Source of the DNA: Coriobacteriia bacterium
Lineage (GTDB): Bacteria; Actinomycetota; Coriobacteriia; Anaerosomatales; JAAXUF01
Assembly: GCA_013336165.1 (NCBI GenBank)
Contig: JAAXUF010000016.1
Location: 1 to 35,161, forward strand
Length of the DNA stretch: 35,161 nucleotides
Direction of reading: 5' to 3'
In this document: piece by piece, positions 1-35,161 of the stretch
Layout: each line of letters begins with the position of its first letter
How positions within the stretch are numbered: the first letter of the stretch is position 1
Program-made: the position numbers and the translations under genes
The notes under the pieces: generated by a model
The model's input: the letters and a program-made list of their open reading frames with translations, nothing else
Database searches by the model: none
Told to the model about the DNA's origin: nothing

Positions 1-404
1 ACGACGTCAACAGCAAAGAGCTCTACGTCGACGTGACCGATACCGATCCGACTCACCCGCTCGTGGCGCTGGGCATCACGAGATACGGCGACCTCACGGT
101 GGACACCACCTCGAGCAGCACAGCCACGACGCTGGGCCAGCTCTACCTCGCGGACAACGGGCGCAAGCAGGTGAAGGGAACTGTCACCACGAGGTACGTG
201 CGCACCAACACCGGTGCCGATGTCTACCTACCCAACATCCGCCCGGGCAAGATGGTGCGACTCTTGGGCCTTCCGGATGGCTACGTGGACTGCATCGTCA
301 AGAAGACTACGTGCACCGGAGACAAGATCGTCGCGCTCGAGCTCGACAACGCGCCGTATAGCCTCGACATCGCCCTGGCACAGCTTGCGAAGCGCGAGGG
401 ATAG
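1..404 (+). CDS. Phage tail/baseplate-like protein, C-terminal part (5' truncated)
   Basis: The reading frame is open to the left edge of the window, so only the last roughly 133 residues are visible; the GTG at 33 is probably internal. The visible part is rich in beta-strand-like segments. It contains a turn with DGYVDCIVKK and ends LDNAPYSLDIALAQLAKREG, which resembles the C-termini of siphovirus minor tail proteins. The call rests mainly on position, directly upstream of an endolysin and a small membrane protein in the same direction. No catalytic motif is visible, so any late structural protein is possible. Confidence 0.5.
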   Translation, partial: DVNSKELYVDVTDTDPTHPLVALGITRYGDLTVDTTSSSTATTLGQLYLADNGRKQVKGTVTTRYVRTNTGADVYLPNIRPGKMVRLLGLPDGYVDCIVKKTTCTGDKIVALELDNAPYSLDIALAQLAKREG

Positions 405-490
405 GGGCTGACACCTCCTGCACGATAGGTCTAGCGGGTGACACGCCCGCGAGGATGTGGCTAAGCGATCAAGACACCGAAGGAGGCCGC

Positions 491-1534
491 ATGTCCGCAG
501 TAATCACCCAAGGCCCGCAGGCGGCGCATGACTCCGGCATACGGCCTCTGTCGGCCATCGCCTACGGAGTGATCCACGTCACCGAGTGCGCCGATCCAAT
601 CGACGGGGCCGAGGACGTCGCGTCGTACTTCGCTCAGGAACAGTCCGGCGGCAGCACCCAGTACGTGATCGACAACGACTCGATCGTCCAGACGCTCCCG
701 GACGACCGCATCGCTTGGGGCGCACCGCCGCTGAACTACTCCGGGATCCACATCGAGCAGTCCGGCTACTCCGACTTCACCCGCGAGCAGTGGCTTGCGA
801 CCTACCTCCCGCAGATCGACAACACGGCGTGGAATATGGCGCGCCTGTCGAGACTCTACGACATCCCGCTCAGATGGCTCACAGCCGCCGACCTTGTCGC
901 GATCGGCACGAACCCAGCCAAGGGCTCAGGAGGCTGGACAGGGCATCAGGAAGTCTCAGCGGCATGGCATCAGACCGACCACGGCGACCCGGGCGACGGA
1001 TATCCGGTCGACGTTCTCATGGCGAAAGCACACTTCTACGCGAATGGAGGGGACGCCGTGTATGAGATAGCACCGGCGGGATGGCTGAGGTTCTATCGGC
1101 TCAAGGACGGCAGGGGAGACTACCTGCTCACCTCTTCGGTGGACGAGGCCAAGCGCAGCGGCTACGACTACGAGGGCATCGCCTTCGACGTGGCCCTCAC
1201 CAAGACCAACACGCTGCCACTGTATCGCCTGGTGGTCAACGGCTTCCACTTCTACACCGCCTCGGAGTCCGAGAAGAACCAGCTTGTCAGCACCGGCGCA
1301 GTCAACGAGGGCATGATCGCCTCCGTGGGCGCGAGCGGCACGATGGTCAAGCGGCTTGTGAACGGAAGCCTCCACCTCTGGACGACATCGAACGACGAGG
1401 CTGCGACCGCGGCATCAAACGGCTGGAGCTACGAAGGCTTCGCGTTCGGCTGCGGCGTCATCCAAGTCGAGGCATCGCCAACGTGGAAGATCACCAAGCA
1501 GACGGCCACGCACGTCGAGATCGATCTGTCGTGA
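491..1534 (+). CDS. Phage endolysin: N-acetylmuramoyl-L-alanine amidase with repeat C-terminal domain
   Basis: The 347-residue protein would cut the amide bond between N-acetylmuramic acid and the stem peptide at the end of the phage cycle. ATG 491 is preferred over the in-frame upstream start because GAAGGAGG lies about 5 bases before it. Residues 20-180 form an Amidase_2/AmpD-type domain. Likely zinc ligands are His29 (in VIHVTE), His152 (in GHQEVS) and Asp166 (in HGDPGD). Residues 198-330 hold three related units of the DUF5648 type with the pattern YRL...HFYT...E...GY.YEG.A, probably a wall- or sugar-binding module. There is no signal peptide, so export needs a holin. The stop overlaps the next start by 4 bases, implying translational coupling. 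Confidence 0.88.
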   Translation: MSAVITQGPQAAHDSGIRPLSAIAYGVIHVTECADPIDGAEDVASYFAQEQSGGSTQYVIDNDSIVQTLPDDRIAWGAPPLNYSGIHIEQSGYSDFTREQWLATYLPQIDNTAWNMARLSRLYDIPLRWLTAADLVAIGTNPAKGSGGWTGHQEVSAAWHQTDHGDPGDGYPVDVLMAKAHFYANGGDAVYEIAPAGWLRFYRLKDGRGDYLLTSSVDEAKRSGYDYEGIAFDVALTKTNTLPLYRLVVNGFHFYTASESEKNQLVSTGAVNEGMIASVGASGTMVKRLVNGSLHLWTTSNDEAATAASNGWSYEGFAFGCGVIQVEASPTWKITKQTATHVEIDLS

Positions 1535-1941
1535 GCGCGGAAGCCGTCATCGGGATACTTGTGGGCATCGGTGGATTCGCGACCGCCATCGGGAGCCTCG
1601 TCTGGGCCGGTCGCAAGGCGGCAGTCGAGAAGCAGGCCGCCGACGATGCCGCGTCCGAGCGGCTCATCCGGCTTGTCGAGCGTGAGGCGGAAAAGAAAGT
1701 CTCCGTGGTGCGCCTTGAACTGGAAGTGCAACTCAAGCAACAGGAGGTCAATCACCTCAAGGAGCTTGAGAAGATGCGCGCGGAACACCGCCGAGAGCGT
1801 GACTCCATGCGAGAGAGCCTAGAGCGCCAGATATCGGACCTGCGTGGTGAGCTCGAGGAGTACCGCTGCTTCAACGCCCCAACCTGCGAGACACGCCGTC
1901 GCAAGATCAGCGACCCTGTCAAGGTGGGCGGCACCGACTGA
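1531..1941 (+). CDS. Small membrane-anchored coiled-coil protein, candidate holin or lysis accessory
   Basis: GTG 1531 overlaps the endolysin stop (GTGA), so this 136-residue protein is translationally coupled to the endolysin. Residues 4-26 form one hydrophobic segment (AVIGILVGIGGFATAIGSLV). It is followed by about 75 charged residues rich in Glu, Arg, Lys and Leu that look like a long coiled coil, and a short tail with two Cys. A single membrane helix plus a cytoplasmic coiled coil next to an endolysin fits a lysis-module protein. The family is not recognised, and an N-terminally anchored lysis regulator is equally possible. Confidence 0.6.
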   Translation: MSAEAVIGILVGIGGFATAIGSLVWAGRKAAVEKQAADDAASERLIRLVEREAEKKVSVVRLELEVQLKQQEVNHLKELEKMRAEHRRERDSMRESLERQISDLRGELEEYRCFNAPTCETRRRKISDPVKVGGTD

Positions 1942-1948
1942 TACCAGC

Positions 1949-2127
1949 TTGCGTGGCCACGCAAAGACCCGCGTACGCGCGGGAGGCCGACCGGCGTCAA
2001 ACGGAGGCCGTCACCACCTCCGAAGGTGGGAGCGCCTGAAAGGGCTAGGCTGCATCCTCCCCGGCTGAACGCCCACCTGCGCCGGCGGTCACAAGTCAGT
2101 CCCGCGTCCTCACCCTGGCGCGGGACT
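1949..2127 (+). other. Structured untranslated region downstream of the lysis genes
   Basis: No gene is supported between the small membrane protein and the convergent lipoprotein gene. The stretch holds a 16-bp palindrome (TTGCGTGGCCACGCAA, 1949-1964) and a hairpin CCCGCG-TACG-CGCGGG (1968-1983). It also holds three helices that share strands: CGGAGG 2002-2007 with CCTCCG 2017-2022; CCACCT 2014-2019 with AGGTGG 2024-2029; and AGGTGGG 2024-2030 with CCCACCT 2072-2078. A terminator-like hairpin ends it. Mutually exclusive helices are compatible with a regulatory or phage-encoded RNA, but no known class was recognised. Confidence 0.4.
2098..2127 (+). terminator. Hairpin terminator after prophage lysis genes
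   Basis: AGTCCCGCG (2098-2106) pairs perfectly with CGCGGGACT (2119-2127) across a 12-base loop and is followed by TCTGCTT. The T-tract is weak. It probably ends the late transcript before the convergent lipoprotein gene. Confidence 0.6.
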
Positions 2128-2154
2128 TCTGCTTGCGGTGGGTGTAGCGGGCTG

Positions 2155-2601
2155 CTACTTGGAGATGACGTCGATCTGGAACACCGGGACCGTCATCGAG
2201 CCGCCGATCTGCGTCTTGTAACTCCTAGTGCCGACGATAGTCACGTTCGCCGCGAAAGAGTCACCCTCCACCATATTCGCGAGTGTTGCCTTGTCGCCGA
2301 TCAAGAAGGTGTTCTGGTTCGCTTCTGCGCTGGTGGCGCCGGTGTTGGCTCGGAACGTGTCCGATCCCGTCGCGGAATCGAACTGTGTGATCTTGCCGAA
2401 GACTAGAATCCCCTCACCTCTATGAGCATCTGGATCCTTCACGATCTGCTGGAACTCCCGCGTCGTCAGCTTCGCGTATGAACCCGCCGGGGTTAATCGC
2501 GAGTCATCACTTCCGCCGCACGACCACAGGATCATCCCCACGAGAATGAGTATGGCGATGCCAAATACCTTTGTCTTGGTCGGCATCTTGTTCTGAACCA
2601 T
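2155..2601 (-). CDS. Prophage-border lipoprotein with OB-fold-like domain
   Basis: The 148-residue protein starts at ATG 2601, chosen because AAGGGGG lies 5 bases upstream; an earlier in-frame start has no such site. A short positive N-terminus and a hydrophobic core end in the lipobox-like LWSCGG, so the mature protein should be a membrane-anchored lipoprotein. The remaining ~120 residues (KLTTREFQQIVKDPDAHRGE, then alternating strands with GDSFAANVTIVGTRSY) resemble the small OB-fold tRNA_anti-like lipoproteins, a tentative reading. It lies at the prophage end, opposite to the late genes and with its own upstream AT-rich stretch, as expected for a lysogenic conversion gene. Some temperate phages encode lipoproteins that block superinfection, but nothing here proves that role. 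Confidence 0.65.
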   Translation of the reverse strand: MVQNKMPTKTKVFGIAILILVGMILWSCGGSDDSRLTPAGSYAKLTTREFQQIVKDPDAHRGEGILVFGKITQFDSATGSDTFRANTGATSAEANQNTFLIGDKATLANMVEGDSFAANVTIVGTRSYKTQIGGSMTVPVFQIDVISK

Positions 2602-2706
2602 GATTCCCCCTTCATGGATGACTTTCTTTTTGGGTGAAAATACCACTACGAGAGAGGAGTAGGAAGGTCATTCATCCCTATCCGTACCTGCCTATCACTC
2701 GTAGTT

Positions 2707-2725
2707 GTGGGGTGTTTGTGGGGTG
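2707..2725 (+). repeat. Pair of GTGGGGTG direct repeats, candidate integrase arm sites of the prophage
   Basis: GTGGGGTG occurs at 2707-2714 and 2718-2725, an 11-bp period (one helical turn), just outside the tRNA-Arg 3' end on the prophage side. Tyrosine-integrase arm-type sites commonly look like this. The same 11-bp spacing occurs in the AGTAACTG pairs on the island side, although the sequence differs. Confidence 0.45.
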
Positions 2726-2740
2726 ACGGCCCCAACGCAG

Positions 2741-2764
2741 GCGGCGGGATTTCACTCCCGCCGC
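2741..2764 (-). terminator. Terminator hairpin of tRNA-Arg
   Basis: GCGGCGGGA and TCCCGCCGC form a perfect 9-bp GC-rich stem with a 6-base loop, 10 bases beyond the tRNA 3' end on the minus strand. No T-run follows, so the stem strength carries the call. Confidence 0.55.
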
Positions 2765-2774
2765 AGGTCAGACA

Positions 2775-2850
2775 TGGTGCCCCCGGGCTGATTCGAACAG
2801 CCGACACCAGGTTTAGGAAACCTGTGCTCTATCCCCTGAGCTACGAGGGC
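2775..2850 (-). tRNA. tRNA-Arg (anticodon CCT)
   Basis: The minus strand folds into a full 76-base cloverleaf. The acceptor stem is GCCCTCG/CGGGGGC, the anticodon stem is CAGGT/ACCTG with loop TTCCTAA, the T-loop is TTCGAAT and CCA is encoded. Anticodon CCT (plus-strand AGG at 2815-2817) reads the Arg codon AGG. The 5' half is duplicated exactly 10.5 kb away at 13326-13365, so the gene was used as an attachment site. Its present 5' half and upstream region belong to the island, so its promoter may be island-derived. Confidence 0.95.
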
Positions 2851-2852
2851 TT
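2813..2852 (+). repeat. Island attachment site, left copy (40-bp direct repeat in tRNA-Arg)
   Basis: Forty identical bases occur here and at 13326-13365, both beginning TTAGGAAACC and ending CGAGGGCTT. The repeat starts inside the anticodon loop, runs through the tRNA 5' end and extends 2 bases beyond it. Tyrosine recombinases often cross over in the anticodon loop of a tRNA gene, which fits this left boundary. Confidence 0.85.
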
Positions 2853-2905
2853 TTCGCTGGTAGATGGCTTGTGCACGAACTCCCAGCTGGCATGCATTGC
2901 GTTCG

Positions 2906-2924
2906 AGTAACTGTATAGTAACTG
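2906..2924 (+). repeat. AGTAACTG direct-repeat pair, left integrase arm-type sites
   Basis: AGTAACTG at 2906-2913 and 2917-2924 are 11 bp apart, 54 bp inside the left attachment repeat. The same motif and spacing recur at 7801-7819 (second copy AGTAACGG) and 13210-13228, both next to integrase-tail remnants. Confidence 0.6.
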
Positions 2925-3361
2925 GCTCATTCTAGACAGCCTCAGAACTGGTGCTCGAGCGCCCATACATGGTAGCCGAATCCGACCAGTTCCACCAACG
3001 GCTGAAATCCGGATACAGCACATCTTCTGTTGAACCATCCTTGCGAACCACATATCGCCCATGGTCTTTGCTGCCCGGCTTGCATCGTTCGGTAGGAGAG
3101 CATCTCGGCAGCAAGTACGTCGTTGAAGCCCCTGCACTTGTTGCTGAGGAGGCTTGAGATGCCCCTCCGCTCCTCTTCACGCATTCTGCGGTTGGAAGTC
3201 CCGCCCCGGCCCGTCTGGATCACGCCTGATGGCCCCTGCATGGCCACTCTCTGCTAACCGAACGGGTTTGTCGATCAGCGATGAGCATATTGTCCGCAAT
3301 GCCCACAAAGCCGTCGGCGAAACCCATTCGGTCAAATCGCAGACTATTTCGTTTGACTAAC
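2925..3361. other. Island left flank without a confident gene
   Basis: Short frames exist on both strands but none combines a ribosome-binding site with a recognisable family. On the minus strand two overlapping frames in about 2932-3247 look like pieces of one decayed coding sequence (one reads RYVVRKDGSTEDVLYPDFSR). No transposase or integrase motif was recognised. Confidence 0.4.
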
Positions 3362-3991
3362 CTATGTGTGGCACGTCCCACACACAAAGACACTCTGGTG
3401 ATGGCAGGAGACGCAATACGCCTTTGGGTCCAATTTCACATGCATGGCGTGGCACTTCGAACATGTCATCTTCGCGTCGACGTGTGCCTTGGTCAATGTT
3501 GGCGCTAGGTGCGGGTTGATCACGGTTCCGTTTGCGTCGGTAAGCACGGTTGAGGCGACCGTCTTCTTGACCAGCTCCGCAAGCGTGGTGTTATGGCAGG
3601 CAGAAGATAGACATGTCTTCTCATCCACCATCGTCTTGGTGAGCTTCAGATCCGCGGGTACCTTAGTGTCCACAGTCACACCACCATGAGCATTCTTAAG
3701 TCCGGTGACATCGGTGTGACAACTCATGCATTTCACGCCTGCACCAGCGTGCTTCGCGATTAGCATCGTGGTGTCTTTGGCCGATTCTGTTTCTGTCGCG
3801 TGGCATGTCGTGCAATCGGATGAGGCACTCCAAGCAAAGCTTTGTGCCTGCATGGTTCCTGAAGTGTCATCAGGTTCAGTGTTCTGGGACTTCCCGCATC
3901 CGGCAAGAAGCGCTACTGCGACTACAAGAAGAATAGCCAGCAAGATGCAAGATCGTCGGTTTGCTCTCTTTGCACTTTTCATAGTGTACAT
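3362..3991 (-). CDS. Secreted hexaheme-type c cytochrome, lipoprotein
   Basis: The 209-residue protein has a basic N-terminus, a hydrophobic helix and the lipobox LLAGC (Cys32), so it should sit outside the membrane as a lipoprotein. Five CXXCH sites (CTTCH 60, CMSCH 88, CSKCH 177, CVSCH 193, CGTCH 204) and one CX4CH site (CLSSACH 127) give up to six covalent hemes; several extra His could be axial ligands. It resembles the small cytochromes that feed extracytoplasmic flavoprotein reductases, like the fumarate-reductase-type flavocytochromes and the cytochrome partner in the Eggerthella cgr operon. It lies downstream of the flavoprotein gene in the same direction, separated by about 390 bases with a strong hairpin. 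The start could also be ATG 3982; neither has a strong ribosome-binding site. Confidence 0.85.
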   Translation of the reverse strand: MYTMKSAKRANRRSCILLAILLVVAVALLAGCGKSQNTEPDDTSGTMQAQSFAWSASSDCTTCHATETESAKDTTMLIAKHAGAGVKCMSCHTDVTGLKNAHGGVTVDTKVPADLKLTKTMVDEKTCLSSACHNTTLAELVKKTVASTVLTDANGTVINPHLAPTLTKAHVDAKMTCSKCHAMHVKLDPKAYCVSCHHQSVFVCGTCHT

Positions 3992-4380
3992 GTGTGCATT
4001 CTCTTCTTTCGTCCTGTCGGATCACATGTTTTCTTTGTGGTTAAGATTCTGTGTGTCCGTCTTCGCTGATCGAGATGCGGTGCAGTTTGACCTCCGTCGC
4101 ATCCTGCTGACATTGCCTAGGAACCTGAGTTGTATCGGATTCGTCGTTCTTATGCCCTTTGATCTTCGGCATAGCAACCAGTGCAACCCAGTGGCGTCCA
4201 TGGACATCGGGTCAACGTCATCCACAGCGTAGAGTCTTGGGATTGGAGAACTATCCAATCCCAAGACTCGGATCATCCGTTGATCACTAGTCCGTTGGTT
4301 GTGCATCGCCAACAGGCCAACCAACAGCAGGGTAGCCAAGATCAACACCTGGTCCCAGCAGCTGATTGTCTATGGCATGC
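3992..4380. other. Long spacer between flavoprotein and cytochrome genes
   Basis: This 389-base spacer lies inside what is probably one minus-strand transcription unit. A 108-codon frame (4022-4348, GTG start, hydrophobic first 18 residues) could encode a small membrane protein. However, it has a poor ribosome-binding site, no recognised family, and runs through a perfect 16-bp inverted repeat, so it is not called as a gene. The spacer may be the remains of a deleted gene or an untranslated control region. Confidence 0.45.
4232..4269 (-). repeat. Perfect 16-bp inverted repeat in the flavoprotein-cytochrome spacer
   Basis: Sixteen bases at 4232-4247 (starting GAGTCTTGGG) are exactly complementary to 4254-4269 across a 6-base loop. 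Neither strand has a following T-run, so simple intrinsic termination is uncertain. Partial termination, mRNA processing or 3'-end protection could set the flavoprotein to cytochrome ratio. Confidence 0.75.
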
Positions 4381-5877
4381 CTACTTGGACTTGGCATACT
4401 CGACAGCATTCTGGGCGCTCGCCCAGCCGAAAGCGGCAGCAGCTCCGATGGAGCTCACGTAATAGTGGACGAACGTGATACCGCCCGCGGTGCCTGGTAC
4501 AGCGTACAGTCCGGGAATCGGAGCGCCGCCATCTGCTTTCAGAACCTCGGCCTTGGCATTGATCGCAAGGCCGCCAAAACAGCAGCTCATACCGCCAACG
4601 ACTTCGGTTGCCCAAAATGGCGGTTTGGCGATCTTAACGATACTGGCGATCATCCCAGCAGTCCTGGGCACCGGCAGATTGGCCGTTGCGCCTGCGTCTA
4701 CGGCTGCGTTGTAGTCAGTGACGGTCTTGATCACACTGGCCCGGTTATAGCCCCAGGCTGCGATCTTCCCGGCAAGTTCCTCGATCGTGTTCGCGCTGAC
4801 CACATGACCGCCACGCTTCAGAACCTCTTGAGTTCGATCAATACCCGTCGGTGTACCGCCGGCCGTCGTGCTACCCCACTTGTCGTAGATGTACTGGTCA
4901 AAGATCAAACAGCCCCGGCCCCAGCGCTGGCGTGCCAAGGCTTCGTTGCACAGATCGCCGGCCAGTCCCATACCCTCATCGGCAAAACGAACGCCATCAA
5001 GGTTGACTACGATGGAACGGTTGTCGTGATATTGCGAACCGATCTCGGAGAATTCCATGAAGCTCAAATCGATGTTAGACGCAATGCTGTGCCCGTAGAA
5101 GGTCCCCAAGCTCTTGCTAAGCCCGGCACCGATAGCCTGAGCCATCAGCATCCCAGTGCCATCGTTGGTCGGTACACTGCGCGCGACCACTTGGTCTCCA
5201 TAAGGGCCAAGGAACTTAGTCTTCATCTCCGGATTGTTCTGAAAACCGCCGCAGGCCAAGATCACAGCCTTGGCCTTGATGTTCAAGATCTTGCCGCCTT
5301 TGTCCCTCGCCTGAAGGCCGTCGACAGTCCCATCACCGGATGTCAGAAGTTTGATGGCCTTGGTGTCCATCAACAGGGTTCCGCCAGCGTCCGTAAAGGT
5401 CTTCGCCAGAAACTCGAAGCACGCCAGGCGGGATTTGTGGGTGCTCTCAGCACCAATAGTGAACCCAGATGATGAAGCGCGAACTGGTGCGCCACTTTTC
5501 ACGATCATCTCGGTGACCTTGGGCATTCCCTCCACGAAAGTCTGCAACAACTTGCGATTGCCATAAGGCATAGTTGCCATTGCCGCCTCGATTGATGCGG
5601 GGCCGGCAGCACCGCCACCGGAATCCACGGCTGTGCCGCCAACCTGGGAGTAGGCCTCCACACAAAGCACCTTGGCCCCTGTCTTCTGCGCGGCCAAGGA
5701 AGCCGACGAGCCGCCGATGCCAAACCCGGCCACTGCCACGTCCACCTCATGATCCCAAGCGGGAACCTCTGTTGCCACTTTGCTGGTGCAGCCAGTTGCC
5801 ACAAGACCCGCCACCACGGCGCCGACTCCCACGGCGCCTTTCAGGAATCCTCGCCGATCAACCTCTTCTTCTTTCAT
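4381..5877 (-). CDS. Tat-exported FAD-dependent reductase, fumarate-reductase-like
   Basis: The 498-residue protein starts at ATG 5877, preceded by GAGGAGG at 5-base spacing; 47 further upstream in-frame codons are not used. Residues 6-35 form a Tat signal (DRRGFLKG, then a hydrophobic stretch ending ATGC). The FAD motif GFGIGG follows VDVAVA. The C-terminal FAD segment APIPGLYAV is present and conserved family patterns (GVRFADE, FGGL) occur. The His-Thr-Met-Gly-Gly stretch of true fumarate reductases reads MSCCFGGL here, and the usual GG(S/N)..GR near the C-terminus is VSSIGAAAAFG, so fumarate is an unlikely substrate. The downstream hexaheme cytochrome is the probable electron donor and the divergent membrane LuxR gene its probable regulator. 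The true acceptor is unknown. Confidence 0.85.
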   Translation of the reverse strand: MKEEEVDRRGFLKGAVGVGAVVAGLVATGCTSKVATEVPAWDHEVDVAVAGFGIGGSSASLAAQKTGAKVLCVEAYSQVGGTAVDSGGGAAGPASIEAAMATMPYGNRKLLQTFVEGMPKVTEMIVKSGAPVRASSSGFTIGAESTHKSRLACFEFLAKTFTDAGGTLLMDTKAIKLLTSGDGTVDGLQARDKGGKILNIKAKAVILACGGFQNNPEMKTKFLGPYGDQVVARSVPTNDGTGMLMAQAIGAGLSKSLGTFYGHSIASNIDLSFMEFSEIGSQYHDNRSIVVNLDGVRFADEGMGLAGDLCNEALARQRWGRGCLIFDQYIYDKWGSTTAGGTPTGIDRTQEVLKRGGHVVSANTIEELAGKIAAWGYNRASVIKTVTDYNAAVDAGATANLPVPRTAGMIASIVKIAKPPFWATEVVGGMSCCFGGLAINAKAEVLKADGGAPIPGLYAVPGTAGGITFVHYYVSSIGAAAAFGWASAQNAVEYAKSK

Positions 5878-5960
5878 CTGCTCCTCCTCACGACCACCGA
5901 GTCGCCCTGTGACGGCTCGCTGTGTACATGATGAAGGTCGGATCACAAGTGCCCAGTGTG

Positions 5961-6024
5961 CTAAAGGAACTGTCCTTGTAGTGCTTTTAGCGCTATGTCC
6001 TTCTGTGTAGTGCCCCACTATAAT
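5961..6024 (+). promoter_or_regulatory. Divergent control region: dyad, direct repeats and -10 box upstream of luxR-A
   Basis: TATAAT at 6019-6024 is a consensus -10 box 35 bases before the regulator start; no good -35 is visible, suggesting activation. Upstream, 5961-5981 reads CTA..AGGA....TCCT..TAG with near-dyad symmetry. TGTCCTT followed by GTAGTGC occurs twice (5971-5984 and 5997-6014). In the 182-base gap between two divergent genes these are the likely binding sites of the adjacent LuxR protein. Confidence 0.5.
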
Positions 6025-6059
6025 CTGATGGGCTGCAACCTAGGGGATAGGAGGAGCCA

Positions 6060-7484
6060 ATGGATGCCAGCACGGGTATCGACAAGCGTACAGTGGTGAT
6101 TTGTGCCGGCATTGCTTTCGTCTTCTACTCGACCGCCAATATCCTCCAGACTCCTATCCAAATCGGCGGCACGACGTCTCAAAGCACTGTGCTGTCGTTG
6201 TTCAAAGCAGGATTCGCCCTGTTATTGGCACTCTACATGCTCAAGGTTGGCATCTCCTTCAGGCGACTGCTGATGATCTGGGGGGTTGCCGTTTTCTTCT
6301 TCGTCTCCTCGCCGGTATTGGGGCTCTTGTCTGAATCAGCCTTCACGGATCACGTCTACTTTGTGGCCCTGGGGATAGCAACCTCAACCGGGCTGATCGT
6401 TGTGACCACCCTGCTCTCACGCCTTTCTTGGAACACAATCAAATACGTTGTCATTATTCAGCACATGCTGGCCGGATCAGCCAACTACGCCTTAACCATG
6501 CTCGGGTTTACAGACATCAAGGCGGCTGAGTATTTCTTCTATGTGTTGTTCGTGATCGCCACCGTTGTGTGGATCGTGTCCATGGGGGCTGAAAGAGACT
6601 TCGAGCTAGTCGCCGTGAGGCCCGCCGTTGATGATATTAGCCAATTGAGCCGCACCCAGATCACTCTGACTGCAATGGCTATCGGTGGTGCAGCGTTAGC
6701 TCCCTTTCTCTTCGGTGCGTTCGAGCAGCTCGCGCCCGACATGCTGGAGCTGGCATATCTTCAACCGACAAGCAGCCTGATCGACAACCTAGGGATCCCT
6801 GCAATAATCCTGATCGGTTTCCTCTTCAAGAAGGAGATCAGCATCGAGGTCTCCTTCTTCATGGTCAGTATCGGCTCATTCGTATTCCTGCTCATAGCGC
6901 TACTCGACTCTCGCTTCACCCATATGTTGTATTTCGCTACACTGGCTCTTGTGATCTACATGCACCTTGCTATCTGGCTCTTCGTCTTCAAGGTGGGCAA
7001 ATCGGGACCTGTCCAGGCAGGTGTGCTGATGGGCATCTCGGTCTTCACAGTCTCGTTCACCCGGATGTGCGGCAACCTCACGGCCTATGTTGCTCGGGCG
7101 CTTACTGATGCGCAATCGACTATTGATACCGTTAACCTTTGGGCCCTGGCGGTCTTTGCTCTGATTAACCTAAGCCTGTTCGTCATCACCTATAGATTGC
7201 AGAGAAAGATCGCTGACAGTGCGTCAGCCGAGAACCAAGCAAGTGTGAAAACGAGTCTGGAAACCTGCGCCCAGGAACTGGCGACACGGTTTTCCCTAAG
7301 TCAGAGGGAGTATCAGGTACTGTTGGAATATGCGGCTGGTCGCAGTGCGCCTTTCATAGCCAAGAAGTACTACCTGTCGGTTTTCACTGTCAAGAACTAT
7401 GTAGGCCGCTTCTATGCCAAGATGGGTATCCACGATCGGCAACAATTGCTGGACTTGCTGGAAGCTGAAGAACGAAGGAAGTAA
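6060..7484 (+). CDS. Membrane-embedded LuxR-family regulator (module A)
   Basis: The 474-residue protein has GAGGAG about 4 bases before ATG 6060. Residues 1-390 contain many hydrophobic helices (about 12) resembling a transporter-like sensor. Residues 405-470 form a LuxR/GerE helix-turn-helix with the family pattern FSLSQREYQVLLEYAAGRS...IAKKYYLSVFTVKNYVGRFYAKMG. This architecture is typical of Coriobacteriia, where such regulators sit beside flavoprotein reductase genes and are thought to respond to the reductase substrate. It is divergent from the flavoprotein/cytochrome pair across a 182-base gap, so it most likely controls that pair. The ligand is unknown, and sensing by the membrane part is inferred. 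Confidence 0.88.
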   Translation: MDASTGIDKRTVVICAGIAFVFYSTANILQTPIQIGGTTSQSTVLSLFKAGFALLLALYMLKVGISFRRLLMIWGVAVFFFVSSPVLGLLSESAFTDHVYFVALGIATSTGLIVVTTLLSRLSWNTIKYVVIIQHMLAGSANYALTMLGFTDIKAAEYFFYVLFVIATVVWIVSMGAERDFELVAVRPAVDDISQLSRTQITLTAMAIGGAALAPFLFGAFEQLAPDMLELAYLQPTSSLIDNLGIPAIILIGFLFKKEISIEVSFFMVSIGSFVFLLIALLDSRFTHMLYFATLALVIYMHLAIWLFVFKVGKSGPVQAGVLMGISVFTVSFTRMCGNLTAYVARALTDAQSTIDTVNLWALAVFALINLSLFVITYRLQRKIADSASAENQASVKTSLETCAQELATRFSLSQREYQVLLEYAAGRSAPFIAKKYYLSVFTVKNYVGRFYAKMGIHDRQQLLDLLEAEERRK

Positions 7485-7543
7485 TCGCAGTCCCTGCTCC
7501 TGCGCGCGCAACCATCTTGGCGGGAAAACACTGGCTCCGACCG

Positions 7544-7716
7544 GGCAGCAAATCGCTGAGGCGCTGTGTCATGCCGACTACCGCCGAGTGCCCGTGGAGG
7601 ATCCGGACCTGTAGCTTGAGGACCCCCTCGCCACGATCGAACTCGGTGGCATCGCTGAAGGGGCCATATTGCCGACCGGCTCATCGAGACTTGGCTGCGC
7701 ATGCGTAGAAAGCGCA
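7544..7716 (+). pseudogene. apbE fragment (internal piece, decayed)
   Basis: This stretch aligns base for base, with scattered changes, to 12157-12340 inside the intact apbE downstream. It includes CAGCAAATCGCTGAGGCGCT and the segment for the ATIDLGGIAKG region. It has an in-frame stop (TAG near 7613), small deletions, and neither N- nor C-terminus. It is joined directly to the element-end repeat at 7718, whereas the downstream copy has about 790 extra bases there, so an internal deletion fused apbE to the element end. Confidence 0.85.
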
Positions 7717-7717
7717 C

Positions 7718-7915
7718 TCGGCCGCAGGCAATTGACGAGGTAGAGAAGGCCTTGAAGCGAGCGGACTCCCACTGTTCGGCTAGAAGCGGCTCGCGAAACT
7801 AGTAACTGCATAGTAACGGTCACCAGCCGACCGGGCAGGATCTGAGAGGTCCTCAGGGGAGTTGGTTTGTGCCTGAAACACCCTACCTGATGGAAGGTAC
7901 TTCCATATCGTTAGG
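7718..7915 (+). repeat. Element-end repeat, left copy (integrase-tail remnant plus arm sites)
   Basis: Nearly identical to 13127-13330. It encodes a 23-codon tail on the pattern IDEVEKALKRADS...GSRN followed by stop, which looks like the C-terminus of a lost integrase. It then carries AGTAACTG/AGTAACGG at 7801-7819, the palindrome GGAAGGTACTTCC and the core-edge sequence CATATCGTTAGG ending at 7915. Similarity stops exactly at TTAGG, the point where the downstream copy enters the tRNA repeat. This marks a former attachment junction that has lost its tRNA half. Confidence 0.8.
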
Positions 7916-8102
7916 TGCCGGAGCCAGGACTATGACCCAGCAGAGTGGGGGTCTATGTCGATTGAGTGCAGGGCAGAGTCAAATGAAGACTGCGCACAAT
8001 GCGCATCAATGTAGTCGCGGACGCGATCTGGCCGAGTGACGGGGAGAAGAACGACGTCAAGGTCTCTGAGCAGACCCTCCATCGATCTGCTAAGATTTCG
8101 CC
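7916..8102. other. Spacer before module B, no gene seen
   Basis: After the former element junction nothing recognisable precedes the second LuxR gene. One frame (from ATG 7999) runs past the LuxR start but has no family resemblance. There is no clear ribosome-binding site directly before ATG 8103. Confidence 0.4.
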
Positions 8103-9629
8103 ATGTTTAAGCGGCACTTTGACGAGCTCAACTTCTTAGACAGCCTTGCTGTAGCTGCCTTCTGCGTGAGCCTGCCACTGCTCCTGCCCGTCCTCGATGC
8201 CCTCCACCATTTGATGAAGGGTATGAGTTCGCAAATGGTGCTTTCTTCCTTCAGCGCCACGAGCTTGCCCCAAACGATGCCAATGGCTGTCATGTTGACT
8301 GCGCTGGCGATCCTCTTCCTCTGTTTGTTAGGAGCCACCTACCATCGCCCTAGCAGGGGGTTTGTGACCGCAGGGGCAGTTCTCTATCTGCTCGGCTACA
8401 TCGGCTCCCAGAGCATACTCTGGTTCCCCAATCTGTCCGGATCGCTCCTTGCCGTATCAGGCCTTCTACTCGGCGTGGGGCTCAGTCTCCTCATCATGAC
8501 TTGGCTCTGGCACTTGCGGTTGCGAAACATACGTCTCACCTTTGCGTTGCTACTCATCGCACTTTGTCTCACTGCCGCGCTCAACATGGCTTTGCACTGG
8601 GTGCCCTGGCAGATTGAATCAGGTGTACGTCTTGCGCTTGCCTGCGTCGGTTCGCTTGGCGCGCTGCATGCAACCAGATCCCCGCGGTACGTCCAAGAGG
8701 CCATTGCGGCGGACAATGGCACGAACTCCAAATGGTGGGAAATCTTCGGCCACCTCAATCTCCCGTTCGCCAAAGACTCAGATGATTTCACCCCACCCTA
8801 CGCACGCGTACTCTTCTTCGTCGTGACACCCCTCGTCGTCCTCCTGCTCTTCGTCGTCAACCGGGGTGTGGACAGCGGTGCGACGACACTCCTAGGCGGA
8901 CTCTACACTCCTGAGATGATCGCCGGCCTCCTCTGTGCGCCGAGCGCCGCGATCCTGCTACTCGTATACAGTGATCAGGGTCTCGTCAGCACCATCTGCC
9001 GTCTGTATCTCCCGATGTTGGCGCTTGCCCTGTTCGCTATCGTCCCATTCGCCACAAGCGACGCCAAAATGCTGATCATGCACATCGGCATCGACGTCTT
9101 CTGCTCGATCTACGCCCTCTTGCTCTCAGCAATGCTGCTTGCCGTCGCCAATCGCATGCGCTCGCTGCTGCTGCCGTCTGCTGCCCTGCTACTGATCGCG
9201 CTTAGCCTCGTCGCGTTGCTTGCCTTCAGGGGCACTGAAGCTGGATTCCTCGGCAGTTATCGACCTCAGGTCGGCATTGCGCTGTTTGCCTGCGCCGTGG
9301 GGCTGCTTCTGCTCACGCCAGGGTCGCGGATATGGCGGATGCTTATTGAAGGCGCGGCGGATGAAAGTGAGAAGATCGCGCCTTCCTTACAAGCACGCTG
9401 CGCCGTTCTGGCCAAAGCCTATCATCTCACTGAACGTGAGGCTGAGATCATCCCCTTGCTCGGACGTGGCTACGGCGCGAGTCATGTCGCCGAGATACTC
9501 GTCGTAGCGGAGAGCACCATCCGCAGTCATCGCGGCAACATCTACCGGAAGCTCAACATCAACTCGCGCGAGGCGCTGCTTGACTTGCTTGACAGCCCAG
9601 CGATCGACAGCGACCCAGACAACGGTTGA
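8103..9629 (+). CDS. Membrane-embedded LuxR-family regulator (module B)
   Basis: The 508-residue protein has about 12 hydrophobic helices in residues 15-420 and a LuxR helix-turn-helix at about 435-495 (YHLTEREAEIIPLLGRGYGASHVAEIL...STIRSHRGNIYRKLNI). It shares architecture but little obvious sequence with the module A regulator, so the two are not recent duplicates. It lies 215 bases upstream of and in the same direction as the FMN-binding, ECF and ApbE genes, and is their probable regulator. ATG 8103 has no strong ribosome-binding site. Confidence 0.85.
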   Translation: MFKRHFDELNFLDSLAVAAFCVSLPLLLPVLDALHHLMKGMSSQMVLSSFSATSLPQTMPMAVMLTALAILFLCLLGATYHRPSRGFVTAGAVLYLLGYIGSQSILWFPNLSGSLLAVSGLLLGVGLSLLIMTWLWHLRLRNIRLTFALLLIALCLTAALNMALHWVPWQIESGVRLALACVGSLGALHATRSPRYVQEAIAADNGTNSKWWEIFGHLNLPFAKDSDDFTPPYARVLFFVVTPLVVLLLFVVNRGVDSGATTLLGGLYTPEMIAGLLCAPSAAILLLVYSDQGLVSTICRLYLPMLALALFAIVPFATSDAKMLIMHIGIDVFCSIYALLLSAMLLAVANRMRSLLLPSAALLLIALSLVALLAFRGTEAGFLGSYRPQVGIALFACAVGLLLLTPGSRIWRMLIEGAADESEKIAPSLQARCAVLAKAYHLTEREAEIIPLLGRGYGASHVAEILVVAESTIRSHRGNIYRKLNINSREALLDLLDSPAIDSDPDNG

Positions 9630-9844
9630 ACTCTTCATTGGGCTTCTGAGCAGCTAAAATGCCCTTCCTTCATCCTTTCCGTCGATATGCCCCGAGCATC
9701 ATCGTGGGACGATTTCCACCTTTCTGACTATTTCAGGAGTCTGCGGCTGCCCTCACGCTATGCCACGGAAACACTCGCGGCGAGTATTGCGGGAATGGCG
9801 ATGGTGCGCCGTCGAGCAAAGGGATACGAAGGAGGAATTTGGGT

Positions 9845-10861
9845 ATGGAACTAACGAGGCGCGATTTCATGAAGGGCACCACTGTACTGGCTTTCGGCGC
9901 GCTGGGCGCTTACGCCCTTGGAGGCTGTGCGGCAAGCGGCGGGAATCCACCCGCGGCGTCGGGCGGCGGAGCCGCTCCGAAAAAGGTCACGCTGCACCGT
10001 GGCTATTTCTCAGCTCACACCAGCCGCTCTTACGCGCAGGCTGTTGTAGCTGTCGACGAGAGCGGCAAGATCGTCGCTTGCGACATCGAGGATTTCCAAT
10101 TAATGGATTCAGCCCACGCATGGACGCCGGTACCGAACTCCAAATCCGACTTGGGCAAAGGCTATGCTGCTGGCATGGTTCTCATCTCGAAGAAGGACAA
10201 CGACAAGGTCTTGTCCAAGTGGATGGCCGACGAGGGCGGATCCAAACAGCTCTGGTCTATATCCATGGCCGCAATCGAGGCTTTTGTCGTGGGCAAATCA
10301 CCAGCTGACCTGACCAGTGTGAAGATCGACGATATCTCGGGCGCAACCCTCGTTGACAGGGTCAATTACGTGAAGGGCGTTGCCGCGGTTGCAGCCGACA
10401 ATACGCTCACCACCGAAGGCAGCTTCGACGGGGATGCCAGCGAAATCAGGATCGGCCACGTCGATGCCGTCTGCCACGGCACCTTTGCCTTCGCGAATGC
10501 CGTCTCACTTGTGCATTCAGACACCTTCGTGGGTGTCAGCATCGACGAGTTCCAGTTCTTGGACGCCAAGACCGCTGGCCTCATATCGGTGCCAAACTCG
10601 GACAAACTACTCGGCCAGAGTTACGCCGCGGGCCAAATGCTCATGTCCAAGTCGATTAACAGTAAGATATACTCCGAGCATATGGTCGGCGCGACCAAAC
10701 AGTGGCTCGACTCGATGAAAGCCATCGAGAAAGCACTGGTCGGGCAGAAGGTCTCCAGCGTTTCCGTGGATAGTCCTGATGACGTCTCCGGTGCCACATT
10801 GGCAGACACCGCCAACTACGTGAAGGCTGCGGTGAGCGCCGCAAAGGCCGCCAAAGGGTGA
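9845..10861 (+). CDS. Tat-exported protein with two FMN-binding (flavinylated) domains
   Basis: ATG 9845 has AAGGAGG 9 bases upstream; the TTG six bases earlier is too close to it. The 338-residue protein begins with a Tat signal (LTRRDFMKG) and a hydrophobic stretch ending GGCAAS, possibly a lipobox. Two FMN_bind repeats follow, at roughly residues 45-180 and 195-335. Each has the ApbE target pattern D-D-x-S-G-A-T, with Thr168 and Thr318 as predicted phosphoester-linked FMN sites. The protein should work outside the membrane as a flavin electron carrier, like PplA of the Listeria flavin-based electron-transfer system, which also carries two FMN. The modifying enzyme ApbE is encoded two genes downstream. 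Confidence 0.9.
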   Translation: MELTRRDFMKGTTVLAFGALGAYALGGCAASGGNPPAASGGGAAPKKVTLHRGYFSAHTSRSYAQAVVAVDESGKIVACDIEDFQLMDSAHAWTPVPNSKSDLGKGYAAGMVLISKKDNDKVLSKWMADEGGSKQLWSISMAAIEAFVVGKSPADLTSVKIDDISGATLVDRVNYVKGVAAVAADNTLTTEGSFDGDASEIRIGHVDAVCHGTFAFANAVSLVHSDTFVGVSIDEFQFLDAKTAGLISVPNSDKLLGQSYAAGQMLMSKSINSKIYSEHMVGATKQWLDSMKAIEKALVGQKVSSVSVDSPDDVSGATLADTANYVKAAVSAAKAAKG

Positions 10862-10873
10862 ATGCCAGCTGAC

Positions 10874-10910
10874 GAGGGCACGGGAGCGGGCTTCCGTTTC
10901 CGTGCCCCTC
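10874..10910 (+). terminator. Hairpin between FMN protein and ECF component
   Basis: GAGGGCACGG (10874-10883) pairs with CCGTGCCCCTC (10900-10910) with one bulged C, then TTAG. The T-tract is very short, so it may attenuate rather than end transcription into the ECF and apbE genes. Confidence 0.5.
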
Positions 10911-10949
10911 TTAGCCGAGGATAATCGGGGAAGAGAGCCGTAGACAGCG

Positions 10950-11498
10950 ATGCAGCCGGGCAGATTGGAACGCTCGCCAAAGCAGTTCGCCGCGCTCATC
11001 ATACTCGCGCTCATGGCCATGGTGATGAGCTTCATTCAACTGTCGTCTTTCCCTGGTGCCGAGTGGTTGAAGTACGACCCTTCGGGCGTCGTTGTGCTTC
11101 TGGCAGGTTTTCTCTACGGTCCTTGGTACGGTGCGGCCGTAGCCGCCTTTGCTTGGGCACCCCAATTAGCCACCAGCCCGTTCGATGCAATCATGAACAC
11201 TATGTTCTCGGTCTCATACGTCGTGGTCACCGCGCTCGTCTACCGCCAGGCTCCGAGATTCATGCGCGCCGTGCTCGGCATCTGCGCCGGTATCCTTGCC
11301 GCAGTGACCGCCTCGATCTGCCTCAACTTCGTCGTCACACCGTTCTACCTGTCTCGCACTTATGAAGATGTTGTGGCCCTCGTCCTGCCCACCTTGCTGC
11401 CTTTCAACCTCGGCAAGGCTGTGCTCAACGGTGTCATCGCACTCATCGCCTATCGCGGTCTCGAGTCCCTGCTGACCGACGAGGAGAATAGAAGTTGA
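10950..11498 (+). CDS. ECF transporter S component-like membrane protein, probable flavin transport
   Basis: The 182-residue protein has about five or six hydrophobic helices. It shows S-component landmarks: an early YDPSGVVVLLAGFLYGPWYGAAV segment and a C-terminal LLPFNLGKAVLNGVIALIAY segment, both resembling RibU-type riboflavin-binding subunits. No energising ATPase genes are nearby; a shared ECF module elsewhere is usual for group II systems. Its place between a flavinylated protein and ApbE parallels the transporter plus flavin transferase pairing in Listeria flavin-based electron transfer. Moving flavin to supply external FMN attachment is therefore a reasonable inference, but the substrate is not proven. 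Confidence 0.75.
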   Translation: MQPGRLERSPKQFAALIILALMAMVMSFIQLSSFPGAEWLKYDPSGVVVLLAGFLYGPWYGAAVAAFAWAPQLATSPFDAIMNTMFSVSYVVVTALVYRQAPRFMRAVLGICAGILAAVTASICLNFVVTPFYLSRTYEDVVALVLPTLLPFNLGKAVLNGVIALIAYRGLESLLTDEENRS

Positions 11499-11825
11499 CG
11501 GGAGAAACGGTTCCTCATATCAACCCTCAGGCAGACAGGCTTCCGCTATCAATTCGTGGGGCTGTGACTGTCGCTTCTTGGTCTTCATGGGGATGGCGGG
11601 CCACTTGTAGCCAGAAGATCGCAGGAGCTGAAGGAGCAAACGGCCCCGTAGTAGCTCGATGTCTTCCCGTATGCCGTGTCAGAGAATCTTGGGCAATTCG
11701 GGCCGAAATTGGTGTTTACGATATACATCCAGAGGACGTTCTCACACGCCACCAACGCGAGGCGAGCCCATCAATCGATGTGGAGCCGACTTGCGTGGGA
11801 TCATTCGCTTCGGCAAGGGGAAGAG
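11499..11825. other. Spacer between ECF component and apbE, no confident gene
   Basis: A frame starting at TTG 11495 overlaps the ECF stop and runs to 11860 (MTGETVPHIN..., one weak hydrophobic patch GAVTVASWSSWGW), but no family is recognised. The spacer may hold a decayed N-terminal signal region of apbE, whose called start lacks any export signal, or a lost small gene. Confidence 0.4.
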
Positions 11826-12776
11826 ATGGCCGCTGTACCATCAACACCGTTTACCCGTGAGTTCTTTGCATTCAACACCACGAACCGTGTCAGTGCCTGG
11901 ACGGCCGATGCCGCCGCCCTTGACGAAGTCGTGGCGCTTTGTGTGCGTTACGAAAAGCTCTTCTCGCGCACCGACCCGATAAGCGAGCTTACGCGTCTGA
12001 ATCTGGCCTGTGGCGAACCGATGGATGTCGACGGCGAGCTCGCGGCACTTACCAGCGCTGCCTTCGGGTACAGCAAAGCGTCCGGTGGACTCTATGACGT
12101 GACGATGGGGGCCGTTGTTCGACTGTGGGATTTCAAGGGGCAGGTTATCCCGACTGAGCAGCAAATCGCTGAGGCGCTGTGTCATGTCGACTACCGCCGA
12201 GTGCATGTGGAGGGCGCGACCGTGCAGCTCGAGGACCCCCTCGCCACGATCGACCTCGGCGGCATCGCCAAAGGCTACATTGCCGACCGGCTCATCGAGA
12301 CTCTGGTTGCGCATGGCGTAGAAAGCGCACTCGTCAACCTTGGGGGCAATGTTGCGGTGCTCGGTGGCAAGCCAGATGGCACCGCCTGGCGCATTGGTCT
12401 GCGCAGGCCGCAGTCCTCCTTGATGCAGCAGGCCCCCCAGTCCTTCGGAATGTTTGAGGTGCGCGACCGATCAGTGGTGACGAGCGGCGTCTACGAGCGC
12501 GCCTTTGAACGCGAGGGACGGCTCTACCATCACATCCTCGACCCGCGCAGCGGTTATCCAGCGGATACCGACCTGCTCGGTGCTTCGGTCGTCGCCGAGC
12601 GCTCCCTCGACGCTGACGGCTATTCGACGGCACTGATCATCATGGGGCTCGACAAGGCGCTCGGCTTCATTGAAGATCAACCGGGTCTCGAAGCGGTCTT
12701 CGTCACCACCTCAGGTGAGGTCTATGCGAGTTCAGGAATCGGTACCTTGCTGCCCTTCAAACTCCTGGATTGCTGA
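11826..12776 (+). CDS. apbE: ApbE flavin transferase
   Basis: The 316-residue protein transfers FMN from FAD to a Thr in target proteins, here presumably Thr168 and Thr318 of the FMN protein upstream. Conserved segments appear in order: TREFFAFNTTNRVSAW at the N-terminus, SRTDPISELTRLN, GGLYDVTMGAVVRLW, IDLGGIAKGYIADRL, ALVNLGGNVAVLG, SGVYERAFER and YHHILDPRSGYPAD. The Mg-binding DADGYSTALIIMG follows. ATG 11826 follows AAGGGGAA closely; an upstream in-frame ATG at 11676 lacks family similarity. No signal peptide or lipobox is visible, although most ApbE proteins act outside the membrane. Either it works inside or its leader has been lost. Confidence 0.92.
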   Translation: MAAVPSTPFTREFFAFNTTNRVSAWTADAAALDEVVALCVRYEKLFSRTDPISELTRLNLACGEPMDVDGELAALTSAAFGYSKASGGLYDVTMGAVVRLWDFKGQVIPTEQQIAEALCHVDYRRVHVEGATVQLEDPLATIDLGGIAKGYIADRLIETLVAHGVESALVNLGGNVAVLGGKPDGTAWRIGLRRPQSSLMQQAPQSFGMFEVRDRSVVTSGVYERAFEREGRLYHHILDPRSGYPADTDLLGASVVAERSLDADGYSTALIIMGLDKALGFIEDQPGLEAVFVTTSGEVYASSGIGTLLPFKLLDC

Positions 12777-12814
12777 CATGGTAATGGGCACCGCCCTCCG
12801 CGCTCCGTGTCGGG

Positions 12815-13014
<200 letters not shown>

Positions 13015-13126
13015 ACAGGCAGAGCATTGAAGCTCAGACTCCCGCTGAGGGCAGCTGCCTGAATGGGCCCCGGAGCAGCTGAGGCAGGCGCCGAGACGTT
13101 GTCTGATCTGCGCAGCCTCTTTGACA

Positions 13127-13330
13127 TCGGCCGCGGGCGGTTGACGAGGTAGAGAAGGCCTTGAAGCGAGCGGACTCCCGCTGTTCGGCTAGAAGAGGCT
13201 CGCGAAACTAGTAACTGCATAGTAACTGTCACCAGCCGACCGGGCAGGATCTGAGAGGTCCTCAGGGGAGTTGGTTTGTGCCTGAAACACCCTCACTGGG
13301 CCTGATGGAAGGTACTTCCATATCGTTAGG
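13127..13330 (+). repeat. Element-end repeat, right copy (integrase-tail remnant, arm sites, core edge)
   Basis: The partner of 7718-7915. A frame reads RAVDEVEKALKRADS...GSRN and stops at 13209-13211, like the end of a tyrosine integrase whose body is missing. AGTAACTG occurs at 13210-13217 and 13221-13228. CTGAG-n5-CTCAG (13251-13265) and GGAAGGTACTTCC (13307-13319) are inverted repeats close to the core. The copy runs directly into the 40-bp tRNA repeat, marking the true right end. Confidence 0.8.
13210..13228 (+). repeat. AGTAACTG direct-repeat pair, right integrase arm-type sites
   Basis: Two exact AGTAACTG copies 11 bp apart, about 98 bp inside the right attachment repeat. They overlap the stop codon of the integrase-tail remnant and have the same orientation and spacing as the left pair at 2906-2924. 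Confidence 0.6.
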
Positions 13331-13365
13331 AAACCTGTGCTCTATCCCCTGAGCTACGAGGGCTT
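13326..13365 (+). repeat. Island attachment site, right copy (truncated tRNA-Arg 5' half)
   Basis: Exact 40-bp copy of 2813-2852. It holds only tRNA positions 1 to the anticodon loop and cannot fold into a tRNA. It is probably the original chromosomal 5' half displaced when the island entered. Confidence 0.85.
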
Positions 13366-13583
13366 GCGGTGCAGTTGCCCAGCCCAGCGCTGACGCGCAC
13401 GGGTGGTGGCTTTGGGCGGTCGGGCGAGCATCACAGCGCTGCCGTCACGGATCTCCACGCTGCCTCCGAGACAGGGCGAACGTATTGTAGCGCAGTGTCA
13501 GTCGCGTAGGTATTGTTGAGGTCGATCGTTCTCCGGCGCAGTGGGCCCTGTGCGGTCTCGTCCGGCGCTGGAGCCGGGGGCCA

Positions 13584-14438
13584 TCAGGTATCGATTCCCT
13601 CTCGGGAATCGCGAAGCTCGTTTGGCGGGACGAGCACTTGGATATTCAGCTCGCGCACGGCGCCTAATGTGCGCCAAGGCACCGTGAGACTCTCGTAACG
13701 GGAGCAGTACTCCATGGCTTCCATCAAGGTCACGGCGTGAAGGAGGTCAAGTATCGTGTCCACGTCGGGAACTGCGGGGAGATAGAACGTCGGGACGCCC
13801 CGAGCTTCGGCCTTCTGGATATAGGCCGGGAGCACCGTCAGGCCGTCCACATTGTAGAAGACGCCGGTGTGGTCCATGTGTGCATCCTTGGTCCAGCCGA
13901 CCAGCGAAACACCCATTTGCTGGTCGGGCGAAAGCACGAATCCGCCCTTCTCCGTCTCGGACAGCCGTTGCAGCTTCTCGAGTCCTTCGATGATGACCGA
14001 TTTCGTGAGGGCGGGCATATCGGCCCCGTACGACAGGATAGTGTCGTATCCCAGGGAGAAGACCTGCTCAAAGGCATCGTTGTAATGCTCGTCGAAGCTT
14101 GCGCCCGTGTCGTGGATCACTGTGAACCTGCGAGGCCACTGTCCGGAATCCGCAAGGCACTTCTCCATGACGGCGACGTTCTCGGCAGGGGTTGTTGAGA
14201 TGAAGATGTCGTAGACGTCCGTCGGATCACCGGGGCGGTTCTCGGCGGCCTGCTTGGCTTCCAGGTCGGTGAGCGCGTCGCAGGTGATTTCCAGCACGTC
14301 GAAGAACATGCAGTTGTAGAGCCAGGCGGCTATCTCCAGCGAATACCATCCGTCCTTCTGAGTGCTCAATCGGGTCTTCACCAGGCCCGGTATGGGCGGC
14401 TTGCTGAAGACAAGCAGCGCGTTTCTTCTTGTGGGCAT
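13584..14438 (-). CDS. DUF2064-family glycosyltransferase-like protein
   Basis: The 284-residue protein begins with ALLVFSKPPIPGLVKTRLS, the signature of the DUF2064 / selenodomain-associated transferase 1 family, which has a nucleotide-diphospho-sugar (GT-A) fold. Residues around SYGADMPALTKSVIIEGL match the family GaD.P.L....l..a pattern. It is longer than the usual ~200-230 residues, with an insertion after the first domain (residues 60-95) and a C-terminal extension. No signal peptide is present. It follows the Cys-rich gene by 19 bases, so the two are probably co-transcribed. Its substrate is unknown. Confidence 0.75.
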   Translation of the reverse strand: MPTRRNALLVFSKPPIPGLVKTRLSTQKDGWYSLEIAAWLYNCMFFDVLEITCDALTDLEAKQAAENRPGDPTDVYDIFISTTPAENVAVMEKCLADSGQWPRRFTVIHDTGASFDEHYNDAFEQVFSLGYDTILSYGADMPALTKSVIIEGLEKLQRLSETEKGGFVLSPDQQMGVSLVGWTKDAHMDHTGVFYNVDGLTVLPAYIQKAEARGVPTFYLPAVPDVDTILDLLHAVTLMEAMEYCSRYESLTVPWRTLGAVRELNIQVLVPPNELRDSREGIDT

Positions 14439-14457
14439 GACTACCGTCTTTCTGCCA

Positions 14458-14757
14458 TCAGGCGAGGCTTACAGGTGGTGGCGTGTTCATCGTGCAGATC
14501 TCGTAAACGCCGTCTTCAGGTTCCTTCACACTGCGGCCACAGGGATTGGCGCATAGTAGGCCGCTGGTTCTGCAACTGACAATCCGAGGAGTCGCCAACT
14601 CGGTCATGTCGGCGCCACACTCTCTGCAATATCGAGTCTCAGGCACCGCCTGGATCTTGATGTCGAACACCGTGTAGTCACCGCATTCCGGGCAACTGAC
14701 GGCCTTCTTCCTCGGCGGCCTACAGCCCCCGCACAGCGGCTTGCACTCCCAACACAC
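14458..14757 (-). CDS. Small Cys-rich, probably zinc-binding protein
   Basis: GTG 14757 is preceded by GGAAGGAA. The 99-residue product has eleven or more Cys in knuckle-like pairs: CWEC, CGGC, CPEC, CREC, then single Cys in the second half. The CPEC...CREC pair around residues 22-46 looks like a zinc ribbon. No known family was recognised. It lies just upstream of the DUF2064 gene on the same strand, suggesting a joint role. Metal binding is inferred from Cys spacing only. Confidence 0.55.
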   Translation of the reverse strand: MCWECKPLCGGCRPPRKKAVSCPECGDYTVFDIKIQAVPETRYCRECGADMTELATPRIVSCRTSGLLCANPCGRSVKEPEDGVYEICTMNTPPPVSLA

Positions 14758-14896
14758 GGGCCGTTCCTTCCCAGTTGTTCTGCGAGAGCCGGATCCGAAG
14801 GCTCAAATGGCCGATCATTCGTGAGATCCGATTCTAGCCTTCTTCTCCCGTGCGCAGACAGAGGGATTTTCGGAATTGGTACGAGGGCCGGCGGGA

Positions 14897-15238
14897 CTAT
14901 CGCCGTTTTCTGATCGCCCGCCCGATCGTGAGAGTGATCAGAGCGGTCAACGCTATCCCGGCTAGGCCCAGCAGCGTGATGTCGAGCGCAGGAACCCACT
15001 CGACGCTGTCTGCCTTCACCACGTACACGCCGGCCGGCCGAGCGACTCCGCCGAACCCGCCGCCTTCACCTTCGCTGCCGTCAGCCTCCGTGGAACCGCC
15101 TGCCCCACCACCTCCGCCGCCGGCGACCATTGCCACCGGAATCACGGTGACGTTGTTGGATATGACCGGCTCGCCGAACACTCGGCGCACTGTGTAGCTG
15201 TGTTTCCAGGAATCCATCAGACTGTTGATAATGGGCAT
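14897..15238 (-). CDS. GerW/YtfJ-family protein with C-terminal membrane helix
   Basis: ATG 15238 has GAGGAGG about 9 bases upstream, so the 113-residue form is preferred over a longer in-frame version. The N-terminal part has the YtfJ pattern: VRRVFGEPVISNNVTVIPVA, a long Gly-rich stretch (GGGGGGAGG...GGGFGG), then PAGVYVVKADSVEWVP. A hydrophobic C-terminal helix followed by RKRR would anchor it. YtfJ/GerW acts in spore germination in Bacillus, but family members are widespread in non-sporulating actinobacteria, where the role is unknown. Confidence 0.82.
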   Translation of the reverse strand: MPIINSLMDSWKHSYTVRRVFGEPVISNNVTVIPVAMVAGGGGGGAGGSTEADGSEGEGGGFGGVARPAGVYVVKADSVEWVPALDITLLGLAGIALTALITLTIGRAIRKRR

Positions 15239-15327
15239 CGCGAGCTGCCTCCTCACGAATTGACTGTACGGTGGGATATACCCCTGAAGGGATGAGGCCA
15301 TCAGATGACAAGCCGAAGGAAGGGCGC

Positions 15328-15897
15328 ATGAAGTCCGAACGCGAATCATGGAACGAGCGCTACTTGGGCAAGGAGTACGCCATGGGCCCCGAGCCCTCGG
15401 CATTTCTGGCTGAGAGCATCGGGTTCATCGAGCTCGAAGTGTTCGGACGGAATGCTCTGGACGTCGCCTGTGGCGAGGGGCGCAACAGCATCTTCCTCGC
15501 GCATGAGGGGTTTGACGTGATCGGCGTGGACAACTCCGACGTCGGTATCGCCAAGGCGCGCGCCTGGGCGCAGCGCGAAGGAGTTCAGGTCGAGTTTCTC
15601 CGGCTTGATCTGCGCGAAGAGGTGCCGGAAGGGCCATTCGATCTCATCATCGTTTTCAATTTCCTGCTGCGAGAACTCATCCCAAAGCTCTATGACCTGC
15701 TAAGCGATGGTGGATTTCTGCTGATGGAATCGATTCTGGCCACACCAGCGAACGCTGAACGTTACAGGGCTGAGTTCGTACTTGCGCCCGGCGAAATAGT
15801 GCAGCTGTTCGATAGCTTGGACGGGGATATTGTGACGAGTTCCGAACAACCGGAGCGCGACAGAGCGAGGCTGTTGTTCCGGAAGTCCCTCGGCTAA
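15328..15897 (+). CDS. SAM-dependent methyltransferase, TehB-like
   Basis: ATG 15328 follows GAAGGA by 7 bases. The 189-residue protein shows class I methyltransferase motifs: motif I ALDVACGEGRNSIFLA (residues 42-57), an acidic residue at VIGVDNS ending the second strand, and LLSDGGFLLMESI for motif post-III. The opening WNERY and length match the TehB/methyltransferase-25 group, which methylates small molecules such as tellurite or thiols. The substrate cannot be read from the sequence. It is monocistronic, ending in a terminator. Confidence 0.85.
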   Translation: MKSERESWNERYLGKEYAMGPEPSAFLAESIGFIELEVFGRNALDVACGEGRNSIFLAHEGFDVIGVDNSDVGIAKARAWAQREGVQVEFLRLDLREEVPEGPFDLIIVFNFLLRELIPKLYDLLSDGGFLLMESILATPANAERYRAEFVLAPGEIVQLFDSLDGDIVTSSEQPERDRARLLFRKSLG

Positions 15898-15935
15898 GCC
15901 ACGGCCGAGCTCACCCAAGTATTGCAGCCCGCGAG

Positions 15936-15968
15936 GGACCTGCCGGTCATGGGCGGGTCCTTTCGTTT
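15936..15968 (+). terminator. Intrinsic terminator after the methyltransferase gene
   Basis: GGACCTGCC and GGCGGGTCC pair (one G-T) around GGTCATG, followed by TTTCGTTT. Confidence 0.8.
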
Positions 15969-16051
15969 GCATGACGACTTGGGCGCGCGAATACCGGCCC
16001 GCGCCCGTCGCGGTATCATGGTCGCATCGAGCATCTCGGTCAGGAGTGTGC

Positions 16052-17710
16052 ATGGAAGCCAAAGACAACGCGGGCCTGTCGAGAAGGGACTTCCTTCGTG
16101 GAGCCGCCCTAGGCTCGGCTGCGGTCGTCGGCGCGAACATGCTCGGCGGCTGCGCACCTGCGCCCGCCACGGTGCCCTCTCCCACGTTCCCCGACACCGG
16201 CAAGACGACCGATCCCGGCGTCTACCCGTTCGAGACCCCACCGACGCCCATTCCGGAATCCGCGATTGTGCAGACGATAGCCACCGATGTCTTGGTGGTC
16301 GGGTTTGGCTCGGCGGGAATCACCGCCGCTCTCTCGGCTGCCGAGACCGGGGCCCACGTCGCAGTCATGCAGAAGGCGGGCACCTTCTTCGCACAAGGCT
16401 CATGGATCGGCGGTCTGGGCAGCAAGTTGCAGATCGCGAAGGGGTACAACCCCGACATCCTGCCGATACTCATCGAACTTCAGAACGCCTCCGCCAACAA
16501 AGCCGACTTCGGCCTCATCAAGCTGTGGGGCTACAACAGCGGCAAGGTCATCGACTGGATGACAGCCTACTCAGACGCGGCCAAGCTGCCCGTGGAGTGG
16601 GCGGGCGACGTGCAGATGGCTGATCCGCTCAACCGCCAGTACCCGACGCTTCACGTGTGGCAGGGCTGGCTGCAGGCTCTCATGAAGGTTCTCGTGGACA
16701 ACTGCCTGAAGAAGAACGTCGACATCCACTACAACATGCCCGCCCTGCAGCTCATCCAGAAGGACGGCCGAGTGGTCGGGGCGATCGGTAAGAACGCCGA
16801 CGGGAAGTACGTTCGAATTAGCGCAGCCAAGGGCGTCGTCCTAGCGACTGGGGACTACGGCAACGACACGGACATGGTTGCCAAGTACTGCCCTGCGGTG
16901 GCGGGCGCTGCAAACTACTACCGGCCGGCGTATAACACGGGTGACGGCCAGAAGATGGCGATGTGGGTTGGCGCGAAGGTCATGCAGTGGCAGCACGCGC
17001 CGATGCTCGGCTACACCGCGGTCGATCAATCAAGCGGAGACTTCCCGTTTTCGGGATCACCGTGGCTTACGGTAAACACTCGTGGCGAGCGGTACTGCAA
17101 CGAAGACTCCGCGTACCATGCAGCGTTCCATGCCGATCTGCGGCAACCCGCACAGACCAAGTTCCAGATCTGCGATTCGACCTGGCCGACACAGTGGTCA
17201 GCATTCGGCAAGAGCTGGACGCGACTGCCGATCCTGCCCGGGGAACTGCTCTCGACTTCCCAAGCGGCAGCTGCCGACGTGTGGTCGACGGGCATCAAGC
17301 GCGGTGCCGTCATCCAGGGTGCGACGCTCGAGGAGCTCGCCGGCAAGATCAGCGTCCCCGGGAAGACGTTGGCTGCAACCGTCGCCCGCTACAATGAGCT
17401 GGTCAAGGCCGGACGCGATGACGACTTCGGCAAAAACCCCGCATACCTCAAGGCGTCGGCCATAGCACAGGCGCCGTTCTATGCGATCCCCAGGCATCCA
17501 GGGCTCCTGACCGTGCCCGGCGGTGGCGTGTGGGTCAATACAAAGCTGCAGGTTCTCGACAAGAACGACGCGCCCATTCCGGGCCTCTACGCAGCCGGCA
17601 ACACGGCAGGCGGCTTCTACGGCAACGACTACACGCAACTCATCCCCGGGGGGAGCCTCGGCCGTGCGACCACGTTCGGCTATCTTGCGGGCAAGGCCGC
17701 TGCCGAGTAG
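16052..17710 (+). CDS. Second Tat-exported FAD-dependent reductase-like flavoprotein
   Basis: ATG 16052 has AGGAG 5 bases upstream, giving 552 residues. The N-terminus carries a Tat motif (SRRDFLRG), a hydrophobic stretch and LGGCAP, so it is exported and possibly lipid-anchored. FAD motifs are DVLVVGFGSAGITAAL (about residue 77) and APIPGLYAAGNTAGGFYG...PGGSLGRATTFGYLAG near the end, a complete fumarate-reductase-type flavoprotein fold. The active-site stretch reads TVPGGGVWV where fumarate reductases have HTMGG, so another substrate is likely. Unlike the island flavoprotein, no cytochrome or regulator gene adjoins it. It lies outside the island and ends only 3 bases from the convergent pknB stop. 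Confidence 0.85.
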   Translation: MEAKDNAGLSRRDFLRGAALGSAAVVGANMLGGCAPAPATVPSPTFPDTGKTTDPGVYPFETPPTPIPESAIVQTIATDVLVVGFGSAGITAALSAAETGAHVAVMQKAGTFFAQGSWIGGLGSKLQIAKGYNPDILPILIELQNASANKADFGLIKLWGYNSGKVIDWMTAYSDAAKLPVEWAGDVQMADPLNRQYPTLHVWQGWLQALMKVLVDNCLKKNVDIHYNMPALQLIQKDGRVVGAIGKNADGKYVRISAAKGVVLATGDYGNDTDMVAKYCPAVAGAANYYRPAYNTGDGQKMAMWVGAKVMQWQHAPMLGYTAVDQSSGDFPFSGSPWLTVNTRGERYCNEDSAYHAAFHADLRQPAQTKFQICDSTWPTQWSAFGKSWTRLPILPGELLSTSQAAAADVWSTGIKRGAVIQGATLEELAGKISVPGKTLAATVARYNELVKAGRDDDFGKNPAYLKASAIAQAPFYAIPRHPGLLTVPGGGVWVNTKLQVLDKNDAPIPGLYAAGNTAGGFYGNDYTQLIPGGSLGRATTFGYLAGKAAAE

Positions 17711-17713
17711 GGG

Positions 17714-19564
17714 CTAGGGGGTCGACTTCGCGTCAACCGTTATCACGATGATGTCTCCGGCCTTGCCCGTCGCGGGAGGCTTGGGGCTCATGTCGATGAC
17801 GTTGCCGGAGTTGCTGTGCAGCTCGTAGACTACCGTCACCTTGAACCCGGCGTTCTTCAACGTCGTGGTTGCTGCAGCTTCCTTCTGGCCGATGACATCC
17901 GGTATCGCGACGAAAGCCGTTCCCTTCGAGACCGTGATGGTGACGGTCGAACCCTTCGCCACCGAGACTCCACCTTGAGGATCCTGGCTGATGACGAGGC
18001 CCTTTGCCACAGTCTCGCTGAAGTCAGTCTTCGAGAGGACGACGAAACCAACCTTCTGGAGCGCGGCGGTCGCCGCCGCCTCAGCCTGATTGGTCACTCC
18101 GGGTACTTGCACAAGCTCCGTTCCCTGCGAGACCACGTAGTTGACCACCGAGCCCCTGGCTGCCTTGGTATTTGCTCCGGGCTGCTGCCGAATGACGTTT
18201 CCCAGCGCGACGTCCTTGTTGAACTCGCCCGGAAGCGCCTGCGGAATGAAGCCGGCAGACTTGAGGGTCTCGAGCGCCGCCTTCTCAGTGAAGCCGACGA
18301 CGTTGGGAACGTTGATCAGATCGGGTCCCTTGCTGATGACCAGCTTGATCTCCGTACCCTTCTTGACCTTGGCGCCGGCCGATGGAGTCTGGGCGGCAAC
18401 CAATCCGGCTGTCTGGTCGTTGCTGTACTCGGAGGTCACGGTGACCGGGAACCCTTGCTGGATAAGGAGGTTCTGTGCGTCAGCCTGACTCTGGCCGATC
18501 ACGTTGGGAAGCAAGATCGTCTTGGGCGCGAAGGGTCCTATCTGCAGAGCCCATGATGTCCCGAGCCCTGCGATCAGAACCACCGCCACCGCTGCGATAA
18601 TCCAAGGCCACGCCGGACGCTTCTTCGGTGGTGCCGTTCGGTTCCGGGGCGCACTATAGCCGACAGCTCCGCCCACGGGAGGCATGACGGAGGTCTGCTC
18701 GGAAGCAGAAACCACGGGCTTGGCCTCGGCGGCGGCGCTCAACAGGACGCGGCCCGCTGCCACTTGGAGCAAGTCTCGGCGCATCTGGTCGGCCGAGTTG
18801 TAGCGCAAGGCCGGATTCTTCTGCATCGCTTTCAGGATCACGGCTTCGAGGCCGGCATCGACGTTGGGGTTGATGGCGCGCAGCGGCCGAGGCTGCTCGT
18901 TCACTTGCTTGAGCGCGACTGCGACGGGGGTATCGGCGTCGAAGGGAACCTTCCCGGTCGCTGCCTCATAGAGCGCCACGCCGAGCGAATACAGGTCGCT
19001 CGTGCCACGCAGCTCCTTGCCCTGCGCCTGCTCGGGCGACACGTAGTGCGCCGTGCCGAGCACGGAGCCGGTCTGCGTCATCGTCGAATTTCCGGCGCGC
19101 GCGATGCCGAAGTCCATGACCTTCACGGTGCCATCGGGCTGCACCATGATGTTGTGAGGCTTGATGTCGCGATGAATGATGTCGTAGCCGTGGGCGACAG
19201 CGAGCGCAGCGCACACCTGGGCGCCGATGTCGGCGACCTTCTCGGCGGACAGTGCGCCTCTCTGCTGGATGAGCGACTTGAGGTCGTTGCCGCGCACGTA
19301 CTCCATGACGATGTAGTAGGTGTTACCGTCCTGGCCCCAGTCGTACATGTTGACGATGTAGGGACTGACGAGGTTCGCGGCAGCCTGAGCCTCCTGGCGG
19401 AAGCGGGCGGCGAATGCGGGGTCCGCTGCGAACTGCGGATGCATCACCTTGATGGCGACGGTGCGTCCGAGTACTTCGTCGACGGCCTTGTATACGTCCG
19501 CCATGCCGCCGGTGCCGATCTTCTCGGTCACACGGTATCTGCGGCCAAATATCAGGTCTTCCAC
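17714..19564 (-). CDS. pknB: Ser/Thr protein kinase PknB with four PASTA domains
   Basis: The 616-residue kinase would sense peptidoglycan fragments and phosphorylate cell-wall and division proteins. The cytoplasmic kinase domain (residues 9-275) has the Gly loop GTGGMADV, ATP-binding Lys39, catalytic HRDIKPHN (Asp133), DFG and GTAHYVSPEQ. A juxtamembrane linker and one membrane helix (about 325-345) follow. Four extracellular PASTA repeats then start at LLPNVIGQ, INVPNVVG, VQVPGVTN and VAIPDVIG. GTG 19564 is used, with GGGAG upstream. It is the last gene of the kinase-FHA-phosphatase-wall-synthesis cluster. Confidence 0.95.
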   Translation of the reverse strand: MEDLIFGRRYRVTEKIGTGGMADVYKAVDEVLGRTVAIKVMHPQFAADPAFAARFRQEAQAAANLVSPYIVNMYDWGQDGNTYYIVMEYVRGNDLKSLIQQRGALSAEKVADIGAQVCAALAVAHGYDIIHRDIKPHNIMVQPDGTVKVMDFGIARAGNSTMTQTGSVLGTAHYVSPEQAQGKELRGTSDLYSLGVALYEAATGKVPFDADTPVAVALKQVNEQPRPLRAINPNVDAGLEAVILKAMQKNPALRYNSADQMRRDLLQVAAGRVLLSAAAEAKPVVSASEQTSVMPPVGGAVGYSAPRNRTAPPKKRPAWPWIIAAVAVVLIAGLGTSWALQIGPFAPKTILLPNVIGQSQADAQNLLIQQGFPVTVTSEYSNDQTAGLVAAQTPSAGAKVKKGTEIKLVISKGPDLINVPNVVGFTEKAALETLKSAGFIPQALPGEFNKDVALGNVIRQQPGANTKAARGSVVNYVVSQGTELVQVPGVTNQAEAAATAALQKVGFVVLSKTDFSETVAKGLVISQDPQGGVSVAKGSTVTITVSKGTAFVAIPDVIGQKEAAATTTLKNAGFKVTVVYELHSNSGNVIDMSPKPPATGKAGDIIVITVDAKSTP

Positions 19565-19648
19565 AGGCGCTCCCGTTTCTTCGCCGAGAACATTCTCGGC
19601 CCCATTATTCTAGCCCACTTGCGTACGAACTCACCTATCGGCCTTGAA

Positions 19649-22402
19649 TTAGTGTCCTACCTGCGCGGCTAAGGCAGTCTCCAGCACGGCTTTCGCCAGC
19701 GGTGCCGCCACCTGACCGCCCACGCCTCCGCCTTCGATCATGATCGCGATAGCCACCGTGGGGTTCTCGGCAGGGGCGAAGGCGATGAACCACGCATTGG
19801 TCGGGGCGTCCGCGCCCACCTCGGCGGTGCCGGTCTTGCCGGCGACATTGACGCCCGCAACCTGCGCGTGGCTTCCGGAACCGGCCGCGACGACCTTCTG
19901 CATGATCGCCGAGACCTGCGCCGCAGTGTTGGCGTCGGTAGCTGTAGTGAACGTCTTGGCTGTGGTCGCCGAGATCTGCCGGCCGAGGTTGTCGTTGACA
20001 GCGCCGACGACGTGTGGCGCCATGGCGGTGCCGCCGTTTGCGATGCTCGCCGAGACCAGCGCCATCTGCAGGACCGTCGTCTGCGGCCCGGCCGGGCTCG
20101 AGTGCTCACCGACCGGCTGCCCCACGCCCGCCCATGCGGTCTCCCACGTGGTCATCTGCGTCGGATCGGGCATGAGCGAGGTGGCTACCGGAAGCTCGAA
20201 CGGCACCGACTTGCCAAAGCCGAAGCTCTGTGACTGCTTGACGAGCGCGGATGCGCCCAACTTCACAGCTAGCTGCGCAAAGACGGTGTTGACTGACTTC
20301 ATCGTTGCCGTCGTCAGATCGAGGTCGCCGTAGGAGCCGCTCTCGAAGTTGGTGACCGGCGCACCGCCGATGACGAGTGTCCCGGGGCCGGAGAAGACGG
20401 AGTCCGGCGTGGCAACTCCCTTAGAGAACGCACCCGTCAGCGTCACCACCTTGAATGTGGATCCCGGCGGATAGAGCGACAGTCGAGCGCGGTCGAGCAG
20501 GGCCGTCGTACCGGTCGCGTTGAGCGAGGCCCAGTTCGCGTCGACGGTGCCGGGGGAGTATGTCGGGCTCGATGCCGATGCGAGCACAGCGCCGTTGCGC
20601 GGGTCGAGCACGACGCAGGCACCCGTCTTGCCCTCAAGCGCTCCTTGCGCCGCCGCCTGAACGCGGCTGTCGATGGTGAGCACCACATCGCTTCCGGCGA
20701 CAGGACGGCCCAAGGCCGCGTTGAAGACGTCGCCCCACGTCGCAAATGAGCTTTGTCCGCCGGCGAGCACATCGTTCTCGGCGGCCTCGATGCCGCTTCG
20801 GCCGTAGCGGGTGCTGTAGTAGCCGACGATGTGCGCCGCCAAGTTGCCCGCGGGGTAGACACGCGTGTATGTGCCGTCGGGATTGGCGACGGACTGCGCC
20901 AGCACCACGCCGTCGCGGGTGATGATGGAGCCGCGCGCCTGCTTGGCTTCCTTGGCGAGGTTGCGCGTGTTGGCGACGTGGTTGTTGAGCGCGCGAGCGT
21001 CGATCACCTGCACCCATGTGAGGTTGACGATCAGCGCCGCAAGTAGCAGCGCAATGACGCCCGCCACGCGCGTCAGGCGTTTGCCCAGCGCGAGGCGCCC
21101 CAGCACTCCGAGGTCGGTGGAGGTCATCTGCATCTCGGTCTGTGTGCCCGTGCCCTCGTCGCCGGCGCGCAGCAACAGTCCCAATGCGATGAAGCTCGAC
21201 AACAGAGATGAGCCGCCATAGCTGATGAAGGGCAGCGTGACGCCCGTGAGCGGAATCAGCTTCGATACCCCGCCGATGATGACGAATGCCTGCAACACGA
21301 TTGCGGCCACCAAGCCCGCCGCCGTGAACGCGGCCATGTCGGTCTTGGCGCGCGACGCCGTCGCCAGCCCGCGGATCGCGAACACCAGGAAGCACAGCAC
21401 GATCGCAGCGCCGCCGAGCAACCCCAGTTCCTCGCCGATGGCCGAGAACACAAAGTCGGTGGCCACGAACGGGATGCGCGTGGGCAGCCCCTCTCCCAGT
21501 CCCACGCCGGAGAGGCCTCCGGCTGAGAGCGCGAACAACGACTGCACGAGCTGGTAGCCCTTGCCTGCCGCATCGGCGAACGGGTGCAGCCATATGTCGA
21601 CTCGTGCACGCACGTGCCCGAACGCATAGTAGGCGCCGGTGGCACCCCCACTGAAGAGGGCGAGCCCCACAACCACGTAGAGCGGCCGCCCCGTAGCGGT
21701 GTAGAGCATGGTCAGGAAGGTCAGGAAGAACAGCAGCGACGACCCAAGGTCTCGCTCGAACACAAGGACTATGAGCGAAACAGCCCACATTGCGAGCAGA
21801 GGCGCCAAAGTCCTGAGTTCGGGTATCCGCACGCCCCAGATTCTGCGGGTGGATACGGACAGCATCTCACGGTGCTCGGAGAGGTAGGCGGCCAGAAAGA
21901 GGACGATGAGCACCTTGGCGATTTCGCCCGGCTGGAACGACATCCCAGCAAAATGGATCCAGAGTTTGGCGCCGTTGATCTCCTGGCCGATGAAAGCGGG
22001 CAGAAGCAGCAGCACGATGCCGGCGATCATGATCGTGTACTTGTACCTTGCGAGTCGCTCGAGCGAGGGCACCAGCACCAGTGTTCCGGCAAGCGCCCCC
22101 ACGCCGACGAACAGCCACACCACTTGGCTTGCGGCCAATGAGGCGTCGAGGCGGGTGACCACAGCAAGGCCGACACCCGACAAGAGGAACGCCACAGGCA
22201 GAAGGCCGGGATCGGCGTTCTTGGCGAACCGGCGAACCGTGAGGTGCGCGATCAGAAACGCGACCAGCAGGGCACCGGGCACGGCGAGGCTGGAGAAGCC
22301 GAATGTACCGAGGCGCTGGGCGTAGATCAGAGCGAACGCCAGCAGCACCGGCGGCGTTGCCGCAAGCAGGAGAAGCAGTTCGGTCGTACGGCGTGAGCGC
22401 AT
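19649..22402 (-). CDS. FtsW/RodA-class B PBP fusion protein
   Basis: A single 917-residue reading frame joins two proteins normally encoded separately. Residues 1-420 form a SEDS glycosyltransferase with about ten helices and conserved segments (FAGMSFQPGEIAKVLIV, VRARVDIWLHPFAD, GYQLVQSLFALSAGGLSGVG, FSAIGEELGLLG, PFISYGGSSLL). One more helix at about 437-455 starts the transpeptidase half, with catalytic Ser648 in SxxK (STFK), SVN at 703-705 and KTG at 856-858. One polypeptide would thus polymerise and crosslink glycan strands. It sits at the position of separate rodA and pbpA genes in other actinobacteria, between pstP and pknB. No stop or frameshift separates the halves. Confidence 0.93.
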   Translation of the reverse strand: MRSRRTTELLLLLAATPPVLLAFALIYAQRLGTFGFSSLAVPGALLVAFLIAHLTVRRFAKNADPGLLPVAFLLSGVGLAVVTRLDASLAASQVVWLFVGVGALAGTLVLVPSLERLARYKYTIMIAGIVLLLLPAFIGQEINGAKLWIHFAGMSFQPGEIAKVLIVLFLAAYLSEHREMLSVSTRRIWGVRIPELRTLAPLLAMWAVSLIVLVFERDLGSSLLFFLTFLTMLYTATGRPLYVVVGLALFSGGATGAYYAFGHVRARVDIWLHPFADAAGKGYQLVQSLFALSAGGLSGVGLGEGLPTRIPFVATDFVFSAIGEELGLLGGAAIVLCFLVFAIRGLATASRAKTDMAAFTAAGLVAAIVLQAFVIIGGVSKLIPLTGVTLPFISYGGSSLLSSFIALGLLLRAGDEGTGTQTEMQMTSTDLGVLGRLALGKRLTRVAGVIALLLAALIVNLTWVQVIDARALNNHVANTRNLAKEAKQARGSIITRDGVVLAQSVANPDGTYTRVYPAGNLAAHIVGYYSTRYGRSGIEAAENDVLAGGQSSFATWGDVFNAALGRPVAGSDVVLTIDSRVQAAAQGALEGKTGACVVLDPRNGAVLASASSPTYSPGTVDANWASLNATGTTALLDRARLSLYPPGSTFKVVTLTGAFSKGVATPDSVFSGPGTLVIGGAPVTNFESGSYGDLDLTTATMKSVNTVFAQLAVKLGASALVKQSQSFGFGKSVPFELPVATSLMPDPTQMTTWETAWAGVGQPVGEHSSPAGPQTTVLQMALVSASIANGGTAMAPHVVGAVNDNLGRQISATTAKTFTTATDANTAAQVSAIMQKVVAAGSGSHAQVAGVNVAGKTGTAEVGADAPTNAWFIAFAPAENPTVAIAIMIEGGGVGGQVAAPLAKAVLETALAAQVGH

Positions 22403-22414
22403 ACTGCGGGTTCC

Positions 22415-23503
22415 CTAGGGAGTTGGCTTCGCGGCTTGGTCGCGGTAGGTGTCTGCAAGTTCGAGTGCGGCGCCGAGACTGTCGACCTGGACGCCGTCGC
22501 GCAGGCGCTGTGCGGTCGCAGTCGGCAGCGAGTCGACGCCGATGGTCGTGACCTGCGAAGGCCAGGAGAGTCTTATGCCGGCGAATGAGCCGGGAACGCC
22601 GCGGTATACCGCGACGACGCCGTTCTCGGCGATGAGATAGGCGCGTGAGCTGGCGACACGGTAGCTGGCGAACGAGACGCCCCCAACGATGATGGCGAAG
22701 AGGATGAGCCAGCCGATTGCGGCCAGCCAGCCTCGGCCCTTGCGCGCTCCGGCGGCGTTGACGTCGGAGCCCTGGACCACGCCATCCGCGGCGATATCGA
22801 CGATGGCGACGGAGATGTTGTCGTGTCCTCCGGCGTTGTTGGCGGCGTCGATGAGGGCGTGCGCTGCGGCCCCGGGGTCGTGATAGGTGCTGAGGATCTC
22901 GGCGATTCCGGCGTCTTCCAGCATGCCGGTGAGGCCGTCGGAGCACAGCAGGAGACGATCACCGGCAGCAGCGTCGATGTCGAAGGTGTCGGCGGTCATG
23001 TTCGCGTCGGTTCCCAGCGCGCGCGTGATCACACTGCGGTTGGGGTGGTAGCGCGCCTCGGCCTCCGTGAGCTGCCCTCGGCGAATGAGGTCGGCCACCA
23101 TCGAGTGGTCCTCGGTGATGCGGTCGAGGTGGCCGGCGTGCAGCAGGTACGCGCGCGAGTCGCCCACCTGCGCGATCGCGATGTGAGCGCCCTCGATGAT
23201 CGCGGCGGTCATGGTGGTGCCCATGCCGGCGCGTCCGTGTCCTTCGCGAGCCGAGCGGATCACCTCGCGGTTGGCCAGCCGGACCGCGCGGGCGAGCGCT
23301 TTTGAGTCGGCGCGTCGCGGCGCGTGGTCTCGCAGCATCTGCACGGCGATGGAGCTGGCGACCTCGCCGGCCTCGTGTCCGCCGAGCCCGTCGGCGACCA
23401 CGAAGAGGGGCGGCTGCGCCAGAACGCTGTCCTCGTTGTGGCTGCGCACGCGGCCGATATCGGTGAGTGCGGCCCAGTTCTGTTTGGTTCGGGCGGCTGT
23501 CAC
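22415..23503 (-). CDS. pstP: PP2C-type protein phosphatase PstP
   Basis: The 362-residue protein has the PP2C metal-binding motifs in order: DIGRVRSHNEDS, VVADGLGGHEAGE, GTTMTAAII, QVGDSRAYLL, LLLCSDGLTGML and GGHDNISV. A membrane helix at about 265-285 and an ~80-residue external tail follow. It should reverse phosphorylation by the two kinases encoded in the cluster. GTG 23503 overlaps the fhaB stop by 4 bases, so the genes are translationally coupled. Confidence 0.95.
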   Translation of the reverse strand: MTAARTKQNWAALTDIGRVRSHNEDSVLAQPPLFVVADGLGGHEAGEVASSIAVQMLRDHAPRRADSKALARAVRLANREVIRSAREGHGRAGMGTTMTAAIIEGAHIAIAQVGDSRAYLLHAGHLDRITEDHSMVADLIRRGQLTEAEARYHPNRSVITRALGTDANMTADTFDIDAAAGDRLLLCSDGLTGMLEDAGIAEILSTYHDPGAAAHALIDAANNAGGHDNISVAIVDIAADGVVQGSDVNAAGARKGRGWLAAIGWLILFAIIVGGVSFASYRVASSRAYLIAENGVVAVYRGVPGSFAGIRLSWPSQVTTIGVDSLPTATAQRLRDGVQVDSLGAALELADTYRDQAAKPTP

Positions 23504-23916
23504 GAGCGGCCCACTTTCATCCGCACGCTGCCGATGTCAATCGAGTCACCCAAACCGAGCGTCGAGGGCACGCTGATGCGCTGGCCGTTCAAGACGGTGC
23601 CGTTGGTGGAGCCGAGGTCCTCGAGCACTGCACCGTCGCCGGAGGGAGAAACGCGCGCGTGCTTGCCTGAGACGAAGTCATCGCCGATCACAATGTCGGC
23701 GCCGGGCGACCTGCCGATGACTATAGGGCCGTTGACGCCGACCTTGACGCCCATGAGTTCCTTCGGACCCTGCACGACGGTGATCGTCCAGGCTCCACGG
23801 CCCTTGGTGCGCTGACCGGCCACCAGCCCGATGCCCGTCTTCACGGCCGCCACGAGGAAGAGATAGAGCAACGCGAGCAACAGCAGCCGACCCGCGAAGA
23901 GCACGATGTCGATCAT
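23500..23916 (-). CDS. fhaB: FhaB-type FHA-domain protein
   Basis: The 138-residue protein has an N-terminal membrane helix (residues 3-28) and a C-terminal FHA domain with the phosphothreonine-binding core IVIGRSPGADIVI, SGKHARV and LEDLGSTNGTVLNG. It should dock phosphorylated kinase or division proteins at the membrane. It overlaps fhaA upstream and pstP downstream by 4 bases each. Length and layout match FhaB/FipA. Confidence 0.92.
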   Translation of the reverse strand: MIDIVLFAGRLLLLALLYLFLVAAVKTGIGLVAGQRTKGRGAWTITVVQGPKELMGVKVGVNGPIVIGRSPGADIVIGDDFVSGKHARVSPSGDGAVLEDLGSTNGTVLNGQRISVPSTLGLGDSIDIGSVRMKVGRS

Positions 23917-24710
23917 GCGGTCGGCCAGTCGCCGAGCGGCCGACCGAGGGCGCTACCGGTCGGTTCGTGGTAGACGAGCGTCGTGACACCGATGGCCACC
24001 ACGTCGGCGTCGTGCAGGCGAGCGCTCTCGACGCTGCGGCCGTTGAGCGTCGTTCCGTTCGTGGAGCCGAGATCCTCAATCGCCCAGCCGTCACCCTCGC
24101 GCACGAAGGCCGCATGCTCGCGCGAGACGTTCTTGTCGGCGAGCGTGATGTCGCACGTTGCCGTCCTGCCCACGATCATCCGGTCGCCGAGCAGGGCGAC
24201 GTCGCCCGCTTCGCCGACGGTGACTCGGGCCGGGTGCTCTGCGACGGCGGCAGGGGCAGGCCCAGGCGTGGCACTGACGATGACCGGGTCCGAGTGGGCT
24301 TCGGCCCCCGCGGGCACTCCGCGTTCTTGTGCCAGTTCCTCCGGCGACAGCAGCTCGCCGATGACCTCGACGCGTCCCAGCTTGAGTTGATCGTCCACCA
24401 GGAAGCGCACGATGGGCCGAGCCGCCAGCGTGTAGGAACGCTCACGCGCGTAGCCCACCAGATAGGTTTCGAGTTCTCCTGCGAGTGTGGCTGCGAATCC
24501 GCCCAGCCGAGCATCGTCGGGCTGGGAGAGTAGCACGCTGTACATTGTTGGAGCGTAGACCCTGCCGATACCAACGACCTTGCTGCGATCCATCTCGCGT
24601 CCCAGCTTGTGGGCCAGCTCGGCCGGTTGCACGGGCGAGCGGAACATGCGGGCGAAGCCGCCCTCTACGATGCGGCCGGCGCGATCTTCGAAGTCTGAGA
24701 GGATGCTCAT
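23913..24710 (-). CDS. fhaA: FhaA-type protein (DUF3662 plus FHA domain)
   Basis: The 265-residue protein starts at ATG 24710 (MSILSDFEDRAGRIVEGGFA), preceded by GGGAAG. Upstream in-frame codons are discarded because family similarity begins here. Residues 1-115 form the DUF3662 domain typical of FhaA (FARMFRSPVQPAELAHKLGR). A Pro/Ala linker follows, then an FHA domain with MIVGRTATCDITL, SREHAAF and IEDLGSTNGTTLNG. FhaA proteins bind phosphorylated kinase and wall-synthesis partners. Confidence 0.93.
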   Translation of the reverse strand: MSILSDFEDRAGRIVEGGFARMFRSPVQPAELAHKLGREMDRSKVVGIGRVYAPTMYSVLLSQPDDARLGGFAATLAGELETYLVGYARERSYTLAARPIVRFLVDDQLKLGRVEVIGELLSPEELAQERGVPAGAEAHSDPVIVSATPGPAPAAVAEHPARVTVGEAGDVALLGDRMIVGRTATCDITLADKNVSREHAAFVREGDGWAIEDLGSTNGTTLNGRSVESARLHDADVVAIGVTTLVYHEPTGSALGRPLGDWPTA

Positions 24711-24723
24711 TTTTAGCTTCCCA

Positions 24724-26517
24724 CTACTCGTCTTGCTCCGCGGCAGAAAGGTCTGCGTACTCTTGTTCGCCCCGAACCGGTGCGCCAAGGGCGATGACCA
24801 GATACACAAGTATAAGTGAGCCGGCTAGAGAGAGCGCGAAAGCGTCGCCAAGCCACAACCCTGCGCCATGCTGCGCGGACGCCGCAACACGCGCGAGTCC
24901 ATACCCGCCGACGAGGATGCCCGCTCCCAAGGCGGCACCGATGCTTGCTGCTGCTCGCGAGCTGCGGCGCGCGAAGAGCGACATCGCGAGCGCAGCAAGG
25001 GGCCACGACGCGATCGCAATCCAGGTCGCAGGGGAGGTGAACGCGGCGGCAACGTTGGCCCCCAGTGCGGAGGCCGCAGCCGGATCCGTCAACAGCTTCG
25101 CGCCTACTCCGACGTACGGCGCCTGTGCGACGCCCCCGCCGGACGCTGCCGAAGCCAGCACGCCGAGCAGCCCGCCCGCCAGCCCGGTGACCGCGGCGGA
25201 CAGCGGCGGGAGTGCGAAGCCCGCCAGCAGCGGCAATGCGAGCGGTATGCGCGCGATGCCGAGAAGCGGCGAGGCCGCGGGGAGCACTGCCGCGCCGGCA
25301 CTCTTGCGGCCGGAGAGCCACCACCACGCGGCGCCCACGACGACGAATGCGGCACCCAAGAGCGACAAGCCGCGTGCGAACAGCCCGGCGGCGAAGGCCA
25401 GCAACGCTACACCTGCGCCGAGAGACGGAGCCAGCACGGCTACGAGCGCGACGAGCGCGATCGCGGCGGCGCGAGGGGCGTTCTCGAGTGGAAACGCCGA
25501 CAACCCGGCCCACGCGAGCCAGCCGGACTCCGTCGCTGCAATCGCGCGCAGCAGCAGCTGTCCGGTGCGGCCGCGGAGGCGGTCCCACAGGCCGAGCGCC
25601 GCGATGTCGGCGTCCTCATCCTCGGCGGGTTCGGCCTCGGTGACGAGCGACTCCACCAACTCGGCGAGCGATTCGCGACCGGCAGCCGGATCTCCGAGGT
25701 GGGGGAGCAGGGCGCCGGTGAAGTCGACGATCGCCGGATAGCGCTCGTCGGGACTGACGTCGAGCGCCGCGAGCAGGATGAGGTCGACGGCAGAAGGCAC
25801 ACTGCGGTCGAACGTCGATGGCGGAGCGATGGGCCGCTCAAGGCGGGCCGCAGCCTCGGCGACCGTTGCGGCGTCGAAGGGGTTGGTGCCGCAGACGCAT
25901 TCGTACACTAGGGCGGCGAGCGCCCACTCGTCCGTCGTCTCGTCGACCGGTTCGCTGTCGAGCTGCTCGAGCGGCATGTGGCCGAGCGTTCCTCCGCCTC
26001 CGCCCTTGTGACCCACAGCCGAGGACAGCGCCGAGACGCCGAAGTCCGCGACCTTGATGCGCCCGTCGAGTGTCACGAGCACGTTGGCAGGTTTGATATC
26101 GAGGTGCAGCACGCCGTTTGAGTGCGCGAAGGCGAGCGCTTTGCCTACGCTCTCGACGATGGTCGCAGTTTCGTCGAGCGTGAGAGAGCCGCCCAGCTCG
26201 GCGAGCACGGTGTCGAGGGGTGCGCCGTCGACATGCTCCATGATGATGAACGCCTCGTTGGCGTCGGTCGCGAAATCGTAGACCGTGACAATCGACGGGT
26301 GGTTGAGCATCGCTGCCGTGCGCGCCTCGGCCAAGCCGGGCGGGTGGCGGTCGGGGTTGCCGGCCACGTCGAGCGGCAGCGGGATGCGCTTGATGGCGAC
26401 GCGGCGTTGGATGCGCGTGTCCCACGCGAGGGCGACGCTACCAAATCCCCCTTCGCCGAGTTCGCCAAGCGGCCGATAGCGGTCCAAGATCAGCTGCTGT
26501 TCCACGCTTCTCCCCAT
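24724..26517 (-). CDS. Ser/Thr protein kinase with polytopic C-terminal membrane domain
   Basis: The 597-residue protein heads the cluster, where pknA normally lies. Residues 10-275 form a kinase domain with GEGGFGSV, Lys43 and DFG, but the catalytic loop is HLDIKPAN instead of HRDxKPxN and the activation loop is Gly-rich (GHKGGGGGTLGH). Residues 330-590 are Ala/Leu/Gly-rich with about eight hydrophobic helices, unlike single-helix PknA/PknB kinases. GTG 26505 is an alternative start with a better ribosome-binding site (GGGGAG) than ATG 26517. The fhaA start lies 13 bases after the stop. The signal is unknown; partner specificity is inferred from the operon. Confidence 0.88.
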   Translation of the reverse strand: MGRSVEQQLILDRYRPLGELGEGGFGSVALAWDTRIQRRVAIKRIPLPLDVAGNPDRHPPGLAEARTAAMLNHPSIVTVYDFATDANEAFIIMEHVDGAPLDTVLAELGGSLTLDETATIVESVGKALAFAHSNGVLHLDIKPANVLVTLDGRIKVADFGVSALSSAVGHKGGGGGTLGHMPLEQLDSEPVDETTDEWALAALVYECVCGTNPFDAATVAEAAARLERPIAPPSTFDRSVPSAVDLILLAALDVSPDERYPAIVDFTGALLPHLGDPAAGRESLAELVESLVTEAEPAEDEDADIAALGLWDRLRGRTGQLLLRAIAATESGWLAWAGLSAFPLENAPRAAAIALVALVAVLAPSLGAGVALLAFAAGLFARGLSLLGAAFVVVGAAWWWLSGRKSAGAAVLPAASPLLGIARIPLALPLLAGFALPPLSAAVTGLAGGLLGVLASAASGGGVAQAPYVGVGAKLLTDPAAASALGANVAAAFTSPATWIAIASWPLAALAMSLFARRSSRAAASIGAALGAGILVGGYGLARVAASAQHGAGLWLGDAFALSLAGSLILVYLVIALGAPVRGEQEYADLSAAEQDE

Positions 26518-26583
26518 CGGTCCTTGGGCCCGGAAGCTCCACAGTCATTCTAGCCGAGGAAGAGGAAAGTGGCGTGGTTGCTC

Positions 26584-26610
26584 TTGATTGTCGCTGCAGC
26601 TCAGTATAAA
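26584..26610 (+). promoter_or_regulatory. Promoter of the marR-MFS pair, near-leaderless
   Basis: TTGATT (26584-26589), a 15-base spacer and TATAAA (26605-26610) form a plausible promoter. The -10 ends 9 bases before ATG 26620, leaving almost no 5' leader. No ribosome-binding site precedes the start, consistent with leaderless translation. Confidence 0.5.
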
Positions 26611-26619
26611 GTTCGAGCC

Positions 26620-27093
26620 ATGAATAATTCAGAGAGCGAAATAAGTGATGGCCTTCTTGCCGAGATGGATGCGACGATCATCATGCTGGCGCGCGTATTC
26701 GCTCGGCGACATCTGGCCATTGCTGAGAATCTTGAGCTGACGCCCACGCAAGCACTTCTCGCAAAGATGCTCCAAGGGCATGGCGCAACGAAGATGTCGG
26801 ACTTGGCAGCGCTGCTCGACGTCAAAGCACCCGCTGTCTCGGCACTCGTGGACCAGCTCGAGCGGCGGGGCTTCATCGAGAGGCTGTCGGACGCATCCGA
26901 CCGCCGGGTGGTCCGCGTACGTATCACCGAAGACGGTCGAGACGCGCTCGACCGCGTAGAAGACGGAGAGCGGGAGTACCTGAGGAGATACGTCGGGGTG
27001 CTCTCGGAGCAGGAACTCAAGGATCTGATTCGGATGCACCGTGCGCTCATCGAGGCCTCGGCCTCGGACTTCAATCAGGAGGTTTCCGCGTGA
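26620..27093 (+). CDS. MarR-family transcriptional regulator
   Basis: The 157-residue protein has the MarR winged-helix fold: helix LTPTQALLAKMLQ, recognition region MSDLAALLDVKAPAVSALVDQLERRGFIERL, and wing SDASDRRVVRVRITEDGRDAL, with C-terminal dimerisation helices. ATG 26620 is preferred because the longer version would start inside the promoter. Its stop overlaps the efflux-pump start by 4 bases, so it most likely represses itself and the pump. Confidence 0.9.
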   Translation: MNNSESEISDGLLAEMDATIIMLARVFARRHLAIAENLELTPTQALLAKMLQGHGATKMSDLAALLDVKAPAVSALVDQLERRGFIERLSDASDRRVVRVRITEDGRDALDRVEDGEREYLRRYVGVLSEQELKDLIRMHRALIEASASDFNQEVSA

Positions 27094-28946
27094 CCATGTC
27101 CAAGTCCGTGTCTTCCGATCCCTACGCTCGCAAGTGGTGGGTGCTTGTTGCCGTCTGCATGGCCCTGTTCATGGTCATGCTGGACGCGACGGTCGTGAAC
27201 GTTTCGATCCAATCGATCACCAAAGGCATCGGTGCGAGCTTCTCGGATGCCGAGTGGGTTCTCAATGCGTACACCCTTGTGTTCGCCTCCATGCTGGTCA
27301 CCTTTGGGCGCTTGGGTGACATGTTCGGCCGCAAGAGATTCTTCGTGACCGGACTTCTTGTCTTCGGCACGGGGTCGCTCATGTGCGGGCTGGCTGCAAC
27401 GCCGGCGATATTGATCGCCGCGCGGGTATTGCAGGCATTAGGTGGCGCGTTCATGGTCCCGGCGACGTTGTCACTGACGGCGGCGAGCTTCCCGCCGCAT
27501 CAGCGCGGCATGGCGATGGGCATCTGGGGGGCTGTCAGCGGCGCCGCGACCGCCGCGGGTCCACTGCTTGGTGGCGTGCTGACCGATGCATTTTCGTGGC
27601 GCTATATCTTCTTCATCAATCTGCCGATTGTGCTCATCGCGATCCCGTTTGCCCTGTGGGCGATTCCCGAATCTAAGGACAATCGTTCACACAAGGTGGA
27701 TTGGCTCGGCGCTGCCCTGTCGGTCGGCGTGTTGGCCTCGCTGTGCTATGGCCTCATCGAGGGTCCCAAGGTCGGCTGGGGAGACGCACGCACTCTGAGC
27801 TACTTCGGCTTGGCCGCCGTGGTTCTCATGCTGTTCCTTGCGTGGGAGCGCCGCGCCAAGGAGCCCATCATCGACCTGCGCCTGTTCCGCAACCGAGGGT
27901 TCTCGGCGGGCAGCGCTTCCGGGGCCGTGCTGATGTTCGGCATGATGGGGTTGTTCTTTCTCGTGCCGATGTATCTGCAGGCGCAACTCGGCTACACCGC
28001 TCGGGCCACCGGCCTGGCGATGACGCCCATGAGCGCTGCGATTCTGGTCGCGGCGCCGATGGCCGGCCGCCTGTCGGACCGGATCGGCTCGCGCTGGCTG
28101 ATGTTCGCAGGGATGCTTACCGCCGCCGTGTCGGTCTTCTGGCTGTCGTTTCTGTCGGCAGGCGATGGGTGGCAGTGGTTGATACTGCCGCTTGTGTTGG
28201 CCGGCGTCGGCATGGGACTCGTGATGGCGCCGATGACAAGCGCGGTCATGGCTGTTGCGCCGAAAGGCGAGGAGGGAGCCGCTTCGGGGGTGTTGTCGAC
28301 GATGCGTGCGATAGGTGGCGTCTTTGGCGTCGCCGTGCTCGGCGCGGTCTTCAGCACAGCGATGGCATCCAATATGGTGAAGGCGTTGCCCTCGGTGCAG
28401 GCATTGCCCACGGCGGCTATACCCTACGTGACGCAGGTTGTGGAGAACAGTAGCTCAGGCATGGGGGGCACCGGGTTCGACGAAGCGACGCTGAGGAGCC
28501 AAGTGCCTACGGCAGCCATGCTCCCGCTCATCGAAGGCGCCATACGTGATGCCGCAAACGAGACGCTTCCGGCTGCGATGCAGCAGCCAATCGCCGACGC
28601 CGTGGTCGCGGCTGCGGCGACGGGGGGTTCCCTCGACGGCGCGTCAATGATGGAGGCGCTGACCCCGGTGATGCAGAAGATGGGAGCGTCAGGTGGGGGC
28701 ATGCCGGTCGACGCAGCTGCGTTCACTGCGTTTGGCACCGCGGTGGGCAACGACATAGCGAAGAACTTCGCTCTGATGGGCAAGAGCCTTGCCAGTGCTG
28801 CGAGCGAGTCGTTTGTCTCGGCGCTGCGCAAGGCGTTTCGGCTGGCCTCGATCGTGCTGGCGATCGGTGCGCTGCTGGCGCTGCTGGTGAAACCCGGGAA
28901 GAACGAGGAGTCTACCCTGGAGCCGATTCGCGCGGCGGAGCAGTAG
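27090..28946 (+). CDS. MFS drug efflux transporter, DHA2 (EmrB/QacA) type
   Basis: The 618-residue protein has about 14 membrane helices and DHA2 signatures: LDATVVNVSIQSI in helix 1, GRLGDMFGRKR as motif A, and GAVSGAATAAGPLLGGVL as motif C. It should exchange protons for hydrophobic drugs. GTG 27090 follows AGGAGG by 7 bases and overlaps the marR stop. It is about 100 residues longer than most relatives because of a ~150-residue loop (about 427-580) before the last helix, rich in Ala, Met and Gly. Substrates are unknown. Confidence 0.92.
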   Translation: MTMSKSVSSDPYARKWWVLVAVCMALFMVMLDATVVNVSIQSITKGIGASFSDAEWVLNAYTLVFASMLVTFGRLGDMFGRKRFFVTGLLVFGTGSLMCGLAATPAILIAARVLQALGGAFMVPATLSLTAASFPPHQRGMAMGIWGAVSGAATAAGPLLGGVLTDAFSWRYIFFINLPIVLIAIPFALWAIPESKDNRSHKVDWLGAALSVGVLASLCYGLIEGPKVGWGDARTLSYFGLAAVVLMLFLAWERRAKEPIIDLRLFRNRGFSAGSASGAVLMFGMMGLFFLVPMYLQAQLGYTARATGLAMTPMSAAILVAAPMAGRLSDRIGSRWLMFAGMLTAAVSVFWLSFLSAGDGWQWLILPLVLAGVGMGLVMAPMTSAVMAVAPKGEEGAASGVLSTMRAIGGVFGVAVLGAVFSTAMASNMVKALPSVQALPTAAIPYVTQVVENSSSGMGGTGFDEATLRSQVPTAAMLPLIEGAIRDAANETLPAAMQQPIADAVVAAAATGGSLDGASMMEALTPVMQKMGASGGGMPVDAAAFTAFGTAVGNDIAKNFALMGKSLASAASESFVSALRKAFRLASIVLAIGALLALLVKPGKNEESTLEPIRAAEQ

Positions 28947-28973
28947 CCAGCGCGAAGGCAGTTGCCCCAAGAC

Positions 28974-29010
28974 ACACGAAAGCCCGCTTCTGCCGAGCGG
29001 GCTTTCGTGT
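28974..29010 (+). terminator. Terminator after the efflux gene, possibly bidirectional
   Basis: A perfect 15-bp stem (28974-28988 with 28996-29010) encloses a 7-base loop. The stem carries CGAAAGCCCGCT/AGCGGGCTTTCG, placing T-rich bases on both strands. Confidence 0.8.
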
Positions 29011-29154
29011 AAACCAGGAGAGAGAAGAGAAGAGGTAAGACCATCGTGCATCATCCCGGTGGACGACTCGTGTCCGGGGCGTGGGCAGATCGTGCCTTAC
29101 CTATGGAGGAATTGTTGATGGCGCGGGTCGGCGACTTCTCGGCGCCACTTCCTT

Positions 29155-30054
29155 CTAGTGGTAGAAGCCTTGCAGTTCACTGTCTAAGCAGATGAGGATC
29201 TTGGGTTCCTGGTTGCGGTCCAGCCATTGCAGAAGCCATACCATGTTGGCCGAACTGACGCTCACGCATCCTGCCGTGTAGCCGGAACCGGAATTGCAGT
29301 GGAGGAAGATCGCGTTTCCTTTGCCAGGTACCTGTTCGAGGTTGAAGCCAAGATCGATGCCGTATCGGTAGGCGGTCACCTTGTACATGTATTCATATTC
29401 ATTGTTCGCGGGCTTGCCTTCGACCAAGGTGTTGAACGTGGGAGAGTCATACTGCCCGTCGTAGTAGGTGTTATCGCCGATCACCCTGTAGGGCAATGAC
29501 GTGCCCTGATTCGTGCTGGGATTCGGCGAGACTCCAAAAGCGTAGAGCAGGCTGTAGAGGCCGATGGGTGTCTGCATGCCTCCTTCGATGCGGTCCTTGT
29601 CGTACACGAGCCCATACTTGCCGACAACCGCATCAACCGACAGGACGCTGGTCCAGTTCTCGCCGGACTTCTGATATGCGGTCAAGATCGCACGGGTAGT
29701 GTTCAACCTGGAGGCCGTGACGACGATCACTTGGCTGCTGCCGTCGAAGGCGGATCCATAGAACGCCTTTCCGGTCGCCGAAGCGGGAGGAGCCGGGTCC
29801 TGCGAGGCGGGCAGAGTTGGGTCGCCGGGCGGAGCAACGGGAGACGATTCGGTCGAGGAGGCGGGCTGGCTCGGCTGCTGGGCTTGCTCGCCGGAAGATG
29901 CGGATGCGGCAGGTGCACCGGAACCGTCCCGGTCCTGCAGGGAGCGAGTTAGGCCCACTGCGCCGATCCCGATGACGAGCAGGGCCAGCAGGCTGAGCCC
30001 AACTGCCAGCTTGTGCCTCACAAGGAGGGATGTGATCCTCGCTACGGACTTCAA
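29155..30054 (-). CDS. L,D-transpeptidase (YkuD type), membrane-anchored
   Basis: The 299-residue protein has a membrane helix at about 16-34, a Ser/Pro/Ala-rich linker to about residue 95, and a YkuD catalytic domain. The catalytic motif is FLHCNSGSGYTAGCVSVS with nucleophile Cys263. L,D-transpeptidases make 3-3 peptidoglycan crosslinks or attach proteins, and resist most beta-lactams. TTG 30054 follows GGGGAAA. It is divergent from the VanX-like gene, giving a wall-remodelling pair. Confidence 0.85.
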   Translation of the reverse strand: MKSVARITSLLVRHKLAVGLSLLALLVIGIGAVGLTRSLQDRDGSGAPAASASSGEQAQQPSQPASSTESSPVAPPGDPTLPASQDPAPPASATGKAFYGSAFDGSSQVIVVTASRLNTTRAILTAYQKSGENWTSVLSVDAVVGKYGLVYDKDRIEGGMQTPIGLYSLLYAFGVSPNPSTNQGTSLPYRVIGDNTYYDGQYDSPTFNTLVEGKPANNEYEYMYKVTAYRYGIDLGFNLEQVPGKGNAIFLHCNSGSGYTAGCVSVSSANMVWLLQWLDRNQEPKILICLDSELQGFYH

Positions 30055-30245
30055 CGGCTTTCCCCGGGTCGGTCGGACGGAGACTTGGCACCATTAGAGC
30101 GCGAAACCGGGTAGAACACCATGCTCCCGGCGGTGAGACGCATGATACGATGCGGGAGGCGTGTTGGCTCGCTGTCTGACATCGGCGAAGGGGTCAGCGG
30201 CTGTAACCGCAGTAATGCTTCACTGAAGACGGCAGGTGATGGTGC

Positions 30246-31013
30246 ATGGGCAGCACAATGAGGAAGATGGTTCTCGCCATCCTCGTGCCTGTCTTCTGTC
30301 TCGCGCTGTGCTCGTGCTCGGCAAAGCCAGCGACCGTCAAGTCCCAGGACAGCGTGGGCGCGGTCTCGGGCAGCGTGTCCCCGACGGGTTCGGCGACCCC
30401 GACGATCACTCCTCTCCCTGAGATCACGGTGCTGCCGCCTGTTACCGTCACTCCGAAGGTCATCGATGGCTTCGTCAGGGTGACCGATCTGGACAGCACC
30501 CTCGTCATCGATCTCAAGTACGCCACGACCGACAACTTCACACACCAGAAGGTCTACCCGACAGCCATATGCGTTCTGCGGTTCGCAACCGCCGAGAAGC
30601 TCGCCAAAGCCAACGCGGAGCTCGCGAAGATGGGATATCGCCTGAAGATATGGGATGCGTATCGGCCGCTTTCCGTGCAGAAGATCTTCTGGAGCATCAA
30701 GCCGGACGCCAACTACGTCGCCAACCCCGCTACCGGAGGATCAGTGCACAACCGCGGTTGTGCGGTCGACGTGACCCTGGTCGACCTGAATGGAGACACC
30801 GTCGTAATGCCATCGGAGTTCGACGACTTCACCGACAAAGCCAGCCCGAGCAATCCAAACATGTCCGCGCAGGCCAAAGCGAATCTCGACGTACTTCGAA
30901 ACGCGATGAAGGCCAGCGGCTTCGTCACGATCACGACCGAGTGGTGGCACTTCGAGGATAGCGACGGGCGGCAGTACCCGGTCTCAGACGTCGACGTCGC
31001 CCAATTCCAGTAG
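30246..31013 (+). CDS. VanX/DdpX-like D-Ala-D-Ala dipeptidase, lipoprotein
   Basis: The 255-residue protein has a signal sequence ending LALCSCSA (lipobox Cys), a Pro/Thr-rich linker, and a peptidase M15D domain. Active-site elements are visible: Arg in WDAYRP, the zinc motif SVHNRGCAVD (SxHxxGxAxD) and EWWHFED with the catalytic Glu and a zinc His. VanX of glycopeptide resistance is cytoplasmic; a secreted lipoprotein is more like periplasmic DdpX, which salvages D-Ala-D-Ala. ATG 30258 is an alternative start. No vanHA or sensor genes are adjacent. Confidence 0.87.
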   Translation: MGSTMRKMVLAILVPVFCLALCSCSAKPATVKSQDSVGAVSGSVSPTGSATPTITPLPEITVLPPVTVTPKVIDGFVRVTDLDSTLVIDLKYATTDNFTHQKVYPTAICVLRFATAEKLAKANAELAKMGYRLKIWDAYRPLSVQKIFWSIKPDANYVANPATGGSVHNRGCAVDVTLVDLNGDTVVMPSEFDDFTDKASPSNPNMSAQAKANLDVLRNAMKASGFVTITTEWWHFEDSDGRQYPVSDVDVAQFQ

Positions 31014-31051
31014 GTTCTTGCTGAATCGGCGGCATCTTTCCCCTCTTGCTG

Positions 31052-31080
31052 TTGCCCGCCTCAACCTGCGGTGATACCAT
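31052..31080 (+). promoter_or_regulatory. Promoter of tRNA-Leu
   Basis: TTGCCC (31052-31057), a 17-base spacer and TACCAT (31075-31080) lie 15 bases before the tRNA 5' end. Confidence 0.55.
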
Positions 31081-31094
31081 CACGTACGCGCTAC

Positions 31095-31180
31095 GCGGGT
31101 GTGGCGGAATGGCAGACGCGCATGGTTCAGGTCCATGTGGGGGCAACCCCGTGAAGGTTCAACTCCTTTCACCCGCACCA
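31095..31180 (+). tRNA. tRNA-Leu (anticodon CAG)
   Basis: An 86-base class II tRNA. The acceptor stem is GCGGGTG/CACCCGC, the anticodon stem CATGG/CCATG with loop TTCAGGT, there is a long variable arm (GGGGGCAACCCC), the T-loop is TTCAACT and CCA is encoded. It reads CTG codons, the main Leu codon in this GC-rich genome. Confidence 0.95.
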
Positions 31181-31193
31181 CAAGAAGCAAACG

Positions 31194-31230
31194 GCGGCTT
31201 CGTCCCTTGAGGACGGAGCCGCTTCGTTTG
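31194..31230 (+). terminator. Terminator after tRNA-Leu
   Basis: GCGGCTTCGTCC (31194-31205) pairs with GGACGGAGCCGC (31211-31222) with one mismatch, followed by TTCGTTTG. Confidence 0.75.
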
Positions 31231-31329
31231 CCGAGACGAGATTGCTCTTGGCTGGGCGCATGCAGTCGCCCGAGCGCCCGCGGTTGCCTATGATGGAAGC
31301 GTGACCGCGCCGAGGGAAGGAGCCAGACG

Positions 31330-31785
31330 ATGGCCGGAACCAGGAAGTGGCTCATACCGGGGATTGCCCTTGGCCTAGGCGCTCCCATACTTGTGGTCGT
31401 CGGCCTAAGCATCGCGTTCGGTCTTGGCTTTGCATTTGAGCTTGGGCTGCTCCCGACGTGGATCGGCGGCACTTCGGCTCGCTGGATCCTAGGGCTTGGC
31501 CTCGCGCTGGTCGGCTTGTGGTTTCTCTTGCGAGCGTGCGTCCGCAGCGGCGGAAAGCGCGCGTTGTGGTCGGGGGTCGCGATCTACATAGCCGGCGTCG
31601 TGGTGCTCGGCCTGTCATCGGGGTACCTGCAATCTCAGCAGCTCGACAATCCGACTGCCGGGGTCGGTTTCACCGCGATCGCGATTTTTCTCGCCGCATT
31701 CCTTGTACCGCTGGTGGCGATGGGCCTCATCGCGTTACGGACGACCAAGCGCCGTCAGAAGGCGAACCGCCGTCAGCGCGGGTAG
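31330..31785 (+). CDS. Small integral membrane protein, unknown function
   Basis: The 151-residue protein has GGAAGGAG about 8 bases before ATG 31330. Four hydrophobic helices are visible (about residues 8-38, 48-67, 78-97 and 112-135) and a basic C-terminal tail (TTKRRQKANRRQRG) faces the cytoplasm. No family motif was recognised. Its 3' end overlaps the convergent XRE-cupin gene by 13 bases. Confidence 0.7.
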   Translation: MAGTRKWLIPGIALGLGAPILVVVGLSIAFGLGFAFELGLLPTWIGGTSARWILGLGLALVGLWFLLRACVRSGGKRALWSGVAIYIAGVVVLGLSSGYLQSQQLDNPTAGVGFTAIAIFLAAFLVPLVAMGLIALRTTKRRQKANRRQRG

Positions 31786-32327
31786 TGAATGACCATTGCC
31801 AACCGGAGTTCCGACTCGCCCGGGTTATGGTACGCATGCGGCACGTCGGCTCTGAAGCGGATCGAGTCTCCCGCACCCAGCACGTGCTCGTCGTCGGCAA
31901 CGCGCAGCGATAGCGTGCCGGTGAAAACCGAGATGAACTCCTCCGTGCCCGTGGGGTGCGCATCGGCTTGCAGGTAGCCTCCCGGATCGACTTCGAGCGA
32001 GTACATCTCAAAGCCCCTCTCGGCGTCGAAAGGGAACACCGGGTAGTTGCGGACGCTTCCTGCGTTCTCGATGAGCGGTTCGACGTCGTCACGCCGGACG
32101 ATCTCGGAGTCCTCGCGCGGACGGCTTACCAGCGATGTGAACGAGATCTTGAGTCCATTGGCGATGCGCCACAGGATCGAGATGGTGGGGTTCACCTCGC
32201 CGCGTTCGATCTGGCCCAGCATGCTCTTGCTCACGCCTGAGAGCTTCGCGACATTGTCCAGGCTCAGGTTCTTGTCGGCTCTGATCCCTTTGAGGTTGTC
32301 GCCGATCAGCTGATTCAGATTCTCCAC
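31773..32327 (-). CDS. XRE-family regulator with C-terminal cupin sensor domain
   Basis: GTG 32327 is chosen because GGAGG lies 5 bases upstream; a longer in-frame ATG start would lie inside the operator. The 184-residue protein has an N-terminal helix-turn-helix (IRADKNLSLDNVAKLSGVSKSMLGQIERGEVNPTISILWRIA) and a cupin_2 domain (GGYLQADAHPTGTEEFISVFTGTLSLRV...GDSIRFRADVPHAYHN) that would bind a small metabolite. Such proteins often control an adjacent amino-acid exporter or catabolic gene. It is divergent from a LysE exporter, with an exact 12-bp repeat pair in the 81-base gap. Confidence 0.9.
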   Translation of the reverse strand: MENLNQLIGDNLKGIRADKNLSLDNVAKLSGVSKSMLGQIERGEVNPTISILWRIANGLKISFTSLVSRPREDSEIVRRDDVEPLIENAGSVRNYPVFPFDAERGFEMYSLEVDPGGYLQADAHPTGTEEFISVFTGTLSLRVADDEHVLGAGDSIRFRADVPHAYHNPGESELRLAMVIHYPR

Positions 32328-32347
32328 GTGAGCCTCCAGTTGGACAA

Positions 32348-32381
32348 TATACCGCACGATATGTATTACTATACCGCACGA
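32348..32381. promoter_or_regulatory. Two-copy TATACCGCACGA operator between XRE-cupin and lysE genes
   Basis: TATACCGCACGA occurs at 32348-32359 and 32370-32381, exactly 22 bp (two helical turns) apart. The pair overlaps a candidate rightward promoter (TTGGAC 32340-32345, TATTAC 32364-32369). It is probably the binding site of the adjacent XRE-cupin protein, controlling both genes. Confidence 0.65.
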
Positions 32382-32408
32382 CCCCCTAACAGCCGAGAGG
32401 ATCGCGCA

Positions 32409-32990
32409 ATGCCCAACACACTCGCGTTCCTGTCGTACGTGTTGCTCACGACGTTCACGCCCGGCCCCAACAACATCATGTCCATGTCGAATGCGAGCCG
32501 CTTCGGCTTTCGCAAGAGCCTGAGGTTCACTTCCGGCGTCTTCGCGGGGTTTTTCGTCTTGATGGTGCTTTCATGCGCCTTCTCGCTCACGCTCTACAGC
32601 GTGTTGCCCAGCATCAAGCCGTTCATGACGGTCGTCGGCGCGGCCTACATCCTCTGGCTTGCGTACAAGACGGCGACCGCATCTCCTCACGCCGAGCAGG
32701 GTCTTGGTGCGACAAACACGTTTCTTTCCGGAGCGCTGCTGCAGTTCCTGAACCCCAAAGCGATCCTGTACGGCATCACCGCCGCGTCAACGTTCTTGGT
32801 GCCGTACTACAAGTCGCCCGTTGTGCTCGCGGGGTTCTGTCTGTTCATGGCTGGCATGAGCTTCATCTCGACGAGCAGTTGGGCGGCTTTCGGCTCGGTG
32901 TTCGAGCGTTTTCTCTCGGGCAACGGCAAGGCCGTCTCCTGGGTGATGGCGGCTCTGCTCGTCTACTGCGCGGTGGCGCTGTTCATGTAG
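32409..32990 (+). CDS. LysE/RhtB-family amino acid exporter
   Basis: ATG 32409 follows GAGAGG by 8 bases. The 193-residue protein has six hydrophobic helices and the LysE signatures TTFTPGPNNIMSMSNA (residues 14-29), YILWLAYKT and LLQFLNPKAILY. Members export amino acids such as lysine, cysteine or homoserine by proton exchange. It is closest in pattern to the cysteine/O-acetylserine exporter group, but the substrate is not certain. Regulation by the divergent XRE-cupin protein is likely. Confidence 0.9.
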   Translation: MPNTLAFLSYVLLTTFTPGPNNIMSMSNASRFGFRKSLRFTSGVFAGFFVLMVLSCAFSLTLYSVLPSIKPFMTVVGAAYILWLAYKTATASPHAEQGLGATNTFLSGALLQFLNPKAILYGITAASTFLVPYYKSPVVLAGFCLFMAGMSFISTSSWAAFGSVFERFLSGNGKAVSWVMAALLVYCAVALFM

Positions 32991-33001
32991 GCTGTTCGGC
33001 T

Positions 33002-33607
33002 CTAACCCCTCGGAGCCGCCCGTCTTGCCGTGAGAATCGTCCCGCCGTACTGAGCGGCCAACAGCACCGCTCCGCCTACGATGATGATCGCGTAGATCAT
33101 CGGCCACGTGACCTCGAACGGCAGGCCCAGCATCCCTCTCAACTCGGAGCCCATCGTCGGTTCGTTCAGGGCCATCCACGCCGTCGCTACACACAGCGCC
33201 GCAAGGATCGAAGTCGCGGTGACCGCGACGCGCCGGGTGTCTCGGCTGGTGCGCTCAGCGGGCAGATGCTTCTGCGCCGCCCGACGGCCGATCACGTGTC
33301 CTCCCGCGAGACCGACAATGATGTTGAACACGGGGAATCCCATGAAGAACCCGTAGATCATCACCGAGTAGAAGAGGGCCAGCGCGCTCAGGGCGGGAAG
33401 TCCGAGGTCGAACAGAGAGTCGAGCCGCTTGCGCAGCACGGTCGCGTCGAGCAGGATACCCAGCGCCAGCCCGCCAGCCGCGGCAGGTCCGATGATCGCG
33501 CTCTCGCCGAGCAGCCCGAACGATCCCCACCAGCCGGTCAGCAACAGACACACCGGTGCGATCGTGCCGAGAACGACTCGCGAAAACACTCTGTCTGAAA
33601 GGGTCAT
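33002..33607 (-). CDS. Integral membrane protein, unknown function
   Basis: ATG 33607 is preferred over a longer frame whose first 80 residues are not hydrophobic or family-like and would overlap the ammonium transporter promoter. The 201-residue protein has six hydrophobic helices, a central basic loop (RRAAQKHLPAERTSRDTRR) and short termini. No known family or motif was recognised. It lies tail-to-tail with the LysE gene, 11 bases apart. Confidence 0.65.
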   Translation of the reverse strand: MTLSDRVFSRVVLGTIAPVCLLLTGWWGSFGLLGESAIIGPAAAGGLALGILLDATVLRKRLDSLFDLGLPALSALALFYSVMIYGFFMGFPVFNIIVGLAGGHVIGRRAAQKHLPAERTSRDTRRVAVTATSILAALCVATAWMALNEPTMGSELRGMLGLPFEVTWPMIYAIIIVGGAVLLAAQYGGTILTARRAAPRG

Positions 33608-33691
33608 GCAAAGCTCGCTCTCTCCGAGTGCAACACCTGCGGCGATCGATCGAGATACAAAAACTCTAGCGGAAGGTGCTGCGTTGCGCGG

Positions 33692-33723
33692 AAACGCTTC
33701 CGAAACATTACCGAAATACACTT
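33692..33723 (+). promoter_or_regulatory. GlnR-like GAAAC repeats and -10 box upstream of the ammonium transporter
   Basis: GAAAC (33692-33696), GAAAC (33703-33707) and GAAAT (33714-33718) are spaced exactly 11 bp. GAAAC with 6-base spacers is the b-half of actinobacterial GlnR boxes, which activate amt genes under nitrogen limitation. The usual alternating GTnAC half is missing. A possible -10 (TACACT, 33718-33723) follows directly, placing the repeats where an activator would bind. Confidence 0.5.
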
Positions 33724-33785
33724 GATCCGTAGCTCGCCTGCCGACGGTCCAATGTGCGCGTTCGAGCGCCAAGAGAGGGACAGCC

Positions 33786-35009
33786 ATGCCCGCAATCAAC
33801 CCTGCCGATACTGCCTGGATGCTCGCATCCTCGGCGATGGTGCTCTTCATGACTCCCGGCCTCGCGCTGTTCTACGGCGGCATGGTGCGCTCCAAGAACG
33901 TGCTTTCCACAATCATGTACAGTCTGATCTGCATGGGCGTCGTGTCGATCCTGTGGGCTCTTCTGGGCTACACGCTTGCGTTCGGTCCGGATCATTTCGG
34001 CATCATCGGCGGCCTGGATTTCGCTGGCATGCGCGGGATCACCGGCGCGATCTCGCACTGGGCGCCAACGGTGCCCGCGGCCGTCTTCGTCGCCTACCAG
34101 TGCATGTTCGCGATCATTGCACCCGCGCTCATCAGCGGCGCTTTCGCCGAGCGCATGAAGTTCCCGGCGTGGATCGCGCTGATCTGCGGCTGGACGCTTC
34201 TGGTCTACAGCCCGCTCGCGCACTGGGTGTGGGGTGGCGGGTGGCTCGGCAGGCTGGGCGTCATCGACTTCGCGGGCGAGACCGTGATCCACCTGTCATC
34301 GGCTGCAGCAGCACTGGCCTGTGTGCTCGTGATCGGAAAGCGCCGAGGCCACGGCGCCGAGGCCTACCACCCACACAATCTGCCGATGACGCTGCTCGGT
34401 GCGGGAATCCTGTGGTTTGGCTGGTTCGGCTTCAACGGCGGGGCGGCACTTTCGTCGGGTGATCTTGCGGCGACCGCATTCCTGAATACTCACTTCGCCG
34501 CGGCGGCCGGCATGATCTCGTGGCTGCTCATGGAGTATTGGCGTGTCGGTAGGCCGACTTCGCTGGGCGCGGCATCCGGCGCGGTCGCGGGTCTTGTCGG
34601 CATCACGCCTTCTGCCGGTTTCGTCGGGCCGATGGCAGCGATCCTCATCGGCCTCGTGGTGGGGGCTGTGTGCTTCATCGGCGTGAGCCTCAAGCCGCGT
34701 CTGGGCTACGACGACGCGCTCGACGTTCTGGGTGTTCACGGCTTCGGCGGGGTGACCGGCATGCTGCTCACCGGTCTGCTCGCGACGACTGCGGTCAACA
34801 GCGCGGGGGCCAATGGTCTGCTGAACGGCAATCCCAAGCTCCTGCTTGCAGAAATCATCGGCATCGTAGTCTCGGCAGGGTTCTCGTTCGTGATGACGTT
34901 CGGGCTGCTCAAGCTCATCGACGCCACCATCGGCTTGCGTGCGACGCCGGATGCCGAAGTCGCCGGCCTCGACATCACCGAGCACGCTGAGACAGCCTAC
35001 ATTCTCTAG
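33786..35009 (+). CDS. amt: Ammonium transporter Amt
   Basis: The 407-residue protein has about 11 helices and the full Amt pattern: TAWMLASSAMVLFMTPGLALFYGGMVR at the start, the FAERMKFPAWI segment, and the twin pore histidines in GETVIHLSS and VLGVHGFGGVTG. GILWFGWFGFNGG and a short C-terminal tail follow. GAGAGGG precedes ATG 33786. No PII gene (glnK) follows within the window because an insertion sequence starts 44 bases downstream, so a usual amt-glnK operon may be interrupted here. Confidence 0.96.
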   Translation: MPAINPADTAWMLASSAMVLFMTPGLALFYGGMVRSKNVLSTIMYSLICMGVVSILWALLGYTLAFGPDHFGIIGGLDFAGMRGITGAISHWAPTVPAAVFVAYQCMFAIIAPALISGAFAERMKFPAWIALICGWTLLVYSPLAHWVWGGGWLGRLGVIDFAGETVIHLSSAAAALACVLVIGKRRGHGAEAYHPHNLPMTLLGAGILWFGWFGFNGGAALSSGDLAATAFLNTHFAAAAGMISWLLMEYWRVGRPTSLGAASGAVAGLVGITPSAGFVGPMAAILIGLVVGAVCFIGVSLKPRLGYDDALDVLGVHGFGGVTGMLLTGLLATTAVNSAGANGLLNGNPKLLLAEIIGIVVSAGFSFVMTFGLLKLIDATIGLRATPDAEVAGLDITEHAETAYIL

Positions 35010-35068
35010 AGCGCTATCCCCACACGTCAGAACAACAGAAGGGCTCCCAGACTGGACCGCGCCCCTAA

Positions 35069-35110
35069 AGTTGGACCCGGAATGAAAGTTCCGGGTCCAA
35101 CTCTCTTTTT
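35069..35110 (+). terminator. Intrinsic terminator inside the IS end
   Basis: A perfect 14-bp stem (35069-35082 with 35089-35102, AGTTGGACCCGGAA) around TGAAAG is followed by CTCTTTTT. It would stop transcripts entering from amt and shield the transposase from outside promoters; it also ends the amt transcript. Confidence 0.85.
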
Positions 35111-35122
35111 GGGGGTGATGTC

Positions 35123-35161
35123 ATGAAATGGGATGATGCAACAAAGACGGAGGCAGCGGAG
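35123..35161 (+). CDS. Transposase OrfA start (partial)
   Basis: Thirteen codons reading MKWDDATKTEAAE are visible after a GGGGGTGAT ribosome-binding region. The length is too short for a family call on its own; position inside the IS3-like end supports a helix-turn-helix OrfA. Confidence 0.5.
   Translation, partial: MKWDDATKTEAAE

Follow-up and report, generated by a model that had tools for sequence, protein, structure and literature searches.

The window analyzed here is a stretch of 35,161 nucleotides from a Coriobacteriia bacterium, and it contains a tRNA-Arg gene (anticodon CCT) whose 5' half, counted outward from the anticodon loop, is repeated exactly at 13326-13365. The features of this region are as follows.

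2775-2850, minus strand: tRNA-Arg (anticodon CCT), the gene targeted by insertion and made whole again at the left junction (ARAGORN)
2813-2852, no strand: core, left copy, 40 bp (direct repeat D3, identical to 13326-13365)
2906-2924, plus strand: left pair AGTAACTG-tat-AGTAACTG, exact, 11-bp period; proposed arm-type sites, position kept in relatives
2966-2998, minus strand: proposed replacement tRNA promoter, with TTGGTG (2993-2998), an 18-bp spacer and TACCAT (2969-2974) in GCTACCATGTA (2966-2976)
3362-3991, minus strand: cargo, cytochrome-c-like lipoprotein ORF (weak Pfam cytochrome matches)
4381-6018, minus strand: cargo, FAD-binding flavoprotein (flavocytochrome c-like)
6060-7484, plus strand: cargo, membrane LuxR-type regulator
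7537-7720, plus strand: apbE remnant, a copy of 12150-12333 (87%)
7718-7915, plus strand: middle junction, a second right-end copy (rpoC-tail remnant at 7718-7782, pair, core cut after TTAGG)
7801-7819, plus strand: middle pair AGTAACTG-cat-AGTAACGG, its second unit mismatched at one base
8103-9629, plus strand: cargo, second LuxR-type regulator
10950-11498, plus strand: cargo, ECF transporter substrate-binding component
11676-12776, plus strand: cargo, ApbE (FAD:protein FMN transferase)
12835-13191, plus strand: decayed rpoC 3' end, source of the VDEVEKALKRADS peptide
13210-13228, plus strand: right pair AGTAACTG-cat-AGTAACTG, exact, 11-bp period; proposed arm-type sites
13326-13365, no strand: core, right copy, 40 bp (direct repeat D3)

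Because the 5' half is repeated exactly, the DNA between the two copies is an island that arrived with a 5' half of its own and displaced the native one, now at 13326. A further right end, with a core that stops after TTAGG, forms the middle junction, and we therefore read the region as two islands in tandem. The rebuilt tRNA gene and the displaced fragment lie in direct orientation, as in tRNA-gene genomic islands, and the attL and attR ends, with no recombination module detected between them, are those of a cis-mobilizable element (CIME); no integrase gene, as an autonomous integrative element would have, was detected in the element. The window thus most likely holds tandem, integrase-less tRNA islands. 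Their cargo would suit anaerobic respiration (cytochrome c, flavoprotein, ApbE), with no integrase detected in either, and their recombination would need an integrase acting in trans or would be a past event.

The initial annotation had described AGTAACTG pairs at all three junctions, always between the core and the interior. The unit occurs five times in the window, always on the plus strand (2906, 2917, 7801, 13210 and 13221), compared with 0.31 copies expected from shuffling, and five or more copies were reached in 0 of 100 shuffles. The left and right pairs are exact and lie between the 40-bp core and the interior, as described; the middle pair carries the mismatched unit AGTAACGG, adjoins the interrupted core and is itself a duplicate. 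A block is repeated, one copy holding the middle pair and the other the right pair (7718-7889 and 13127-13298, 95%; in a longer alignment of this right-end block, 7718-7915 and 13127-13330, 93.6%), and since the pair at 7801-7819 belongs to it, the independent observations number two rather than three. The surroundings of the left and right pairs have nothing in common beyond the motif. The 17-base form of the pair, AGTAACTGNATAGTAAC, occurs at three places in the whole genome (1,987,874 bases), all within the element in the window, and the reversed pattern used as a control occurs at none; the motif pair is thus neither frequent nor randomly placed in this 1.99-Mb genome. That the pairs are chance repeats is hardly credible: one duplication does account for both the middle and the right copy, but the shuffles, the uniqueness of the pair in the genome and, as described below, its presence at both ends and its conserved offsets all argue otherwise.

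It had also been proposed that the island once encoded its own integrase, ending in VDEVEKALKRADS, of which only the tail survives beside the arm sites. A VDEVEKALKRADS peptide does end right before the pairs, but its coding DNA aligns with a place on contig C3 of this organism's genome, the end of the organism's own rpoC ORF (82-88% over about 65-90 bases). This ORF encodes the RNA polymerase beta' subunit (NCBIfam, E 1.8e-199) with an alpha-subunit-like (alpha-CTD-like) C-terminus, and the same gene is matched further upstream in the window (12835-13087; 75% over 258 bases); the fragment itself is unrecognised by Pfam. To judge from these alignments, the peptide is a shifted-frame reading of an rpoC remnant. 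A tblastn search with three related integrases found nothing significant in the window and no remnant. A former integrase with a VDEVEKALKRADS tail is very improbable. Decayed rpoC 3' ends are seen at the right ends of both islands (12835-13191 and 7718-7782). Of nine Phage_integrase matches in the genome, not one lies on the window's contig, and the subfamily found in relatives has no match anywhere in the genome at E<=1e-60. As to the wider claim that an integrase had been lost, the element may equally never have carried one, because another island, whose ends are closely related and whose only gene is a Fic gene, is also without an integrase.

To find relatives, 60 tRNA-Arg regions were sampled from among the matches listed (374 of 396 genomes matched); 57 of these gave a full-length match, and L084, L086 and L097 were dropped. 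Four of the 57 tRNA-Arg(CCT) regions (L059, L068, L095 and L096) have the 5' half twice, the anticodon loop marking the crossover, and core homology begins at the anticodon loop in these four, in the window, and in G014 and G030, which have additional cores with integrases. The integrases of L095 (365 aa, with a sub-threshold AP2 match at its N-terminus) and L068 (368-377 aa, depending on the start) are 53% identical; that of L096 is truncated, and L059 is a 1.6 kb island whose sole content is a Fic protein, with no integrase. All of the six best integrase matches in the order (E<=3.4e-88) are associated with tRNA-Arg(CCT) as target, four adjoining the gene and two lying on contigs that carry the 5'-half core. 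L088 (genome G036) has an integrase of the same family, read with one internal stop; similarity of the G014 and G036 integrases comes from tblastn, because the open-frame script missed both. A phylum-level integrase search at E<=1e-110 gave no match among the 20 of 396 genomes listed, and the six genomes known to match lie outside these 20. In G014, a single core joins two elements whose pair sequences differ (TCCGTGGGC in one, TGCTACCG in the other), an independent tandem case. This site corresponds to L231/L232 on contig C30, at about 78.6-84.1 kb, and the 40 kb examined there showed no full tRNA-Arg.

Across these elements the pairs differ in sequence: AGTAACTG in the window and L059, TGCGTCT in L068 and G036, and TGCTACCG in L095, L096 and G014, the last form recurring in G030 with one change. 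Their distances from the crossover, counted from the AGG of the core, are nearly constant. For the right pairs the offsets are -118/-107 in the window, in L095, in G014 and, taken in the same register, in G030, and L059 and L096 keep the -107 unit; L068, at -143/-132, and the second G014 element, at -121/-110, depart from this. On the left, the pairs lie at +102/+113 or +103/+114 in L068, L095, L096, G014 and G036, and at +91/+102 in the window, one 11-bp step closer, a step close to the 10-nt gap seen beside the tRNA. Exact pairs shared by both ends were found in the window, L068 and L095 (0 of 500 shuffles each), and two of the five elements, L059 and L096, each with one degenerate or respaced pair, fail this strict test on that account. 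Among the 54 sampled loci long enough for the control, an exact pair stands at the expected place in four (L068, L088, L095 and L096), and all four have a neighboring element with an integrase of the same family. The repeats thus flank the core on both sides, separate from the core-type sites, in a geometry conserved with the integrase-bearing family (L068 and the second G014 element deviating on the right), as would be expected of the arm-type sites that a bivalent integrase uses. The pair unit is, in addition, one base in eight off the sequence at an annotated lambda Int site (AGTGACTG). We consider it highly probable, from these sequence comparisons, that the pairs are integrase arm-type sites at the ends of tRNA-Arg islands, two of which stand in tandem here; the arm-site reading of the initial annotation is supported by integrase-bearing relatives that share the tRNA-Arg target and crossover and carry 11-bp pairs at near-fixed distances at both ends.

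As a search handle, on the other hand, the exact sequence failed. Within the 69 genomes of the order it occurs in the window's own genome only, and the paired motif was found at seven places in genome_contigs, none with a tRNA at the locus, and at none in viral contigs; by eye, among the matches listed, the seven places adjoin ribosomal, metabolic, transport or regulator genes, or are simple tandem arrays. No AGTAACTG-type pairs were present in 80 integrase loci from viral contigs, and neither phage nor plasmid collections yielded anything of use when searched at the DNA level. The handle that did find relatives is the 5'-half duplication of tRNA-Arg(CCT). A Candidatus Omnitrophota contig (L053) contains long arrays of 10-bp repeats on AGTAAC, unrelated to the pairs.

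Just inside the left pair, the window and L059 have TTGGTG or TTGGTC, 18 bp and TACCATGTA. Part of the L059 copy matches the sequence directly upstream of tRNA-Arg in G055 (96% of 25 bases) and G054 (95% of 22 bases), and other native tRNA-Arg sites have the same type of promoter, in a listing that spans 34 of the sampled regions. L095 and L096 carry a GATACAATACG-type copy beside the pair that resembles their displaced native promoters, and no copy was recognised in L068 or G036, where the 3' end of the integrase fills that place. Taken alone the motif is weak, with at least one match at one mismatch in 14 of 100 window shuffles. The conserved left end was also considered as a short protein, a candidate dropped as the tRNA promoter fits better. 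Insertion at the anticodon loop separates the tRNA from its promoter, and we propose that the islands carry a tRNA-type promoter inside the left pair because the tRNA must stay transcribed. Since the left end resembles the tRNA-Arg promoters of relatives, the left pair would form part of the pre-tRNA's 5' leader and, wherever a promoter copy exists, would be transcribed with it. Such a position, between a tRNA-type promoter and the tRNA, would also suit operators of a regulator of the tRNA leader or the cargo. We regard this as unlikely: the pair recurs at the far end with its orientation unchanged, and there it stands ahead of no tRNA promoter; from one element to the next it keeps nearly the same distance from the crossover; and it is absent from tRNA-Arg loci without an element.

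The window and L059, although from different families, share both ends of their elements: an 80-bp alignment of the right ends shows 77.5% identity (E 2e-15), and the left ends align through the promoter. A third such right end lies near the tRNA-Arg of G040 (E 1.1e-9 against the window, 4.8e-4 against L059) and is followed by the start of a Fic-like gene. An inverted repeat, TGGAAGgtaCTTCCA, closely precedes the core at each of the two right ends in the window (13306-13320 and 7891-7905), possibly another binding site, and was not seen at the right end of L059; there, as in the window, a reading frame (the Fic gene) stops a few bases ahead of the right pair. No integrase is visible in the elements of the window, L059 or G040, which either all lost theirs or were moved in trans. 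The right end itself occurs in three of 396 class genomes (the window's own, G029 and G040), with no integrase shown inside the element, and none with AGTAACTG arms was found. A variant of the arm-site explanation, which keeps the arm sites, is that both islands lost a AGTAACTG-type integrase by deletion, and L059 independently, with no mobilisation in trans. In its favor, the middle junction shows decay, rpoC and apbE survive as decayed remnants, and the integrase of L096 is truncated; against it, no integrase remnant was detected, and two islands in different families have both ends in common and both are without the gene; we give this variant slightly less than an even chance. More tentatively, and in our estimate with rather low probability, these could be tRNA-based cassettes: integrase-less islands with shared ends and their own promoter, stacked at the tRNA-Arg anticodon loop, that borrow an integrase in trans. 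If so, they would spread respiration genes or Fic proteins among families, and as the left arm sites would lie inside the pre-tRNA leader, occupancy by the integrase would throttle tRNA-Arg(CCT), linking island mobility to translation.

The kind of island is already known, and the window's islands are a variant of it. As in a lambda-type attP, short repeats lie on both arms apart from the core and the overlap is loop-like, in line with the account in PMC4880445, and the unit resembles the annotated lambda Int site; unlike lambda, the window has two sites per arm, in the same orientation on both arms and with 11-bp spacing, and no integrase gene was detected in the element. The islands treated in the Islander report (PMC4383910) likewise show an anticodon-centred crossover, a displaced tRNA fragment and tandem arrays. 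Those it counts mostly have 3' fragments (3760, compared with 159 with a 5' fragment), whereas the window displaces a 5' fragment, and Islander tests for an integrase gene, which was not detected in the window's islands; such islands would escape methods that require one. The pTN3-type archaeal elements, as presented in an archaeal review (PMC8371274), likewise insert by way of a tRNA gene's 5' half and place the rebuilt tRNA under a promoter on the element, which is that of the integrase in pTN3 and would be a copy of a tRNA-type promoter here. According to that review, bacteria seldom show a rebuilt tRNA expressed from the element that inserted at its 5' half; the present case documents 5'-half insertion with a carried, putative tRNA-type promoter. 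The Dehalococcoides ssrA islands are also tandem anaerobic-respiration islands, and the description in PMC3146451 includes 15 without an integration module that are possibly mobilised by accretion, but those islands use a serine recombinase at the tmRNA 3' end, compared with a tyrosine integrase at the tRNA-Arg 5' half here. With arm sites that change in sequence between related islands at a nearly fixed spacing from the crossover, the family suits the study of co-evolution between integrases and their sites.

Fic or Fic-like genes occur as cargo or neighbors at tRNA-Arg(CCT) in three genomes (L059:1376-2536, the one assigned by Pfam; L096, oriented, 2626-3954; L076, oriented, from about 3030).

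Follow-up and report, generated by a model that had tools for sequence, protein, structure and literature searches.

The window, that is, the whole 35,161-nucleotide stretch of DNA analyzed here, carries at positions 8103-12776 four intact open reading frames on the plus strand, encoding a membrane LuxR-type regulator, an FMN protein with export signals, an ECF transporter S component, and an ApbE-type flavin transferase (Table 1). The sequence-only reading had described the same one-direction set, with a membrane LuxR gene at its head, a dedicated ApbE, and two D-D-x-S-G-A-T sites at Thr168 and Thr318. All of this was borne out by the intact frames and domain matches, by a residue count from the ATG at 9845, and, for ApbE, also by its adjacency in homologous loci.

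Table 1. Positions of the cassette genes, of module A and of the repeats and gene fragments around them.
Feature	Position	Strand	Evidence and details
tRNA-Arg(CCT), left boundary of 10.5-kb region	2775..2850	-	ARAGORN and Rfam
Module A lipoprotein-like cytochrome	3362-3991		five CxxCH motifs; weak Cgr1 match, below cut-off
Module A Tat FAD_binding_2 reductase	4381-6018		no FMN_bind domain of its own
Module A membrane LuxR	6060-7484		
Decayed copy of internal apbE fragment	7537..7720	+	88% identical to 12150-12333; frameshifts and stops
Island-end repeat, upstream copy	7718..7915	+	second copy 13127-13330; 94% identity; ends at TTAGG of tRNA core
Membrane LuxR-type regulator (10-12-TM LuxR type)	8103..9629	+	508 aa; GerE HTH, E=4.6e-12; 10 hydrophobic segments
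Tat-exported, lipobox-bearing FMN protein, two FMN-bind2-type domains	9845..10861	+	338 aa; RR, LGGC, two motif Thr
RibU-type ECF transporter S component	10950..11498	+	PF12822, E=1.8e-14; RibU structure matches
ApbE FAD:protein FMN transferase without signal peptide	11826..12776	+	PF02424, E=2.1e-82; 4ifu, E=2.3e-56
rpoC 3'-end pseudogene fragment, downstream of apbE	12835..13191	+	75-83% nt identity to the genome's own rpoC
Exact copy of tRNA-Arg 5' half, right boundary	13326..13365	-	40/40 identical to 2813-2852

The cassette and its conservation

The FMN protein, for which the ATG at 9845 is the best start, carries a Tat RR motif and an LGGC lipobox in the motif scan, and its two motif threonines are the T of DDISGATLVD (Thr168) and of DDVSGATLAD (Thr318). 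In an alignment of the window protein with its 15 convincing homologs, no variation is seen at either threonine, at Asp -6, or at Gly -2 (16/16), while the Tat RR motif is present in 14 of 15 full-length proteins and the lipobox cysteine in most. Pfam PF04205 gives a weak match (E 0.011, under the gathering score), consistent with domains of the FMN-bind2 type, which are longer and are described by Huang 2024 (PMC11334425) as coming in pairs. The AlphaFold2 model (pLDDT 89.5, pTM 0.85) likewise consists of two domains, in each of which the elements follow one another in a similar order, as in a paired unit of two long FMN-bind domains. Searches for known structures yielded little: Foldseek of this model against the PDB gave no match below 1e-3, with IscU-like chains of low query TM on top and the FMN-bind crystal structure 3o6u among the weak fold matches (rank 21, E 0.18, TMt 0.51); the viral library gave nothing; and by sequence against the PDB, phmmer found nothing and the best profile match was 2kzx (E 0.017). 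The protein is a PplA-like carrier with two FMN-bind2 domains and two flavinylation motifs, as in the Listeria type of extracellular electron transfer, and the invariance of the motif threonines supports the earlier proposal that Thr168 and Thr318 are predicted sites of covalent FMN. The two-domain FMN-bind2 proteins of Huang 2024 (PMC11334425) show the same paired long domains with one motif each and a two-domain AlphaFold2 model; however, the example given there is an Erysipelotrichaceae protein, and a Tat-exported counterpart from Coriobacteriia whose ApbE lacks a signal is not mentioned in its main text.

The 15 homologs outside the window, which come from a sample of 398 genomes of the class, share 41-52% identity with the FMN protein. 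A LuxR gene (30-40% identity) adjoins the FMN gene in 13 of these loci, an S component follows in 14, and ApbE is adjacent in 11, with all three present in 10. Because LuxR, FMN protein, and S component co-occur in 13 of the 15 loci, 10 of which also have ApbE adjacent, the four-gene cassette is a real unit whose arrangement is not due to chance. ApbE usually lies divergent from LuxR-FMN-S; in the window it lies downstream in the same direction. The cassette occurs in Eggerthellaceae and a second Coriobacteriia family, with named loci in Paraeggerthella, Hugonella, Raoultibacter, Eggerthella sinensis, and Berryella. One locus lies in a 3,632,260-bp single contig (G110) taken as the Eggerthella lenta type strain (PMC3035228), and no description of the cassette in Eggerthella was found in the open-licence literature. 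Its distribution is patchy, since the FMN protein was detected in 13 of 138 Eggerthellaceae genomes in a family-wide search. More remote relatives with two domains (27-43%) were detected in Faecalibacterium, Lachnospiraceae, lactobacilli, Caloramator, and other groups, almost none of them accompanied by LuxR, S component, or ApbE. A Berryella homolog (L043 8001-8951) has no Tat signal and sits beside a divergent ApbE without LuxR and S component, possibly representing a cytosolic version or a degraded cassette.

The regulator carries its GerE helix-turn-helix at residues 442-494, at the C-terminus. This architecture, a C-terminal helix-turn-helix behind at least ten hydrophobic segments, encoded beside presumed target genes, is that of the Coriobacteriia 10-12-TM LuxR family (DadR, HcdR, CadR), whose members activate neighboring genes on specific substrates (PMC9734109). 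However, those regulators control catechol dehydroxylase, whereas the cassette LuxR would control a flavinylation cassette. A shared operator was sought upstream of the FMN and ApbE genes, where no consistent dyad was found.

Flavin loading and flavin supply

The cassette ApbE aligns with the FMN transferase structure 4ifu over residues 29-306 and retains both the ApbE fold and the catalytic motifs (AKG.IAD, NLGGN, HHILDP, D.DG). In the tree it groups with other cassette ApbEs (support 96/99), apart from the two further ApbEs of its genome. An alternative start at 11676 was rejected, as the extension is neither conserved nor hydrophobic and homologs start near a conserved FF.FNT strand. Judged by hydrophobicity and motif patterns rather than a dedicated predictor, no recognizable signal peptide or lipobox is present in the cassette ApbE of 12 genomes (the window and 11 homologs). 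The signal-less state appears specific to the cassette enzyme, since two cassette-bearing genomes also encode exported ApbEs (one lipoprotein-like and one Tat in G202, one Tat in G221). Neither of the two other ApbEs in the window genome shows a signal peptide, and two further proteins of this genome combine FMN_bind and FAD_binding_2 domains behind Tat-like N-termini.

The Tat pathway transports folded, cofactor-loaded proteins. With a signal-less transferase and a Tat-exported acceptor, the simplest and best reading is therefore that flavin would be loaded in the cytosol before export, in which case export of FAD would be unnecessary. Cytosolic ApbEs exist, for instance in Klebsiella pneumoniae (reviewed in PMC12052999), and the cassette enzyme would, by its sequence, be a cytosolic FMN transferase of this kind; the K. 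pneumoniae target is a soluble cytosolic fumarate reductase, whereas the likely target here is Tat-exported. The cassette ApbE could alternatively act on another cytosolic protein.

The S component is of the RibU type. RibU structures were the only S components matched in a profile search of the PDB (5kbw, 1.3e-27; 3p5n, 1.1e-25), and the structure search against RibU that had been proposed as a check gave a concordant result: with the AlphaFold2 model (pLDDT 85.9) as the Foldseek query, TmRibU ranked best (TM 0.86/0.91), followed by SaRibU, the top five matches were all RibU (TM 0.80-0.93), and other S components fell well below, so that RibU is closer than FolT, ThiT, BioY, or PanT. The resemblance to TmRibU and SaRibU thus extends over both sequence and fold; the cassette protein differs in being a second S component, since the same genome already has a RibU-like S gene at C5, where it apparently shares an operon with EcfA, EcfA', and EcfT. 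A targeted search of this genome, with positive controls recovered in 14 of 14 cases, did not find ribH. Together with the second RibU-like S gene and its EcfA, EcfA', and EcfT, this suggests that the organism probably needs external flavin, and a flavin-auxotrophic cell supplied by a RibU-like subunit through shared EcfAA'T is more likely than a role in FAD export. Because RibU of Listeria brings flavin into the cell and is not required for FAD export, which EetB performs with FmnA (PMC9973259), import is by analogy the better guess for the cassette S component, although a RibU-type subunit could also have FMN or FAD as its substrate or work in the export direction. No FMN riboswitch was found by the Rfam scan of the window, which returned only two tRNAs.

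Genomic setting

Both the cassette and module A (a cytochrome, a Tat FAD reductase, and a membrane LuxR) lie inside a 10.5-kb region bounded on one side by tRNA-Arg(CCT) and on the other by a perfect 40-nt repeat of its 5' half. Between them sit the decayed apbE fragment and the first copy of the island-end repeat; compared with the copy downstream, this junction (7537-7915) lacks about 790 bp, which suggests two tandem elements or a duplicated unit. The first 65 nt of the repeat (7718-7782) duplicate a piece of rpoC, and an interpretation of 7718-7915 as an integrase 3' end was rejected for that reason. The rpoC 3'-end fragment downstream of apbE is only 75-83% identical to the genome's own gene, hinting at a foreign origin. 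No integrase was identified inside the 10.5-kb region, though the exact repeat stands at both of its ends.

A related arrangement is found on contig C20, where two tRNA-Arg 3'-half copies (L124 6811-6860 and 12014-12062) flank a module of LuxR and a Tat FAD reductase, with a tyrosine integrase beside them (L124 12126-13355). The 5'-half copy in the window and the 3'-half copies on C20 share the anticodon-loop core of tRNA-Arg(CCT), and homologs of the exonuclease gene on the left flank of C20 lie a few kb from tRNA-Arg(CCT) in two genomes of the same family. From the tRNA-half copies and these exonuclease homologs, C16, the contig of the window, and C20 probably represent the two flanks of a single site of accretion, and we infer that the tRNA-Arg(CCT) site is an integration hotspot. 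Since the FMN protein was not found in 68 other genomes of the window's order, nor an ApbE of any kind in two same-family genomes, horizontal acquisition of the cassette is the natural reading; trees of the FMN protein and ApbE place the window sequences among cassette members without a single donor lineage. At the far end of the window, 109 bases (35053-35161) are shared without mismatch with the end of C1, another contig of this genome, which probably reflects an assembly break at a repeat.

A predicted surface flavin carrier

Taken together, these data make it fairly probable, in our judgment, that this accessory cassette builds a membrane-anchored, double-flavinylated electron carrier. An external cue sensed by the membrane LuxR would switch the cassette on, as in the characterized E. 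lenta family. The RibU-type S component would dock on the shared EcfAA'T and import flavin into a cell in which ribH was not found; the signal-less ApbE would then use FAD to place FMN on Thr168 and Thr318 while the protein is still in the cytosol, and the folded holo-protein is predicted to leave through Tat and to be lipid-anchored outside the membrane. There, the two FMNs may relay electrons from a membrane donor, probably a quinol-linked cytochrome, to an extracellular reductase or a soluble acceptor. As the neighbors in homologous loci included no conserved gene for an electron donor or acceptor, transfer to an outside acceptor is suggested by analogy to known carriers.

The same part list, a PplA-like two-FMN lipoprotein with an ECF subunit and ApbE, would also suit a minimal Listeria-type extracellular electron transfer system, with FAD exported through the ECF subunit, an ApbE active on the outer side of the membrane, and external acceptors receiving their electrons from the PplA-like protein. 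The likeness to PplA/FmnB/EetB-FmnA of Listeria monocytogenes (PMC9973259) covers the surface lipoprotein, the ApbE-type transferase, the ECF-type flavin subunit, and the apparent flavin auxotrophy. However, FmnB of Listeria operates outside the cytosol and depends on EetB/FmnA for its supply of exported FAD (PMC9973259), whereas the cassette pairs an ApbE that is signal-less in all 12 genomes, and thus unlike FmnB, with a Tat acceptor, a RibU-type S component, and a membrane LuxR. It also comes without EetB-family, NDH-2, or quinone-synthesis genes: neither Ndh2 nor DmkA/DmkB had a family match in the four cassette genes or the scanned neighbors. A PF07456 protein, a family which we take to be that of EetB, was not found in the window genome, which does contain several genes resembling EcfT, the component type of FmnA. 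Hence the Listeria-style system put forward in the sequence-only reading stands as regards its two-FMN PplA-like carrier, ApbE, and RibU-like S component but not its mechanism, and we regard this mechanism as unlikely.

That reading had also suggested that electrons might pass to module A, and the FMN protein could be imagined as the dedicated donor of its cytochrome and reductase, given that both units share the tRNA-bounded region and that the reductase has no FMN_bind domain of its own. Yet in Eggerthellaceae the cassette stands without module A at several genomic sites, module A has its own LuxR gene, and the repeats point to separate accretion events, so that the adjacency fits accretion at tRNA-Arg; the conserved cassette does not include module A, and such a role is distinctly improbable. 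(A further FAD_binding_2 protein with a Tat-like N-terminus lies at 15971-17710, outside the tRNA-bounded region.) Still less likely, in our judgment, is a cassette for flavin capture, storage, or sensing, with the lipoprotein as a surface flavin reservoir or a signaling partner of LuxR. Such a function would suit a cassette that stands alone, combines a regulator and a transporter for flavin with a transferase and a flavoprotein, and lacks a conserved redox partner, but a covalent threonyl-FMN bond is poor for storing flavin, and the ApbE substrates of this type known so far serve as redox carriers (PMC8238504, PMC11334425).

Returning to the favored carrier, the cassette may exemplify a distinct assembly route, in which a dedicated signal-less ApbE completes the loading of a double-FMN lipoprotein in the cytosol and Tat exports it as a holo-protein with no need for an FAD exporter, the whole forming a mobile cassette under its own regulator that is found in gut Coriobacteriia, E. 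lenta among them; we advance this proposal tentatively, with its chances somewhat short of even. If true, there would be a second way of making surface flavin carriers, in which they are loaded inside and sent out through Tat as finished proteins, as opposed to the export of FAD to an ApbE outside. Cassettes of this type may have been undercounted, because a flavinylation survey (PMC8238504) dropped ApbE and FMN-binding genes for which no signal was predicted and was based on PF04205, a profile that scarcely picks up the FMN protein. Since the genome taken as the E. lenta type strain carries the cassette and genetic tools exist for E. lenta (PMC9734109), the idea is directly testable in a common human gut bacterium.
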